From an uncultured Candidatus Saccharibacteria bacterium (lineage in GTDB: Bacteria; Patescibacteriota; Saccharimonadia; Saccharimonadales; Saccharimonadaceae), in the NCBI GenBank assembly GCA_948435375.1, contig CAOJGQ010000003.1, positions 1 through 62,107 of the forward strand: a DNA stretch of 62,107 nt, written 5' to 3'. How positions within the stretch are numbered: the stretch's first letter is position 1; each line of letters starts with the position of its first letter. Made by a program: the position numbers and the translations under genes. This document shows, piece by piece, positions 1-62,107 of this stretch. The notes under the pieces were generated by a model. It was not told where the DNA came from. It searched no databases and saw only the letters and a list, made by a program, of their open reading frames with translations.

Positions 1-33
1 AGCAAGCTTCGGACCGCTCTAGGCTTCTACTAT

Positions 34-56
34 TATATATATATATATATATATTA
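34..56. repeat. TA dinucleotide microsatellite
   Basis: A run of about eleven TA units lies just downstream of the ppa stop codon. It has no hairpin with a GC stem and is probably a slippage-prone spacer. Confidence 0.8.
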
Positions 57-60
57 TTTG

Positions 61-591
61 TTATTTGTTATTCCAACGCTCAATAGAGTCGGCGATGACT
101 TTTTTGGCCTCATCGAGGTTGGCAAATTCTTTTACTTCGGTGGTGCCGGGTTTTTTGAGATCTTTGTAGTGATCGAAGTGGAATTTAATCTGGTCAATGA
201 GGCGCTTTGGCAAATCTTCGATGGTTTGATAGAGGTCGCCATTATTGCGATCGTCATCCACAACAGCAATAATCTTGTCATCGACTTCGCCATCATCGAC
301 AAATTTCATCACACCGAGGATGCGGGCCTTAGTATAAATGCCAGTAGTAAGCGGCTGATCAGTGACCAAGAGCACGTCAAGTTCGTCACCATCCTCGTCA
401 AGCGTCTGTGGAATGAATCCGTAATTGCAGGGTTTAGCAAAAGCAATTGGTTCGATACGATCGAGCATGAAGCAAGCGTTATCACGATCCCATTCGATTT
501 TGTGGTTTGAGCCGGTTGGGATCTCGACGACGACGTTAATTTCACCATTTTCGTAATCCCCTGGCGTGAGGATTTTGTTAAAATCTGCCAT
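61..591 (-). CDS. ppa: Inorganic pyrophosphatase, family I
   Basis: Soluble enzyme that hydrolyses pyrophosphate to two phosphates and so pulls nucleotide polymerisation and aminoacylation forward. The 176 residues equal the usual length of bacterial family I enzymes. The metal-binding acidic signature appears as DGDELD (residues 67-72; the family usually has DGDPLD), with the substrate-binding NYGFIP motif at 56-61 and a second acidic patch (VDD, 98-100). The start is supported by AAGGAG eight bases upstream of ATG. The promoter lies inside the end of the next gene upstream, so ppa is probably transcribed on its own as well as by read-through. Confidence 0.97.
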   Translation of the reverse strand: MADFNKILTPGDYENGEINVVVEIPTGSNHKIEWDRDNACFMLDRIEPIAFAKPCNYGFIPQTLDEDGDELDVLLVTDQPLTTGIYTKARILGVMKFVDDGEVDDKIIAVVDDDRNNGDLYQTIEDLPKRLIDQIKFHFDHYKDLKKPGTTEVKEFANLDEAKKVIADSIERWNNK

Positions 592-604
592 AATAACTCC
601 TTTT

Positions 605-2629
605 TTACTCTTCTATTATAGCATGGCAGCCAGCGAGCTGACAAATCTCGCTTACCAAGCCGTCGCGCCAAATTTCTTGGACGAGATGAGCGGTATAGTG
701 GTTTTCGAGATATTTGCTGGAGAGTTTGCCCAGCTGAGTTAGCAAACGACTAGCTAAAAGTTGATAGCTTTCGCGCATGCTAAAAACGTCTTCAATGCTA
801 ACGTCAGAGAATTTTTTCCAGAATTTTTCAAAACCGCTCGCACTAAATTTATCCGGGCTGAGCGTCAATTCACGAAATTCGAGAATTTCCTTGAAAGTTT
901 GGTCGAAAGGCATTTCTAGTCGATCTTGCGCAGTAAGGCTAGCGAGGGCTTGGGTAGCTAAGCGCTTCGTAAAGCTGACGGCTGCGATGAAGGAAGGACG
1001 CAAACCAATGTTGTTTTGTTTATCAAGCAGGATACTGTTCATGCACTTGATTAGTTCGCCAGCTTGTTGCCAATCAACCTTCAGGCGCCCGTCGTCTGGG
1101 TCAGTCCAGATTTCAACATTTTCGATTAACTCGTCAAGCTCGATATCGCCAGTCTGAGGTTTATCGAGCGAGGATTGATTAGTATTTTTGACTAGCCGAC
1201 GTAAGACTTCGATGGCCGGAGTACGATATTCGGCGCCGTTTTTGTCACTGAGTCGCACCGGACGATCATAATTATCAAGGTTAAAAATCATTTTGTCAAA
1301 GCCGTCGTAGTAGCGAGCGTTATCGGAGCTGAGACGAGAGGCGAGGGCTTTTTGGAGCGCGGTCTTCGCTACGAGCGACGGTCCGCGTTCAGAAGCGTCA
1401 TAGTAGGCTACCATGGTAATCAAAAAATCATGCGCGTCGGGACAGCTGTCATAAATAAAACCATAATCTGGAAACAAAACGTCTTGGAGATGTTCAGCGT
1501 CATAACGATTCTGCTGAAACTTCTGCAGGTCGTTGGAAGGCAGCGCATGAAAAGCCCAGAGTAGCTCGGCAAGATTTTGGGGCGTGACTTTGCTCACCAG
1601 ACAATGACAAACAAAATCAGCCAAACTAAAATTGCCATATTGAACCGCCCAAGCGCCATGCGGTTGTTTCAAAATCGCTACTTCTGGGTCGCCGGCCGCC
1701 AACATGGGAAAAATATTGTCACGAAAACCCTGAATACGCTCGTCGTCAAGACCATGCAGTTCAAAATAGTGCTGGAGAATTGAAGCGTCGACCGGATTCT
1801 TTGCAAGCTCATGATGATATGACATGTAGGCCGGAAGGCAGGCGGGATTTTGGCTAGCAGCGACAATTTTAAGACTCAAACTAAGGTCATCGGTCGAAGC
1901 GTCGTCTTGCAAAGCACGTTTAGCAAATGCGGTGACTGTATCTATAAGTTCATCGCTAAAGACTTTACTGGAATAGCTACGCGAAAAAGCAACCAGGAGC
2001 TGCGCGAGGTTTTGTTGCTGAAATTCTTCTGGTTTTGGCAACTCATCGACGAATTTTGAGGTTTGGTGATAAAGATTGTCGATTTCTTCAGGACGGCGAG
2101 CAAAAAGCGTGCCAAGCGCAACTGGCGCAGCCATACCTAAACAGTTATAAATCGAAACAATTTCGGCGAGTGAGCGATCAGTCTGGGGGCGCATAGTGCG
2201 CTTATAGTCGGTATAATAAATATTCAGATATTCGCCCACTTCATCCGCGTCGAGATTATTTTTCTCGGATACCGTACACAACTGTTCACAGAGCTGAGGG
2301 TTTCGGTTGGCAAGCTCGACTTGCCAATCTGAGCCAAGTTCGCCATTTTTAATCAAATTTTCGAGATCTTGGAAGGGTGCATCATCAATACTAGACTCAA
2401 ACTCCGAACTCGGTTCGTTCTCGTCTTCCATATCTTCAAAAAGACCCAACAATGCATCATCAGTATCGGAGTTGTTGGAAGCGCTAAGTTTTGGCTTAGG
2501 CGAAGAACGGACTGGGAGATCTTCGATTTCGCCCAGTTCAACTACGTTCTTGCGCTTTTTCTGACTAGTAGATTTTGCTTTTGGATTTGGGGATTTCGTT
2601 TCCATATGTTTTTTCTTTGGCCTTGACAT
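605..2629 (-). CDS. Uncharacterised 674-aa protein, acidic-basic N-terminus
   Basis: I do not recognise the family. The first 30 residues are Lys-rich, residues 35-90 are strongly acidic and low in complexity, and the rest looks mainly alpha-helical and soluble, with no signal peptide or membrane segment. The start has no Shine-Dalgarno site. An extended -10 (TGGTATAAT) ends about 21 bases upstream of the ATG. A second in-frame ATG at residue 9 is possible. It is followed by ppa and preceded by two other unknown genes. Confidence 0.8.
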   Translation of the reverse strand: MSRPKKKHMETKSPNPKAKSTSQKKRKNVVELGEIEDLPVRSSPKPKLSASNNSDTDDALLGLFEDMEDENEPSSEFESSIDDAPFQDLENLIKNGELGSDWQVELANRNPQLCEQLCTVSEKNNLDADEVGEYLNIYYTDYKRTMRPQTDRSLAEIVSIYNCLGMAAPVALGTLFARRPEEIDNLYHQTSKFVDELPKPEEFQQQNLAQLLVAFSRSYSSKVFSDELIDTVTAFAKRALQDDASTDDLSLSLKIVAASQNPACLPAYMSYHHELAKNPVDASILQHYFELHGLDDERIQGFRDNIFPMLAAGDPEVAILKQPHGAWAVQYGNFSLADFVCHCLVSKVTPQNLAELLWAFHALPSNDLQKFQQNRYDAEHLQDVLFPDYGFIYDSCPDAHDFLITMVAYYDASERGPSLVAKTALQKALASRLSSDNARYYDGFDKMIFNLDNYDRPVRLSDKNGAEYRTPAIEVLRRLVKNTNQSSLDKPQTGDIELDELIENVEIWTDPDDGRLKVDWQQAGELIKCMNSILLDKQNNIGLRPSFIAAVSFTKRLATQALASLTAQDRLEMPFDQTFKEILEFRELTLSPDKFSASGFEKFWKKFSDVSIEDVFSMRESYQLLASRLLTQLGKLSSKYLENHYTAHLVQEIWRDGLVSEICQLAGCHAIIEE
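615..644 (-). promoter_or_regulatory. ppa promoter
   Basis: On the minus strand TTGTCA and TATAAT are separated by 18 bp. The TATAAT overlaps the last sense codons of the upstream gene (stop at 605-607), so the promoter is embedded in coding sequence. Confidence 0.7.
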
Positions 2630-2718
2630 GGCTTTTTAGTACTTATGTTTATTATACCAGAAAGACTGGATTTGCGCTAAAAAACGCCGGGGGATTTCTC
2701 AATGTTCTCTGCCTAATC

Positions 2719-4017
2719 TCAAAAATGTCGGATTTTGTGCTTTTTGGTGGATGTTTTTTGGTTTGGAAGTTTAAATTCGGCTTGGTTGGTATCGGTTTTT
2801 TGGGTTTGATCTTTCGAAGAGGTTTTATCGGACTGTGTTTTGGCTGGCGATTTTTTGGCAGGAGCAGGCGCATCGGTCTTTTTCGAATTAGTGTTGTGAG
2901 TTGAAGTTGGTTGCGGGATTTTAAACTCAGATTTTTTGGTTTGCACTTCACGCGAAGAAGATTTGGCGGCGTTGTGCGGTTTCTGAGGCTTTTTTGCGCC
3001 TTTTGTGGCAGCGGTAGGTTTAGATGATTTTGGTGATTTGGGATTGACTTTAGGAGTTTTAGGGGTTCCTGTTTTAGTTGCAGGTTTTTTGGCGGCAGCT
3101 TCTTTGTTTGTGTCAGACTGAGTATCGACGTCTTTGATTGGTTGCAGCTTACCTACATTGGCAAGCTTATCTTTCTTCTTGTTTGGCGAGTCGGACATAG
3201 GTGAGGGTGTGGCCTTAGTAGTATCATTTATAGCTTGTGGTTTGACTTTCTTTACGTCATTAATCGTGCCGCGAGTTTTAGGGTTGCGATGAATCCTTGG
3301 TTGCGGTTTTGTGACGCCGTCAATACTAATTTCAGGATGAGGTGCTTCAACCACAACGACGGTTTTCACCTTAGGCAAAACCACATAATGAGCTAGCTTG
3401 CCGCTCATGACAAAATCTATGGAAAAGAGCACATAGCCGCCGACGACAATCAAAGTTATAATAATCAGAAGTAGCCAAACCATCGGTAATAGACCAATAG
3501 CTTCGTAATTGAGAAATGAGTAAGGATAAAGCCATTGATAGTTGCTAGGAAGCTGTTCGGTAGTAATGATAATCATAGAAGCATAGATTAAGCTGGGGGC
3601 GAGAAAAGTCCAAGGATCGGTGGTGCGTAATGCGCCCTTCGGAGTGAAGTTGAGCCAGTCAACAAGCGCCAGAATTGGAATAATATAGGAAAGCAGTACA
3701 CCACTAAAACCGCCTGCGGTAGGAAAGTTAATTTGATTGACGCGAAAAATTGTAACGCCGACCATGATAATTAGTAGATTAATAACTACGAGGGTGCCGA
3801 AGCGAGGTGCGCAACTAGTCAGATTAGTTCGACGATGTATGAATAAATATAATACACTAAGACAGTAGAAGATTGCTGCGAGTAACGTCGCCCAATATCC
3901 AAAAAGACGCGGCGCGGCTGGCCCATAGGTTGCCCATTCAGAAAGAAAGGCGATTAGCGAAAATATACTAAGAGAGCTCTTGAGGACAATCGAGGTGATG
4001 GTTTTGCGATTCTGCAT
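2719..4017 (-). CDS. Pr6Pr-like membrane protein with long Lys/Thr/Pro-rich tail
   Basis: Residues 1 to about 215 contain about six hydrophobic segments. The layout, with short loops and a conserved-looking Tyr-Pro-Tyr-Ser-Phe-Leu stretch before the last helices, resembles the Pr6Pr (FAR-17a/AIG1-like) family; this is a similarity judgement from memory. Residues 235-432 form a basic, low-complexity tail (Lys, Thr, Pro, Ser), probably disordered. A TAAAAT hexamer ends 6 nt before the ATG, and the gene upstream stops only 4 nt away, so it sits in a short operon. The tail gives no hint of function. Confidence 0.75.
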   Translation of the reverse strand: MQNRKTITSIVLKSSLSIFSLIAFLSEWATYGPAAPRLFGYWATLLAAIFYCLSVLYLFIHRRTNLTSCAPRFGTLVVINLLIIMVGVTIFRVNQINFPTAGGFSGVLLSYIIPILALVDWLNFTPKGALRTTDPWTFLAPSLIYASMIIITTEQLPSNYQWLYPYSFLNYEAIGLLPMVWLLLIIITLIVVGGYVLFSIDFVMSGKLAHYVVLPKVKTVVVVEAPHPEISIDGVTKPQPRIHRNPKTRGTINDVKKVKPQAINDTTKATPSPMSDSPNKKKDKLANVGKLQPIKDVDTQSDTNKEAAAKKPATKTGTPKTPKVNPKSPKSSKPTAATKGAKKPQKPHNAAKSSSREVQTKKSEFKIPQPTSTHNTNSKKTDAPAPAKKSPAKTQSDKTSSKDQTQKTDTNQAEFKLPNQKTSTKKHKIRHF

Positions 4018-4021
4018 ATTC

Positions 4022-5401
4022 TTATTTTACGTCTTTTTTGGGTTTTGGGCAATCAATATCCAAAGCCGAGATTTGCTCGTCTTTTTCCTCTTTTGGAATT
4101 AATTCAGGAATCGAGAACGTGTCGTCATGCTTGGTTTTGCTAGATTTAGAATCGCTAGCAGCTTTAGAGGGGAATTTTTGCTCTTGATTGGTTTTTTCGT
4201 CAACTTCGATAGGATCTATCAAATTATTTTCGTCTTGAGGATGATCAGCCTTTGGATCGATAGTCCCAATATCGTCATTATCGCCAGTAGAATTAGTACA
4301 GTAGCGCTCGGGAATTTTGAAAATGGGCGAAGTGTTTTTGAGTTTCTCAAGTTTGCGCTTAAGATCGGAAATTTGCTGATCGAGCGTGCGAATCTTGGGA
4401 GTTTCTTCGCTTGGAGTAATTTTCTCCGGTAGAGGAGTTTGGCTGAGGATTTCAATTTCTTTCAAGATCTGCCAAGCAATGCGATAGGCATTCTGACAAC
4501 GCTTTTTATGCCATTTGGTGCTGGCGGGAAGTAGAATAATCTCAGTGGTGGTCTGGTCTTTGAAATAAATACGCACAGCAAGATAATCACAAGTGGGGGT
4601 TTTATAAGTGGCGATAATTGGCGGCAAGGTTGATAATGTCGATTCGATCTCGAGTTCGGGCAAGATTTCTTCGACGTTAGGGTCGTGAAGACGTTTGCTA
4701 ACGACATAGTCAACTTTGTTTTGTGCTTTGTTAATAGTGGCACCAAGATGTTTCTGAACACCGACGCGGGAAAGGCGGCGAGATTCGTGAGTGCCGGATT
4801 TAATGATTAGACGCGCATGATCGAGATCAGAAAATTCACGTATTAAGTTTTCGTTCAAGCAAACTTTGCCATCCTGCAAACTATAAGTTAGAGATTTTGA
4901 GCTGGCTTGTTGCCAACGCAAACTTTCAAGCTGGGAAAGTTCAGTAGCACGTAAGTCTTCAAGAACTTGGAGGTCGGAAGAAAGTTGGTCGATTTTAGCC
5001 TGGTGGGCGCGATTAACGTGCTTCGCGGCACGTTTTTCTACGGTAGCATGAAAAGCGGGATCATATTGAAAACGTAAACGATCGCGTTCGGCTTCGCTTA
5101 TAATTTCACCAGTCTCGCGTTCGGCACGACGAATGGCTTTTTCGAGCAGACGATTAGTGATAAATTCTTGCTGTTTGGATGGACGCATGAAGAGAATACG
5201 GCTGAAACTCGCGAAGAGGATAATAAGCGCAAGAATAACGAACCACATACCCCATTTTGCTTCCCCGCCCAGGACGATCATTAAACCCAGCAAAAAGATA
5301 ATCACCGCAAAAATGAGAAAAATTTCGCGCCCCTCCAGCAGAATGCGGCGTTTTTGGGACGCAGAAAGGCTCTCAACCGATTCCGGATCAAAATTCACCA
5401 T
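4022..5401 (-). CDS. Uncharacterised membrane-anchored protein, 459 aa
   Basis: Two adjacent hydrophobic segments (about residues 28-75) are followed by a long charged region with coiled-coil character (about 85-165), a compact central domain (about 165-310) with a Cys-rich strand, and a low-complexity Asp/Lys/Ser tail. No enzyme motif was recognised. The -10 TATAAT ends 9 nt before the ATG, so the mRNA leader would be only a few bases long. It is the first gene of a three-gene unknown block (4022, 2719, 605). Confidence 0.75.
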   Translation of the reverse strand: MVNFDPESVESLSASQKRRILLEGREIFLIFAVIIFLLGLMIVLGGEAKWGMWFVILALIILFASFSRILFMRPSKQQEFITNRLLEKAIRRAERETGEIISEAERDRLRFQYDPAFHATVEKRAAKHVNRAHQAKIDQLSSDLQVLEDLRATELSQLESLRWQQASSKSLTYSLQDGKVCLNENLIREFSDLDHARLIIKSGTHESRRLSRVGVQKHLGATINKAQNKVDYVVSKRLHDPNVEEILPELEIESTLSTLPPIIATYKTPTCDYLAVRIYFKDQTTTEIILLPASTKWHKKRCQNAYRIAWQILKEIEILSQTPLPEKITPSEETPKIRTLDQQISDLKRKLEKLKNTSPIFKIPERYCTNSTGDNDDIGTIDPKADHPQDENNLIDPIEVDEKTNQEQKFPSKAASDSKSSKTKHDDTFSIPELIPKEEKDEQISALDIDCPKPKKDVK

Positions 5402-5426
5402 CTTGAATAAATTATAGCATAGAGAA

Positions 5427-5825
5427 CTATTTTGCGCGATAAGCTTTGACGGCGGCGGCGAGAGCTTCGTGTCCTAAAACTGAACAATGAAACTTATGTT
5501 TTGGCAAACCGCCAAGAAATTCCGTGATTTCGGCAGGGCCAATTTGTAAAGCTTCATCAAGCGAACGCCCCTTCACTAATTCGGAAAGCGCAGAAGTCGA
5601 GGCGATAGCGCTTGCGCAACCATAAGTTTTCCAACGGACGTCGACAATTTTGTTATCCTTAATTTGCAAGTACATGGTCATCTGGTCGCCGCAAATCGGA
5701 TTACCAACGGTGCCAGAAGTATCATGCGGGAAATTTGCTTCGTCGCCCATGAGGAAGTTGCGTGGGCTGAGAAAATGTTCTTTGACGAGATCAGAATATA
5801 CCCAAGATGCTTGTGATTCACTCAT
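5427..5825 (-). CDS. iscU: Iron-sulfur cluster scaffold, IscU/SufU type
   Basis: Scaffold on which the Fe-S cluster is assembled from the sulfur delivered by the adjacent cysteine desulfurase. All three ligand cysteines are present: Cys45 (in NPICGD, with Asp47), Cys70 (YGCAS) and Cys114 (FHCSV). The length (132 aa) is typical. Its ATG overlaps the iscS stop by 4 nt (ATGA), so the two are translationally coupled. Whether it is an IscU or a SufU ortholog cannot be decided by eye. The likely clients in this window are the NrdG radical-SAM activase and perhaps others. Confidence 0.93.
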   Translation of the reverse strand: MSESQASWVYSDLVKEHFLSPRNFLMGDEANFPHDTSGTVGNPICGDQMTMYLQIKDNKIVDVRWKTYGCASAIASTSALSELVKGRSLDEALQIGPAEITEFLGGLPKHKFHCSVLGHEALAAAVKAYRAK

Positions 5826-7042
5826 TTTGACGCTTCTCCAATCTTTATAGTGCTAATTGATTGTAGGTATTGCACGATGCTAGGCAAAACTTGCATGACA
5901 CGATCAATGTCATCTTTCGTCGTATCGAGCCCGAGCGAAAAACGAATACTGCTATGCGCGACTTCGGCGTCACCAGTAGTCGCCATGAGCACGTGACTCG
6001 GCTTGGTGTCGCCAGCGGCGCAAGCCGAGCCGGTAGAAACGGCAATGCCGGTAGCGTCGAGGTAAAGCTGGATTGACTCGCCCTCGGCGGCTTGGAAGCT
6101 AGCATTGAGGATATTCGGTAATGTGTTATAGCTCTGATTTTCTTTATCGTAGATACATTGCTCAAAACCGTTTATACTACTATGCGCTATTTCACGCAAA
6201 ATTCGTGAAGCTAGTAAATTGCGCAGGTTCGCCACCGAAACGAAACGACGACAGCTCCAGTTATCCCAAGCCCAGTCGGCGGCAGCACCAAAGCCAGCTG
6301 CAAGCAGAGGATTTGAGGTGCCGGCACGGCGTTTTTGCTCTTGATGACCACCGACGATAAAAGGATGATAAGGCGCCCCTCGACGCACATAGAGAGCACC
6401 GATACCAGCCGGGCCACCGATTTTGTGCGCGGAAATGTTTAGATAATCGACGCCGAGATCTTTGACATTGATTTTAAGTTTGCCGAAAGCCTGCGTAGCG
6501 TCAGAATGGATACATGCACTCGGAAAATGTCGTCTTAGCTCCTCGATTGGTTCAATCGTGCCAAGCTCATTATTAGCAAGCATAACGGAAACGAGCTGCG
6601 GTTTGGTTAGCTTCGTTTCTCTGATTTTCACGCGTCCTTTTTCGTCAACTGGCAAAACTCCGAGTTTACCAGAGCGCTGTCGGGCAGATTCGAGAAGCGA
6701 GGGATGTTCAATCGCGCTAACAATTTGAGTTTGCCCAGCAAAAATATTAGTGACGGTATTATTCGCCTCGCTGCCACCGGAAGTAAAAATGATTTCATCC
6801 GGCTCAGCACCAATCAATCTGGCGACGCTAGCACGGGCATGTTCGAGAATTTCGTGGGCGAGATGGCCAGGAGAATGTAGGGCAGAAGCATTACCAAGCA
6901 CGCCAGTACCCAGCTCGTGTAATACGTTGACCATACGTTGTTCGACACATGGCAGCAGGGGCGAGGTGGCAGCATAATCGAGATAGACTCTACCCTGTCG
7001 AGTGGAATCTTCCAGAGCGGCGGCTAAATTTTCACTTGCCAT
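5822..7042 (-). CDS. iscS: Cysteine desulfurase
   Basis: PLP enzyme that takes sulfur from cysteine for Fe-S clusters and thio-modification. The PLP lysine is Lys207 (SAHKIGG), the PLP-contact histidine lies in IEHPS (about 113), and the mobile catalytic cysteine is Cys341 (GSACAAG). At 406 aa it has the normal NifS/IscS length. GGAG lies 8 nt before the ATG, which itself sits in the last codons of a 37-codon ORF, so translation is probably coupled to it. Operon order: folA, small ORF, iscS, iscU. Confidence 0.95.
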   Translation of the reverse strand: MASENLAAALEDSTRQGRVYLDYAATSPLLPCVEQRMVNVLHELGTGVLGNASALHSPGHLAHEILEHARASVARLIGAEPDEIIFTSGGSEANNTVTNIFAGQTQIVSAIEHPSLLESARQRSGKLGVLPVDEKGRVKIRETKLTKPQLVSVMLANNELGTIEPIEELRRHFPSACIHSDATQAFGKLKINVKDLGVDYLNISAHKIGGPAGIGALYVRRGAPYHPFIVGGHQEQKRRAGTSNPLLAAGFGAAADWAWDNWSCRRFVSVANLRNLLASRILREIAHSSINGFEQCIYDKENQSYNTLPNILNASFQAAEGESIQLYLDATGIAVSTGSACAAGDTKPSHVLMATTGDAEVAHSSIRFSLGLDTTKDDIDRVMQVLPSIVQYLQSISTIKIGEASK

Positions 7043-7145
7043 GACTAAGCTCCGCCTTCAAACGATCAATTTCGAGCGCTTCGCTCAGCTCCGAGAGAGC
7101 TAGACGCTCAGTATATTCGTCAAAAATAAAATTATCGTTACTCAT
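7032..7145 (-). CDS. 37-aa ORF bridging folA and iscS
   Basis: The sequence reads ATGAGTAACGAT and onward to TGA, giving an acidic amphipathic-looking peptide that starts MSNDNFIFDEYTERL. Its first 8 nt overlap the folA stop (ATGAGTAA) and its TGA lies inside the first codons of iscS, in different frames from both. This exact chaining fills the whole gap between two genes, which suggests real translation or at least ribosome hand-over. It is not an N-terminal extension of IscS because the frame differs. Function unknown. Confidence 0.5.
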   Translation of the reverse strand: MSNDNFIFDEYTERLALSELSEALEIDRLKAELSHGK

Positions 7146-7629
7146 GATCAGCCTTGCGTTGATACTCTACGATGCGAAACTTAACACCGTCTTTTTCATG
7201 TTCAGCTAAAACTTTCGTCTTGTAGGCTTGACGGTCAAATTGCGGAAAAAAGGTGTCGGCGGGTTTCGTTGCGGCGATTTCGGTGAGATAAAGTTTGTCA
7301 GCAAGAGGCAAGAATATATTATATAATGCGGCGCCGCCAATAATAAACTTCTCGCCCGGTAAACTTTCGAGATATTTGGTCAGCTCATCAACCTCCGAAA
7401 AAGTCTTTACGCCGTCGTCAACAATTTTTTGGCGCGATAATACGATGTTTTCGCGCCCAGGAAGCGGTTTCCCGATCGAACGATAGGTGTTGCCGCCCAT
7501 AACGACCGGATGCCCCAGAGTGGTCTGGCGAAAAAATTTCTGGTCGGCCGGAAAACGCCAAAGCAATTCATTATCCTTGCCAAGGCCAAGATCTGAACTA
7601 ACTGCGGTGATCATACTGAGATTTTGCAT
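7138..7629 (-). CDS. folA: Dihydrofolate reductase
   Basis: Reduces dihydrofolate to tetrahydrofolate with NADPH, supplying one-carbon carriers. The N-terminus shows the DHFR pattern: ITAVSSDLGLGKDNELLWRF, then VVMGGNTYRSIGKPLPGR with the NADPH-binding segment, and later FIIGGAALY. At 163 aa it matches the family. GGAGG lies 3-4 nt before the ATG. An 83-nt gap separates it from nrdG, so it may be co-transcribed with the nucleotide-reduction genes upstream. Confidence 0.96.
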   Translation of the reverse strand: MQNLSMITAVSSDLGLGKDNELLWRFPADQKFFRQTTLGHPVVMGGNTYRSIGKPLPGRENIVLSRQKIVDDGVKTFSEVDELTKYLESLPGEKFIIGGAALYNIFLPLADKLYLTEIAATKPADTFFPQFDRQAYKTKVLAEHEKDGVKFRIVEYQRKADHE

Positions 7630-7712
7630 TTTCCTCCTGATGGTTCTAGTTTAGCGTATTTTGAGTTTCATGACGAGCATGAGCATATTAGATTTAGGCT
7701 GAGTGCGGAATA

Positions 7713-8204
7713 TTATTCTTGGCGTAGAATTCTGCCGGTGCCGTATTCTAGGTGGAGCAAACGTTGGTTGCGCGAGCCGCGAAATTTGACTGTGAGATCG
7801 CGCTGCTCCAGAATAAAAGGACCATCGATGAGCGCATCTAGACTTTTGAGGAATTCCCAAGTTGCACCGCCGGCAGCTTTTAAATCCTCGTAAACGTAGC
7901 CGGAAAAACTCCAGATGTTCCAGCCCAGTTCTCGACGACACCACCGTGAGATTTCGAGACAAGCTTCGGGCTGCTCGAAAGGTTCGCCACCGCAGAAAGT
8001 TAGTCCAGCCTGACCCTTGAAACTGCGGAGTTTTTCCTTAACTTCATCAATATCGACTAAGATGCCGCTATCAAAACTCCAAGTCTCAGGATTTTGGCAA
8101 CCCATGCAGTGCCTTTTGCAACCCTGGGTCCAAAGTACAGCGCGGAGGCCGTAGCCGTTGACGATATTGTCGTGTTCAAGTGGGCCAGAAAGCCTAATCT
8201 GCAT
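7713..8204 (-). CDS. nrdG: Anaerobic ribonucleotide reductase activating protein (radical SAM)
   Basis: Radical-SAM activase that generates the glycyl radical on NrdD. The cluster-binding motif CxxxCxxC is Cys29-Cys33-Cys36, followed by the SAM-binding GGEPF motif (about residue 88). At 163 aa it is a typical NrdG without extra ferredoxin domains. It starts 5 nt after the nrdD stop and shares its NrdR-controlled promoter. It depends on the Fe-S assembly pair encoded just downstream. Confidence 0.96.
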   Translation of the reverse strand: MQIRLSGPLEHDNIVNGYGLRAVLWTQGCKRHCMGCQNPETWSFDSGILVDIDEVKEKLRSFKGQAGLTFCGGEPFEQPEACLEISRWCRRELGWNIWSFSGYVYEDLKAAGGATWEFLKSLDALIDGPFILEQRDLTVKFRGSRNQRLLHLEYGTGRILRQE

Positions 8205-8209
8205 GTCGC

Positions 8210-10570
8210 CTACTTCTTCCCCGTCATCGCTTTGCGGCTCTTTTTGGCAGCTTCGCGTTCGGCTTTCTCGTCAACACTGTAGACGCCGGATTTGTTGCAA
8301 GCGACATTATGTTTCACGCGGTCATGTTCTTCGGCCTTCTTGCCGTCATTCCAACGCTCAAGGCTGCCAACTAAGTATCCGGTGATTCTGCGGAGCCTTT
8401 CGAACGGAACGTCGCCGTCTTTTTCGATGCGACCACAACTAGGACAGCGGTCACCGTCAATAATGCCAGAATAACCACAAACCGGATCGCGATCGACGGG
8501 GTGGTTGACCGAGCCATAACCAACGTTACTTTCTTTCATCTTGCGAATAACGGCTTCAAAGGCTTCAATATTGTCAGATGGATCGCCATCGAGCTCAATA
8601 TAGGTGATATGACCACCATTGCAGAGTGCGTGATAAGGAGCTTCGATTTCGATTTTTTCGAAGGCACCGATGGGGTAGTAGACTGGAACATGGAAACTAT
8701 TGGTGTAGTAGTCGCGGTCGGTGACGCCTTTAATAGTGCCGTATTCGCGGCGGTCAATCTTAGTAAAGCGACCAGAAAGACCTTCACCTGGCGTAGCGAT
8801 CAGGCTGAAGTTGAGATGATATTTCTTACAATACTCATCGCATCGTTCACGCATATGAGTAATGATGTCGAGGCCGAGTTCGCGAGCTTCTTCGTCTTCG
8901 CCGTGGTGTACGCCAAGCATTGCGACAAGCGATTCAGCCAAGCCGATAAAGCCAATTCCGAGGGTACCATGCTTAATCACGTCGCGGAGTTTGTCGTTCA
9001 TGCTAAGCTTTTCGCTGCCCAGCCAGTTCCCTTCGCCCATGAGGAAGGGGAAATTGCGGACGTGTTGGTTAGCTTGGAATTCATAGCGCTCCAAAAGTTC
9101 GTCGGCTACTAAATCCATCTTCTCGTCGAGCTCTTTGTAGAAACCTGACCAGTCAGCCTCTTTGCGTTCGCCAAGCGCGATACCGTGTTTGATGCCGAGA
9201 CGGACGAGGTTGATGGTGGTGTAGCTCAAGTTGCCACGACTGGTTGTCACACAATCACTTTCGGGGAAAACACTGCTGTAAACGCGAGTGCGGCAACCCA
9301 TAGTGGCGATTTCGGTGTTGTAGTCGCCAGGTTTGTAACCTTGTAGATTGAACGGCGCATCAATGAAGACGAAATTCGGGAAGAGACGCTTGGCGGAGAC
9401 TTCCATGCTGCGCTTGAAGAGGTCATAGTTGGGGTCTTCAGGGTTGTAGTTGACACCTTCCTTGACTTTGAAGATGGAGATTGGGAAGATCGGGGTTTCG
9501 CCGTGGCCAAGACCGTTTTCAGTAGCCTGAAGCAAGCATTTCGAGACTAGGCGGCCACTCGGTGTAGTGTCAGTGCCGAAGTTGATGCTAGTGAAAGGAA
9601 CCTGGGCGCCGGCACGGCTATGCATAGTGTTAAGATTGTGAATGAAGCCCTCCATGGCTTGGAACGTCTGGCGTTCGACATCTTCGTTAGCGGTTTCGAC
9701 CACTTCTTCGGGGATTTTGAGTTTTTTGAGCGCTTTTTCATCACCATAAGCCAAATCTTCCGGAATTTTAGTCTTCAATTCCTTGCCGGTGAACTTCTCG
9801 TAGTTTTTGATGCCAATTTTGAGGGCTTTGCGGAAACTTTTATCGACGCCAGGCGCCATAGCATAGTCAAAGTTCGGAATAGACTGACCGCCATGTTGCT
9901 CGTTTTGGTTAGCTTGTAGAATGATTGCGGCGAGAGCGCCATAACTACCAATGCTGTTAGGAGTACGCAGATGTCCATGACCGGTGTTAAAGCCGCCGTT
10001 TTCGAACAGTTTTAACGGATCAGTCTGACAGCAAGTCAAAGTACCGGTAGCGTAAAAGTCAAGGTCATGAACGTGAATTTCGCCATTATCATGCGCCGCC
10101 GCGAACTCTGGCTTCATCAAGAGTGTTTTAGTGAAGATTTTCGAGCCTTCCGCGCCGAACTGGAGCATTTTCCCCATGGCGGAGTTGCCGTCGACGTTAG
10201 CATTGCTACGCTTGACATCAGAATCCTCCGAGGCATCAGCGATGGCGATGGTCTTATAAATATTCATCAAGTTGCTCTTGGCTTCACGCACGCGGTTGCG
10301 TTCCTGACGATAAGTGATATATTCTTTGGCGGTGCGCTTGAAAGCTGATTCCATCAGGACCTGTTCAACGATGTCTTGGATTTGCTCGACACTCGGTGTG
10401 CGCTGTTTGATTCCGCTCTCCATGCGTTTGATAGCTTTGTCAGAAAGCTGCTTCGCGCGATCACGCTTAAATTCTTCGGTCACTAAGCCAGCTTTTGCAA
10501 TCGCTTCAGTGATCTTTTCCGGATCGAAGTTTGCGATTTTGCCATCTCGTTTCACAATTTTTTTGAACAT
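8210..10570 (-). CDS. nrdD: Anaerobic (class III) ribonucleoside-triphosphate reductase
   Basis: Oxygen-sensitive enzyme making dNTPs from NTPs. An N-terminal ATP-cone (about residues 3-95) is followed by the ten-stranded barrel; near the C-terminus are a zinc site (VCGYSG and CPSCG) and the glycyl-radical motif RITGYLVG. The length (786 aa) is normal. GAGGAGG precedes the ATG, giving a leader with a Shine-Dalgarno site. Two NrdR boxes flank the promoter. If it is the only reductase in the genome, the organism would be restricted to low oxygen. Confidence 0.97.
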   Translation of the reverse strand: MFKKIVKRDGKIANFDPEKITEAIAKAGLVTEEFKRDRAKQLSDKAIKRMESGIKQRTPSVEQIQDIVEQVLMESAFKRTAKEYITYRQERNRVREAKSNLMNIYKTIAIADASEDSDVKRSNANVDGNSAMGKMLQFGAEGSKIFTKTLLMKPEFAAAHDNGEIHVHDLDFYATGTLTCCQTDPLKLFENGGFNTGHGHLRTPNSIGSYGALAAIILQANQNEQHGGQSIPNFDYAMAPGVDKSFRKALKIGIKNYEKFTGKELKTKIPEDLAYGDEKALKKLKIPEEVVETANEDVERQTFQAMEGFIHNLNTMHSRAGAQVPFTSINFGTDTTPSGRLVSKCLLQATENGLGHGETPIFPISIFKVKEGVNYNPEDPNYDLFKRSMEVSAKRLFPNFVFIDAPFNLQGYKPGDYNTEIATMGCRTRVYSSVFPESDCVTTSRGNLSYTTINLVRLGIKHGIALGERKEADWSGFYKELDEKMDLVADELLERYEFQANQHVRNFPFLMGEGNWLGSEKLSMNDKLRDVIKHGTLGIGFIGLAESLVAMLGVHHGEDEEARELGLDIITHMRERCDEYCKKYHLNFSLIATPGEGLSGRFTKIDRREYGTIKGVTDRDYYTNSFHVPVYYPIGAFEKIEIEAPYHALCNGGHITYIELDGDPSDNIEAFEAVIRKMKESNVGYGSVNHPVDRDPVCGYSGIIDGDRCPSCGRIEKDGDVPFERLRRITGYLVGSLERWNDGKKAEEHDRVKHNVACNKSGVYSVDEKAEREAAKKSRKAMTGKK

Positions 10571-10639
10571 AAAAAATATTACCTCCTCATTGATATTTTT
10601 ATGGTTTGGTTTTTGTTTCTTTTGTTATTCTATTGCCTG

Positions 10640-10655
10640 ACACTATATGTAGTGT
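10640..10655. promoter_or_regulatory. NrdR box, promoter-proximal to nrdD
   Basis: ACACTATATGTAGTGT is a near-perfect match to the palindromic operator of the ATP/dATP-sensing repressor NrdR. It lies just downstream of the -10, over the expected transcription start. Confidence 0.9.
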
Positions 10656-10664
10656 CTTGTTACT

Positions 10665-10693
10665 ATTTTAAGACGCTATATGTAGTGTGTCAA
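10665..10693 (-). promoter_or_regulatory. nrdDG promoter
   Basis: TTGACA, 17 bp, TAAAAT on the minus strand. The -35 overlaps the distal NrdR box and the -10 lies between the two boxes, a layout expected for repression by NrdR. Confidence 0.88.
10673..10688. promoter_or_regulatory. NrdR box, distal
   Basis: ACGCTATATGTAGTGT, one mismatch from the proximal box. The two boxes are 33 bp apart, about three helical turns, as is usual for tandem NrdR operators. Confidence 0.88.
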
Positions 10694-10816
10694 TAAGATT
10701 TTTGTGCTTATTTGGCGATTTTTTCAGCCTTCTCTAATCGATTTTTGAGCATTTTTGAGCGACTAGAGGCGAAATAATGTTGTAAAAATTACATGATTTT
10801 GGAAAAATGATTATGT

Positions 10817-10846
10817 TTGACAATGCTATCTCAAGAAAATTAAAAT
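10817..10846 (+). promoter_or_regulatory. Possible orphan promoter
   Basis: TTGACA and TAAAAT with an 18-bp spacer on the plus strand. No plus-strand gene follows. The transcript would run straight into the hairpin at 10853-10881 and then antisense to rarA. Confidence 0.4.
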
Positions 10847-10852
10847 TAGGGT

Positions 10853-10881
10853 AAAAATGTTGTAAAATTTACAACATTTTA
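10853..10881 (-). terminator. rarA terminator
   Basis: The inverted repeat AATGTTGTAAA/TTTACAACATT is followed by a T-run when read on the minus strand. It belongs to the same hairpin family as those near 23832 and 35125. Confidence 0.7.
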
Positions 10882-10940
10882 TGCAGGCTGAAAGTAGTAA
10901 TGGGTAGAAGTTTATTACGCCGGTCGATTGGTGCTAAAGT

Positions 10941-12140
10941 TTAATTTTGAGCACTGGGTTTGTTTGCTTGGAAAATTTTTTCATTTTGAACGGCCTCAGG
11001 CAGATAAGATTTGTCGAGATGAAAGCCGGCTTCCCACTTTTGGCCTTTGCCAAAACCGAGTTCTTCCATCAGCTTTGTCGGCGCGTTGCGCAGCCAAGTC
11101 GGTACTGGGCAACCGAGACTTTTCTCGGCAACAGCTTGCGCACGCGCCCAGGCATTATAAGTATCACGGTTTTTCTTAGACTTAGCGAGCGCGACGGCGA
11201 CGTGACTCAGGATGATGCCGCCTTCGGGCATACCGACGCGTTCAATGGCCTGGAAACAGCTGACAGCAAGACCCAGCGCGCCGTTGCCAGCGAGGCCGAT
11301 GTCTTCGGAGGCAAAAATTACCATGCGGCGGGCGATGAACTTCGGGTCTTCGCCACTTTTGACCATACGGGCGAGATAGTATAGCGTGGCGTCAACGTCA
11401 CAGCCGCGCATGGACTTAATGAAAGCGGAAATATTATCGTAATGATAATCACCAGATTTGTCATAGAGAGGCATTTTTTTGCCGACGGCGACCTCGACGA
11501 CCGCCTTGTCGACTTGGTCGGCAAGGCTGAGGGCAAGTTCGAGGTCGCCCAGGGCCGAGCGGGCGTCACCAGCCGAAAGATCGGCGATGTACTCCAGCGC
11601 TTCCTCGGACACGCGTTTTTCGGCACCTTCAGCCTCGACCGCTCGGCCCAGCACTTCAAGAATCCCGCTCCGATCAAGCGGCGCGACGAGGACGACTCGG
11701 GAGCGCGAGAGGAGCGGCGAGATCACTTCGAAGCTGGGGTTTTCGGTGGTGGCCCCAATCAAAGTGATGAGACCAGATTCGACATGTGGCAAAAAGGCAT
11801 CCTGCTGAGCCTTGTTAAAACGGTGAATTTCGTCGACGAAGAGCAAAGTGCGCGTCTTGAGGTTCCAGTTGACTTTGGCGCGTTCGACCACATCTTCGAC
11901 ATCTTTCTTTTTCGCCGTAACAGCGGAGATTTCGACAAAGTCAGCCTTGAACTCGTGCGCCAAAATACGCGCCATGGTGGTTTTGCCAGTGCCGGGTGGC
12001 CCCCAAAAGATCAAGTTGACTGGCTCGCCCTTCTTGACAATTTCAGTCAAAATCTTACCATCGCCAATAATGGCTGATTGACCAATAACATCATCTAAAC
12101 TTTGCGGGCGCATGCGCTCGGCGAGCGGAACTCGATTCAT
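10941..12140 (-). CDS. rarA: Replication-associated recombination protein RarA (MgsA) AAA ATPase
   Basis: Clamp-loader-like ATPase that acts at stalled replication forks. Walker A is GPPGTGKT (47-54), Walker B is LLFVDEIHRF, and a C-terminal tetramerisation region (KGQKWEAGFH) is present. I place the start at ATG 12140 (MNRVPLAER), giving 399 aa. An upstream in-frame start at 12263 would add 41 non-conserved residues running across the promoter and into recO. TATAAT (extended -10 TGG) ends 7 nt before this ATG, so the mRNA should be leaderless. Confidence 0.95.
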   Translation of the reverse strand: MNRVPLAERMRPQSLDDVIGQSAIIGDGKILTEIVKKGEPVNLIFWGPPGTGKTTMARILAHEFKADFVEISAVTAKKKDVEDVVERAKVNWNLKTRTLLFVDEIHRFNKAQQDAFLPHVESGLITLIGATTENPSFEVISPLLSRSRVVLVAPLDRSGILEVLGRAVEAEGAEKRVSEEALEYIADLSAGDARSALGDLELALSLADQVDKAVVEVAVGKKMPLYDKSGDYHYDNISAFIKSMRGCDVDATLYYLARMVKSGEDPKFIARRMVIFASEDIGLAGNGALGLAVSCFQAIERVGMPEGGIILSHVAVALAKSKKNRDTYNAWARAQAVAEKSLGCPVPTWLRNAPTKLMEELGFGKGQKWEAGFHLDKSYLPEAVQNEKIFQANKPSAQN

Positions 12141-12204
12141 AATTATTATTATACCATGGTTTGCCCTTGGCTGCATAACCTTGTGGATTAGGAAGGGTTC
12201 GGTT

Positions 12205-12876
12205 TTAGTGAAAACTGCGCGCCAAATGCAAGAGTGGCGGCAAATAGTCCTCAATTTGGTCAATCTGGGCGATGGTCTTGAGCGGCTTTTCGAGCATGAG
12301 ACGAGCGAGCTTGATTTCGTGCGCCTTTATATCACCAGACGGGTTAAATTGGAGCGATTTTTCGCTTTTTTGCCAAAAATAAGCCATTTTGGCGTCTAAT
12401 TTCTGACCATTTATATCATATATGAGATTAACTTCTTCACCACTCGCTCGGGCTAGATTAAGCCAAAACCAAGTTTCGACCAGCAAAATCGGCAAATTTT
12501 GGTCCAAACCAGCCAAAACTTGCTGCAAAATCTGAAAATATTCGGCGTTTGCGACTTGTTCGGCCGCGCTATAAAGGCATTTCATGCAAGTCGACGCTAG
12601 CTCGAGACGCGGCAAATCGGTCATAATGTTTGAGTAAAAATGGAGCATCTTAGCACTAGTTAGGATTCCCAGCGACGAACGCCCAAAATGTACCACAACG
12701 TCGGCAAGCGAAAAAATTTCGATGCCGCCGGCGAGCTTTGACTTTTCTTTGCGCACGCCTTTTGCCATGGCATCGACCCGACCTTCTGGCGTCAAAAGGT
12801 TCAAAATGCGGTCAGACTCGCCGTAGTTAGTGCGGCGCAGGACAATAGCTTGAGTACGAAGAGGTTGAGAAGGCAT
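12205..12876 (-). CDS. recO: DNA repair protein RecO
   Basis: Mediator that loads RecA on SSB-coated gaps. The N-terminal OB-fold (residues 1-80) shows the family pattern RTQAIVLRRTNYGESDRIL and RVDAMAKGVRK, followed by the helical C-terminal domain; the zinc cysteines of some RecO proteins are not evident. At 223 aa it is slightly short. It begins directly after the response-regulator stop (TAAATG), so it is the last gene of the histidine kinase - regulator - recO operon. Confidence 0.9.
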   Translation of the reverse strand: MPSQPLRTQAIVLRRTNYGESDRILNLLTPEGRVDAMAKGVRKEKSKLAGGIEIFSLADVVVHFGRSSLGILTSAKMLHFYSNIMTDLPRLELASTCMKCLYSAAEQVANAEYFQILQQVLAGLDQNLPILLVETWFWLNLARASGEEVNLIYDINGQKLDAKMAYFWQKSEKSLQFNPSGDIKAHEIKLARLMLEKPLKTIAQIDQIEDYLPPLLHLARSFH

Positions 12877-13305
12877 TTATTTCCTCTCCGGATACAATAT
12901 GCCCCGCACGGTAGATAGGATTTCCTGAGGAGTCATGGTCTCCTTGAACAATATCGCCCGCACGCCATAATGCGCTAGATTGGTCGTGTTGAGAGTCAAC
13001 GACGTAACCAGAATCACCGGAATTGCAGCGGTATCAGGATAAGAAATAAGCTCGTTGAGGAAGGTAAAACCGTCAGGACCGCTCAGTAGCACGTCGAGCA
13101 AAATCAGGTCTGGGAGATTATCACCGAGCGTCGCCATGGCACTAATTGCGTCGTGAAAAATCGTACAGCGCATATCCTGGCAAGCACGTGCCAAGCATTC
13201 AGCCATGATATTGTCGTCCTCAATAATGAAAATGTGAGGTTGCTCCGCGGAAATTTGTGAGGACGAATTAGCTGATTTGGTGGCAGAAATTGAAGTTGTA
13301 GGCAT
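12877..13305 (-). CDS. Stand-alone response regulator receiver domain
   Basis: CheY-like receiver with no output domain (142 aa, of which the first 22 are Ser/Thr-rich). Acidic pocket EDD at 29-31, phospho-acceptor Asp71 (LLDV), switch Thr101 and Lys121 (FKE). AAGGAG lies 12 nt before the ATG. It follows a histidine kinase by 21 nt and abuts recO. With no DNA-binding domain it must act by protein contact; the partner is unknown. Confidence 0.9.
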   Translation of the reverse strand: MPTTSISATKSANSSSQISAEQPHIFIIEDDNIMAECLARACQDMRCTIFHDAISAMATLGDNLPDLILLDVLLSGPDGFTFLNELISYPDTAAIPVILVTSLTLNTTNLAHYGVRAILFKETMTPQEILSTVRGILYPERK

Positions 13306-13326
13306 TATAGGACACGCTCCTTATGG

Positions 13327-14016
13327 CTAAACCGGCCAGAGACTGGCTTGTTTCGAAATCGGTAAATCAATAAAGAAACTCGTGCCGTCACGGTGACGAA
13401 TAGCACCAATCTTAGCATGCATATGGCGGGAAAATTGACTAGCGATATAGAGCCCCAAGCCCGAACTGCCGGGGCGCATGGCGATGTCGGTGGGTTGTTC
13501 GAGCGAACGCGAGTGGAGATTTTGCCAAATTTTGAAGGGCAAAGCCGGGCCAAAATCGCGTACACTGACACGGATCTGGCCATGATAATCGCGGACCGAA
13601 AGCTGACTAGCAGTTTCGGTGTCGGAATAATGCAGAGCATTGGCGCAAAAGTTATAGATAACGCTGTACAATAAATCGCGATTGGCAACGGCGAGCTTTT
13701 GACGATTGGCGTAAATCGGGCGAAGTTGACGCCCTTCAAATCGATAAAGTTCGGAGATTTCGCGCCAGACAGATTCACAGACGCCGCGCACACTAACCGG
13801 TTCCATTACGAACAAGCCTTCTTCAAGGCGAGCAATTTTGGTTAAATCATTCACTTGGCGGAGGGCGCGTTCCGAAACGCCGACTAGTTGCGACTTGATA
13901 CGAGACTGGTCCTTTGCAGGTGCAAGCTCGAGCGACAAAGCTAACTGGCGCATAAGACTGAGCGGGGCTTTGAGCTCATGCGCAGCCACCAAAATTCCGT
14001 TTACCTCCACAGACAT
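13327..14016 (-). CDS. Soluble histidine kinase without a sensor domain
   Basis: The HisKA dimerisation domain starts within the first 12 residues (His13 in AAHELKAPLS), followed by HATPase_c: N-box around VIYNFCANAL (about 120-129), and G-box SGLGLYIA (about 180). The 229 aa include no membrane segment, PAS, GAF or HAMP domain, so the signal must come from a partner protein or metabolite. TATAAT ends 6 nt before the ATG (leaderless). It presumably phosphorylates the receiver protein encoded next. Confidence 0.9.
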   Translation of the reverse strand: MSVEVNGILVAAHELKAPLSLMRQLALSLELAPAKDQSRIKSQLVGVSERALRQVNDLTKIARLEEGLFVMEPVSVRGVCESVWREISELYRFEGRQLRPIYANRQKLAVANRDLLYSVIYNFCANALHYSDTETASQLSVRDYHGQIRVSVRDFGPALPFKIWQNLHSRSLEQPTDIAMRPGSSGLGLYIASQFSRHMHAKIGAIRHRDGTSFFIDLPISKQASLWPV

Positions 14017-14051
14017 AGCTCTATTATAACACGTGGAGGATGTGGGGAAGA

Positions 14052-14870
14052 TTATTCGACGAACTTAACTGTATCGAGTAATTTGTAATATTCTTCCGAG
14101 AAAAGCATAGCGTCGGTTTGAATCAGTACAGTTTTGTCGCGCAATTTAAAGGCGGCGAGGATACCCTGGATGTTATTCATAAGCTCACCGGTATAGACAT
14201 TGGCGAGCGTGCCGCCAACATTGCGAGTAGAAAGCACGGTTTTACCATTTTTGACATAACTTTCGTAACGTTTGACCTCATTATCAAAGGCATTGTCGCG
14301 GATGATTACGCGCAAAGCGTTAATATTTTGAGCATTGACCGGTAAGACCTCGCCTGGGTTCAAATAAGCCTCAAAGTCGCCGCCAGCCGCGGCATCCTTA
14401 GCAATGTAAATGTTCCAGGTTTTGGGATATTCGAAACTTAGACTACCGTAGTCGCCTGGACCGGCGAAAGTCTTATAAGGGTATTTCTCGCGCTCAACAA
14501 ACTCATTTTCGAGCTTCGCGGTGTTATCGAAGACGGCTTGAGCGACTGCAGCATCGATTTGACCATCGACATCGGTCTTGGCATTGTTCCATTCAATAAA
14601 CTTCCAAACAAAAAGCCCTAAAAACGTTACCGTCAGGATACTTAAAATAACTATAGTAATAGTTTTGATAATCTCGACGCGCGAACGTTTGGGTTTAAAA
14701 GGAGATGGCACGGGTGCAGCAGTCAAAGGTGCGCCAGCAGCGCTAGCGCCTCCAGCTCCATTAGCCGGCGGTACGCCAGGGGTTGCCCCGGGAGCGGCGG
14801 GAGCAAAAGCAGAAGCTGGGCTAGGGTTACGAGCGACCATGCTGCCAGAAGAAGTTGGTTGTGCTTGCAT
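14052..14870 (-). CDS. Single-pass membrane protein with Ala/Pro-rich cytoplasmic tail
   Basis: Residues 1-60 are Ala/Pro/Gly-rich and probably disordered, followed by a basic stretch, one membrane helix (about 68-90) and a 180-residue extracytoplasmic domain with a PsbP-like start (YGSLSFEYPKTWNIY). The family is unknown. TATAAT ends 7 nt before the ATG. The architecture resembles that of the 52308-53567 protein, though the outer domains look unrelated. Confidence 0.8.
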   Translation of the reverse strand: MQAQPTSSGSMVARNPSPASAFAPAAPGATPGVPPANGAGGASAAGAPLTAAPVPSPFKPKRSRVEIIKTITIVILSILTVTFLGLFVWKFIEWNNAKTDVDGQIDAAVAQAVFDNTAKLENEFVEREKYPYKTFAGPGDYGSLSFEYPKTWNIYIAKDAAAGGDFEAYLNPGEVLPVNAQNINALRVIIRDNAFDNEVKRYESYVKNGKTVLSTRNVGGTLANVYTGELMNNIQGILAAFKLRDKTVLIQTDAMLFSEEYYKLLDTVKFVE

Positions 14871-14892
14871 GTATGTTATTATATATCAATAC

Positions 14893-15156
14893 TTATTTCT
14901 TTGTAAAGTCCTTACGTAGAACTTCGACTTGATTGCGTAGTTCATTGAGGTCGTTTTGGATCTCAGTAGCAAGCGTGGTGGCAGCTTGATATTTAGTGAG
15001 AGCTTGGTCTAGAGAAAATTCATCACTATAGAACCAGTTGGTTAGCTCATCGAGCTGGGCAAGTTTGGCAGAAATCGGCGAGTTATGTTTTTCAGTTGAT
15101 ACTGACGAAACCGCACGGGAAGGATTAGCTTTAGTTTTTGGATCTTTTTTGGACAT
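14893..15156 (-). CDS. xseB: Exodeoxyribonuclease VII small subunit
   Basis: Small helical subunit of the single-strand exonuclease VII complex. The 87 aa have a Ser/Lys-rich N-terminal extension and the XseB helix pair (AQLDELTNWF, then SLDQALTKYQ). GGAGG is 6 nt before the ATG. It overlaps the end of xseA by 26 nt, the usual operon arrangement. Confidence 0.88.
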   Translation of the reverse strand: MSKKDPKTKANPSRAVSSVSTEKHNSPISAKLAQLDELTNWFYSDEFSLDQALTKYQAATTLATEIQNDLNELRNQVEVLRKDFTKK

Positions 15157-16264
15157 TTTTAACCTCCGCTTGAATATTAAATTGATAAGTAGTCAAATTG
15201 ATTGACGCGCCGGGTGATAATTTGCCTGTTAAAAGCGCATAGCCACGTTTTAGGACCTGTTCGGGATTCATACTGTCAAGCAAGCGCGTCTGGTCAGTGA
15301 CTTTGAACGAAGTGTCTTTGATTTTTTGAAGTAAGTATGCTGTAATATCATTAGTTTCGTCTTCAACTGCCGTTTCCGCGTCCTGAAAATGGCGATTTAG
15401 CTCGGTAAAGATGCGAGTTATATCGGTTTTGACCTGGTGGACGACGGCTATTTTGTCGGGCGTAAGGAGTTCAGCGGCGTTCGAGGGAGTAGAAGCGCGC
15501 AGATCGGCAGCAAGGTCAGCTAAGCTTTCGTCAACCTCGTGACCGATACCAGTGATAGTTGGGATGCGACTGGCGGCAATACTACGCACAAGCTCTTCGT
15601 CGTTAAAAGCAGCAAGGTCGTCGGCACTACCACCACCGCGCAAAATAGCAATCACATCGACATCGGATGATTGGTTAAAATATCGCAGAGCGCGGATAAT
15701 TTGCTCAGGAGCTGAAAGACCCTGAACTTGGACATGGGCGGTAATAATGCGGAGCCCGCTCCAACGAGCGTTGAGGATTTTGAGAAAATCGGCGTAGCCA
15801 GCAGCATCGACTGACGAAATCACGCCAATTGTCTGGATAACGGTGGGTAGGGTGCGTTTTTTATTCGGGTCAAAAAGTCCTTCACGCATCAGCTTTTGGC
15901 GCAAAAGTTCGAGACTTTTCTTCAAATTCCCTTCCCCGAGCGGAATAATACGATCAATCACGAGAGAGAATTTCCCCCAGCGAGTGAGTTTTGGCATGGC
16001 ACGGACGCGCACTTTCATGCCGTCAGCAACCGGAAAGGTGAGCCGGGAAATTGGCAAGAAACAGCTCAAAGTCTGATCATTTTCTTTGAGATCGAAAAAG
16101 ACCCACTTTTTTTGGTTAATCTTAAAACTTGAGACTTCACCTTCGATATAGACAAGGGGGAAAGTTTGCTCGAGAGCTAAATTACAGTGATCGATAAACT
16201 CTGTGACTGTATAGGTAAGCAACTCGGCCGGCGGGCGGCTAGCGACGTAATCGTCAATCGCCAC
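15131..16264 (-). CDS. xseA: Exodeoxyribonuclease VII large subunit
   Basis: Catalytic subunit that degrades single-stranded DNA. N-terminal OB-fold (residues 10-105, including YIEGEVSSFK) and catalytic core with IGVISS, ILRGGGSADDL and GIGHEVDESLADLAADLRASTPSNAAE. At 377 aa it is somewhat shorter than the 400-460 aa typical of the family, with a reduced coiled coil. The start is GTG, whose G is shared with the upstream TAG stop (TAGTG). Confidence 0.95.
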   Translation of the reverse strand: MAIDDYVASRPPAELLTYTVTEFIDHCNLALEQTFPLVYIEGEVSSFKINQKKWVFFDLKENDQTLSCFLPISRLTFPVADGMKVRVRAMPKLTRWGKFSLVIDRIIPLGEGNLKKSLELLRQKLMREGLFDPNKKRTLPTVIQTIGVISSVDAAGYADFLKILNARWSGLRIITAHVQVQGLSAPEQIIRALRYFNQSSDVDVIAILRGGGSADDLAAFNDEELVRSIAASRIPTITGIGHEVDESLADLAADLRASTPSNAAELLTPDKIAVVHQVKTDITRIFTELNRHFQDAETAVEDETNDITAYLLQKIKDTSFKVTDQTRLLDSMNPEQVLKRGYALLTGKLSPGASINLTTYQFNIQAEVKNVQKRSKN

Positions 16265-17367
16265 TATTTGTCCACTTCTTGCATAATTTTGACACGTTCA
16301 GCTTTACCAATCTTGGAAATGGCATTTTGGTAGAAGCCATAACCGCTGACAATTGTTCCGACCAAAACCACCATACGGGTAGTGATAACAACGGCCGTGG
16401 CGAGACCAGCATCGACACCAAGCGCGCTCATGAAGAGAATCATTGCGCCTTCGTATCCACCGACACCGCCGGGCGTCAGCATGACTGCGCCGATTACTGA
16501 CGCAACCGCTTCAGCAATCATAATCTGCGGAAGAATCTCAGGATGCCCCATACTAATTCCAACTAGCCAATAAGTTGCTACTTCAAGGAAGCTATAAATT
16601 ACACCCCAAATGATTGGATGGACGAGAATTTTTTTGTTTGCTTGAGCGGTCGCGAGGTCTTTATAGATATCGAGGAAATAAGTTTCGACCGTTTCGAGCT
16701 GAAGGACTTGGCGCTTATGGCCAAAGGTGAGCTTGCGCACACAAGTATTGGCGAATTTAGTAATCGTTTTAGCAAACCAAGCGATACGTTTTTTGCTACT
16801 CGCAATCAGGATGATAGCGACAACTCCCAAGATAACACCGACACAAACTAGGCTGGTAAGACCGATTACCCACCAAGCACCGTCGGAAATCCCGCCGACA
16901 ATCATTAATGCGATAATCGCAATAATGGTCTGGGCTTGGTTGGCCAAGATGGTAATCACATAGCGCAGGGCGTACATGAAACTAGTTTGACCAGCGGATG
17001 AGCCGAAAGCTTTGAGACGCCAGGTAATATACCCCAGCCCAGCAAAACCACCACTCGGGATGGCATGATTGACGAAGTTGAGCTCGAAGGAAATGCGCGC
17101 GAGTAGCCAGGAGGAGAAACTTTTAGTATTATCATCTTGCTTTTTGGCGGGGCGATTTTCGGTGGTGCGAGCTTTGGCTGCCATGTAGGAGAAAAACATT
17201 TGGCCCGCACAATAGTACATAAATAATTGTTCCGGAATCAAAAGTAGCACGAAGAAAAGATTAGTATTCGCGAGATAATTGACAGCTTCAAATATTTGAT
17301 CACGGGCAGCCCAAACCACGAAGACTACCAAAATAAGAGTAACGACCGTGAGATTTTTCCTGAACAT
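16264..17367 (-). CDS. Flippase-like membrane protein, LPG synthase TM-region/UPF0104 family
   Basis: About eight membrane segments with the family signature regions GGFAGLGYITWRLK and TPGGVGGYEGAM. Relatives are the membrane half of MprF and AglD/YbhN proteins, thought to move or accept lipid-linked groups; no synthase domain is attached. I prefer ATG 17367, which has AAAGGA six bases upstream. An ATG at 17382 lies only 5 nt after TATAAT, probably too close to the transcription start. It is followed by xseA with a TAGTG overlap. Confidence 0.85.
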   Translation of the reverse strand: MFRKNLTVVTLILVVFVVWAARDQIFEAVNYLANTNLFFVLLLIPEQLFMYYCAGQMFFSYMAAKARTTENRPAKKQDDNTKSFSSWLLARISFELNFVNHAIPSGGFAGLGYITWRLKAFGSSAGQTSFMYALRYVITILANQAQTIIAIIALMIVGGISDGAWWVIGLTSLVCVGVILGVVAIILIASSKKRIAWFAKTITKFANTCVRKLTFGHKRQVLQLETVETYFLDIYKDLATAQANKKILVHPIIWGVIYSFLEVATYWLVGISMGHPEILPQIMIAEAVASVIGAVMLTPGGVGGYEGAMILFMSALGVDAGLATAVVITTRMVVLVGTIVSGYGFYQNAISKIGKAERVKIMQEVDK

Positions 17368-17473
17368 CAAATTTCCTTTCATCGTATATTATAGCACGTT
17401 TTTGGCGGGCAAAATGACTAAGTTGTCATATTGACTACTTAGGCACGCGGCAAGATTATGATATAATTATACT

Positions 17474-18697
17474 ATGAAAAAATATGTTGCGGTCTTGGGG
17501 CGTCAGCCGTTCATTTCGATGGCAGAGTTGGAGAGTTTGTTTGAAAATGTGCGCTTTTTGACGCCAGAACTGGCAGAATTTGAGGTGGGCGAGCATTCGC
17601 GCGAGCATATGCCGGGTCGGGGGATGCTGCTCATGCGCGACGGTGAGTCGCCGGATATTCGGCGACTCGGAGGGGCTCTGAAGCTGGCGGAGGAGATTTC
17701 GCAGCCGCTGACGGAGTTTTTGAAAACTTTACCGACGGACCACAAAATCGTGCTTGGAGTGTCAGATTTTTCGCGCGGAGCGTCCCCTTTTCGGGCACAG
17801 GGCGAGGCACTTAAGCTGAAACGGCTTTTGGTAAAAAACGGTTATAGTGTGCGTGTGGTGCCGAATAAATCCACGGTTTTGTCGAGCGCGACTAGCTTTC
17901 ATAATCAACTTTTTCGGCCAAATCGCGTGGAAATTCTGAAAAATGGCAAGAAGTTTTATCGGGTGATTGGGGTACAAAATATTGATGATTATACCATGCG
18001 CGACCGGGCGCGACCGGCCCGTGATGCAAAGGTTGGAATGCTACCGCCGAAACTGGCACAAATTTTGATCAACCTTTGCGGGCCATTACCCGCCGAGACG
18101 CGCCTGCTCGACCCGTTCTGTGGCACGGGCGTAGTGTTACAGGAGGCAGCTCTAATGGGGTATCAGCCCTATGGCACCGATCTCGATGCGCGGATGGTCG
18201 AATATTCACGGAAGAATTTGGAGTGGCTGGTCGCCAATCGAGAAGGCTCGGATAGCCTTTCTCGGCCATCAGTGAGTAATCCAAGTTTTCGCGCGCGTAT
18301 TAGTCTAAAGCAGATCGAGGTAGAGCAGGGTGATGCGACGAGCTTTCAGTGGCAGTCGCCGATTCAGGCCGTCGCCTCCGAGTTGTTCCTTGGTCAGCCG
18401 ATGTCGCAGGCTCCGGCCGAGATCAAACTGAAGCAGGAAAAGCAGTTTTGTAAAGCGGTGGTGCTGGGTTTCCTGCGCAATTTGAGCGTCCAGATCGAGG
18501 CCGGCACGCCGGCGGCTCTAGCTATGCCGGCGTGGCTCCGACCCGACGGTCATTATGATCGGCTGAATATTCTTGACGAAATAGAAAATCTGGGCTATAA
18601 TGTAAAGAGATTTAGAAACCTGGGACAAGGTGACCTATTGTATCATCGCGATGGGCAAGTTGTAGCCAGAGAAATAATAGTTTTAAGGAAGAAATAG
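17474..18697 (+). CDS. TRM11/Trm-G10-like RNA methyltransferase
   Basis: Rossmann-fold SAM methyltransferase with an N-terminal region of about 150 aa in the place of the THUMP domain. Seen: RDRARP (177-182) followed by PPKLAQ, typical of the Trm11/Trm-G10 group, SAM motif I DPFCGTG (213-219), and GTDLD (234-238). The expected catalytic D/N-PPY is replaced by SELFLGQP (302-309). tRNA guanine N2-methylation is the family role; the target here is an inference. TATAAT ends 6 nt before the ATG. rpmA follows after 1 nt. Confidence 0.8.
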   Translation: MKKYVAVLGRQPFISMAELESLFENVRFLTPELAEFEVGEHSREHMPGRGMLLMRDGESPDIRRLGGALKLAEEISQPLTEFLKTLPTDHKIVLGVSDFSRGASPFRAQGEALKLKRLLVKNGYSVRVVPNKSTVLSSATSFHNQLFRPNRVEILKNGKKFYRVIGVQNIDDYTMRDRARPARDAKVGMLPPKLAQILINLCGPLPAETRLLDPFCGTGVVLQEAALMGYQPYGTDLDARMVEYSRKNLEWLVANREGSDSLSRPSVSNPSFRARISLKQIEVEQGDATSFQWQSPIQAVASELFLGQPMSQAPAEIKLKQEKQFCKAVVLGFLRNLSVQIEAGTPAALAMPAWLRPDGHYDRLNILDEIENLGYNVKRFRNLGQGDLLYHRDGQVVAREIIVLRKK

Positions 18698-18698
18698 C

Positions 18699-18971
18699 AT
18701 GTCGCACGTCAAAGCAGGCGGTACCGCCAAAAATATCCACAATAATGCAGGCCAAAGGCTCGGCGTCAAGCGCTTTGGTGGTCAAAAAGTTCGCAATGGC
18801 GAAGTTTTGGTGCGCCAAACAGGCGCTACGAAGATTGCTGGCCCAGGGACTTATATGAGCCGCAATTTTACGATTCACGCCGCAAAAGATGGAGTAGTGA
18901 CCTTCGTGAAGACGAAAAAGACCCACTTTTCTGGTCGCAGTGTGCCACGAGTGCGAGTGGAAGTGCGCTAA
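18699..18971 (+). CDS. rpmA: 50S ribosomal protein L27
   Basis: Ribosomal protein whose N-terminus reaches the peptidyl-transferase centre. The core QRLGVKRFGGQKV and GEVLVRQTG is diagnostic; 90 aa is normal. The N-terminus (MSHVKAGG) begins at the second residue with no Firmicute-type cleavable extension. No Shine-Dalgarno is seen; the ATG is one base after the stop of the methyltransferase, so re-initiation is likely. rplU is not next to it, unlike in most bacteria. Confidence 0.95.
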   Translation: MSHVKAGGTAKNIHNNAGQRLGVKRFGGQKVRNGEVLVRQTGATKIAGPGTYMSRNFTIHAAKDGVVTFVKTKKTHFSGRSVPRVRVEVR

Positions 18972-18988
18972 GAGGGTCTGATGGCTGG

Positions 18989-19022
18989 CGTCTGGCAGCG
19001 TATGAGGATACGCTAGCCAGAT
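18989..19022 (+). other. Hairpin downstream of rpmA
   Basis: CTGGCAGCGTAT and ATACGCTAGCCAG form a stem of about 11 bp with a small internal loop, ahead of the true terminator. It could stabilise the 3' end. Confidence 0.5.
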
Positions 19023-19045
19023 AAGAGTATAAGTTCATAAAAGCA

Positions 19046-19090
19046 TAGCTCGACGAGAAGGTTTCTGGTCGAGCTATTTTATTTTGGCCT
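19046..19090 (+). terminator. rpmA terminator
   Basis: TAGCTCGAC and GTCGAGCTA form a 9-bp stem, followed by TTTTATTTT. Confidence 0.85.
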
Positions 19091-19126
19091 AATAATGAAA
19101 GAGGCCCAGCTTCGAAAAGCTAGGCC
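19090..19126 (-). terminator. Terminator of the large RNA
   Basis: GGCCTAGCTT-TTCG-AAGCTGGGCC hairpin, then CTCTTTCATTATT on the minus strand. Confidence 0.7.
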
Positions 19127-19673
19127 ATACTGGGTAGTCCTGCGCAGGACTCGATGGGTTAAAATTTCCGTTGCACCATTTAGTGCGCTGCGCCCCATCT
19201 GGCGCGTTCAAATCCGCCGCGGGGCCGAGCCCTATAGACACTTAGGTCACGCCGACACGGATCAAATGAGGCAGAAGCCTCAGGGATTAACCTCAAGGGT
19301 CGAATCCTGGTGGGGTTTGACCCCGAATGTGCGTATCTTTGCAGCACGTCTGACAGTAACGCCTTACGACACCAGCTGCGCCCGCACGGTGGACATCGCC
19401 ACCTTGGCGCGATCCATACCGCCAACCCGTTACGTCGGTTGAACCACGTTTGTCATCAAGTTTTCTGCCGACTAGACTTTCGGTAGCAAAACTTCGCATT
19501 AACGCCCCCGTTTTTTGAACGTGTTACCACAGTTCATGCGTTTTCTGCTACTAGAGTGGACCGATTGTCCGTGGACTCTAGCTTGATGACGTGCCTCAGG
19601 CACAAATCTGCGACCATGATCACGCGGACCTTCTCCGCTAAGCAGATGATACCTACTCGATCATGCTGAGGAC
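19090..19673 (-). ncRNA. Large structured RNA of about 580 nt, family not identified
   Basis: A consensus promoter (19680-19708) and a hairpin plus U-rich tail (19090-19126) frame a transcript with no convincing ORF. It is packed with stems, read on the minus strand: CATGATC/GATCATG enclosing GCGGA/TCCGC near the 5' end; GTGCC-TGA-GGCAC; CTAGAGT/ACTCTAG enclosing GGAC/GTCC; GTAGC, AAAAC, GCAT pairing with ATGC, GTTTT, GCTAC around a GTAA tetraloop hairpin; ATCGC/GCGAT; GGGGTCAAACCCC; TGAGG/CCTCA; and AGTCCTGCGCAGGACT. Size and complexity recall ornate RNAs such as OLE, ROOL or GOLLD, but I cannot match it to any of them. RNase P, tmRNA and SRP RNA signatures are not found. Its GC content is clearly higher than that of the flanking spacers. 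Confidence 0.75.
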
Positions 19674-19679
19674 ACTACC

Positions 19680-19708
19680 ATTGTAGCACATGGAACTGAA
19701 ATTGTCAA
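19680..19708 (-). promoter_or_regulatory. Promoter of the large RNA
   Basis: TTGACA, 17 bp, TACAAT: one of the closest matches to the sigma-70-type consensus in the window. Confidence 0.9.
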
Positions 19709-19796
19709 TAGTTTTTTCATATTTTGCTAGAAAATGTGGACTTTTAGGTAAATTATGGTTTTTAGTTAGCAAAAATCCCTAAATAGCATAAAAGTA

Positions 19797-19825
19797 TTGA
19801 CTTCGTTCCTAATCTGTGATACAAT
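19797..19825 (+). promoter_or_regulatory. Promoter of the leader and orphan gene 20060-20647
   Basis: TTGACT, 17 bp, TACAAT. It diverges from the large-RNA promoter about 90 bp away. Confidence 0.88.
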
Positions 19826-19831
19826 GGTGGT

Positions 19832-20059
19832 GTGAGGTGAAAAAACCTCGTGCACGTTACCATCTTGCTAAACCTTCTCGACTAGAAGGTTGTCGTGGAT
19901 TTTGTTCATATCTAAGCCATGATTTTGACCCTTAATCAAGGGTTTTGTTTACGAATTAGTAAACAAATTTACAAGTAGCTTGTAAATTTTGGCGGATATG
20001 AGCAATGACACGACAACAAAATAGGAGACCCGGCAAGAGCCGGGGGAGGAGGTAGAATT
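19832..20059 (+). promoter_or_regulatory. Structured 5' leader, possible cis-regulatory RNA
   Basis: About 228 nt between promoter and start codon. Local hairpins GAGGT/ACCTC (19834-19849) and AACCTTCT/AGAAGGTT (about 19870-19890) are followed by a long-range stem: TTGTCGTG (19890-19897) with CACGACAA (20009-20016), then TCATATC (19906-19912) with GATATGA (19995-20001). This encloses three hairpins (about 19928-19943, 19947-19964, 19965-19989). A last hairpin CCCGGC/GCCGGG (20029-20044) sits against GGAGGAGG. No known riboswitch class was recognised. Confidence 0.6.
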
Positions 20060-20647
20060 ATGTTACAAGAAAATGTGAAGCTGGTAAACTTTGAGGCGCG
20101 AAAGGATATAGGCGCTCCCTGTGGGATTGAGGTTATGGTCGAGCATACAGAAACGACGACCTTGGAGGAAGATCTTACCGCGATAGCGACCGATGCCTAT
20201 ATTGATGACCGAGAAGGTCATCGCACGCCGAGAAAGGGCAAGATCAAGGAAGTCTTGTCTGGCGGCACGGAGTGGAAGTTGACCGGCTTCAGAATCTCAC
20301 CGTCATATAAGGGTGGGGAGCTTAAACTGCTATTTGAAAGTACTCGTCGGAAGGATGAGTTCGTGATTGAACTCTGGGCGGCCAATACTAAACTACAGCC
20401 CAGCTTCGCGCTGTGTATTGATTTGCCTATGCTCGTTGACCCGATACGGCGCAATATTGTGGCAGCCGAGGAATTCACGTTCCGGCCAGAGTGGCACGAA
20501 GGGCGTAACGTCCTGACGATGTATCGTGATGGTGATAGCGGAGTAAAATATTATCCGTACTATTGCAAGGGTGATACGTTCGACGAGTGCTACGTCGTCA
20601 AGGAGGTGTTACGGCCACTGAAAAATACAAGAAAGTATGAAATTTAG
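20060..20647 (+). CDS. Orphan 195-aa protein behind a long leader
   Basis: No family recognised. Soluble, mixed alpha/beta, no signal peptide. A beta-rich middle (about residues 70-130) includes FRISPSYKGGELKLLFEST. GGAGGAGG lies 8 nt before the ATG, giving a strong ribosome site. It is monocistronic, with its own promoter and terminator. Confidence 0.8.
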   Translation: MLQENVKLVNFEARKDIGAPCGIEVMVEHTETTTLEEDLTAIATDAYIDDREGHRTPRKGKIKEVLSGGTEWKLTGFRISPSYKGGELKLLFESTRRKDEFVIELWAANTKLQPSFALCIDLPMLVDPIRRNIVAAEEFTFRPEWHEGRNVLTMYRDGDSGVKYYPYYCKGDTFDECYVVKEVLRPLKNTRKYEI

Positions 20648-20694
20648 CGCGCGGGATGACTTTTGGCGTATGATGATTTTAGCAAGATGGAGGA

Positions 20695-20720
20695 GACTGC
20701 GGTTTAGCCGCGGTCTTTTT
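20695..20720 (+). terminator. Terminator of the orphan gene
   Basis: GACTGCGG-TTTAG-CCGCGGTC hairpin followed by TTTTT. Confidence 0.88.
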
Positions 20721-20783
20721 CATGGATTTTGAAAAATGGCTGATTCCCTGCCTTTCTGATTCCTCTTGTGGTATACTGGGAGT

Positions 20784-22694
20784 ATGAGCAAGATTCTGAT
20801 TATTGGGAATGTTTTGAAAGATGTTTATCTGAAACTGGATGAGCGGGGGAATCATTTTGAGCGTGATGATAAGGGAGTGAGTTGGCTAGAGCTGGGGTTT
20901 GACGGGGCGTCGCATCCGTTTTATCATCGCACGAGCGTGTATGGCGGAGCGGCTGTCTCGCTGTCGGTGCTGGGGAAAATGGGGATTGAGGCGAATATCC
21001 TCGGTTCGAGCGTGGAATATCAGAACGGCGAGCTGAATGGCGTGGGGGCGCCGGCGGATTATCGTTATATCTTCTGTCGGCGTAATGATATTGCTTATTT
21101 TGTGCCGAGTCAGCGCAAGGCGACGGATTGGACGATGCCGGGGGCGTCACAGGGTACGCCGGAATGGTTGTTTGTCGACCGGTCAACGACGGTTTCGCCG
21201 CGCCTGGTGGATGAAATTGCAAACTTTTTGAAATTTGCCCAGGGGACGAAGCTGGCGGTGCATCTTGAGAAGCGTCAATCGCCGGCGGGCCAGCGCTTGG
21301 CCGAGATGGCGGATGTGTTATTCCTGGAAGAGGAGCCGCTGCTGCGGGGGAAAGATGAAATTGTGGACAAAATTGAGCCGGACAAGCCGAACACGCAGCT
21401 GGTTTGTCATTTGACGCCAAGGAAGATTTATTTTGGTGATGCGGAGGAAAGTTGGAGTCTGGAACACGCTGATACGATGACGCACCTAACGATTTATAGC
21501 ACGATTGCGGCGACGGTGTTGGGGGTGATTGCGGTGGGCGGAACGCTGGCGGACGCGATTCTCTGGGGGAAATTGAATGCGGAGAACGCCAGCCTGCAGG
21601 AGTCGCTCGCGGCGGAGAAATTGCAGGAATTGGCGCAAAAAGAGTTCGACAAGCGGCACAACGTGCGGCTGGTAGCGCGATCATTGATGACGGGGCATAA
21701 GGGGATTCTGGCAATTGATGAACGAAATCAGACTTTGGCGAAACGCTTTCAGGAATTCGGGATTGAGACGAGCGACGAGAGGCGCAAAGAATATCGTGAA
21801 CTCCTGCTAACGACGCCGGGGTTGAAGGACGCGGTGAGCGGGGTGATTTTGTCGGAAACGACGACGCGCGAAAAAATGAAAAATGGCGTAAGTTTCACGG
21901 ACTATTTGGTGAATAAAGGGATTATTCCAGGGATTAAAGTTGACAAAGGTCTAGCGAAGATGTCGAAGACTGGCGAAGAATACACTTTGGGGCTGGAAGG
22001 ATTGTCAGAAAAGTTACAACATTATTTTACGAAAGGGTTTCGATTTGCGAAATGGCGAGCGGTTTTTCGGATTAGTAAGGATCGACCGAGCTTTTTTGCC
22101 ATACAGCGGAATGCGGAAGATTTGGCAACTTTTGCAAAAGAATGTCAGCTGGCGGGGATGACGCCAATGATTGAGCCAGAAGTTTTGACCGAGGGCGATT
22201 TTTCGATTGAGCAGGATATGGATACAACAGTACGGGTGCTCACAGCGGTGTTTGAAAAATTGGATGAGCGAAGAGTTGACCTGGCGGGTTGTATCCTGAA
22301 ATGCAACATGATTACTGCGGGGCAAGGCGCCGAACGACAGGCGCTAGCGAATGAGGTCGGCATGGCAACGGCGGCAATCTTGCGGCACGCGATGCCGCGA
22401 TACGTGGCTGGAGTGTGTCTACTCGGCGGGGGGCAGGAGCCGAAAACGGCGACTAAGAATTTGACCGCGATTGAACAAAATTCGCCGTTCCCTTGGCCGG
22501 TGAGCTTCGCGTTTGGGCGAGCGCTGCAGGAACCGGTGCTACAAATCTGGAAAGGTGAAGCAAAAAATGCTGGCAATGCACAGGCAGCGCTCGCCCGACA
22601 TTTAGCGGCAAACGTGGATGCTTTGCACTACGGCAAAGTGGAGCCGCGACGCGCCAACCAAAGTGATGGGCGGATTGGGGTGTTGGAGCTCTAA
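20784..22694 (+). CDS. Degenerate PfkB-type sugar kinase fused to class I fructose-bisphosphate aldolase
   Basis: 636 aa in one frame. Residues 1 to about 285 have the PfkB/ribokinase fold order, including the substrate-site GG (YGGAAVSLSVLG, 53-64) and a helix-rich end, but the catalytic DTxGAGD motif reads DTMTHLT (230-236), so the general base is lost. Residues about 292-630 align well with animal-type class I aldolase: Asp312 (LAIDER), Lys385 and Lys388 (KVDKG), Lys423 (AKWR), Glu464/Glu466 (EPE), Schiff-base Lys506 (ILKCNM) and GRALQ. The aldolase should be active; the kinase half is probably regulatory or structural. TATACT ends 6 nt before ATG 20784 (leaderless). It converges on pgk. 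Confidence 0.85.
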   Translation: MSKILIIGNVLKDVYLKLDERGNHFERDDKGVSWLELGFDGASHPFYHRTSVYGGAAVSLSVLGKMGIEANILGSSVEYQNGELNGVGAPADYRYIFCRRNDIAYFVPSQRKATDWTMPGASQGTPEWLFVDRSTTVSPRLVDEIANFLKFAQGTKLAVHLEKRQSPAGQRLAEMADVLFLEEEPLLRGKDEIVDKIEPDKPNTQLVCHLTPRKIYFGDAEESWSLEHADTMTHLTIYSTIAATVLGVIAVGGTLADAILWGKLNAENASLQESLAAEKLQELAQKEFDKRHNVRLVARSLMTGHKGILAIDERNQTLAKRFQEFGIETSDERRKEYRELLLTTPGLKDAVSGVILSETTTREKMKNGVSFTDYLVNKGIIPGIKVDKGLAKMSKTGEEYTLGLEGLSEKLQHYFTKGFRFAKWRAVFRISKDRPSFFAIQRNAEDLATFAKECQLAGMTPMIEPEVLTEGDFSIEQDMDTTVRVLTAVFEKLDERRVDLAGCILKCNMITAGQGAERQALANEVGMATAAILRHAMPRYVAGVCLLGGGQEPKTATKNLTAIEQNSPFPWPVSFAFGRALQEPVLQIWKGEAKNAGNAQAALARHLAANVDALHYGKVEPRRANQSDGRIGVLEL

Positions 22695-22712
22695 AGAAGA
22701 GGCGGCCATTAT

Positions 22713-23801
22713 CTACTTGTCTTCTAGTGCTTCAAGGCCGGGGAGTTTTTTGCCGACGAGTAGCTCGAGTGCGGCGCCACCACCAGTGGAAACAAGCGAA
22801 AACTGGAGGTTTTCGTCTTCGGCACAGAGATTTTCGACAAAACCGGTCGTATCACCGCCGCAAATGACAGAAGTGATAGTGCGATCCTCGCCCAAAACTT
22901 TGGCGAGAATGGTCGAAGAAGTTGCATAAGCTGGGTCTTCAACTTTGCCGAGAACACCATTCCAGAGCACGGTTTTCATATTGCTGAGCTTATTGATAAA
23001 TTCTGTGGTTGCCACGGGTCCAATATCAAGTTTTTCGCCTGCGCTATTCGTATCAAAATCATCAGCAACATAGATCTTAGGATTTTCACTAGCGTAACCA
23101 TCAGCGGCAATCTTCCCGCCGACTAAAATTTGGTCGGTAATGGGCAAAAATTCGTCAATTAGAGGTTGCTTGTCGGCGACTTTAGCACCACCAACCACTA
23201 CCGTAAAAGGCCGGGGCGGATCGTGTAGAACTTGTTCAAGGGTGGAAACTTCTTTTTCGACCAGGAGACCCGCCACGGCCGGCAAAAACTGCGTAATTGC
23301 CACGGTCGAAGCAACCGCACGATGGCTAACCCCAAAACCGTCCAGAACGAAAAGGTCGGCACCGGTAGAATCGGCTAACAGCCGAGCAAATTCGGTATCA
23401 TTCTCAGCCTCACGCGGGTCGAAACGGAGATTTTCAAGCAAAACTACACTGCCGCTCGGTAAATCTTCGAGGGCAGCCGAAGTCTCTGCGCCCAACTTAG
23501 CGTCGACGAAGTTCACCGAGATACCGGGTAGAAGTTCGGCTAAGCGCAAGGCTACCGGGCGCAAGGAGGATTTCTCTTCAATGCCGTCCGGTCGGCCAAG
23601 ATGAGAGATGAGGATAATTTTATCGGCTTCATGCTCCAGGAGATAATTGATGGTTGGCAGACTGGCGCGAATACGAAAATCGCTGGTGATTTCGACTGAT
23701 TGATCGACTAGTGAAAGGGTTAGCGGAACATTATAATCCGTGCGCACTAGAACTGTACGTCCGCGCACCTCGATATCACGAATGGTCTTTTTTTGGAACA
23801 T
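22713..23801 (-). CDS. pgk: Phosphoglycerate kinase
   Basis: Makes ATP from 1,3-bisphosphoglycerate. Motifs: RTDYNVPL near the N-terminus, SHLGRP (about 65-70), LLENLRFDPREAENDTEFA, VVGGAKV, and GGDTTGFV followed by STGGGAALELLVG at the C-terminus. At 362 aa it is about 30 shorter than usual, with loops trimmed. CAGGAGG precedes the ATG by 6 nt. It follows pyk on the same strand, with a hairpin between them. Confidence 0.96.
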   Translation of the reverse strand: MFQKKTIRDIEVRGRTVLVRTDYNVPLTLSLVDQSVEITSDFRIRASLPTINYLLEHEADKIILISHLGRPDGIEEKSSLRPVALRLAELLPGISVNFVDAKLGAETSAALEDLPSGSVVLLENLRFDPREAENDTEFARLLADSTGADLFVLDGFGVSHRAVASTVAITQFLPAVAGLLVEKEVSTLEQVLHDPPRPFTVVVGGAKVADKQPLIDEFLPITDQILVGGKIAADGYASENPKIYVADDFDTNSAGEKLDIGPVATTEFINKLSNMKTVLWNGVLGKVEDPAYATSSTILAKVLGEDRTITSVICGGDTTGFVENLCAEDENLQFSLVSTGGGAALELLVGKKLPGLEALEDK

Positions 23802-23818
23802 AAATTACCTCCTGGAGA

Positions 23819-23845
23819 AGTGTTGTAAAAATTACAACACTTCTG
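23819..23845 (-). terminator. Hairpin between pyk and pgk
   Basis: AAGTGTTGTAA/TTACAACACTT palindrome. The tail (CTCC) is poor in U, so it may be a weak terminator or an RNA-end stabiliser. It is close to the pgk Shine-Dalgarno. Confidence 0.5.
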
Positions 23846-23864
23846 ATATTTTGTCTTGTTGGGC

Positions 23865-25295
23865 TTAGATACGGCGCATTTTAATTGTATCGGTGCCAGC
23901 GACATCTTTGTCACCTGAAACAATTACTACTTCGACATAATCGCGCCCCTCGCGAGGTGTCAAAACGCCAGACTCCTTGAGCTCTTTCGCAAGATCAAAG
24001 CCAAACTCGGGGCTATATTCGCGGACGTAAGCACGGTTGGCATAAACCAAAGAAAGTTGGTTAGCGACACGTTCGTTTGGCGTAACGGAATAGATCGGTA
24101 AAGCGGGGCGCTGGGCGGCCATAGCTCGAGCAGTGCGGTCAGAGGCAGTTTGGCAGATAATAGCATCGGCATCAACGTGCTCAGCGATACTGGCTGCAGC
24201 CTCGGCGATAGCATCATAATCCGGGTTGTCACTCTGCGGATCGTGCGGGATTGGCGTAGTTTCGACGTGGTCCTGGACATAATTAATTACTTTGCAAATT
24301 TCCTGGATTGTCTCGACCGGGTATTTACCCATGGCAGTTTCTTCGGAAGTCATGACAACATCGGCGCCCTGGATTACGGCGTTCGCCACGTCGCTGACTT
24401 CGGCACGGGTCGGCATCGGGTTGTCGACCATTGAAGCCATGGTCTGGGTTGCAACGATACAAATTTTGGAATGTTCGCGGCACATCTTGATTAATTTGCG
24501 CTGAACAACTGGCACAATCTCGGCGCCAACTTCATAACCCATGTCTCCACGGGCAACCATGATGGCGTCAGTAGCTTTCACGATATCTTCGAGGTGCCGA
24601 TCATCCATGACGGCAGTTTTAGTCTCGATTTTAGCGATGATTTTCGCCGCAGAACCACGCTCTTTTAGCATTTTGCGGAAGGTGATAATATCTTCGGCTT
24701 TTTGGATGAAAGAAAGCGCAACATAATCGAAATCACGTGTCACACCCCAATCGAGGTCACGAATGTCTTTCTCTGGGAAAATGTCGCCACCAAAGTCGGT
24801 GTCGGGAAGGTTGAGACCTTTGTTGCTATTGACGAAACCTTTGTTCTCGGCCGTAAGGCGGATGGCGGTATCGGAAACGATTTCTTGAACATGAGTACGG
24901 ATTTTGCCATCGAAAATGTAGACCGGTTCGCCGACTTTAACCTTAGCTGCAAGGTTATATTGCACTGGTAAAGTCAAGCCACCATCGTGTTCTTTCACGG
25001 CGTAGTCAAGTATAATATTATCACCTTCATTAATGTCAAGATAGTTGTCCTTGATTTGGCCGAGGCGGATTTTCGGGCCCTGGAGGTCCTGGACGATTGC
25101 GACATGGCGATTATGCTTCTTAGCGGCCTGGCGAATCCAAGTGATGAACTCGTCCATTTTCTCGTAAGAACCGTGCGAAAAGTTGAGGCGACAGTTATCG
25201 AGACCGGCGGCGATTAGTTTGTCAATCATTTCTGCGCTATCAGTAGCGGGGCCAATAGTGGCCAAAGTCTTTGTACGTTTAAATAAATTGCTCAT
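23865..25295 (-). CDS. pyk: Pyruvate kinase
   Basis: Final glycolytic step, PEP plus ADP to pyruvate plus ATP. N-terminal RTKTLATIGPATDS, LNFSHG, QDLQGPKIRLG, then IIAKIETKTAV and DAIMVARGDMG with the metal- and substrate-binding acids, and ATQTMASMVDNPMPTRAE. The C-terminal allosteric domain is present, with no extra phosphohistidine domain. I start at ATG 25295 (MSNLFKR, 476 aa): TATACT ends 6 nt before it, making it leaderless. A start at 25313 would lie upstream of the promoter hexamer. Confidence 0.97.
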   Translation of the reverse strand: MSNLFKRTKTLATIGPATDSAEMIDKLIAAGLDNCRLNFSHGSYEKMDEFITWIRQAAKKHNRHVAIVQDLQGPKIRLGQIKDNYLDINEGDNIILDYAVKEHDGGLTLPVQYNLAAKVKVGEPVYIFDGKIRTHVQEIVSDTAIRLTAENKGFVNSNKGLNLPDTDFGGDIFPEKDIRDLDWGVTRDFDYVALSFIQKAEDIITFRKMLKERGSAAKIIAKIETKTAVMDDRHLEDIVKATDAIMVARGDMGYEVGAEIVPVVQRKLIKMCREHSKICIVATQTMASMVDNPMPTRAEVSDVANAVIQGADVVMTSEETAMGKYPVETIQEICKVINYVQDHVETTPIPHDPQSDNPDYDAIAEAAASIAEHVDADAIICQTASDRTARAMAAQRPALPIYSVTPNERVANQLSLVYANRAYVREYSPEFGFDLAKELKESGVLTPREGRDYVEVVIVSGDKDVAGTDTIKMRRI

Positions 25296-25423
25296 TTTTT
25301 TAGTATAACACATCTTGGCGCTAGATGGTAGAGGTGGACAGAGTATTTTTGTCGGTTGCTTTGATATTTTGCTGGGTTTTTGCGCATATTTTGAAGAAGT
25401 TTATGGTAAAATGGAGGTAAGTT

Positions 25424-25858
25424 ATGAGAATCAAAAAAGCTAAATTCACGATGACAATGGAAAAGAAGATTTTGGTAGTGATTTTGGCGGTAGCAAGTTT
25501 GTCGGTAGTGACGGCACTCTCTGTGCAGGCGATTTTTGACCCACAGCGTCAGGCGGAGCACAAGATGGATGAGCTCGCGAAGGAGTATTATTCGACTTAT
25601 CTGTATCCACGGTTGCTAGGAACGAACCAAAATGCGGAGGAAGCCTTGTCTGGTCTGACCAAGTCGGGCGTCGCAACAACTTATTTGCGCCAAATTTTAT
25701 TATACAATAATCAAGCACATCGCAATGAAACAGTGTTTTTCTCGAATGCGCGTTATTCTTGCAACACGAACCGGACTGGAGTGAGGTTTTATCCAGAAGC
25801 GCCTTATGGACCGGAAGATTTTCGGACGGAAGTTTTTTGGGAATGTCAGAAACTTTAG
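25424..25858 (+). CDS. Small membrane-anchored extracytoplasmic protein
   Basis: 144 aa: basic start, one hydrophobic helix (about 14-36), then an extracytoplasmic domain with two cysteines near the C-terminus that could form a disulfide (RYSCNTNR and WECQKL). No family recognised. ATGGAGGTAAGTT gives a Shine-Dalgarno with suitable spacing, and TAAAAT lies close upstream. Confidence 0.75.
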   Translation: MRIKKAKFTMTMEKKILVVILAVASLSVVTALSVQAIFDPQRQAEHKMDELAKEYYSTYLYPRLLGTNQNAEEALSGLTKSGVATTYLRQILLYNNQAHRNETVFFSNARYSCNTNRTGVRFYPEAPYGPEDFRTEVFWECQKL

Positions 25859-25955
25859 GGGGATTTTGAGATTGGTTTAGGTCAAAGCACCAGAATAGTG
25901 TGTTTTATTTGTACGCTCGACGTGGTATAATTTGGGAAAGTAATTGGGAGTTTTT

Positions 25956-26699
25956 ATGGTAATCTTAGTGTTATTATTAATCATCGTCTTAGCAATTGTG
26001 ATTCCGGGGATTCGGATCATCAACCAATACGAGCGCGGCGTGGTGCTGCGGTTGGGAAAATATTCGCGCACATTGAATCCGGGGTTTCGAGTGATTATTC
26101 CTTACATTGATAAGATGCGCAAGGTCGATATTCGGACGACGCCGATGGATATTGATAAGCAAGAAGTGATTACGAAAGATAACGTAACGGTTAACGTGGA
26201 TGCGGTGGTGTATGCGCGGGTGATTGATGCTGGGAAGGCAGTACTTGAGACGACGAATTATCGCTATGCGACTAGCACTTTTGCGCAAACTGCTTTGCGC
26301 GATGTGACGGGTAATTTTGACCTGGACGAGATTTTGTCGAAGCGGGATGAAATTTCGCAACAAATTCGAGCAATTGTCGATGCACAGACTGATAAGTGGG
26401 GGATCGATATCGAGAGTGTACGTTTGCAAAATATTGAGTTGCCGGTAGACATGAAGCGGGCAATGGCTAAACAGGCTGAAGCTGAGCGCGAGCGCCGAGC
26501 GGCGATTATTTCGGCAGAAGGTGAAAAGAGCGCGGCGGCAGCGGTGGCCGAAGCGGCAAGTATGCTGGCGCGGACGCCGGGCGGTATCAATATCCGTACT
26601 TTGCAGACGCTGGAGAAGATTAGCACTGATCCTTCACAGAAAACTGTGATTCTTTTGCCGACCGATTTGGCGGATGGGATCAGTAAGATGGCGCGCTAG
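25956..26699 (+). CDS. SPFH/band 7 family protein (slipin-like)
   Basis: One N-terminal membrane helix (1-20), then the SPFH domain (RIINQYERGVVLRLGKY, LNPGFRVIIPYIDKM), then an Ala/Glu coiled coil (QAEAERERRAAIISAEGEKSAA) used for oligomerisation. Slipins organise membrane microdomains; no NfeD partner gene is adjacent. I place the start at ATG 25956 (GGGAG upstream) rather than TTG 25944. 247 aa is typical. Confidence 0.92.
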   Translation: MVILVLLLIIVLAIVIPGIRIINQYERGVVLRLGKYSRTLNPGFRVIIPYIDKMRKVDIRTTPMDIDKQEVITKDNVTVNVDAVVYARVIDAGKAVLETTNYRYATSTFAQTALRDVTGNFDLDEILSKRDEISQQIRAIVDAQTDKWGIDIESVRLQNIELPVDMKRAMAKQAEAERERRAAIISAEGEKSAAAAVAEAASMLARTPGGINIRTLQTLEKISTDPSQKTVILLPTDLADGISKMAR

Positions 26700-26727
26700 A
26701 AACGCTGACACCCGGCTGTACTAACTG

Positions 26728-26756
26728 TTGACGGATTGAGGAAGTTTTGGTAGAAT
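26728..26756 (+). promoter_or_regulatory. tRNA-Glu promoter
   Basis: TTGACG, 17 bp, TAGAAT, ending 9 bp before the tRNA. Confidence 0.8.
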
Positions 26757-26765
26757 GGGGGTATT

Positions 26766-26840
26766 GGCCTCTTAGTATAACGGTTAGTACACCGGGTTTT
26801 CATCCCGGCAACGCGGGTTCGATTCCCGCAGAGGTCACCA
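26766..26840 (+). tRNA. tRNA-Glu (anticodon TTC)
   Basis: 75 nt including encoded CCA. Acceptor GGCCTCT/AGAGGTC, anticodon stem CCGGG/CCCGG with loop TTTTCAT, T-arm GCGGGTTCGATTCCCGC. Confidence 0.97.
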
Positions 26841-26868
26841 TTGACTTCTTTGTGAAATATGTTATAAA

Positions 26869-26899
26869 TGTATCACTCTAGCGGGTGGTACATTTTTGT
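26869..26899 (+). terminator. Terminator between tRNA-Glu and tRNA-Arg
   Basis: TGTATCAC/GTGGTACA stem followed by TTTTTG. A TTGACT-N16-TATAAA pair lies just upstream, so a second promoter for the tRNA-Arg is possible. Confidence 0.5.
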
Positions 26900-26915
26900 G
26901 TTAAAATTGAGATGT

Positions 26916-26990
26916 GGCCCCATCGTTCAACGGATAGGACATAGACCCTCTAAGTCTACAATGCTGGTTCGATTCCAGCTGGGGTCGCCA
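26916..26990 (+). tRNA. tRNA-Arg (anticodon TCT)
   Basis: 75 nt including CCA. Acceptor GGCCCCA/TGGGGTC, anticodon stem TAGAC/GTCTA with loop CCTCTAA, T-arm GCTGGTTCGATTCCAGC, discriminator G. Reads AGA and AGG. Confidence 0.96.
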
Positions 26991-27077
26991 CCAAATTGAT
27001 GAATTTAATCATAGATTACATACAAAATCAACCCCCGGATGGGAGCTGTTTTGATAAAGAACTTTGGTTAGAGCGGC

Positions 27078-27114
27078 TCAAGAGCTGAGACGCTCTAATG
27101 GCTAGCCATACAAA
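27078..27114. other. Hairpin downstream of the 27138-27899 gene
   Basis: TTAGAGCGGCTC and GAGACGCTCTAA pair around AAGAGCT. There is no U-run on either strand, so it is a structured 3' end rather than a classical terminator. Confidence 0.4.
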
Positions 27115-27137
27115 TCGCTGGGTCAGCGCCTTATCGA

Positions 27138-27899
27138 TTAGCTCGGCTCGGTGATAACTGAACGGCGCAGGATGAGTCCAAGCTTGGCGTCCGGCAGGTC
27201 GTAAAAAGTGTCGCACGCCCAACTGTTGTGTTTTCCCGCCCACGTCAAAAATTCCTGAACGTCAGGGTATTGCTCATGACTGCGCAAGGTTACGACCATG
27301 TATCGCTTGTCTACCACTTCGGCGAGGCAATTATGCATTGCCCTAATAGAGCAATGCAGTTGTTGCTTGGCGTCGAGAAGGCGAATTTTTGCCTGGTCGA
27401 TTTGATTACCAAGAAAATCCAGCTCCGGCAAATTGGAATAATGCCGAATCCAACGGATTAGCATAGGAACTTGATGCTCTTCTTGGTAAATTCGCGCGAT
27501 TTCTTTGTCGCGGACCTCGATGTCCTTCAGTAAGCCCTTCATTTCCGAGGCAGTGTCGAGATAGGTGAGCTGAGCCTTGAATAACCGATCAATCAGGTAA
27601 AACGCGCCGGCTGATTGCTGGAATGGGTGAAGTTTGGCACGAACCTCAGGTGTAACCTGGATGTCCGGGCATACTGTAAATTTTATACCAGCTTGTGCCA
27701 TGAGGTTCTCGACAAACTTCATGGCGGCGCGGCTTTCGCCATCATACGTAATCTGAAAAGACTGCGAAAGCCGCGCCAGCACTTGCAAATAAAGTTTTGC
27801 ACGCTCGCCTGGCGTAAGCTCGCCGACCTCTTTGATTAGTAGCGCAGTAGCCTCTACGCGCTCCGTTTTTGACATATTAGTGTCATGATTCCCCGTCAT
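27138..27899 (-). CDS. Orphan 253-aa helical protein
   Basis: No family recognised. Soluble, largely alpha-helical, with a coiled-coil region (about 120-190). Scattered Cys, no metal motif. GGAGGGG is 7 nt before the ATG and a consensus promoter lies about 145 nt upstream of the start. Monocistronic, flanked by tRNA and methyltransferase genes. Confidence 0.8.
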   Translation of the reverse strand: MTGNHDTNMSKTERVEATALLIKEVGELTPGERAKLYLQVLARLSQSFQITYDGESRAAMKFVENLMAQAGIKFTVCPDIQVTPEVRAKLHPFQQSAGAFYLIDRLFKAQLTYLDTASEMKGLLKDIEVRDKEIARIYQEEHQVPMLIRWIRHYSNLPELDFLGNQIDQAKIRLLDAKQQLHCSIRAMHNCLAEVVDKRYMVVTLRSHEQYPDVQEFLTWAGKHNSWACDTFYDLPDAKLGLILRRSVITEPS

Positions 27900-28051
27900 T
27901 TATATCCCCTCCTTTACAAAATGATGACGGATAACGAGTTTAGCCACGAACGGCTTGAGTGAGTTCTGGATTATTAGGCTTACTTTGTGATTTTGGGCCT
28001 TTTATAGATACTAGCTCATCAAAAACCTTAGCGTCCGACGGCTATGCTTCC

Positions 28052-28080
28052 ATATTAGCATACCATGAGCGTTTTGTCAA
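28052..28080 (-). promoter_or_regulatory. Promoter of the 27138-27899 gene
   Basis: TTGACA, 17 bp, TAATAT. It gives a leader of about 145 nt with no obvious ORF. Confidence 0.85.
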
Positions 28081-28153
28081 TAGTTTTGACGAATTTCTCG
28101 CAAAAATCCAAGCGTTTTAATAATTTTAGCGTTATTTGAGAGGTTCGATGAGG

Positions 28154-28912
28154 TTATTTGACGAGTTTGTAGTAAATTGAGGGCGCGAAACGGATAGGCG
28201 CGAGGAGTTTTTGGGCGGTTTTCTCCATTTTGACAAGGTTTTTAGTGCCAAAAATCTGTTTCAGCTTCGCGCTACGGAAGTTGGAAACCGAAAGCACTTC
28301 GTCAATCTGGAAACCGGAGCGTTTGAAAATTTCCTCGATATATTTGGGGTGATAATTATAAAATTCACCGGCATTGAGCTCTTTGAGACGAGCAACTTCG
28401 CGGCTGAAAGGATTGATGTCGGATTTGCCAGTCCAATAGCGCATCATTTTCGGCAAGGTTTTCTTGTTGGCGACCTCAATCACCGCAACGCCACCGGGCT
28501 TCAAAATGCGATAGAGCTGGTCGGAAACTTTCTGCATGTCCTTGAAATGATGAGTGGCGCGCACCATAATCAGTGCATCGACGCTAGCATCGTCAAAGGG
28601 TAACTTATAGATATCGCCGGCTTTGGTCTTGATTTTGTCGCCATAAAGCTCCTTCGCCTGGGCAAGCTCGGTCTTTGAATAGTCAAACACCGTGGCAGTT
28701 TTGGCGCGCGGGATATATTCATCCGCCAGACGACCATAACCACCAGCAATATCAACAAAATTATCCACCTGGGACGGCAAAAGTCGACGCACTGCCATAC
28801 GATCGGCTAAGTCTTCATATTTGCGATCGGCATCTTCCCAGAAAATCTTTTTGTAATCATAGCCATTATAGTCGGCGACCACTTCGGTCGTTGGTTTTTT
28901 ACTCTCACTCAT
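28154..28912 (-). CDS. Class I SAM-dependent methyltransferase
   Basis: Rossmann methyltransferase of the Methyltransf_11 type: motif I FVDIAGGYGRLADEY (GGYG in place of GxGxG), acidic FDYSK, GDIYKLPF, and RILKPGGVAVIEVANK. 252 aa. The substrate cannot be predicted. TATAAT ends 9 nt before the ATG. Confidence 0.88.
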   Translation of the reverse strand: MSESKKPTTEVVADYNGYDYKKIFWEDADRKYEDLADRMAVRRLLPSQVDNFVDIAGGYGRLADEYIPRAKTATVFDYSKTELAQAKELYGDKIKTKAGDIYKLPFDDASVDALIMVRATHHFKDMQKVSDQLYRILKPGGVAVIEVANKKTLPKMMRYWTGKSDINPFSREVARLKELNAGEFYNYHPKYIEEIFKRSGFQIDEVLSVSNFRSAKLKQIFGTKNLVKMEKTAQKLLAPIRFAPSIYYKLVK

Positions 28913-28999
28913 ATTCTTATCATTATAGCACAGAAAATTGGGGTGGAAAACGGGGTTTATTTTTTGCGCAAACTATGTTACAATGGAGAACGTAGACTT

Positions 29000-29076
29000 G
29001 GGTCGGTAGCTCAGTTGGTTAGAGCACGGGCCTTTTAAGCCCGGTGTCGAGGGTTCGAGCCCCTCCCGACTCACCA
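29000..29076 (+). tRNA. tRNA-Lys (anticodon TTT)
   Basis: 77 nt with CCA. Acceptor GGGTCGG/CCGACTC, anticodon stem CGGGC/GCCCG with loop CTTTTAA, T-arm GAGGGTTCGAGCCCCTC. TACAAT lies shortly upstream. Confidence 0.97.
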
Positions 29077-29162
29077 AAATCTACAAGTTTGAGACGATCC
29101 GAGCCTGCCGGGTTGTGGAAAATTGTTAAAGTTTTATATTGGTTTGTCCAGTCTATCTGGCT

Positions 29163-29239
29163 GGTCGATTAGCTCAGTTGGCTAGAGCGTTTCTTTGACG
29201 TAGAAAAGGTCAGAGGTTCGAGTCCTCTATCGACCACCA
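29163..29239 (+). tRNA. tRNA-Val (anticodon GAC)
   Basis: 77 nt with CCA. Acceptor GGTCGAT/ATCGACC, anticodon stem TTTCT/AGAAA with loop TTGACGT, T-arm CAGAGGTTCGAGTCCTCT. It reads GTC and GTT. It is probably co-transcribed with tRNA-Lys. Confidence 0.96.
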
Positions 29240-29284
29240 AATAGACTAGATGGAGTCGGTTTAGTAAAACTTTATTGGGAAAAT

Positions 29285-29307
29285 AGATGCTTTGGCGTCT
29301 TTTTTTG
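29285..29307 (+). terminator. tRNA-Lys/Val terminator
   Basis: AGATGC-TTTG-GCGTCT hairpin followed by seven T. Confidence 0.85.
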
Positions 29308-29348
29308 TTGGGAGCGGATGGATGGCTTACGATGCTTGCGACAATCAA

Positions 29349-29373
29349 GCTGAGCGCCCAGAGGACGCTCAGC
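29349..29373 (-). terminator. Hairpin downstream of the surface cluster
   Basis: GCTGAGCG/CGCTCAGC 8-bp stem; a TTGATTGT tail follows on the minus strand. Weak terminator. Confidence 0.45.
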
Positions 29374-29442
29374 CGAAAAGAAAGTGGTTTAGTATTTTAT
29401 CGTGTGATATTAAGCGATATCTATCAAGACAGCTACGCGATT

Positions 29443-30354
29443 CTAGCGGTCATGACGATTGCGGCGACAAATCAGGTAGATAGCCATGCCAGCAACGGCG
29501 CCAAAAGCAATCAAACCCGTGAGGATGTAATCGAAGCGCGAGATGTTCAAGTCTCCGATAAAGACACCTGTATCTGGGACATCGGGCGTGCCAGGAAGAA
29601 CGTAGGCGAAGTCGACGGTGTTGATGGAGATGATGTTATCGTTGGCGTCATAACTAACTAATACCGTTGTATAGTCGCCGGGTTCAACGCCGTACTCGGC
29701 AAACGGTAGCGTGATAAGAACTCGGCCATCAGCGTCGATTTGGTCACGTGTGAGAATGATTGGATGTTCTGCGCCGTCTTCGTCGGCAAAAATTGGATTG
29801 CCATCTTTGTCATAAACTTGAATCTGGACTTTGTCTACATCGGTGCTAACCTCCGCTTTAATTTGCGGGTCACCCTTACCGTCGACACCCTCGTAGGTAG
29901 CGTTCATGACACGATATTGAAAAGAAACGGTGTCTTCGCGCTGATCGCCGGTTGCGCCATAGGCAATAGTGCTGAGGCGGAAATTGTTATTCCCAGCATA
30001 TTGTCGCAGGTCAAGCCTGAAATTATGTACGCCATCTTCATCTGTGGGAGTGAAGGAGCCAACTGGCACGCGCACGTCTTGACCATCTTTGTTGGTATAG
30101 TTCAAGAAATAGTCGATTTTCGTGGCCTTGCTATAGGATGAGCTAACTTCGAGATCGGGATTAGTCAGAACGGCACCATCTTGGGGCGAAATGAAAGCTA
30201 CGCTAAGGCTCGCTTCGCCAACCCGAACGGTAACATTAACGTCAGTTTCAGCCGCTGATGCACCGGGCGACGGCAAGGCAATAGCGGCAGCCAGCATTGC
30301 TCCGACCACAGTCAGGCCAACTAGCCCAAAAATATGTTTTTTGCTCTTTTGCAT
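29443..30354 (-). CDS. Secreted surface protein with VPDTG-type C-terminal anchor
   Basis: Signal peptide (residues 1-34, cleavage near ASA-AE), a beta-rich ectodomain of two Ig-like units (about 40-140 and 145-250) and a C-terminal region with VPDTG, 15 polar residues, one membrane helix and a basic end (CRRNRHDR). This resembles a sortase sorting signal, though the motif starts with Val instead of Leu and the spacer is long. It is the last gene of the surface cluster, 106 nt after the DUF916-like gene, with an AATACTA/TAGTATT hairpin between them. Confidence 0.75.
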   Translation of the reverse strand: MQKSKKHIFGLVGLTVVGAMLAAAIALPSPGASAAETDVNVTVRVGEASLSVAFISPQDGAVLTNPDLEVSSSYSKATKIDYFLNYTNKDGQDVRVPVGSFTPTDEDGVHNFRLDLRQYAGNNNFRLSTIAYGATGDQREDTVSFQYRVMNATYEGVDGKGDPQIKAEVSTDVDKVQIQVYDKDGNPIFADEDGAEHPIILTRDQIDADGRVLITLPFAEYGVEPGDYTTVLVSYDANDNIISINTVDFAYVLPGTPDVPDTGVFIGDLNISRFDYILTGLIAFGAVAGMAIYLICRRNRHDR

Positions 30355-30460
30355 ACTCTACACTCTTTCTTTTTAGTTTTTGTCTTGAATTCGCCTAGAG
30401 CAACCGTCTCGCAGAATACTACTCGCAATAGTATTACGGTGACTCGTACGCTGTTTTAGC

Positions 30461-31459
30461 CTAAACAAGCATACGGGCTTTGCGCTCTTTGCGCTTTCTG
30501 ATTATGATTATAATCCAGATAATAATCACTGTCAACAATAAAATAATCAAAAGTAGGATCGGAATTGGCATAATTACAACAATGCGGGTTTCATCTTTAA
30601 CGTCGGCGCCAGTGGAGATTTTGTAATTGACGAGGAAGATACCGAGGTAGGGAGTGTTTTCCCAATTCATTTCGAGGTGATACTCAATGTCTGGGTAGGC
30701 AGCAACGGCATCAGTTTTTTCTTCCAGCACTTTACCGAAGAAAGTTTTAGCCGTGTAGTAGGAATTGATTGTGAAGTCGGTGTTGCCGGTGTTTTTCACC
30801 GTCGCATGAGCGGAGAGCGGGCCGCTAACCTTGAAACGGTCGAAACCATAGTCGGTAATTTCGGAAGTTTGGCGCACATCGCCAATTGAGCGACCAGAAA
30901 CGGCGATTGCGGCGCGCGCATTAGTGTTGATACCGATGCCACCAGAGCTATTCTCAGCTTTGTCTGCTTCGGCCCAAATCACAGCACGTTGCATACCGCC
31001 GGGGATGTCGTCAGGCACAGTAATGCGAAACGGAACATTCTTGGTCTCGCCAGCACCAATAGAATAATATGCATCGCTACCAAAGTTGCCCTTACCATCA
31101 TCTAATTTAAGCCAACGAGCGATTTGAGTATAGGTGTTGTCGTTATTAGTGAAGTTAGCCTCGTTATCTTCGCTAGTGATGGAGTATGGGGTAACATAGA
31201 CATGAACACGAAGTGGCTCGGTGCTATTGTTTTGTACTTCAACATAGCAACCGTGAACTTCACCAACCGTTGTACATAAATCCGAATCGCCTTCGATTAC
31301 CTCACCACCTTGCATAGTGACATTGAGAGCGGTGGGTGAAACTTGGAGCTCGACTGCTTTGGGCTCGTCCGCAAAAACTGGAGCGGAGGTGAATAGTGCA
31401 CCGAAAAAGGCAGTACTCACGGCCATAGCTAGTAAAGTTTTGTATTGAAAGATTCGCAT
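30461..31459 (-). CDS. DUF916-like surface protein with C-terminal membrane anchor
   Basis: Signal peptide (1-30, FADE end), a beta-sandwich (about 38-165: VSPTALNVTM, VEVQNNSTEPLRVHVYVTPY, FRITVPDDIPGG) like the WxL-protein peptidoglycan-binding DUF916 domain, a second beta domain (about 185-285, with VKNTGNTDF) like DUF3324, one membrane helix and an Arg/Lys-rich cytoplasmic end. Two Cys in the first domain may pair. AAGGAG precedes the ATG. Twelve nt separate it from the paralog upstream, so they are co-transcribed. Confidence 0.8.
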   Translation of the reverse strand: MRIFQYKTLLAMAVSTAFFGALFTSAPVFADEPKAVELQVSPTALNVTMQGGEVIEGDSDLCTTVGEVHGCYVEVQNNSTEPLRVHVYVTPYSITSEDNEANFTNNDNTYTQIARWLKLDDGKGNFGSDAYYSIGAGETKNVPFRITVPDDIPGGMQRAVIWAEADKAENSSGGIGINTNARAAIAVSGRSIGDVRQTSEITDYGFDRFKVSGPLSAHATVKNTGNTDFTINSYYTAKTFFGKVLEEKTDAVAAYPDIEYHLEMNWENTPYLGIFLVNYKISTGADVKDETRIVVIMPIPILLLIILLLTVIIIWIIIIIRKRKERKARMLV

Positions 31460-31470
31460 TTTATAACTCC

Positions 31471-32391
31471 TTATTTACGCGTTTTTATTCGAGTAGCAAT
31501 CCAGAAAATGACACAAAAGATGAGAAGAAGCAGGACAAACAGTAGCCAAATTGGGCAGAGGAAAACGATTTTTTCGGTGACGGACTTTTCGTCGAGAATG
31601 GAAACAGTTTGTTTGACGCGGAAAATACCGAGATGTGGAGCATTATCCCAAGTCTGAGTACTGAGACGACTGGTTTCTGGCAGCACAAGCGCTTCGCTAG
31701 GATGGTCTTCGTTAGAATAAACTTCTTCCCCACCAAAGATGTTATAAACTTGCAAAACATACGAAGCTGAAGTGTGAACATTACCAGTGTTCTCAACTAC
31801 GGATGAAGCTGTGATAGGTGGATTGAAACGAACTGTCGGGACTTTGTTTTCGATCACTTTGGCACTTTTCGTCGTTTCACCGGCGACGGAAGAATAGATA
31901 ACGAAGCCGATTTGCTTAGTTGCGGTAACGGCAGAGTTCTGCGTTTCTTGCTCTGGTTCGACCATTTGAATCAAGATCGCCGCATATTGTCCGCCGCTGG
32001 GAGCATCCTGCGGAACTTTGATCGTGTAAGTCACTTCGGCTTTTTCGCCCGGCTCAAGATCGCCGCTTTCTGGGGTAACAGTTACCCATTTGGTGATATA
32101 GTTGTATTCAGTATTTGATTCAAAATCGGAAGTATAAAGTTCATCACTGACGGTATATGTCGAGGGAGTGGCTTTGTAACCAATTTTTTCACTACCGCTA
32201 TTTTCGACTGTGAACTTGCCAGTGTAATTTTTGCCAGGAATAAGCTCACCCAGCTCAGCCTTTGCCGGGCTAACACGCATGCGGTGAGCTTCAGTTTCGG
32301 CTGAAACAAAATTTGACAGACTAGTCAACGTCAACAATGTTGACAAAAATAACGCACTAAACACTCGGCGAAAAGTTTTCAAACCTTTCAT
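31471..32391 (-). CDS. DUF916-like surface protein, paralog 2
   Basis: Same plan as its neighbours: signal peptide (1-31), DUF916-like domain (RVSPAKAELGELIPGKNYTG, FTVENSGSEKIGYKATPSTY, YTIKVPQDAPSGG), second beta domain (VVENTGNVHTSASYVLQVYNIFGGEE), membrane helix and short basic tail. The end (QTVSILDEKSVTEKIVFLCP) is clearly homologous to that of the 33258-34175 protein, which suggests duplication. AAAGGAGG lies 4 nt before the ATG; TATAAT is about 30 nt further upstream. Confidence 0.82.
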   Translation of the reverse strand: MKGLKTFRRVFSALFLSTLLTLTSLSNFVSAETEAHRMRVSPAKAELGELIPGKNYTGKFTVENSGSEKIGYKATPSTYTVSDELYTSDFESNTEYNYITKWVTVTPESGDLEPGEKAEVTYTIKVPQDAPSGGQYAAILIQMVEPEQETQNSAVTATKQIGFVIYSSVAGETTKSAKVIENKVPTVRFNPPITASSVVENTGNVHTSASYVLQVYNIFGGEEVYSNEDHPSEALVLPETSRLSTQTWDNAPHLGIFRVKQTVSILDEKSVTEKIVFLCPIWLLFVLLLLIFCVIFWIATRIKTRK

Positions 32392-32483
32392 TTACCTCCT
32401 TTGATTCAATCTGTTATATATTATACATCAGGTGCTTTAGAAGCGCAAGAACTTTGTTGACTGCGGATATGTCGGTCGAACGG

Positions 32484-32515
32484 CAAAAAAACACTCTCAC
32501 GAAGAGAGTGTTTTA
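32484..32515 (-). terminator. Terminator of the 32531-33091 gene
   Basis: AACACTCTC-TTCGT-GAGAGTGTT followed by TTTTT on the minus strand. Confidence 0.88.
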
Positions 32516-32530
32516 GTGCTCTTTGGAAAC

Positions 32531-33091
32531 TTACGGCTGAGTTGAGCTGGCGTTAGCCGTGGCGGTTAGAATAACTGAACCGCTGTAAGTGCCGGCAGGC
32601 TGGTTTGGCGCAACCGAAACTTCGAAGCCGAGATCGTATTCGTCGCCGTCCGTGCTACCAGTGGTAGGTGGCGTGACTGAAGTGACGTTGGCAAACTGTG
32701 TGTCGGCAGTCGAAGCAGCCATGATGTCCGTGATGCTACCAATTTTGTAGCCCCAACCAGAAACGCCGGTCGCAGGCTTGACATTCGGGATAGTATTGAC
32801 TTTATCCGCCGTCTCGAGTGCACGCTGGCTGGCGCGGATGGTCGCAGTGTAGCCGTTAGTAACATTGGTGCGAACTTTGATCTTTGTGCCACCAGTAACG
32901 TTTTGAGTGTTGGATACTTCTCCAAGATCGATATTCGTCTTCTCAGCGGCGATTTCGATCATTTCACCGACCTGGACATTAAGATTCACTGTTTCGCTAT
33001 CTTCGAGCGCATAAGCGCTGAGTGGCATGGCAGAGATTCCTAGTCCAGCAACTACGCCCAAGGTGGCGATGGTTTTAACCATTTTGGACAT
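32531..33091 (-). CDS. Secreted WxL-like beta-rich surface protein
   Basis: 186 aa: signal peptide (1-28, SAYALED) and a mature beta-sandwich with repeated Thr/Val strands, a GWGYKIG element and a C-terminal strand GTYSGSVILTATA. It has no membrane anchor, so it must be held by other surface proteins. The layout resembles Firmicute WxL proteins, but the literal WxL tripeptides are absent. It lies between two DUF916-like genes with its own promoter and terminator. AAAGGA precedes the ATG. Confidence 0.75.
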   Translation of the reverse strand: MSKMVKTIATLGVVAGLGISAMPLSAYALEDSETVNLNVQVGEMIEIAAEKTNIDLGEVSNTQNVTGGTKIKVRTNVTNGYTATIRASQRALETADKVNTIPNVKPATGVSGWGYKIGSITDIMAASTADTQFANVTSVTPPTTGSTDGDEYDLGFEVSVAPNQPAGTYSGSVILTATANASSTQP

Positions 33092-33132
33092 ATTTTTCCT
33101 TTCGTTTTTATTTATGACCTTTTGTAATTCTG

Positions 33133-33161
33133 ATTATACATAAGCAAAATCTAAAAGTCAA
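33133..33161 (-). promoter_or_regulatory. Promoter of the 32531-33091 gene
   Basis: TTGACT, 17 bp, TATAAT on the minus strand; leader of about 35 nt. Confidence 0.88.
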
Positions 33162-33208
33162 CACTTTTTTGGAAGATTTTTGCTTGGCTCTGAGCTTCGG
33201 CATAGAAC

Positions 33209-33237
33209 GAAAAAGAGCAACTAGTAGCCGCTCTTTT
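33209..33237 (-). terminator. Terminator of the 33258-34175 gene
   Basis: AAAGAGC/GCTCTTT stem followed by TTTTTCG on the minus strand; also plausible on the plus strand. Confidence 0.75.
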
Positions 33238-33257
33238 TATTGGGAGAAATCGCCGTA

Positions 33258-34175
33258 TTACTTCTTATGACTACGAATGCGGCTGATGATCCAGAAGATG
33301 ATAAGCAGTACCAGGAGAATCAGAACAAACAGCAGCCAGAACGGGCAAACAATCACGAGTTTTTCGACGGTGTCGGTTTGGTCAAAGATAGTAATTGTTT
33401 GTTTGACGCGGAAAATGCCGAGGCTAGGACAATCTTCCCAAGCGATAGCGTTATATTTTTTAGTTTCGGGGAAAATCAAGCTCTTCTCCGGGTCTTCTTC
33501 GTTGGTGAACAGTTCTTCATCGCCGAAAAGTGGAAAAACTTGCACACTATATTGGGCTCGTGTATAGACGTTGCCGGTGTTTTCGACAATTGACGAAACG
33601 GTGAGTGGGGCGCTGGAAACAAAACCGGGCACGTTATTGCTGAGAATTTTGCCGTTTTTTGTAATTTCACCATCAACGTTACCAAAAATCAAATAACCTA
33701 GCTGACGTACGGTTTCGACTGCTGTAGAGTCACCAGACTTCTTGTTGTCCATAGTGACGGTAATGATAGCTGATTGAGCGCCGCCGTGAGCATCGGCTGG
33801 AACTTTGACAGTGTAATTCAACATCGTTTCGCTGCCAGAAGCGAGAAATCCTTTCGGCTGGTCGACGGAAATCCACTCGGAAATTTCAGTATACTGAGTA
33901 GTCTTGGTATAATTTGGATCGTAGTTTTCGCCTTCAACGCTATAGGGCGCAAAGCCAACGGTGAAATTGAAATCTTGTTTGCCGGTGTTCTTGATAGAAA
34001 AAGTACCAGTGCGAGTTTCGCCAGGTTGTAATTCTTCGAGATCTTGGACAGTAGGCGTGATCGCGAGACGATATTCGGGCAGGTCGTCCGCTCGAGCGAC
34101 TGGGACGTTTGTTAAAGCGAGCAAGGCCACTGCGAAAGCGGCAACAAAATGTTTGATTTTTGTATGTAAAACCAT
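33258..34175 (-). CDS. DUF916-like surface protein, paralog 1
   Basis: Signal peptide (1-29, VARADD), DUF916-like domain (LAITPTVQDLEELQPGETRTG, FSIKNTGKQDFNFTVGFAPY, YTVKVPADAHGG), second beta domain (IVENTGNVYTRAQYSVQVFPLFGDEE) and membrane anchor with WLLFVLILLVLLIIFWI. Close paralog of the 31471-32391 protein. AAGGAGG lies 3 nt before the ATG; TATAAT is about 20 nt further upstream. Confidence 0.82.
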   Translation of the reverse strand: MVLHTKIKHFVAAFAVALLALTNVPVARADDLPEYRLAITPTVQDLEELQPGETRTGTFSIKNTGKQDFNFTVGFAPYSVEGENYDPNYTKTTQYTEISEWISVDQPKGFLASGSETMLNYTVKVPADAHGGAQSAIITVTMDNKKSGDSTAVETVRQLGYLIFGNVDGEITKNGKILSNNVPGFVSSAPLTVSSIVENTGNVYTRAQYSVQVFPLFGDEELFTNEEDPEKSLIFPETKKYNAIAWEDCPSLGIFRVKQTITIFDQTDTVEKLVIVCPFWLLFVLILLVLLIIFWIISRIRSHKK

Positions 34176-34283
34176 GAACCTCCTTATTTTATTATATTAT
34201 AGCACACGATGAGCCCGAAAAGAATGTCGAGCAGCTCGGAATTTAAGTGCGAAATTTTGGCAAAATGTATCCGCGTTTTACAA

Positions 34284-34313
34284 CAAAATACCGCTCCGAA
34301 GAGCGGCATTTTG
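34284..34313 (-). terminator. Terminator of the 34327-35001 gene
   Basis: ATGCCGCTC-TTCG-GAGCGGTAT followed by TTTG on the minus strand. Confidence 0.85.
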
Positions 34314-34326
34314 GAACCTCAGTCGA

Positions 34327-35001
34327 TTATTTTGCGTTGTTGGTCGCAGTGAAGGTGACTTGGCCGGTATAAGTACCAGCAGCCTGGCCGTCTTTGATCT
34401 TCGCACCAAAGGTGACATTGGTCTTCACGCCGGAATTGGTAGTTGGAGTGCCTTGGTTGGCAATCGTGACGTCGGTTTCAGTGATACCGATGTAGTTTCC
34501 AGCATCCAAGCTATCAATGCGATAGCCCCATTCAGAGTTGGTAGCGTTGCTGAGGGCTGCGCCTTGACCAGCAACAGCTTGGGCGATATCAAACGTACCG
34601 GTACCAGCCTTGATTTCGTCAGTGCCGCTCATCAAGCTGGTCTTGGTAGTGTTGCTGCCGCTAGCTTTGATCGAGAGTTTGTAGCCGGTGGAGTTCTTGG
34701 TGGTTACCGTGACGCCGAGCGGGGTCGAGGCATAGTCAGTGCCGTCGGTCGAAGTGAGTTCGACGGCGTCTTCAGCATTATCGGTTTCGATACTGAGAAC
34801 GTCGCTGATCACGAGTTTGAGATCGGTCGTGGTCTGAACTTTACCGTCCAGGTTATCGTCGTAGGTTGCACCGGATTCGGCGCCAGTGTCTGGAGCGGGG
34901 CCGTCGATTACTTTGGCGGCGTGCGCATTGAGAGGCAAAGTGGCAACGCCGAGGCCAGCTACGATGCTCAGCGCAGCAATAGCTCTGGTAGTATTTGTCA
35001 T
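34327..35001 (-). CDS. Secreted WxL-like surface protein, larger paralog
   Basis: 224 aa: signal peptide (1-28, AHAAK), then an Asp/Gly-rich linker and a beta-sandwich with SEWGYRID and a terminal strand GTYTGQVTFTAT that match the 32531-33091 protein. No anchor. It heads the first secreted-protein/DUF916 module. AAAGGAG lies upstream of the ATG, with its own promoter at 35053-35081 and a terminator, as expected for an abundant surface protein. Confidence 0.75.
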   Translation of the reverse strand: MTNTTRAIAALSIVAGLGVATLPLNAHAAKVIDGPAPDTGAESGATYDDNLDGKVQTTTDLKLVISDVLSIETDNAEDAVELTSTDGTDYASTPLGVTVTTKNSTGYKLSIKASGSNTTKTSLMSGTDEIKAGTGTFDIAQAVAGQGAALSNATNSEWGYRIDSLDAGNYIGITETDVTIANQGTPTTNSGVKTNVTFGAKIKDGQAAGTYTGQVTFTATNNAK

Positions 35002-35052
35002 ATAAAATCTCCTTTGATGTTATTTTTTATCTGACATTAATATTGTAGTTTT

Positions 35053-35081
35053 ATTGTAATGAAGTCAGACAAAATAAGCAA
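35053..35081 (-). promoter_or_regulatory. Promoter of the 34327-35001 gene
   Basis: TTGCTT, 17 bp, TACAAT; leader of about 45 nt. Confidence 0.8.
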
Positions 35082-35110
35082 GAGCGTTTTTCTGGGGGCG
35101 AGACCTTAGA

Positions 35111-35137
35111 AAAAGTGTTGTAAAAATTACAACACTT
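35111..35137 (-). terminator. uvrA terminator
   Basis: AAGTGTTGTAA/TTACAACACTT palindrome followed by TTTC on the minus strand, directly at the uvrA stop. Confidence 0.75.
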
Positions 35138-38100
35138 TAGAGCAGATCTTTGAGGTATTTCCCAGTCGGAGTGTCAGCCCGCTTCGCGAGTTGCTCAGGG
35201 GTGCCGCTGGCGCAGACTTGACCGCCCTTGATTCCCCCTTCTGGGCCCATGTCAATGATCCAGTCAGCGGATTTAATGACGTGAAGGTTATGTTCGATAA
35301 TGATCATGGAGTTGCCGCCGTCGACCAGCTTACCGAGAATTTCAAGCAGACGCTTGACATCGTCGGTATGTAGACCGGTCGTAGGTTCATCAAGGATATA
35401 AAGAGTTTTACCGGTGCTGCGACGCGCGAGCTCGGTGGCGAGTTTGATGCGCTGAGCTTCACCACCGGAAAAAGTAGTGGCGGGCTGACCGAGCTTGATA
35501 TAGCCGAGGCCAACTTCTTGAAGCGTTTTTAGCTTGGGCGCGATGCTGGGGATATTGGCGAAGAATTTGGCGGCTTCATCAATGGTCATATCGAGCACTT
35601 CGGAAATGTCGCGACCCTTATATTTGATCTCGAGCGCTTCGCGATTGTAGCGTTTGCCGTGGCAGACCGGACAAGAGACATAAACGTCGGGGAGAAAGTG
35701 CATTTCAATTTTGTTCACGCCGTCGCCTTGGCAATGTTCGCAGCGGCCACCTTTAACGTTGAAACTGAAACGGCCGGCTTTATAGCCGCGCAGCTCAGCT
35801 TCGGGCTGTTTGGCGAAAAGTTCGCGGATTTGGTTGAAAACGCCGGTATAAGTGGCTGGGTTGGAGCGTGGGGTGCGGCCGATCGGACTTTGGTCGATGA
35901 CGATGGCTTTGTTGAGGTATTCGATGCCGTCGATGCGATCATGATTGCCAGAGACGGTCTGAGCACGATGGAGGCGAGCGAGCAGCTCATGCGCCAAAAT
36001 ACCATTCACCAGGGTCGATTTTCCTGACCCAGAGACGCCCGAGACGACTGTCATGACGCCAAGCGGAAAATGAACATCAATATTCTTCAGGTTATTCTCG
36101 CGTGCGCCAACCACAACGAGCTCTTGGTCTTTTTTCGGCTTGCGACGCTTCTTCGGTACAGGAATAGTCAACTTACCAGAGAGATACTGGCCAGTAATAG
36201 ATTGATTATCTTTGGCAACCTCGTCGGGTGTACCGGCTGCGACTAAGCGACCACCGTTTTTACCGGCCCCAGGGCCAATATCGACGATATAATCCGCCTC
36301 GCGCATGGTATCTTCGTCATGCTCAACGACCAGAACGGTGTTTTTCAGGTCGCGCAAGTGCTTCAGGGTGGCGATCAGTTTATCATTATCGCGCTGGTGG
36401 AGACCGATCGACGGCTCATCGAGGACATAAAGCACACCTTGGAGGCCGGAGCCGATTTGGGTGGCTAGCCTGATTCTCTGTGCTTCACCGCCAGAAAGAG
36501 TATTGGCGGCGCGGCCGAGCTCAAGATAACCAAGCCCGACGTCCTGCATGAATTGGACACGTTCGCGAATTTCTTTCAAAATCGGGCCAGCAATCATAGC
36601 GGCGTTGCCTGCAAATTTGAGATCCTTTTTCAGAACTTCGAGCGTGGCATCGACATCGAGATTGCACATATCAACGATGTTTAGGCCGTTGACCGTTACC
36701 GCAAGCACGACAGACTTGAGACGGGCACCATGACAAGTCTGACATTCGTGCACACGCATGAAACGTTCGATGTCTTTGCGGACAAACTCGGAGTCGGTCT
36801 CCTTGTGGCGGCGCTCGAGAGTTGGAATGACGCCTTCATAGGTCGATTGGTAAGTTGCGCCATTACCCCATTTACCATGACCAGCAACGCTGACTTCATA
36901 CTTTTCATCACCGGTACCGTAGAGAATTTGGTGGATTTTGTCCTCGGGGATGTCACGGATTGGGACGTGGATGGAAAAGCCGTGCTTCTCACCGACGGCC
37001 GAGAGGCGCTTCAGCCACCAAGATTCTTGGGTGACACGATTGAACGGGCGAATACCGCCTTCGGCGATGGTGAGGTTGGGGTTCAGGACCAGGCTAGGAT
37101 CAATTTCGAGGCGAGTGCCGAGACCAGTACAGGTTGGGCAGGCGCCTTGGGGAGCGTTGAAGCTGAAGAGACGAGGCTCGAGCTCGGGGATGAGTTCGTC
37201 GGGGTGAAGATCGCAAGCGTAGCGCTGAGAGTAGGTCAAAATCTCGGTATCGCCGCTGGTGCTGGCAATACCAGATTCTGCGGACCCGCTCCGGGCCGCT
37301 CTGGCCAAGTCTTTATGGTCCGCAGAATCGGCATTACCGGCCCCGGCTCCAATACCGCGAGCCATACTCGCAGCTTTACCTGTAGAACCCGCATCGCTGG
37401 CGCCAATGCCACGAGCTTCAATTGTCGTGGCGTTGTCGTTAATCCTCAGCAATTTGATAATTCCCTGGCCGAGTTCGAGCGCCTGCTCAATGGAACCCGA
37501 GATGCGGGCTAGGAGGTCGGGAGACAAGATGAAACGGTCAACCACAATCTCGATGTCGTGACGATCATTTTTGTTCAGTTCGGGGAATTCGTCTAGCGCA
37601 TAAACAATCCCGTCAACCCGCACGCGCGAGAAGCCTTTGGATTGATATTGGTCAGAGATGTGTTGGAAGCTGCCTTTTTTCTGCGACACAATCGGCGCGA
37701 GTAGCATGAGTTTACTACCGAGCGGCAGCTTCATTACTTCGTTCACGATGTCCTCAACGCTACGGCGAGAAACTTCGCGATGACAAATTGGGCAATGTGG
37801 CACGCCGACCCGAGCAAAAAGCAGGCGCAAATAATCATAAACTTCAGTCACGGTGGCGACGGTCGAACGGGGATTGCGACTGGTGGACTTTTGGTCGATG
37901 GAGATGGCAGGACTGAGGCCGGAAATACTGTCGACGTCCGGCTTATCCATCACGCCGAGAAACATGCGCGCGTAGCTGGACAGACTCTCGACGTAACGGC
38001 GTTGACCTTCGGCATAAATCGTATCGAAAGCCAGGCTCGACTTGCCCGAGCCAGAAAGCCCAGTAATCACGACCAGCTTGTCGCGCGGGATATCAACGTC

Positions 38101-38157
38101 GAGGTCCTTCAAGTTGTGCTGCCTCGCACCACGAATTTTGATATAACTGTCGTCCAT
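35137..38157 (-). CDS. uvrA: Excinuclease ABC subunit A
   Basis: Damage-recognition ATPase of nucleotide excision repair. Two ABC cassettes: Walker [10 protein letters not shown] (33-41) and GVSGSGKST, signatures LSGGEAQRI and FSGGEAQRI, second zinc finger CEHC/CPVC. Odd points: a Gly/Ala/Ser-rich insertion of about 57 residues (about 37250-37420) before the first zinc module, and the first CxxC of that module reads CDLH. 1006 aa against about 940 usual. I start at ATG 38157 ([15 protein letters not shown]); TATAAT ends 10 nt before it. The longer reading from 38247 crosses the promoter. Confidence 0.96.
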
Positions 38158-38319
38158 TTGGTTATATATTATATAGCAAAAGTGGGTTTTATGCAATAAG
38201 GGGAGCGGCTCAGATTGAAAGATAGAATGGAAACATAAAAATGTCAAAAAAGATAGAAACTAATGCTAAAAGCATCGTTAAAAAGCCATTGGCCGCCCCA
38301 AGTTGGAAGGCGGCCGGAA

Positions 38320-39036
38320 CTAGGTAAAGAACACGCGCGGACGCTTGCTGGCGCCGGTTTTATTGCGCCATTCACGCAGAGTGCGCACCTCGACCAGTTC
38401 TTGGTCCATGCCAAAGCAGGCACGGGCGATGCCGGCTGCAGACGCAGCTTTTATGGTATAAGAGGGCGAGCACTGCGACTGTTGCAAAAGGCGAATGGCG
38501 GAATGTTGCAAAATACCGTCCTCACGAGCCATAAGCGCCAAAGTTTCGGCGACCACGTGGCACAAACCGAATTCAGCCTGAGGTAACGGCACAGCTTCCT
38601 TTAGGCGGAACTGTGGGGCGAAGAGAAAGCGACCCTTGGTCGTTTTTAGCACCATGACCAATAATTCGCCGTCACGGTAAATACCGGTATTAACGAATCC
38701 GCCAGCAGCCAGCATTTCACCGAAAAAGCGTGACTGATCACTACTGGCGTTGAGTATTTCGCCAATCGAGTTTTCGGCCATGATGTCGCTACTGCGTTCA
38801 TGAACACCAAAGAAGTTGCGCCAGAAGATGCCGCCAGGTAAATTATAACGATAGACGCATGCTGCTGGCTTTCCATTGGGTTGGGCGTCTAAGATACAGG
38901 TGCCCAATGAAAGTTCGCCACCCACAGTTTCAGCGAGATAGTGCTTCTGCACACTAAGCAGAACGTCAATCTCCGTTTGGCTGAGGCCAGTAGATCCTGG
39001 GTGAGTTTCTAAGTTTGTGAATTCGATCATGTTCAT
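38320..39036 (-). CDS. Orphan 238-aa protein
   Basis: No family recognised. Mixed alpha/beta soluble protein with an N-terminal helix (SQTEIDVLLSVQKHYLAE), a central beta region (FLFAPQFRLKEAVPLPQAEFG) and several Cys. GGAGGG is 6 nt before the ATG and a consensus promoter lies about 54 nt upstream of the start. Monocistronic, with phased T-tracts behind the promoter. Confidence 0.8.
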   Translation of the reverse strand: MNMIEFTNLETHPGSTGLSQTEIDVLLSVQKHYLAETVGGELSLGTCILDAQPNGKPAACVYRYNLPGGIFWRNFFGVHERSSDIMAENSIGEILNASSDQSRFFGEMLAAGGFVNTGIYRDGELLVMVLKTTKGRFLFAPQFRLKEAVPLPQAEFGLCHVVAETLALMAREDGILQHSAIRLLQQSQCSPSYTIKAASAAGIARACFGMDQELVEVRTLREWRNKTGASKRPRVFFT

Positions 39037-39096
39037 CCCTCCAATCTGCTAATATCAATGATCGATTTCGCGTGAATTTTAAGGTCCTCTCTTACT

Positions 39097-39126
39097 ATTA
39101 TATCACACTTTGCCGAAAAAAGTCAA
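39097..39126 (-). promoter_or_regulatory. Promoter of the 38320-39036 gene
   Basis: TTGACT, 18 bp, TATAAT on the minus strand. Confidence 0.85.
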
Positions 39127-39145
39127 TACTTTATGCTTATTTCGG

Positions 39146-39217
39146 AGATTTTGGCTAGCTTGAGGCAATTTTTCGGCAATTTTGGAGTATTTTGGAACAG
39201 TTTTGGAATATTTTGGG
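39146..39217. repeat. Phased TTTTGG tracts
   Basis: TTTTGG recurs at about 39180, 39190, 39201 and 39211, spacing 10-11 bp, with an earlier copy at about 39150. Phased A/T tracts bend DNA. They lie upstream of the -35 of the orphan-gene promoter. Confidence 0.55.
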
Positions 39218-39242
39218 GGATGTTAGAAGTGGTTTGGAGGTT

Positions 39243-40757
39243 TTATTCGCAGTCGGGACGGAGATTTTCGTACCAGAGTAGGAGCTCTTCGGCGAGAAAA
39301 TTGCATTCGTCGAGAGTTTTGCCGGCAAAAGTTTCGCCTTTTGCGAGAGATTTTTTGATGCCGTTCATTTCCCGGAAAAAGAAGCGGGACTGGGCCTTCA
39401 GGCGGTCGGTGCGATATTTTTGCCAATCGGCGCTTTCGGCTTCGGTGAGGATCTCGGGGAAGTTTTTGGCTTTGTAGTGCATAAAAAGTTCTGGTAAACG
39501 CTCATCCTTGAAACGGGGGCGAAAATCTTTCAGATCCTCGGCATCATTATTGCGGACAGCCGAACAAAGGATGAGATCATCAGCCGGTGTAAACGCGGAG
39601 TAAAGATTGGATTCTGGGTCGGGAGTCGAGACGTATTCGGGAAAATCTTGCCCTTGCATGCGAGTGGCAAAATCTGGATGCGCCATGAGCGAGGCGATGT
39701 TCTTTTCGACCTGTTCGCGGGAAAGACCAATGCGCCGCCAACAGTCACCACGATCGAGTACACCAATCGGGGCCACAGCAGGGCAACGGTTGTACTGCAG
39801 AGTCTTCACGATCGGATAATAGTCAACCACTTGTTCGCCGGCTTCCTTCGCCCGGTCGGCAGTCTCCTTCGCGCGATCGGCGGCGGCTTCGGCCTGAGGC
39901 GTACGCTGTCGACGGGAGGATTTCCAGGCGTATTTTTCGAAGAAAGTACCGTCTTTTTCGGCGGCGAGCATGTCGTCGAGATTGTAGCGCAAATCGAAAA
40001 CTAAGACATTACCATTCTTCCCCTCGGCGATGGGATAGGCGACGGTGGTTTTTTCAAACTTGCTAGAATAACGGCCGGAGGAATAGACGAAGGGCGCAGG
40101 AGTTTTTAGATTAATAAGCTTCTTCACTAGGCGCTTGAGGCGTTGGTGATAGAGATACTCGTAGAGTTGAGGTTGCTTTCGCTTGATCAACTTGGTAACT
40201 TCGATCAGAGCGACAACATCAGCTAAGGCGTCATGAGCGTGTTCGTGCTCGATACCGTTAAGCTTAGTGATAAGTTCGAGGCGGTTGGTGGCGCGGCCAT
40301 CCTCGGCAAAGGGCCACTCAATACCCTCAGGTCGCAAAGCGCGCGTCATGCGCACGACGTCGAGCAGATCCCAGCGACTGCGGCGTTCTTTCCATTCCCA
40401 TTCGTAAGCATCATAAAAATTGCGCCAGAGCGTATGGCGGATAAATTCGTTGTCGAAGCGGATGGAATTATAGCCGATAATTGTGGTGCCGGGAGTGGCG
40501 ACTTCTTCAATCATGAAACGGCAAAAATCACGCTCAGAAATACCATCCTGCCGGGTCATCTGGGGTGTGATACCGGTGACCATGATGGCGCCGGGGCTGG
40601 GGAGCGTGTCCTCGTCGAGCTGGACGAGGAGGTTGGTGGGCTCGCCGATCGGGTTAAGATTAAGGTCAGTGCGCTGGCCAGCAAACTGCATGATACGATC
40701 AGTGCGAGGATTAAGTCCGGAAGTCTCGAGATCGTAAAAGTAGAAGCTGTATTGCAT
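39243..40757 (-). CDS. sbcB: Exodeoxyribonuclease I
   Basis: 3'-5' single-strand exonuclease of the DEDDh type. Asp9 and Glu11 (YDLETSG), GYNSIRFDNEFIRHTLWRN with its Asp, and HDALADV with the catalytic His and Asp; the later SH3-like and helical regions follow. 504 aa compares with about 475 for the E. coli enzyme; the insert is Lys/Ala-rich (DRAKEAADRAKE-like, about 39830-39900). Start ATG 40757 (MQYSFYF): TATAAT ends 6 nt before it. A start at 40790 lies upstream of the promoter hexamer. Confidence 0.93.
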   Translation of the reverse strand: MQYSFYFYDLETSGLNPRTDRIMQFAGQRTDLNLNPIGEPTNLLVQLDEDTLPSPGAIMVTGITPQMTRQDGISERDFCRFMIEEVATPGTTIIGYNSIRFDNEFIRHTLWRNFYDAYEWEWKERRSRWDLLDVVRMTRALRPEGIEWPFAEDGRATNRLELITKLNGIEHEHAHDALADVVALIEVTKLIKRKQPQLYEYLYHQRLKRLVKKLINLKTPAPFVYSSGRYSSKFEKTTVAYPIAEGKNGNVLVFDLRYNLDDMLAAEKDGTFFEKYAWKSSRRQRTPQAEAAADRAKETADRAKEAGEQVVDYYPIVKTLQYNRCPAVAPIGVLDRGDCWRRIGLSREQVEKNIASLMAHPDFATRMQGQDFPEYVSTPDPESNLYSAFTPADDLILCSAVRNNDAEDLKDFRPRFKDERLPELFMHYKAKNFPEILTEAESADWQKYRTDRLKAQSRFFFREMNGIKKSLAKGETFAGKTLDECNFLAEELLLWYENLRPDCE

Positions 40758-40786
40758 AGGTTTATTATAACAGCTTAAATACACAA

Positions 40787-40821
40787 ACAAAAAAGAAAGT
40801 CCGCCGAATGGGGCGAACTTT
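40787..40821 (-). terminator. Terminator of the 40915-41895 gene
   Basis: AAAGTTCGCCC/GGCGGACTTT stem followed by CTTTTTTG on the minus strand. A second hairpin CTTGCGTC/GACGCAAG (about 40883-40904) lies closer to the stop. Confidence 0.78.
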
Positions 40822-40914
40822 GCTTTTCTAAGGTGCAGACGCGGCCGAATGGGGCTTTGCCTCTAAAATACTAAGGGCCGACTTGCGTCACACTTGACGC
40901 AAGCTCGTTTGCAA

Positions 40915-41895
40915 CTACTCAGCCAGCGAAATTTGCTGACTGGCTGCGGATTCGTCGGACGTCTGGCTGTGGCGGAACTGACTTTTGATCAAGCGCTGAG
41001 CTTGAGTCAAGTTGCCAGTCTGGCGCTGCCGGCGACGCCGGCGCAAATCGGCAAACTTGACAGTTTTGCCCTTGCGGCCGCTGCGTCGTGTATGGTGCAG
41101 CTCGTCACGCCGTAATGAAGCAACCGCCATGTCTACTGCCGGCTGATTAGCGCGCAAAACCTCATACTTCTCAACTGGTATACTCACCACATCTTCGATG
41201 CAGGTGTCATCACCAAATTGAGATTGCATGATGACCTTAACAATTCCGGCTTCTTCATCTGATAAGCCGGAAAAGCGTTCGCGCCCTTCTCGCAGGCTAT
41301 CCAAAGCCTGCTTAATCGATTCAGCCGGGATTGTGGTGCGTGTTTCATACATTTCAGCATGAAGTCGCGCCTCCTCGGCAGCCCGCAGTGCAGCTCGCTG
41401 TGCCTCGAGTTCCTCGTAGCGCCGATACTGAACGGTGGCGAACTTTTTCGCCTCCTCCAGTCGCCGAACACGCTTGCGCTGAAAACTTGGCCATGCGACC
41501 CAGTACCAAAAGACTGAGGTCAGCGTGAGCTCGAGTAACCAACTCAAGATGACGCAGGCCTTCCGGTCAGTAGCGGAACTAATCCAGCTAGCGGCCTGAA
41601 AATACTGGTAGGACCAGTACCAAGCCAGAAGCGTCGTCCCGCTGACCAGCGCGAGCGATCCCAGCATGTAGGCCTTCGCCCACTTGGCACGCCTTTTAAC
41701 ACGCCCACGGCGCACTTTCAAGTTCAGCGCTGCGCAGGTCCGCGCACCCAGTGTTACTGTTGTCAGATTGAGCGCCGCCAACAAGACGATTTTGACGCCC
41801 AGCGGCGCAGCGCTGAATAGACTCGTTGTTACCACGATGGCGACAAACGCCACCGTAAACTTCTCATAACCCTTATTAATTTTCGTTTCGGACAT
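40915..41895 (-). CDS. Orphan membrane protein with long charged cytoplasmic tail
   Basis: 326 aa: four hydrophobic segments in two pairs (about 12-55 and 75-135), then a coiled-coil region rich in Glu/Arg/Ala (about 145-190) and a strongly basic tail (RRRRRQRQ near 285). The tail may bind nucleic acid or an acidic partner. No family recognised. AAGGAGGGG lies 5-6 nt before the ATG. The leader is about 187 nt long. Confidence 0.8.
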   Translation of the reverse strand: MSETKINKGYEKFTVAFVAIVVTTSLFSAAPLGVKIVLLAALNLTTVTLGARTCAALNLKVRRGRVKRRAKWAKAYMLGSLALVSGTTLLAWYWSYQYFQAASWISSATDRKACVILSWLLELTLTSVFWYWVAWPSFQRKRVRRLEEAKKFATVQYRRYEELEAQRAALRAAEEARLHAEMYETRTTIPAESIKQALDSLREGRERFSGLSDEEAGIVKVIMQSQFGDDTCIEDVVSIPVEKYEVLRANQPAVDMAVASLRRDELHHTRRSGRKGKTVKFADLRRRRRQRQTGNLTQAQRLIKSQFRHSQTSDESAASQQISLAE

Positions 41896-42088
41896 CTTCT
41901 TCCCCTCCTTTTTATTATTTTTTGTGCTGTTTGGGCCGATTTTGATCTGTTTTGATCGATCCGAATTGGTTTTCCTCGGCTTTTTAAGTCAATTTTGGCT
42001 CATTTTAGGCTAAAATTTGACATTTTAGCATCCCTAAACAGCAAAAGATGTTCCGCGCGATGGGGTAACTTCTTACCCCATTACTTCC

Positions 42089-42117
42089 ATTATAGCACAC
42101 TTTGTTAAAAAAAGCAA
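42089..42117 (-). promoter_or_regulatory. Promoter of the 40915-41895 gene
   Basis: TTGCTT, 17 bp, TATAAT with TG before the -10. The leader starts with an ATGGGGTAA/TTACCCCAT hairpin. Confidence 0.82.
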
Positions 42118-42170
42118 TACCAAAATCATCTTTACCCCTGTAAAAATCTTTTGCAGGGTGGGAAAAATAG

Positions 42171-43133
42171 CTATTTTTGGGCGATTTGCTGGAGGTAGGC
42201 GATGGTGGCTAGGGCGGCGCTCGCGCCGTCGGCGCTGGCGACGACGGCTTGACGGAGCGCGCCAGCGCGCACGTCACCGGCCGCGAAGAGGCCCGCGAGC
42301 GCCGCCCGGTTCTCGGGGGCAATAATGTAGCCAGCGGGGTCAAGCAATAAGCCTTTGCGTGCTAGGTTTTGCGCGATTGACTGCGAACCTTGACCCGTAG
42401 AGTTTTGGGTTGGCGCCTGATGCTCTGCACCAGGCAGCGATTGGTCGAGATCTTGCAGCCACTCAGTAGCGGGCTGCTTGCCGATAAAGACGAAGACGTA
42501 GTCGAATTTATTGAGTAGCTCGGCGGTGGGCTCGAGATTTTCACGAATTTCAACGTTCGGATAGCGCCTGAGGCGCTCGACTAGAATAGCATCGGCTTTC
42601 ACGCGAGAATGGGTAATTAGAGTTAAGCTCTTCACGAGTTCGGCAAGATAAAGTGCTTCTTGGAAGGCAGAGTTGCCACCACCGACGACCGCGATGCGCT
42701 TCTCTCGAGCTAAGCTGCCGTCGCAGAGCGCACAGTATGACACCGGCACGTCGAGGCTGAGCTCGAGAGGGCGCGGACGGGCGCCGGTGGCGGCGATGAT
42801 GGCGCGCGCAAAATAGCGCGCACCATCAATCTCGAGCTCGAATCCCTCCGCACTGCGACGAACTGTATTACATGTGCCATATTCCAGTTTTGCGCCGGCT
42901 AATTCCGCCTGGCGACGAAGATTAGCCGCGAGCTCGGCACCAGTACCGATGAAACCGGGATAATTTTCAATTTCAGCAATCTGGGTTAAAGTGCCGCCGA
43001 GTGCTCCTGCTTCAAAAACCGTGGGGGCCACGCCAGCCCGCCCAGCATAAATCGCCGCCGACAAAGCGGCCGGTCCGCCGCCAATAATGGCTAAATCAGT
43101 TTTGCCCATTTGCGTGGCTTTTGCTGTCGTCAT
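42171..43133 (-). CDS. trxB: Thioredoxin-disulfide reductase
   Basis: FAD/NADPH flavoprotein that keeps thioredoxin reduced. FAD motif IIGGGPAALSAAIYAGRAG (16-34), redox pair CALC (YCALCDG, usually CATC), NADPH motif VVGGGNSAFQEALYL, and GLFAAGDVR. A Gln/Ser-rich insertion of about 25 residues (after LPGAEH) sits before the last FAD-binding strand. 320 aa. MGKTDLAI at residue 9 is an alternative start. It lies 6 nt after the FKBP gene. Confidence 0.95.
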   Translation of the reverse strand: MTTAKATQMGKTDLAIIGGGPAALSAAIYAGRAGVAPTVFEAGALGGTLTQIAEIENYPGFIGTGAELAANLRRQAELAGAKLEYGTCNTVRRSAEGFELEIDGARYFARAIIAATGARPRPLELSLDVPVSYCALCDGSLAREKRIAVVGGGNSAFQEALYLAELVKSLTLITHSRVKADAILVERLRRYPNVEIRENLEPTAELLNKFDYVFVFIGKQPATEWLQDLDQSLPGAEHQAPTQNSTGQGSQSIAQNLARKGLLLDPAGYIIAPENRAALAGLFAAGDVRAGALRQAVVASADGASAALATIAYLQQIAQK

Positions 43134-43139
43134 GGCTGA

Positions 43140-43847
43140 TTATTGCAAGCTACCGCTTCCACCCTGTAAAAGCATGTTGAGCTCATAGTTCAAAACTTGG
43201 AGTTCGGTGTATTTTTCCTCCAAAGTATCATCCTGATCGGTGATGAGAACAATATATTTGAGTGGCGAAGCTTCTTCCCCTTCGCAGACTTGGCGAGTAT
43301 TGCCATAAGCTAAATCACTATTCATGGTGATTTGGCGCACGCCGCCGATTTTCATGCCAATCACGCCTTGTTTCCAACCAGCAATCACATTTTCGGTGCT
43401 GCGCAGGGGAATTTTTAGAGAAGTGGGTTTCTCATTATCGTCGAACGAGGAGTCGAAGATCGTCCCGTCCGAGCACCAACCGATGTAATAAGCATAGTAA
43501 TTATAGTCACCCTCCTTTAGCTCTTGGCCAGAACCACTCTTTAGGTCTTTGGTCTCGAGACCAGCCGCTTCGGCACCGGCTTTGTTATAAGCTTTGACGT
43601 TGGACTTATAACCCTTCAAGGTTTCAAAATATTTTTCGGAAAGTTTAGCTGAAGCGTCTTCGACTTCTTGATATTTTTTATCATATTCGGCTTGAATTTC
43701 GGCAATAGTCGATTCGTCGACTTCGTTCTTCGAATTACCAAGCACGATGATGAGATAGGCGAAAATCATCGAGCCAACGAGTAAAATTGCAATAATGATA
43801 ATAGCAATACGTTGCCAGAGGCTGGTTTTTAAGGCTTTTTCGTCCAT
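43140..43847 (-). CDS. Membrane-anchored FKBP-type peptidyl-prolyl isomerase
   Basis: One membrane helix (about 10-33), an extracytoplasmic helical stalk (about 38-80) and an FKBP domain (about 100-225): YYAYYIGWCSDGTIFDSSF, VIAGWKQGVIGMKIGGVRQ, and LAYGN. It should assist folding of exported proteins. Two extra Cys (GWCSD and QVCEG) may form a disulfide. GGAG upstream of the ATG. It is followed by trxB, and both depend on redox and folding conditions. Confidence 0.88.
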   Translation of the reverse strand: MDEKALKTSLWQRIAIIIIAILLVGSMIFAYLIIVLGNSKNEVDESTIAEIQAEYDKKYQEVEDASAKLSEKYFETLKGYKSNVKAYNKAGAEAAGLETKDLKSGSGQELKEGDYNYYAYYIGWCSDGTIFDSSFDDNEKPTSLKIPLRSTENVIAGWKQGVIGMKIGGVRQITMNSDLAYGNTRQVCEGEEASPLKYIVLITDQDDTLEEKYTELQVLNYELNMLLQGGSGSLQ

Positions 43848-43860
43848 GTAGTCTCCTTGT

Positions 43861-46389
43861 CTAAATTATAGTCGCGCCAATCTGAGCGGCTGATACGGTA
43901 ATTTGGTCCATTATAGCAGATATTTCGGTCGGCGTCAGGGTATGGTCGAGATTGGCAAACTTGAGATGGAAGGAAAGGTTTTTTGTCGAATCGTCGGGTG
44001 TTGCCTGATAAACCGAGAGCGGCGCCACCGAAAACAGCAGTTTTGTAGACTGCAACGCGCTTTCCAGCATTTCTCGAACTCGCCAATAGGAAATATCGGC
44101 GGCTAATTTCAAGGTCAAATCACGCTCAACCGCCGGAAACTTGGAAAGTTTGAACTCAATTTTCAGCTCCGGATCAGCATTCGCCAGATCATCCAGGCGT
44201 AGCTCCAGAGCAGAAACGACTTGTTCAAGCTTGAATTTACGTAGAACGCCAGCTTTAACTTCGCCAAAAGCGCCGAGGGATCGATCACGCCAAACTAGCT
44301 CAGCGCTGTGAGCAGGCTCGAGATAAGGATAAGCCTCAGCAATAGCAGAGTCAGGAGTAATCGCGCGATAGCTGAGATCAAGCTTCAGTTTCTGGCGCAA
44401 AAGCGCAAGCACGACGGCTTTGAGGTGATAAAAATCATGCAAATCAACAATCCCGAGATGCGTCGAGAGGACCGGCACTTTGTCGGCATCCAGTCCAGCG
44501 GATTTGGCCGTGACTTGGTTTAGTTCGTAGAGGGTAAAATCACGATGGCCGGCTTTGAGGTTTTCGCGCACCTTGTCGAGGAGGCTCGGCGCAATTTGCT
44601 GACGGAAGCATTGCAACTCGGGCGAAATCGAATTGACAATTTCGTAACTATCAGCCGGGTCTTGGCCAACTTTGGCAAGCAAATCACGACTAACGAAAGA
44701 ATAAGTCAAAAGCTCATGCATAGCTAGGTCGTGCGAGAGGATTTGACGAATCTGACGTTTGAAACGAAAAACTGGATCAATTTCGGACTCAACGAAAGGC
44801 TTATGTGGCAGGCTGAGCGCGATATTATCATAGCCCAGTAGGCGGCCGACTTCCTCGATTATATCTTCTTTAATGTGGATGTCGGTGCGCCAAGCTGGAG
44901 AAGTCACTTTCAGAGTAGAGCCGTTCGTACAACTCTCTCTGATGGGCGCGTCGTCAGTCGCGGAGGGTCCCGAGAAAGAATGCTGTTCAGACCGAGATAC
45001 TACTTTGAAGCCGACATTCTCCAGTGTCTGTGTGATTTCTGCCGTAGTGTATTCTGTGCCGAGAAGGTCGTTGATCTCGGATGTTGTAATTTTGACAACA
45101 GTTTGTTTTTGGGGAGCTGGGTAACTTTCGTTAATTGCGAGCGGCTGAACGCTAAGCCAAACAAGAGCATCTTCCAGCACAGCGCCACAGAGCGCAGCGG
45201 GCTGACCCTTAGTGAAACGGGTGATCGCTTCGGAGAAAATACCGTGCGCCATTTGGGTCTTGCGCAGATGATAAAGCGAGAAAGTAGCACTCTCGAGCAC
45301 GACGCGGCGAGTACTGGCGTCAATTTCGGTATTCTTGCTACCCATAGCGCCGGCCAGGGCGACCGGAATGTCATTCGACGTGATGACAATATCGAAATCC
45401 TCTAAGGTAATCGTCCTGCCGTCAAGTAGCTGCAGTTCTTCTCCGGCACGAGCGGCACGGACGATAATCTTCGCACTGTCCTTTTTACCGCCGACTGCGA
45501 CAAGTTTGTCATAGTCAAAAGCATGGAGCGGTTGGCCAGTTTCGAGCATAAGAATGTTAGTCAAATCAACCATCGGATCAATCGCGCGCATACCAGCCTT
45601 GGCAAGAAAAACGGCGTCCTCGGTGAGATACCTGCTAGGAGTGTTGTCTTTAAGCTCAAAAACGGCGCAGGTATAACGCGGACAGAGCTCGGGGTCAGTA
45701 ATTTTCACATCGACTAGAGACTGATTTTGTAGTTTTAGGGACTTATTAATATTTTCGAAAATGGGCGGTTCGGTAAACTGGAGACCGAGAATGCCGGCGA
45801 CTTCGCGGGCAAAACCGACCAGGCCAAAACAGTCCGGACGGTGGGTGAGTGACTTATTCTCGACGTCGAGGATTTTATCGTTGAGATCAAAAATCTCAGC
45901 AAAAAGGTCGCCCGGACGCGCGTTGGCGGGGTCGACTTCAGCGATTGTTTTATGTTCACTAGAAAAGCCAAGTTCATCGGCGCCAGCCAACATGCCATTC
46001 GACTCATAACTTTGGAGCTTGCGGACGCTGATTTTAAAGTTTTCGTTGCCATAAGTCTCGGGGACAATGGCGCCGGGAGCAATCCAGACCGCGAGCATAC
46101 CGGCGTGGACGTTGGGTGCGCCACAGACCACTTGGATAAGGCCATTTTCGAGCTGGTTGAATTCGGCATTATGCTCACCGGCGTCAATTTCGCAAAGATG
46201 TAAGTGTGTGCCAGGGATCGGCTCGGCTTTTTCGACTTTGGCGATATAAATTTTCTGATAGGCCGGAGCGAGATCAATTACCTCTTCGACTTCGACGAGG
46301 CGCGAACCAATGAGCGTGATGAGCTCTTGATCAGAGAGTTCAGCAGGGGTTTTAACGTATGATTTGATTTTGTTGAGTGAAATTTTCAT
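43861..46389 (-). CDS. pheT: Phenylalanyl-tRNA synthetase beta subunit
   Basis: 842 aa with the usual order: EMAP-type tRNA-binding domain (about 40-155, ICGAP-like VVCGAPN), B3/B4 editing domain, B5 domain and a C-terminal FDX-ACB domain (SKFPAVERDLTL onwards). Pairs with PheS as an alpha2beta2 enzyme. A 70-nt gap separates it from pheS; that gap holds a plus-strand promoter. AGGA lies upstream of the ATG, somewhat far. Confidence 0.96.
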   Translation of the reverse strand: MKISLNKIKSYVKTPAELSDQELITLIGSRLVEVEEVIDLAPAYQKIYIAKVEKAEPIPGTHLHLCEIDAGEHNAEFNQLENGLIQVVCGAPNVHAGMLAVWIAPGAIVPETYGNENFKISVRKLQSYESNGMLAGADELGFSSEHKTIAEVDPANARPGDLFAEIFDLNDKILDVENKSLTHRPDCFGLVGFAREVAGILGLQFTEPPIFENINKSLKLQNQSLVDVKITDPELCPRYTCAVFELKDNTPSRYLTEDAVFLAKAGMRAIDPMVDLTNILMLETGQPLHAFDYDKLVAVGGKKDSAKIIVRAARAGEELQLLDGRTITLEDFDIVITSNDIPVALAGAMGSKNTEIDASTRRVVLESATFSLYHLRKTQMAHGIFSEAITRFTKGQPAALCGAVLEDALVWLSVQPLAINESYPAPQKQTVVKITTSEINDLLGTEYTTAEITQTLENVGFKVVSRSEQHSFSGPSATDDAPIRESCTNGSTLKVTSPAWRTDIHIKEDIIEEVGRLLGYDNIALSLPHKPFVESEIDPVFRFKRQIRQILSHDLAMHELLTYSFVSRDLLAKVGQDPADSYEIVNSISPELQCFRQQIAPSLLDKVRENLKAGHRDFTLYELNQVTAKSAGLDADKVPVLSTHLGIVDLHDFYHLKAVVLALLRQKLKLDLSYRAITPDSAIAEAYPYLEPAHSAELVWRDRSLGAFGEVKAGVLRKFKLEQVVSALELRLDDLANADPELKIEFKLSKFPAVERDLTLKLAADISYWRVREMLESALQSTKLLFSVAPLSVYQATPDDSTKNLSFHLKFANLDHTLTPTEISAIMDQITVSAAQIGATII

Positions 46390-46406
46390 AAAATTGGCTT
46401 TTCCTA

Positions 46407-46435
46407 TTGACTTTTTACTCGATGTGTGCTATAAT
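46407..46435 (+). promoter_or_regulatory. Antisense promoter in the pheS-pheT gap
   Basis: TTGACT, 17 bp, TATAAT on the plus strand, opposite to both flanking genes. Transcription would enter the 3' end of pheS antisense. Confidence 0.7.
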
Positions 46436-46459
46436 GGAAGGTTAGGGTGTTTTCTTTCA

Positions 46460-47407
46460 CTAAAATTCCTCCAAAAAGTCTAGTTTTCCAGATTCGAAAT
46501 AGCGGACGTCGCTGAGGTTATATTTCAGCATAGCGAGGCGGTCAATGCCGCCACCCCAGGCAAAACCATGATAAATTTCGGGGTCAATGCCAGCAGTTTT
46601 GAGGACATTGGGGTGGATCATGCCACAACCGAGCATTTCCAGCCAACCGTCGCCTTTGCCGCCGAGTGAGGCGGGTTTTTCGATTAAGAGCTCAGCTGAG
46701 GGCTCAGTGAATGGGAAGTAGCCGGGCTGAGTTTTAATCTTCAGTTCCTGACCATAATAAGCCTCGAAAAAGTGTTTCAAAACGCCAAACATCTGGCCCA
46801 TGGTGGCGTCTTTCGAGACTAAAACACCTTCGCACTGGTAGAAAGTGTGCTCGTGGGTAGCGTCGACATCTTCGTTGCGAAAAACGCGACCAGGGATGAC
46901 AACGGCGATTTGACCATTCTCATCGAGACGGTGACGATATTTTTTCAGCGCGCGATGCTGCATGGTGGAAGTGTGGGCAGGCGGGATGAAACCTTCGGCG
47001 GTGCGGAAAGTGTCATAACCGTCACGAGCAGGATGATCCTTGGGGAAGTTGAGACTTTCGAACATATGAAACTCGTTGTCGAGCTGGCGCGACTCCATGA
47101 CGTCAAAACCCATCGCGGCATAAATATCGACAACTTTGTCAAGCTCAACCATCAAAGGATGCTCAGTGCCAAGCTCGAGGCGCGGTAAAGACTGGTTGGG
47201 TGCGGTCGGGGCATAAATATCAAGCGGGATGATGTTTTCGCTCTCAAGATCGTTCTCGGCGCGTTCAATAGCGGCGAGAAGCTTCTGCTTCTTCGCATTC
47301 ATTTGACGACCAAACTCACCGCGTTCTTCCGGCGGCAGAGTTTTGATCTTAGCATATTCGGCGCCGAGCGCTTTGAGTTCCTTTTTGAGCTGTTCTAGAT
47401 CTGACAT
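46460..47407 (-). CDS. pheS: Phenylalanyl-tRNA synthetase alpha subunit
   Basis: Catalytic class II subunit: motif 2 region GRVFRNEDVDATHEHTFYQCEG, FTEPSAE, GWLEMLGCGMIHPNVL and motif 3 GFAWGGGIDRLAML. At 315 aa it is on the short side, with a reduced N-terminal coiled coil. TATAAT ends 7 nt before the ATG (leaderless). Confidence 0.96.
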   Translation of the reverse strand: MSDLEQLKKELKALGAEYAKIKTLPPEERGEFGRQMNAKKQKLLAAIERAENDLESENIIPLDIYAPTAPNQSLPRLELGTEHPLMVELDKVVDIYAAMGFDVMESRQLDNEFHMFESLNFPKDHPARDGYDTFRTAEGFIPPAHTSTMQHRALKKYRHRLDENGQIAVVIPGRVFRNEDVDATHEHTFYQCEGVLVSKDATMGQMFGVLKHFFEAYYGQELKIKTQPGYFPFTEPSAELLIEKPASLGGKGDGWLEMLGCGMIHPNVLKTAGIDPEIYHGFAWGGGIDRLAMLKYNLSDVRYFESGKLDFLEEF

Positions 47408-47457
47408 AATATATATTATACCATACTAGGCAGCGCCAAATGCGAACAAGCCAGAGA

Positions 47458-47688
47458 TTAGCCGAAAAACATGAAGATGACTGAAAGAATGGCAAGAACG
47501 ATTAGAATAATCCAAACCCAGGTGAAACGGCCGGTGCGCTTGGTGCCGGCGACGTAATCTTCGACGGCGTCGTTGGCGCTGCGCATTTTGCCGGAATCTG
47601 AAGTCTGGGCTTTTTGGCGCAGGTCAGCCGCGATACGCCGGTTTAATTCTGAATTTCGTTCCTGATTGTTCGATACCATCACTCCCAT
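47458..47688 (-). CDS. Small tail-anchored membrane protein
   Basis: 76 aa: charged N-terminal helix (about 8-50) and one C-terminal membrane helix (about 56-75). No family recognised. AAGGA lies 7 nt before the ATG. It is divergent from the aquaporin gene with closely spaced promoters around the CACATGTG palindrome. Confidence 0.65.
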   Translation of the reverse strand: MGVMVSNNQERNSELNRRIAADLRQKAQTSDSGKMRSANDAVEDYVAGTKRTGRFTWVWIILIVLAILSVIFMFFG

Positions 47689-47723
47689 GTCTTGTCCTTA
47701 TAGATGTTATGTTTACTTCGTGC

Positions 47724-47752
47724 TTATCATTGTATCACATGTGTGTTATAAT
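47724..47752 (+). promoter_or_regulatory. Aquaporin gene promoter
   Basis: TTATCA, 17 bp, TATAAT. A divergent TACAAT for the small membrane protein overlaps on the minus strand. Confidence 0.7.
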
Positions 47753-47782
47753 TGGGGAAATATCAGTTTAAGGAGGTTAGAA

Positions 47783-48730
47783 ATGGCCAATCAGAAGTCA
47801 AAGAAGACGATGAAAAAGTCTTCGACAAAGCCAGAAACTAGCAAAGAAGTGAAGGAAACCGTGAAGGAATCGAAATCTGAGCTAGTATCTCAGGCAAAGG
47901 ATACCTCAGGAAAGTCTCAGTCCACTCTCCATGGTTTCTTTGCGCGTAAATATGATAAAGATGAGAACATTCTCACAATTTTTAAGACCCCAAAGATTTG
48001 GGGAGCCTTGATTGGTGAGCTAGTCGGCACGATGTTGCTCGCGCTTTTGCTCTTGATGTTGAGCATCTTTGGTTTGTTCCAATACACGCTCTATCTTGCA
48101 CCAGCGCTCATTTGTATCTATGTAGTCATCGTGGGGCTTTCGGGTGCTAACTTGAACCCGTTGGTCACAGTGGGGATGATGGCTTCGCGCCGCATGTCAG
48201 CAATCCGCGGAGTATTATATATGCTTGCGCAGGTGATTGGTGCTTGGCTAGGTCTACTCGTGGTGAATGCTTTCCGCTTGGGTAGCGCAGCGGCCGCGAT
48301 TGAACTGCCAATCATGGATGCAGTTTCGGGCGAGACTTTCTGGGCGGTTGCCTTGGTCGAGCTGGTTGGCGCAATCATCTTGGCTTTCTGCTTCGCACGA
48401 GCAATTCGCTACGCTCGCCGCAGCGCCCTGACTTTTGGTTTTGCTGTTGCAAGCAGCTTGATTTTAGTATTGATTTTCGGCGCGATTGTGTCACAGGGCT
48501 TTTTCCAGTACGCAATGTCGTTTGCTTTCAACCCAGCAATTGCTTTGATGTTCCAGATTTTGCCAACCTCGGCAGCTGGAGCTGGTGAACTCGTTTCCCT
48601 GCTCGGTTTAGCACTAAGCGCCTATGTCATTATCCCAATGGTGGGCGGCATCATTGGCTTCTATGTAGCTGATTTTGCGACGCGCTTGTCAGCTGATGGT
48701 TACTTCTGCGAAGAAGATAACGAAATCTAA
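47783..48730 (+). CDS. Aquaporin/MIP family channel
   Basis: 315 aa: a Lys/Ser-rich cytoplasmic N-terminus of about 75 residues, then six membrane segments with the two half-helix motifs GANLNPLVTVG (NPL) and FAFNPAIALM (NPA). Water or small neutral solute transport is the family role; the NPL change may alter selectivity. AAGGAGG is 6 nt before ATG 47783, which I prefer over upstream in-frame starts. Confidence 0.85.
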   Translation: MANQKSKKTMKKSSTKPETSKEVKETVKESKSELVSQAKDTSGKSQSTLHGFFARKYDKDENILTIFKTPKIWGALIGELVGTMLLALLLLMLSIFGLFQYTLYLAPALICIYVVIVGLSGANLNPLVTVGMMASRRMSAIRGVLYMLAQVIGAWLGLLVVNAFRLGSAAAAIELPIMDAVSGETFWAVALVELVGAIILAFCFARAIRYARRSALTFGFAVASSLILVLIFGAIVSQGFFQYAMSFAFNPAIALMFQILPTSAAGAGELVSLLGLALSAYVIIPMVGGIIGFYVADFATRLSADGYFCEEDNEI

Positions 48731-48761
48731 GCCTAGTATCTAAAGCAGATCATACTAAACA

Positions 48762-48796
48762 AAAAATACTCTCGCCTTATGTGCGGGAGTATTTTA
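48762..48796 (+). terminator. Aquaporin gene terminator
   Basis: AATACTCTCGC/GCGGGAGTATT stem followed by TTAT. The -10 of the next gene follows within 4-5 nt. Confidence 0.75.
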
Positions 48797-48811
48797 TGCT
48801 ATAATGGGATT

Positions 48812-50776
48812 ATGGTAAAGTTGCCGAAATGGTCGGAAATCAAAAATAAATTCCACAAAGCAAAAGTTCCAGCACACCCGATGCCGGTAGCGCTCAGGAT
48901 TCTTTTCTCAGTAGTTTTAGCAGCAGGATTTGCTTTTGCGTTCTATTGGTTTATTTTGGAGAGCCAATTTGACGGTGCGCATGGCGAGATAATGGAATTC
49001 ATCAATGAACGACCGATGGTTTTTTGGTATAGCTACAGTTTTGTCTTTTTGCTTACGCTCCTGATGATGAGTATTTTTTGGCGAACTTGTTTTGGACTAG
49101 GTGCGACTTTTGCTCTGATTAGCATAGCGACTTATGCGAATGAGCAAAAATTGCAGGTGCGCGCGGCACCACTGCTGCCGGAGGATCTACAGATGGCGTC
49201 GCAGGCTGGAGAGTTGATGGAATTTGTGAATTTTGATGAGGTGGCGAGATTGGCAATTGGAATAATTTTGTTGCTGATTGGAACCTGGATTTTTGACCGA
49301 ATTCTGCGAAAGACGATCGGTAAAGATACTGCTGGTCAAAATTTTTGGGAACGACATGCGGTTTTGCAACGCGGCGCCTGTACGCTTTTGGTAATGGCGA
49401 CAATAGTGGCAGCTTATCATCCGATGTTGCATCATAGTGGTGAAACAATTGAAGAGGTTGCATGGCTGGGGACGTCTTTCGACGCGTGGAATCCGACTGG
49501 GACTTATGAGCGGAATGGGCTGATTTTGTCGTTCCTTTATAGTTTGGGATCGAGCAATTTGGATGCGCCAGAAGGTTATTCGGAAGAGAAAATTCACGAA
49601 ATTTACGAAAAGTACCAGGCGCTCAAAGAAAAAGATACAACACGCACAGCGTTGCAAGATAAAGTTGATAATGTGGTATTAATTTTGAATGAGAGCTTCT
49701 ACGATCCGGATACGCTGGATGAATATTATGCACATACTGGTGGTGATGTGGTACCAAATTTGCATAAAATTTTTGAGAAATATCCAAGCGGTTACATGTA
49801 TTCGCCCGAATACGGCGGGGGGACGGCCAATGTGGAATATGCGGTCTATACTGGGTTATCAAATTATTGGGCCAACACGATTCCCTATTCGAATTTTGCG
49901 TCTAAGCTAGAGCGTGTGCCTGGAATCGTGAGTTATGCGAAGAAGAATAACTTTAGCGCTACGGCGGTGCATGCTTATGCTGGCTCAGTGTACAAACGCA
50001 ATATTGTCTACGACCGGATGGGTTATGACGAATTTCTTGATATTACAAAAATGACACACACGGCGCAAGAAAATGGACAAGGTTACGTCAGCGATAGCGA
50101 AGTTTATGCCGAAATATATGATATCCTAACCAAAAACGATGGACCGAAGCTAGTTGGAGCAGCAACTATGCAGAACCACAGCCCATACGAGTCGGCAGGC
50201 TATCCGGTTTGGCATTTTCCTTTGCAGAACAAAGTTGATAGCTGGCGCGGAGTGGAATCGTCTTTTGAGTCAATTTCGCACGCAGACCAATATTTAGCAG
50301 ATTTCCTGGCGAAACTTGATACGCTCGATCAAAAAACTGTTGTGCTATGGTTTGGAGATCATGTGGCAGGAGCCTTTGACCATCATGCAAACTCAGAAGA
50401 TCAGGAAGAGTTAAATTCAATACATTTGACACCGTATTTCGTTTATGCAAATTTTGAGCTCGATAGTCTATATTCAAATGCGGAGACAACAAAACAAAAT
50501 GCTGATTACGGATTTAGGTTTAAGACGGAGGGTGTGGACTTGCCGACGGTGACGCCGAATTGTTTAGCAAACACGATGTATAACATCCTGGACGTTGAAA
50601 AACCGGTTGTGAATTATTTGCTGGATGATGTTTGTGCGGAAAATCCGATTTTGGCGCCGGTTTATTATAGCGCGGGTGGCAGCCCAGAGGAAACTGAGGC
50701 TTTGCGAGAATACGAACTGATTAATTATGACATCTCGCACGGTGAACGTTATTGGTTGAAGTACGATTTGGAGTAG
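48812..50776 (+). CDS. LTA-synthase-like phosphoglycerol transferase/sulfatase family protein
   Basis: 654 aa: five or so N-terminal membrane helices (to about residue 220) and a C-terminal extracellular alkaline-phosphatase-fold domain. NVVLILNESFYDP supplies the first metal ligands, Thr338 in YGGGTANVEY is the probable nucleophile, and WFGDHVAG holds the late metal-binding Asp/His. Relatives polymerise or add phosphoglycerol to the cell envelope, so a teichoic-acid-like polymer is likely. TATAAT ends 6 nt before ATG 48812 (leaderless). Confidence 0.9.
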   Translation: MVKLPKWSEIKNKFHKAKVPAHPMPVALRILFSVVLAAGFAFAFYWFILESQFDGAHGEIMEFINERPMVFWYSYSFVFLLTLLMMSIFWRTCFGLGATFALISIATYANEQKLQVRAAPLLPEDLQMASQAGELMEFVNFDEVARLAIGIILLLIGTWIFDRILRKTIGKDTAGQNFWERHAVLQRGACTLLVMATIVAAYHPMLHHSGETIEEVAWLGTSFDAWNPTGTYERNGLILSFLYSLGSSNLDAPEGYSEEKIHEIYEKYQALKEKDTTRTALQDKVDNVVLILNESFYDPDTLDEYYAHTGGDVVPNLHKIFEKYPSGYMYSPEYGGGTANVEYAVYTGLSNYWANTIPYSNFASKLERVPGIVSYAKKNNFSATAVHAYAGSVYKRNIVYDRMGYDEFLDITKMTHTAQENGQGYVSDSEVYAEIYDILTKNDGPKLVGAATMQNHSPYESAGYPVWHFPLQNKVDSWRGVESSFESISHADQYLADFLAKLDTLDQKTVVLWFGDHVAGAFDHHANSEDQEELNSIHLTPYFVYANFELDSLYSNAETTKQNADYGFRFKTEGVDLPTVTPNCLANTMYNILDVEKPVVNYLLDDVCAENPILAPVYYSAGGSPEETEALREYELINYDISHGERYWLKYDLE

Positions 50777-50789
50777 TGAGAGGATAGAG

Positions 50790-52235
50790 CTAACGCTGAC
50801 GACTTTCAAGATTTTTCGGGAATAAAGGTGTAGTGGGTGGAAGAATTTCGGATGCAGTGAAAATAGTGATGATTTTTTCAGCGGTTTGTGGCAAAAATGG
50901 CTCTAACAAAACCGCAACACTAAGGAGTTTTGCGACTAAATCTTGCATGACTTGCGCAAGCTCGACAGTCCTTTGCTCTTTGGCGAGCACCCAAGGTTTT
51001 GCCTCGTCGATTGCCTTATTGATATCTTGAACTTTTTGCCAAACATAGTTAAAAGCTTTGGTTGATTCGAAAGCGCGCATCAAATCAATATATTCATTAT
51101 CGTCAAGATTGAGCAGAGTACCGCCAGGAATTTGATTTTTCGCGCAAAGCGTGGCAAGACGCTGGACGAGATTACCTAGGTCATTAGCGAGTTCATTATT
51201 ATATGCATTGTCGTACTTCTCCCACGAAAAATCTGAATCGGCAAAAGCGTCAACATGACGCAAGAAATAATAACGAAAAGCTTCAAGGCCATAACGGTCT
51301 AGGACCGCAATCGGGTCAACGACATTGCCAAGACTTTTACTCATCTTTTGACCGTCAGAAAGGACATAACCGTGCGCGACGATGGTTTTTGGCAATTCTA
51401 AGCCTAGACCCAACAAAATGGCAGGCCAAATAATGGCGTGGAAGCGAAGGATATCCTTGCCGATGAATTGGGCGGTTGCGGGCCACCAAGCAGAAAAGTC
51501 GTCTTTTTTGGCTTCGTCTGGATAGCCTAGGACGGTGATATAATTCGATAGAGCATCCAGCCAGACATACATGACTTGCGAATTGTCGTCCGGAACAGGT
51601 ACACCCCAAGAGAGCTGGCCGACGGGGCGAGAAATTGACACATCTGGCGCATCAGCAAGAAGCTTTAGCACTTCTTGTTTGCGAAACTCGGGCAGGATTC
51701 TAAGCTCGTTTTTTTCAATACGGCGACGAACTTCAGTTTTAAAATCAGCAATGCGCAAATAATAATTCTTTTCCGAAAGCTTTTGGTAAGGTTTTTGGTG
51801 GTCTGGGCAAATACCATGGTTTTCGTCAAATTCTTTCTGGGTGACAAAATTTTCGCAGCCTTCGCAGTACCAACCTTCATATTCGGCTGAATAGATATGG
51901 TCTTCCAAACGGCGCCAGATTTCTTGACAGCGACGCACGTGATCTGGATCGGTAGTACGAACAAAATCAGTGAAAGAAATACCAAGTTTTTCAATAAAAT
52001 CGCGAAACTTTTGAGAGTTTTGGCTAGTGTAAGTTTCGACTGTGAGACCTGATTCTTGGGCTTTGCCATAAACTTTATTGCCGTGCTCATCGGTGCCAAC
52101 TTGATAGCGTACTTCATTGCCAATTGCGCGAGAAAAACGGGCGTAAGCATCAGCTTGCAAATAATCGACAGCGTGGCCGATGTGCGGATTGCCGTTGACG
52201 TAAGGAATAGCGGTACAAATATAAGTTTTTGACAT
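50790..52235 (-). CDS. metG: Methionyl-tRNA synthetase
   Basis: Class I synthetase: PHIGH (17-21), KMSKS later, zinc knuckle CEGC with a second half CPDH (one His in place of Cys). 481 aa without the C-terminal EMAP tRNA-binding domain. TATAAT ends 6 nt before the ATG (leaderless). Convergent with the LTA-like gene, only 13 nt apart. Confidence 0.96.
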   Translation of the reverse strand: MSKTYICTAIPYVNGNPHIGHAVDYLQADAYARFSRAIGNEVRYQVGTDEHGNKVYGKAQESGLTVETYTSQNSQKFRDFIEKLGISFTDFVRTTDPDHVRRCQEIWRRLEDHIYSAEYEGWYCEGCENFVTQKEFDENHGICPDHQKPYQKLSEKNYYLRIADFKTEVRRRIEKNELRILPEFRKQEVLKLLADAPDVSISRPVGQLSWGVPVPDDNSQVMYVWLDALSNYITVLGYPDEAKKDDFSAWWPATAQFIGKDILRFHAIIWPAILLGLGLELPKTIVAHGYVLSDGQKMSKSLGNVVDPIAVLDRYGLEAFRYYFLRHVDAFADSDFSWEKYDNAYNNELANDLGNLVQRLATLCAKNQIPGGTLLNLDDNEYIDLMRAFESTKAFNYVWQKVQDINKAIDEAKPWVLAKEQRTVELAQVMQDLVAKLLSVAVLLEPFLPQTAEKIITIFTASEILPPTTPLFPKNLESRQR

Positions 52236-52262
52236 ATTTACATTATATATGATATTGCAGAA

Positions 52263-52293
52263 TAAAAAAAGTCTTGGCGAAGCAAGACTTTTT
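52263..52293 (-). terminator. Terminator of the 52308-53567 gene
   Basis: AAGTCTTG-CTTCGC-CAAGACTT followed by TTTTT on the minus strand. Confidence 0.88.
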
Positions 52294-52307
52294 GCGCTTA
52301 TTGATGT

Positions 52308-53567
52308 TTATTCGCTACAAACGAAACCGCGCGATTCGTAGTTTGAACGAATGGCAGCTTCACTCGTGTCGAGCGTACCATCAACGGTAGTCAGCATCAG
52401 TAGGTCAGCATCTTCTGGGCGCAGCTTATCAGCAGTTGCCGTAATCGTCGCAGTTACGTTGTTGCCATCAGCGACGTAGCTAACATCGTAAGGCTCCTCG
52501 GTTAGACCAGCAATATTGAGGTTGGCTGCACGTTGGGCTTCGAGAATGTCACGCTGAGCAAGAGCCGCTTCTTCACTCTCATACGAAGTATTTTGGGTGA
52601 TGGAGATTTGGCTCAGATTATCGCCAAGATAATTCAGAGTTAAGACTTCATTGCCGCCATCTTCACGATTGAGTTCGCAAGTAACCTCTTTGACTGGGGT
52701 TTGAACGACATTGCCATCAGTGATGGGCGCAACTGGCACGGTTTTTGTATTGTTAAGGGCGTTAATGTAGAGCACGACAAAAATGATCGCAACGGTCGCA
52801 GTGACGACAAGCGCAATAGCAAGCAGAAGGTTGAGCTTCGAGTGTGTCTTGGCTTTCTGGGTGACAGCAGTAGACGGAGCGACAGCTTGAGTAGGAGAGA
52901 TAGGCTGGAAAGCGGGCTGAGCGGCAGGTGCACCAGCAGGTGTATTGCTGGCAGCGTTAGGTATATTGTTAGCGCCGAAGTTTTGACCGGAATTGTTGGA
53001 AGTAGACGCGGTAGACTGAGTAAAGGGGTTGTAATGAGCATTTGGGTTTTGCTCGTGATTGATATCAGGAGTGCTCCCTAGGCCGTTCGACGCGGCGTTC
53101 ATCGGGGGTAGAGAACCCATATCGGTCACTGAGGTCATCAGGTTAGCGTTCTGGGCAGCTGGTTCGGGGGCATTATCCGCTACTGGCAAGGATGCATTGG
53201 CTGGCGCCGACACGGCGCTACCGATGGAACCTGGAACTGGCGCAGCAGGGGTAAGTGGCATGTCCGGGGCGGTAAATTCTGGGGCTGCCGTGTCGGCGCC
53301 AGCCGGTTGCCCTTGACCCATCAAATCATTAGTAGGACTAAAGCTGTTACTGGTCATATCCATAGTATTCAAGTTATTCTCGACTGAAGCTAAATTGTTG
53401 GATGAAGCCATGATATTGTCGCTGCCGGGAATAGCGAGATCGGGAGAAGTTGCTCCAGGCATAGTGCCTGCAGCGCTTGTATCACTCGGATTGAATGAGC
53501 CAAGAGCGCCATCCATGCCGCTAGTGCCTGTTGTGTTTAATGGGTTATTATCTTCGGGGTTCATCAT
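52308..53567 (-). CDS. Single-pass membrane protein with Asn/Ala/Pro-rich tail
   Basis: 419 aa: about 235 residues of low-complexity Asn/Ala/Pro/Ser, a basic stretch, one membrane helix (about 250-272), and an outer domain of about 130 aa starting after a Cys (EVTCELN) and ending with FVCSE; these Cys may pair. The outer domain faintly resembles YehR/DUF1307-type proteins. I start at ATG 53567 (MNPEDN), 4 nt after GGAGG; the ATG at 53588 lacks a ribosome site. Confidence 0.75.
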   Translation of the reverse strand: MMNPEDNNPLNTTGTSGMDGALGSFNPSDTSAAGTMPGATSPDLAIPGSDNIMASSNNLASVENNLNTMDMTSNSFSPTNDLMGQGQPAGADTAAPEFTAPDMPLTPAAPVPGSIGSAVSAPANASLPVADNAPEPAAQNANLMTSVTDMGSLPPMNAASNGLGSTPDINHEQNPNAHYNPFTQSTASTSNNSGQNFGANNIPNAASNTPAGAPAAQPAFQPISPTQAVAPSTAVTQKAKTHSKLNLLLAIALVVTATVAIIFVVLYINALNNTKTVPVAPITDGNVVQTPVKEVTCELNREDGGNEVLTLNYLGDNLSQISITQNTSYESEEAALAQRDILEAQRAANLNIAGLTEEPYDVSYVADGNNVTATITATADKLRPEDADLLMLTTVDGTLDTSEAAIRSNYESRGFVCSE

Positions 53568-53614
53568 GCCTCCCTTTGCCAGGTTCATATTTGTTAATAT
53601 CTAATATTACTACT

Positions 53615-53643
53615 ATTTTAGCGCTTACGGCTAGTTTTCGCAA
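53615..53643 (-). promoter_or_regulatory. Promoter of the 52308-53567 gene
   Basis: TTGCGA, 17 bp, TAAAAT on the minus strand. Confidence 0.6.
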
Positions 53644-53711
53644 GCTTTAAATTTCGGGGATTAGAGGTGTAATTCTTAGCAAAATATATTTTGTTTTTAG
53701 TGAACTACGAT

Positions 53712-54485
53712 CTACTCTTGGCTAATTTCCGCCCAGTCTAGGAGGTCAAGATCTTGAGCGCGTGCATCGGGGTTGATAGTATGCTGAGCGAGAGTTTTTT
53801 GCCAGGCTTGCTTTGAACGGTTCGCATCGGCAAGGTTGCTAGCAAGCTTTTTGCGCGGATTAGCAAAGCCACGGCGAGCCAAAGCCTGGGCGGCGGAAGA
53901 TAGCACTGGCGTTTCTAGCGGCCGCAAAAGGATAACTCGGCTGTCAACTTTGGGTGGGGGCGTAAACTCCGCCGCCCGCACGACCGGTCCAAGCTCGACC
54001 GTGGCGAGATTTTGAACATAGATTGATAGTGATGTCTGCTTCCCTGGCTCAGCGGCGATCCGTTCGGCGACTTCCTTTTGGACAAGGAGAACAATTTGGC
54101 GGGGCGCAGGCCGCACGGTGAGTAATTTGCGAATAATCTGAGTGGTGATATAATACGGGATATTTCCGGCGACCACATATGGTCGGTCCGCCACAAGCTG
54201 AGTCAGGTCAATATCGAGAATGTCCGCCCGCTCAATCCGTAGATTTTTGCCGGGAAATTGCCCTGGTAATTTGCGCGCCAAATCGGCGTCATATTCAATT
54301 GCGACCACTTCCGAAAATTGCCTCAGCAGGCTACTCGTCAAAGTGCCTAGGCCTGGCCCAATTTCTAGACATAATTCTACATCGTTCAGTCCTTCTGTGC
54401 TGCCTTTTTTCGCGAGCTCAGCGATCTCGTCTAGAATGGCGCGGTTTTTGAGCCAATGTTGACCAAGCGATTTGTTATTTTTCAC
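53712..54485 (-). CDS. rsmA: 16S rRNA dimethyladenosine transferase
   Basis: Dimethylates two adjacent adenines near the 3' end of 16S rRNA (KsgA). Motifs: SLGQHWL, LEIGPGLGTLT, VAIEYDAD, and catalytic NIPYY. 257 aa. The start is GTG sharing its G with the upstream TAG (TAGTG), so translation is coupled to the RpfB-like gene. Confidence 0.96.
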   Translation of the reverse strand: MKNNKSLGQHWLKNRAILDEIAELAKKGSTEGLNDVELCLEIGPGLGTLTSSLLRQFSEVVAIEYDADLARKLPGQFPGKNLRIERADILDIDLTQLVADRPYVVAGNIPYYITTQIIRKLLTVRPAPRQIVLLVQKEVAERIAAEPGKQTSLSIYVQNLATVELGPVVRAAEFTPPPKVDSRVILLRPLETPVLSSAAQALARRGFANPRKKLASNLADANRSKQAWQKTLAQHTINPDARAQDLDLLDWAEISQE

Positions 54486-55510
54486 TAATACCAGCCCTTG
54501 GCGTTTTTATGTGCCACCGCACCAGACCAACCACCGTAGCGACCGTTCACATAGCCGATCATCCAGCGAATTTGGGTCACTGGGTTGGTTTCCCAGTCGG
54601 CACCAGCACTAGCCATTTTACTGCCCGGAAGAGCCTGCGGAATACCATAAGCACCAGACGGGTTGGCAGCGTCGACGCGACAGCCTGATTCATGATAAAC
54701 AATATAGAGCGCAGCGTCGAGATCAGCCTCAGAAACGCCCGCTGCACGCATCCACTGCGCACATTGCTCACGGCCCGGGGCCACTGAAACTTTCGCACCG
54801 ACGCGGACGATTTCGGGCTTCGGCTCGGCTTTAATCTCTTCGGAAATGAATTCGCGCGAAACTTCACGGTTGTTTTCAAAGTTCACCTTGTAGGTCATCA
54901 ATTTGCGGCCATCTTCGCCCGCTTGTTCAAGCACGCGTTCACCTTTCTTCAGCGACGGGTCGAGGCGTTCCTCGGTAGTATAGGGAATAATTTCCTCCGT
55001 CGTGATCTCACGACCACCATTGCGTTTGACTCGAAAAGCCGTCGCAACGCCGGTTTCAAGAAAGTTATCATTCGTCACAGTATCAATTTCATCACCATCA
55101 TACAAAGTCAAGCCAGCATCAGCCATAATCTGCTTTGGATCATAGCTGGCCGTCATAACGTAACGTTTATTCACGCCATCCATAATCAGCACCGGGCGAG
55201 CACGGTAAACATTAACCCGAAACTCCTCACTTTCGATGTGGGTTTCGAGTGTAGGCTCAACGATGTCGGCGTTATTGACTGTAATCCCCGCCTTCTCGAG
55301 GACATCCGCCACCGTACTAGCCGTAGTTTTGACCGTGACCTCCGTGTCGTCGTTATGGATCGTCACGAAATGCGGTGTTTTATCATCATTTGCGTCGTCT
55401 GCATAGACGGTTTGGTGGCCTTCGGTGTAGTTAAATGCCAAAAACACACTCATCACCAGCAAGAGAGCGGCGCAACAAAAATTCCTTAATTTGTACTGCA
55501 ATTTAATCAT
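54485..55510 (-). CDS. RpfB/YabE-like muralytic protein (DUF348, G5, lysozyme-like domain)
   Basis: Signal peptide or anchor (about 10-30), two DUF348 ubiquitin-like repeats (about 45-150: VTVKTTASTVADVLEKAGI, and RYVMTASYDPKQIMADAGL), a G5 domain (about 150-230) and a C-terminal transglycosylase-like domain (about 245-341) with YHESGCRVDAANPSGAYGIPQ containing the likely catalytic Glu. It should cut peptidoglycan outside the cell. TATAAT ends 9 nt before the ATG. Upstream of and coupled to rsmA, as in actinobacteria (rpfB-ksgA). Confidence 0.88.
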   Translation of the reverse strand: MIKLQYKLRNFCCAALLLVMSVFLAFNYTEGHQTVYADDANDDKTPHFVTIHNDDTEVTVKTTASTVADVLEKAGITVNNADIVEPTLETHIESEEFRVNVYRARPVLIMDGVNKRYVMTASYDPKQIMADAGLTLYDGDEIDTVTNDNFLETGVATAFRVKRNGGREITTEEIIPYTTEERLDPSLKKGERVLEQAGEDGRKLMTYKVNFENNREVSREFISEEIKAEPKPEIVRVGAKVSVAPGREQCAQWMRAAGVSEADLDAALYIVYHESGCRVDAANPSGAYGIPQALPGSKMASAGADWETNPVTQIRWMIGYVNGRYGGWSGAVAHKNAKGWY

Positions 55511-55553
55511 TGCATCTCTATTATATCAAACATTGCGCAAAAAGTCAATGCTT

Positions 55554-57755
55554 TTATTCGAAAAAGGGCAAATCTTCAGGGAAAGGATCAAAATCAGAAG
55601 CAAATTCGTCACCAAAATCACCACTTTCTTGACGATTTTTCGCATGACGAGGTCGATTATTGGTGCCAAAACCGGTCGCTGGGCCAAATTCGCCGTCTGG
55701 ATCGCCGCCCAAGAGACCCAAGCTGCCCTGATCAAGGCCAAAAATACCAGATTCACCAAAACTGCCTGATCCATAAGGATTGTAACCTAGCTCAAGCAAG
55801 AAGCGCGAGGGGCTATTATAAGTGCGGCCACCGAAGCTATAGCGCGAGCCGGCAAAAGTCAGGAAAAGGTCTTTCATGGCGCGGGTCATGCCAACATAGG
55901 CAAGGCGGCGTTCTTCTTCGAGATCTTCCTCGGCGTTGTCGGCACGACTACTGGGGAAAAGACCGTCTTCGAGCCCAACTATGAACACGACAGGAAATTC
56001 TAGGCCTTTGGCGGCGTGCAAAGTCATGAGCGAAACGGCATCGTTGGTCGAGTTTTCGTCGGCAGAACTAAGCAAAGCCGCGTCGGCCAGAAACTCATCG
56101 AGGGTTTCGTAGACGCTGGCGTTACTAGCGAGCACCTCGAGGTTTTTCAAGCGCTCATCGCCTTCTGGCGTGCCGCTGTGGACGAGCGTGGGAAAGTCAA
56201 AATATTGCACGACTTGTTCGATAATTGTATCCATCGGTGCATAAATCGCGTTCTCGCCGGCGACAAAATCGCCGTCATCATTATTAAGTTCGATAGTCTT
56301 GTCGGTGCCGAGCTCGGCGGCTTCTTCGTGAGCATGGTCGAGGAAATTCACTAGGCGCATGACGGAATTTTTGGCGCGAGCAGACAAAGTCTCGGATGCT
56401 TCGCGCAAAGTCATTCCCTGGTCCAGGCCGGTGAAAATTTTTGTAATCGAGGCGGCACCCACGCCGCTTAGGACGTTCTTCGCTAAGCGCTCGAAACTAA
56501 CCCGATCGTTCTGGTTGACGACAAGTTTCAAAATCGCTAGGACGTCTTTGACTTCTTTGCGGTCGTAAAAACGCACGCCACCGATAATCTTATAGGGGAT
56601 ACGGGCGTTCATGAAGGCTTTTTCAAAAGCATAAGACTGGGCGTTAGTGCGGTAGAGGATGGCGAAATCACCATAGTTCTTCACTTGGTTTTCGGCTTTT
56701 AGACGAGTGATGACTTGTGCAACATAGCCAGCTTCGGCAGTTTCGTCCATCAAACCTTCAATAGTGATTGGATTGCCGTCGCCAGATTCGGTGAAGAGGG
56801 TCTTATCAGTGCGGGTTTTGTTTTCGTTGATGATTTTTTGCGAAGCGGCTAGGATGTTGCCAGTGCTACGATAGTTTTGCTCTAGTTTGATAACTTTGGC
56901 GCCAGGAAAATCGCGTTCAAAATTTAGAATATTAGTGAAATCAGCGCCACGCCAAGAATAAATCGACTGCCAGTCATCACCCACTACGCAAATATTGCGC
57001 TCGGGATTCACCAGGCTTTTGACTAGTTTATATTGAACAGCGTTAGTGTCCTGATACTCGTCAATCAAGATGTGTCGGAAGCGTTTTTGCCATTTTTCAC
57101 GGACTTCGGGATGTTTCTGGAACATTTCGGCGGTGCGAGTAAGCAAATCATCAAAATCCAACGCACCGGCGGCGCGCTTTTCTCGTTCGTAGCGTTCGAA
57201 AATCTCAGCAACCTTTTTCTGGTTGGGATAAAAAGCTTCCTTTTTTGCATCGGCTGGACCGAGACCCTGGTTTTGGTATGAACTGATCAGGTTGTGAGCG
57301 AATTTTGGCGTCAAAGACTTGTCACCGCCCAGATCCATGCCGCGCATAATTCGACGGATGAGAGTGAGCTGATCTTCGGAATCATAGATCGTGAAGTTAT
57401 GATCGATACCAGCGGTAACGTGCTCGATGCGCAGCAGACGAACGCAAATACCATGAAAAGTTCCCATGTAGGGCATAAAGCTACGCGGTGGCTCGTCGGA
57501 GGATTCTGCATCACTCTGCCGCTGGTTGTTGAGCAGGCGCCAAAGACGGACGCGCATTTCCTTGGCGGCTTTGTTAGTAAAAGTGACTGCCAGAATCTCG
57601 TTAGGGCGAACACCGTGCAGAATGAGATTTGCGATACGATGAGTCAGAACTTTAGTCTTGCCGGACCCGGCGCCAGCCAAAACAAGAACTGGGCCCGTAA
57701 GCGTTTCAACGGCCTCTTGTTGCGCTGGATTTAGACCTCCTAGAATGGGATTCAT
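55554..57755 (-). CDS. UvrD/PcrA superfamily 1A DNA helicase
   Basis: Helicase for excision repair and fork clearance. Motif I AGAGSGKTKVL (about 31-41), TFTNKAAKEM, motif II LIDEYQDTN, motif III VGDDWQSIYSWRGAD, QNYRS, motif V VSLMTLHAAKGLEF and motif VI AYVGMTRA. 733 aa with a Gly/Asp-rich acidic C-terminal tail in the place of the PcrA C-terminal contact region. TAAAAT ends 6 nt before the ATG (leaderless). Confidence 0.95.
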   Translation of the reverse strand: MNPILGGLNPAQQEAVETLTGPVLVLAGAGSGKTKVLTHRIANLILHGVRPNEILAVTFTNKAAKEMRVRLWRLLNNQRQSDAESSDEPPRSFMPYMGTFHGICVRLLRIEHVTAGIDHNFTIYDSEDQLTLIRRIMRGMDLGGDKSLTPKFAHNLISSYQNQGLGPADAKKEAFYPNQKKVAEIFERYEREKRAAGALDFDDLLTRTAEMFQKHPEVREKWQKRFRHILIDEYQDTNAVQYKLVKSLVNPERNICVVGDDWQSIYSWRGADFTNILNFERDFPGAKVIKLEQNYRSTGNILAASQKIINENKTRTDKTLFTESGDGNPITIEGLMDETAEAGYVAQVITRLKAENQVKNYGDFAILYRTNAQSYAFEKAFMNARIPYKIIGGVRFYDRKEVKDVLAILKLVVNQNDRVSFERLAKNVLSGVGAASITKIFTGLDQGMTLREASETLSARAKNSVMRLVNFLDHAHEEAAELGTDKTIELNNDDGDFVAGENAIYAPMDTIIEQVVQYFDFPTLVHSGTPEGDERLKNLEVLASNASVYETLDEFLADAALLSSADENSTNDAVSLMTLHAAKGLEFPVVFIVGLEDGLFPSSRADNAEEDLEEERRLAYVGMTRAMKDLFLTFAGSRYSFGGRTYNSPSRFLLELGYNPYGSGSFGESGIFGLDQGSLGLLGGDPDGEFGPATGFGTNNRPRHAKNRQESGDFGDEFASDFDPFPEDLPFFE

Positions 57756-57838
57756 GAATTTATTTTAGCACACTTTAAGGGATAGGCGAGGGGTTTAATT
57801 GAGGTAAATGAATCATAGATGAAAAACAGGGGTAGACT

Positions 57839-59563
57839 CTAGGGTGTGCGGTTACGTTTGGCTTGATTGACAGCCCAATAATCGACATCCGTGAAGCGGT
57901 CAGTCGCAAAAACCAAGTGATTATCTTCGGAAAAAGCTCGAGCATTGCGATTGCAAAAATAGGTTAGACTGGCTTGGTAGAGACCAATCGCCGGAACGTC
58001 GTCGACCCAGTGGCGTAAGAAAGCTTCGTATTTCGCGATGCGCAACGTTTCATTCATTGTGCTGCGAGCACTAATAATTAGGTCGTCAACAACCAGATTG
58101 CGGTAGTTAGAAAGGTTGAGCCCAGAAACTGAGGCCTTGGAAGAATGGTAATAGGTGAAAATATCTGGGTTGGCGCCGAGGCCAATATTGTATATTAATA
58201 TGTCATAATTACGCGGGCGGATGACATTGAGTAAGAAATCTTGGTCAGGCTCATAGATCGTAGTTTCGACCGTAAAACCGAGCGCGGTGAGTTGTTCAGC
58301 AACATCTTGCACTAGTTCTGGGAAATAGCCCGTATTGACGGTGGCGAGCTGGATATTTTTATTAGTGGCTTGGCCAGCAATGGTCGCTTTGGCGGCGGCA
58401 GGGTCATAGTTAGGTATTGCAGGATATTCGTTCAACTCAATTTCGGAACTTAAAATTGGATAGTCGAGTGGTTTTTCGTTAAACTCAGTGACGATTTGAT
58501 CAATATCGATGCCCTGACGAATTGCGCGGCGCACTTCGGCGCTACTCAAAGCGGAGCTGCCGGTGTTAAGGAAAGCAAACACACCATCAGAAATTGTGGT
58601 TTGTTTCTCATAAATCAAGTCAGCTGGCAACGCATCCGCATCAGCGGAAGATAATTCAGCACTGGCGGTAATTTCACCGGTCGAAAGGGCTTTGATGATG
58701 CTGTCCTTTTCGGCATATGTGTGTACGACGAAACTATTTAGCATTGGTGCACCTTTATAATAATTCGGATTAGCGGTGAGATAAATGACTTTTTCGACAT
58801 CATTATTAGTGGTTTGAGTGGCATTAAAAGCGAAGGCCCCAGAAGTGATTGGGTCAGCGCTGAAGTTATGCTCTAGTAACATGCTTGGTTGGACCTCAGC
58901 TAAAATATGGGCTGGCAAAATAGGCAGATCGAGAAAAGTGGGAAAATCCACATAGGCCGATGACAAAGTGAAAATAACGGAATCTTCGGTGGCTTTGACC
59001 GAAACGCCCGAGAAATCGGAAGAGTAGATCGTGTTGACTGAAGGGTCCTTGATGACAGCAAGTGTGTAAACTACGTCTTCAATTGTGATAGGGTTGCCGT
59101 CGGACCAGCTGAGATTATCCTTGAGCTTAAGCGTCCAAACCTTACCGGTATCATCCGGAGTGATTGACTCGGCTAAGCCAACGTTGATATGGCCAGAATA
59201 GTCGATTGTAGTGAGGCGGGCAAAGAGTAGTTTGGAAAGTGTTTTTTCGCTGCTAGTGACAGCAAAAAGCGGGTTCAAAGAATTGACTTTACCGATTGTT
59301 CCTTCCGTATAAGTACCACCGTCAACAAAAGCTTGGATAGAATATGATTGATCATACCAAAAAGCCTGGGTGAGGGCGAGCGAGATAATCACAATAACCA
59401 ATAAACACCATTCTAGAATCAGTAGACGCACACGACGCGCATTTGGCAAACGTTCAATCAAATTTTCTTGGATGTGCTCACGGCTATCTTCGCTAGCGCG
59501 CTTGGAGAATTTTTCCCACCGCTTTGCTAACTTTTGCCCACGCTTTTTGAAATTTTGTTTCAT
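57839..59563 (-). CDS. Membrane-anchored peptide-binding protein (SBP family 5)
   Basis: 574 aa: cytoplasmic basic N-terminus, one membrane helix (about 46-68), then the OppA/DppA fold: LKDNLSWSDGNPITIEDVVYTL, an extended ligand cleft, and FLNTGSSALSSAEVRRAIRQGID. It should bind peptides outside the cell, but no ABC permease or ATPase gene is adjacent. TAAAAT ends 8 nt before the ATG. The gene follows secG by 18 nt. Confidence 0.9.
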   Translation of the reverse strand: MKQNFKKRGQKLAKRWEKFSKRASEDSREHIQENLIERLPNARRVRLLILEWCLLVIVIISLALTQAFWYDQSYSIQAFVDGGTYTEGTIGKVNSLNPLFAVTSSEKTLSKLLFARLTTIDYSGHINVGLAESITPDDTGKVWTLKLKDNLSWSDGNPITIEDVVYTLAVIKDPSVNTIYSSDFSGVSVKATEDSVIFTLSSAYVDFPTFLDLPILPAHILAEVQPSMLLEHNFSADPITSGAFAFNATQTTNNDVEKVIYLTANPNYYKGAPMLNSFVVHTYAEKDSIIKALSTGEITASAELSSADADALPADLIYEKQTTISDGVFAFLNTGSSALSSAEVRRAIRQGIDIDQIVTEFNEKPLDYPILSSEIELNEYPAIPNYDPAAAKATIAGQATNKNIQLATVNTGYFPELVQDVAEQLTALGFTVETTIYEPDQDFLLNVIRPRNYDILIYNIGLGANPDIFTYYHSSKASVSGLNLSNYRNLVVDDLIISARSTMNETLRIAKYEAFLRHWVDDVPAIGLYQASLTYFCNRNARAFSEDNHLVFATDRFTDVDYWAVNQAKRNRTP

Positions 59564-59581
59564 AGTCGAAAATTTTAATTC

Positions 59582-59818
59582 CTATGCGGCGGCTACTGGT
59601 ATAAACAAAAGACACAAAATCGAAAGAACGAAGATGAGTGCGGTGACGACGGTGGCGCCAAAGAGCGAGCGTTCAAGACCGCGACGTGTGGTATAAAGTT
59701 CGCCTGAGCTACCAAAACCAGCACCGAGTGAAGCGCCGCGCTGCTGCAAAAGAATCAGTAGAATCGTCAAAATTGCTGATACGAAAATCATACTCTGAAA
59801 TAGTGTTCCCAAGTCCAT
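59582..59818 (-). CDS. secG: Preprotein translocase subunit SecG
   Basis: 78 aa with two membrane helices (about 6-24 and 52-74) around the cytoplasmic loop LQQRGASLGAGFGSSGELYTTRRG, which is typical of SecG. Start ATG 59818: TATAAT ends 6 nt before it (leaderless); a start at 59863 would lie upstream of the promoter. Confidence 0.92.
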   Translation of the reverse strand: MDLGTLFQSMIFVSAILTILLILLQQRGASLGAGFGSSGELYTTRRGLERSLFGATVVTALIFVLSILCLLFIPVAAA

Positions 59819-59865
59819 AATGCTATTATACGCTATGTTGCGTAGAAAAACAAGCTTGGTCACGA

Positions 59866-60231
59866 CTAGATAACAACACTGATTAAACCATTGAGCGTAC
59901 TCATGATAGCACTAGTGGCAACCATACCCCAAATCCCCATCTCGACACCGGGCAAAAGATAAATCGTGAGCGCGACCATCGCAGTGTTAATCACTATAGT
60001 CGAAATGCCCAGAGTGACAATCGCTAGTGGCAGAGCCATGAGTTTGATGAAGGGTTTGACAACTGAGTTAATGACAGAGAAAATCAAACCAGCGAGGATA
60101 AATAGGCTGGTACCAGTGAACTGCGAAACTTCAGTAGTATTCATGCGACCAAACCAAGTAATGCAGAGCCACATACCGAGACTGGCAGTCGCCCAGCGCA
60201 GAATAAAACCAAAGATTTGTTGCTTAATCAT
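59866..60231 (-). CDS. Small four-helix membrane protein, phage-holin-4_2-like family
   Basis: 121 aa, four membrane segments, with the family pattern NSVVKPFIKLMALPLAIVTLG and a C-terminal segment around NGLISVVI. Despite the family name it is common in chromosomes and nothing phage-related is nearby. I prefer ATG 60231 (MIKQQIFG); TAAAAT ends 10 nt before it. An extension to 60342 runs into uvrC. Confidence 0.85.
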   Translation of the reverse strand: MIKQQIFGFILRWATASLGMWLCITWFGRMNTTEVSQFTGTSLFILAGLIFSVINSVVKPFIKLMALPLAIVTLGISTIVINTAMVALTIYLLPGVEMGIWGMVATSAIMSTLNGLISVVI

Positions 60232-60271
60232 GTACTGTTTTATTTTAGCACAACTTTGAATGGGCGGGAAC

Positions 60272-61615
60272 TTACTTAAGCATTTTTTTGCGCTTGAGGA
60301 GCGAATGATAAGTAACGGCAAAGCGGTGCGCCTCGTCATCAATCCGCGCGATTAGCTTTGCTACATGCGAATCGGGCGCTAGCTGAAGAGTTTTATATTG
60401 TTCACCGTCGGGTAGAATAATATTCACGGCGGCGTTGCGTGTATGATCGCCAGACTTATCACGACCAATAACTGGAATTTGGTGGGCCGCAAGCAGGTCC
60501 TTCACAGCACTGATTTGCCCCAAACCACCATCGAGAATCACCAGATCAGGAAAAGCCCATTCTTGGTGCTTGAGGCGACGTTCAATCACCTCGTGGAGGT
60601 TAGCGGGGTCGTCGTTGCGCTGATGGCGGAGCTTGAATTTGCGATACTCTGAACGATCAGAAACGCCGTTGACAAAAACCACCATCGAGCCGACCACGTT
60701 CGTGCCAGACTGGTGCGAAATATCATAACCTTCAATACGGCGAGGTGGATTAGGCAAGCGCAACATCATCTGAAGGTCAACCAGCGCCTGGTCGGAAGAA
60801 ATATTGAGAAATTCTTTGTCAGAAAAGACGATTTTTTTCTGCAATTCGCGCAAACCAAAAAGTTGTTTACGTAGCTCGGCGGCTTCTTCAAATTTTTCAT
60901 CTTTGGCGGCTGCTAGCATTTGTTTTTCCAGATCTTTGATTAATTTATGTCGACCGCCTTCAAGATAGAGACGAAGTTTGCGCAGGTTTTTCTTGTATTC
61001 TTGGGGCGTAGTTCTGCCAATTTCAATACCCGGCGTGAGGCCCAAATCAGTATGGAGGGACTTCTTACCATCATAGGGTCTATCATAATAAGGAAAAACT
61101 TTGCGCAAAATTCGCAGAGCTTTTTCGACTGCGACTTTGCCATAAAACGGACCGATATAAGTTGCTTTATCATCTTGCGGAACGCGAGTAAAACTGATGT
61201 ATGGCACTTTCGACTTAAAATCAATTCGGACGTAGCTCACGGTTTTATCGTCGCGCAAAAGGATATTCCACTTTGGCTTGTAGCGTTTAATCATCTCGGA
61301 CTCGAGAAAAAGCGCGTCCATTTCAGTATCAACTACAATCCAATCCGTATCGGCAATTTCCGCTACCAAAGCTTCAGTTTTCGGATCTTTAGGGCTTTTG
61401 TGAAAATACTGGCGGACACGATTTTTGAGCACCGCAGCTTTACCAACGTAAATAACTTCTCCGTCGGCACTTTTGTGAAAATAAACTCCTGGAGCAGCTG
61501 GCAAAGTTTTGAGCTTTTCCATCAAGGTAACACGCATTTCCGGCGTAACGCTAGGATCAAGCCGACCAGAAGACGTTGGCGTTAAGTGTGTTGATGGAGG
61601 ACTTTGCTGTGTCAT
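60272..61615 (-). CDS. uvrC: Excinuclease ABC subunit C, short form
   Basis: GIY-YIG nuclease (about 38-125: PGVYFHKSADGEVIYVGKA), UVR domain that binds UvrB (about 225-265: AAKDEKFEEAAELRKQL) and the RNase-H-like nuclease (RIEGYDISHQSGTNVVGSMVVF, and LVILDGGLGQISA). It ends at KRKKMLK, where the tandem helix-hairpin-helix domain normally begins, and it lacks the usual cysteine cluster. 447 aa against about 600. No frameshifted HhH remnant was seen downstream. Confidence 0.93.
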   Translation of the reverse strand: MTQQSPPSTHLTPTSSGRLDPSVTPEMRVTLMEKLKTLPAAPGVYFHKSADGEVIYVGKAAVLKNRVRQYFHKSPKDPKTEALVAEIADTDWIVVDTEMDALFLESEMIKRYKPKWNILLRDDKTVSYVRIDFKSKVPYISFTRVPQDDKATYIGPFYGKVAVEKALRILRKVFPYYDRPYDGKKSLHTDLGLTPGIEIGRTTPQEYKKNLRKLRLYLEGGRHKLIKDLEKQMLAAAKDEKFEEAAELRKQLFGLRELQKKIVFSDKEFLNISSDQALVDLQMMLRLPNPPRRIEGYDISHQSGTNVVGSMVVFVNGVSDRSEYRKFKLRHQRNDDPANLHEVIERRLKHQEWAFPDLVILDGGLGQISAVKDLLAAHQIPVIGRDKSGDHTRNAAVNIILPDGEQYKTLQLAPDSHVAKLIARIDDEAHRFAVTYHSLLKRKKMLK

Positions 61616-61645
61616 TATGGTGAAACCGTGAGTTTAAATTTAGAT

Positions 61646-62062
61646 TTAGATTTGGAAATCAATAGACTGGTAATCATTATAATAGCGTAGCGACTGGGCG
61701 GTAAATTTGATGACAGAAAAGTCTGGGTCGGTATTGCTTTCATAGAAAATAATGTCCATGTCGCGCCAGATTTCGTTTTTGAGCTCCTGGTCATGCAGAA
61801 CTTCGGCAGTACCAATGAACGATACGCCGCGATAAGTTGGTCGGTCGTAAAAATAAAGACATGCTTTGGGGTTAAGTTTAAGAGCTTGAACCTTTTTCGA
61901 GCGAGTATTGGTGGTCAAATAAAATTCCCGTAATCCCTGGCGTTTGCGTGGATTAAGCATGGCACGAGTGCTCGGAAAACCGGCATCATCAATGAAACTC
62001 AAAAAACAAACATCTTGCTTGTCGATGAGATTTTCACTAATAATTTTTTCGGTATTTTCCAT
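61646..62062 (-). CDS. Pyridoxamine 5'-phosphate oxidase-like flavin-binding protein
   Basis: 138 aa split-barrel of the general stress protein 26 type: SFIDDAGFPSTRAML, REFYLTTNTRSKKVQALKLNPKACLYFYD, and FIGTAEVLHD. It probably binds FMN or another flavin; the substrate is unknown. ATG 62062 has GGAG 6-7 nt upstream; TATAAT lies about 30 nt upstream at the window end. Confidence 0.88.
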   Translation of the reverse strand: MENTEKIISENLIDKQDVCFLSFIDDAGFPSTRAMLNPRKRQGLREFYLTTNTRSKKVQALKLNPKACLYFYDRPTYRGVSFIGTAEVLHDQELKNEIWRDMDIIFYESNTDPDFSVIKFTAQSLRYYNDYQSIDFQI

Positions 62063-62107
62063 GTTACGCTCCAATTTAATACTACAGATAATTATAACAT
62101 AGAGTAT

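Follow-up and report, generated by a model that had tools for sequence, protein, structure and literature searches.

A candidate stand-alone noncoding RNA gene beside a divergent ORFan in a putative accessory cassette of a Saccharibacteria genome

The stretch of DNA analysed here (the window; 62,107 nt) constitutes contig C3 of a 909-kb Candidatus Saccharibacteria genome assembled in 30 contigs. Between rpmA and an ORF for a 195-aa protein lies an intergenic region of 1088 nt, the longest of the window, and downstream of that ORF a PfkB/aldolase-type gene, so named from its own sequence, starts near 20783. A first-pass annotation had placed in the intergenic region an unassigned structured RNA of about 580 nt with its own promoter and terminator, and had read it as either a highly diverged essential RNA or a new class of ornate RNA. 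The features of the locus, namely a candidate noncoding RNA (ncRNA) on the minus strand and a divergently promoted 195-aa gene with a long leader, are collected in Table 1.

Table 1. Features of the interval from rpmA to the end of the 195-aa gene's transcript, in window coordinates
Feature	Position	Strand	Evidence or content
rpmA	18699-18971	+	Pfam L27 match
Candidate noncoding RNA, about 583 nt	19090..19672	-	Non-coding in all frames; GC content; fold z-score; Rfam-negative
Terminator-like hairpin of the ncRNA	19103..19126	-	GGCCUAGCUU-UUCG-AAGCUGGGCC; U-tail UCUUUCAUU weak
3' domain of the ncRNA	19145..19309	-	Closed by CAGGAUUCGA/UCGAGUCCUG; pairs with p about 0.6; single-sequence prediction
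Middle multibranch domain of the ncRNA	19452..19590	-	Closed by GUCAUCAAG/CUUGAUGAC; holds the GUAA-tetraloop compound stem; predicted
5' domain of the ncRNA	19616..19664	-	AUGAUC/GAUCAU enclosing two hairpins; pair probabilities, single-sequence prediction
Loop region of the 5' domain	19635-19628	-	GAGAAGGU; pair probabilities, single-sequence prediction
ncRNA promoter	19680..19710	-	Sigma-70-type, extended -10: TATTGACA-17-TACAAT, TG ahead of the -10
Divergent promoter of the 195-aa gene	19797..19825	+	TTGACT-17-TACAAT
Leader of the 195-aa gene, 228 nt	19832..20059	+	-91.5 kcal/mol, z -9.65
5' strand of the 13-bp clamp	19860..19872	+	Perfect CCAUCUUGCUAAA/UUUAGCAAGAUGG helix linking leader and 3'UTR; predicted
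P1	19872-19879	+	ACCUUCUC, in a helix with GGAGGAGGU of the Shine-Dalgarno region, about 20045-20053; predicted
195-aa ORFan gene	20060..20647	+	A single frame scores as coding-like throughout
3' strand of the 13-bp clamp	20678..20690	+	Directly 5' of the gene's terminator hairpin

Upstream of the candidate ncRNA (19672-19090), the minus strand carries TTGACA-17-TACAAT at 19708-19680. The first-pass call of this promoter proved correct: it is an exact copy of the genome's own strong promoter class, matching without a mismatch the string TATTGACN13TGTGNTACAATGG, of which 87 copies (up to 3 mismatches) occur genome-wide as against 0 for a reversed-pattern control. By BLAST, the same promoter segment is found in other family genomes 5' of unrelated genes. 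Because the match to the 87-copy string is exact and the control yielded none, we infer that 19672-19090 is transcribed, on strong evidence albeit from sequence alone; the stretch has a promoter of its own, as befits a stand-alone bacterial noncoding RNA gene. The string can also serve as a ready promoter map for this Saccharibacterium lineage.

Such a gene should also be devoid of protein-coding sequence, and this is what was found. Codon-usage scores are non-coding in six of six frames (the best is -0.125, compared with +0.09 to +0.46 for real genes), and they remain so in 120-nt windows except for one marginal value of 0.09. The longest ORFs under table 11, one of 115 aa on the plus strand and one of 81 aa on the minus strand, have no Pfam matches. 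That either of them represents an overlooked protein gene is very improbable: the ORFs exist, but the codon scores, the empty Pfam search and scans with back-translated patterns, which recovered no relative, all speak against it. The earlier statement that the region lacks a convincing ORF therefore holds, as does its description as GC-rich, with a GC content of 0.537 vs 0.40 in the window's other intergenic regions.

The 583-nt RNA is predicted to fold with an MFE z-score of -3.48 (100 shuffles, 1 of which was as stable) or -4.15 (20 shuffles). Since 1 to 3 of the 54 control stretches of 583 nt taken from the window match or beat these values, the excess of folding is real and significant, but moderate rather than extreme. 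These controls, together with the lack of conservation anywhere in the searches described below, would suit a functionless GC-rich spacer, transcribed or not, whose folding lies within the genome's range. Against this reading, which we consider quite unlikely, an exact strong promoter and a terminator-like hairpin bracket the GC-rich stretch.

According to the MFE fold and pair probabilities, all of them single-sequence predictions, the RNA would form the 5', middle and 3' domains listed in Table 1. In the middle domain, a compound stem is predicted to combine UAGCAGAA/UUUUGCUA with CGCAU/AUGCG and to carry a GUAA tetraloop on GAAC-U-GUG/CAC-GUUC, so that the nested stems of the first-pass annotation, including the compound stem at this tetraloop hairpin, are recovered at the level of a single-sequence fold. 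Of the terminator described there, the hairpin is recovered, with a U-tail (UCUUUCAUU) that is weak; the terminator hairpin of rpmA, at about 19080-19045 just past that of the ncRNA, may act in both directions. An internal duplication had also been suggested from the motif GCAGAAAAC, which does occur twice, 80 nt apart. An equal or longer repeat arises in 103 of 300 dinucleotide shuffles, and the repeat is therefore best ascribed to chance, leaving a duplication without evidence.

At gathering scores, only tRNAs were matched by Rfam in the whole window. Infernal was also run as the first-pass annotation had proposed, with cmscan, all 4227 Rfam families and E up to 10 around the ncRNA locus, and returned three chance matches, none of them credible; near-matches to ncS025, MIR6224, RT-6, MIR530 and sroD scored far under the gathering level. 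SRP and 6S RNA were likewise unmatched at the locus, as were ROOL, GOLLD, OLE and HEARO in the same 4227-family search. For tmRNA (RF00023) and RNase P RNA (RF00010, class A), identity was judged by a covariance model match and the expectation of one gene per genome. The locus matches neither model, and the genome's own copies lie on contig C9, the tmRNA at C9:15882-16238 and the RNase P RNA at C9:20308-20761 (234 bits). The ncRNA is thus not a diverged stand-in for a missing copy of either, and as regards these two RNAs the proposal of a highly diverged essential RNA fails, the more so as the locus looks accessory. As an aside, this RNase P RNA match is 454 nt long; among the relatives listed the length is about 330-380 nt, and the difference suggests an insert.

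Attempts to gather homologues, a further step proposed in the first-pass annotation, came back empty. No nucleotide homologue of the ncRNA was detected in 174 genomes of the genus (its own included), in 295 of the family or in 380 of the phylum, nor among phages or plasmids, in searches that would overlook relatives conserving structure alone. The sole nucleotide matches of the ncRNA or the cassette in relatives are promoter segments and chance similarities: in family genomes, cassette matches are confined to promoter segments, and BLAST matches to genus genomes at query positions 265-297 of the ncRNA fall mostly in one orthologous protein gene and are attributed to chance. Back-translated patterns revealed no relative in IMG/VR (three frames) or among 84,980 prokaryote species (one frame), and exact 17-18-mer matches in IMG/VR (L133-L142) were dismissed as chance because similarity ends with the pattern. 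Across the genus, a covariance model built from the middle domain of this one sequence (R1) matches only itself. With no homologue there is no covariation, and with one member known a new class of ornate RNA is a mere candidate. A search of the literature on Saccharibacteria transcripts yielded nothing usable.

These searches bear also on the idea that the ncRNA is a large ornate RNA of a phage or mobile-element type, forming a homo-oligomeric cage like ROOL or GOLLD and kept in one host. Its size, predicted multidomain fold, GNRA-type loop and accessory distribution would all fit. Rfam, the phage records and IMG/VR provide no relative, however, and the site has neither phage genes nor a tRNA island; we rate this idea as improbable.

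Comparison of gene order with relatives, on which the accessory-cassette reading rests, shows how variable the site is. At six loci of relatives (L023, L025, L045, L047, L050 and L051) the site is empty, with the PfkB/aldolase-type gene no more than about 50-75 nt downstream of rpmA. Here, 1.7 kb separates the two genes and holds the ncRNA and the divergent 195-aa gene, and in L027 the site is occupied by a different ORF, of 226 aa, with the same kind of promoter. The rpmA-PfkB site (18972-20770 in the window) is therefore variable, as it is empty in several relatives and filled by another ORF in one. The ncRNA looks accessory, given that its locus is missing from all the other genus genomes (174 including its own). 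Neither an insertion-sequence nor an integrase signature was detected. We take the ncRNA and the ORFan to form one unit.

Neither Pfam, PHROGs, NCBIfam, PADLOC nor PDB has a match to the 195-aa protein. A search of 394 family genomes gave no significant homologue, and patterns and tblastn run on IMG/VR, GTDB species genomes, phages and plasmids gave none either. A match in genome G029 (E 0.006) contains internal stops and is not credible, and an AlphaFold model built from the one sequence is unusable (pLDDT 33.8). In the mRNA of this gene, the leader is predicted to fold into nested stems that enclose three hairpins and are closed by ACCUUCUC/GGAGGAGGU, and the 13-bp clamp, whose length was equalled in 1 of 500 shuffles, would join the leader to the 3'UTR. 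In the predicted fold of the whole transcript (19832-20720; z -9.98), the clamp and the helix hiding the Shine-Dalgarno sequence stack into one. Because that sequence would be hidden and the mRNA clamped 5' to 3', translation of the ORFan is predicted to be locked until the structure is opened. The folding of this mRNA is more extreme than that of the ncRNA (z of -9.65 for the leader and -9.98 for the transcript, vs about -3.5).

Folded leaders are a recurrent feature of this genome, in which several strong promoters lead to leaders of 150-470 nt and then to ORFs with weak codon scores. Four long leaders (L107, L110, L129 and L147) have a common start, a segment resembling TAAGCTT(G/A)ATAAGGA, and L107, L110 and L129 share in addition the block ACATTAAAACCCAATA.GAAAGTTGT, with no Rfam match; the four possibly represent an undescribed family of leader RNAs. 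A boxA-like antitermination motif in leaders was judged by eye and is not established. Membership of the ncRNA in the L107/L110/L129 family, with its TAAGCTT start and ACATTAAAACCC block, was rejected, as no similarity emerged by BLAST, nhmmer or model R1. Separately, at L116 (C1:72400 region, minus strand), the 200 nt past a promoter have the strongest folding observed (z -8.7 to -10.9), and no clear same-strand gene lies close downstream.

The leader-ORFan arrangement raises the prospect that the ncRNA is itself a remnant of such a module, in which the reading frame has decayed to leave a functionless transcribed leader and a pseudogene. The ncRNA does start at the same class of promoter as these modules. 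Yet a coding trace is absent from its 120-nt windows apart from the marginal one, its 3' half is predicted to be folded as well, and it shares no sequence similarity with the other leaders. A remnant thus appears unlikely, though with a small but appreciable chance of being the right answer.

The reading that we favour, and to which we would give slightly better than an even chance, is that of a stand-alone, strongly promoted ncRNA gene of about 580 nt in a species-specific accessory cassette, with a divergent ORFan, at the rpmA-PfkB site. It draws on the promoter, the non-coding character and folding of the stretch, its position in a long GC-rich intergenic region, the terminator hairpins, the lack of homologues in the genus, family and phylum samples, the empty sites of relatives and the leader and clamp of the partner mRNA, and it agrees with the first-pass view of a stand-alone structured RNA, for which promoter, putative terminator, absent coding and excess folding all argue. 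In short, 19672-19090 probably represents a genuine orphan RNA gene, accessory and specific to its species. This assessment covers the identity of the ncRNA and not its mechanism.

As for mechanism, it is enticing to speculate that the ncRNA regulates the partner mRNA, and this is our leading guess, albeit a doubtful one. In this scenario ACCUUCUC, the strand masking the partner's Shine-Dalgarno sequence, would be bound by the 5'-domain loop GAGAAGGU, and this pairing would free the ribosome site and switch on translation of the 195-aa ORFan; the remainder of the ncRNA would act as a scaffold. The two strands show an 8-nt complementary match. Seven complementarities of at least 8 nt exist between the ncRNA and the partner transcript, vs about 8 expected by chance from their lengths, and as this is chance level the guess is held at its low rating. 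Equally tentative is the broader proposal of a two-gene accessory unit, in which an undescribed large structured RNA either controls or assembles with the divergent ORFan whose mRNA is locked.

To our knowledge, large RNAs that belong to no known family are rare in bacteria, and in the ultra-small CPR bacteria they are hardly charted. If the ncRNA is transcribed, genomes of less than 1 Mb too would keep species-specific large RNAs. The succession of one strong promoter class, long folded leaders and ORFans further suggests that a large share of accessory-gene regulation in these bacteria may lie with RNA leaders.

Among known systems, the hok-type mRNAs of type I toxin-antitoxin systems are end-clamped, and the partner mRNA, though not the ncRNA, resembles them in a predicted 5'-3' fold-back that would shut the mRNA and cover its ribosome site. 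It differs in encoding a 195-aa protein rather than a small peptide toxin, and the ncRNA is divergent from the 195-aa gene instead of being an overlapping antisense RNA. The ncRNA, for its part, is of the size class of ROOL, GOLLD, OLE and HEARO and like them intergenic and noncoding, with a multidomain fold that is here predicted. Its differences from this group are that it has no tRNA island or phage genes alongside and comes without an Rfam match, homologues or covariation. ROOL and GOLLD are also accessory, being found in phages and prophages, and homo-oligomeric RNA assembly has been demonstrated for ROOL, GOLLD and OLE (PMC12286853). Finally, the motifs among the GC-rich intergenic structured RNA candidates of the comparative pipelines (PMC8632094) rest on comparative alignments, whereas the ncRNA at 19672-19090 rests on one sequence; what it has in common with those candidates is a long G+C-enriched intergenic region with a folded candidate transcript.
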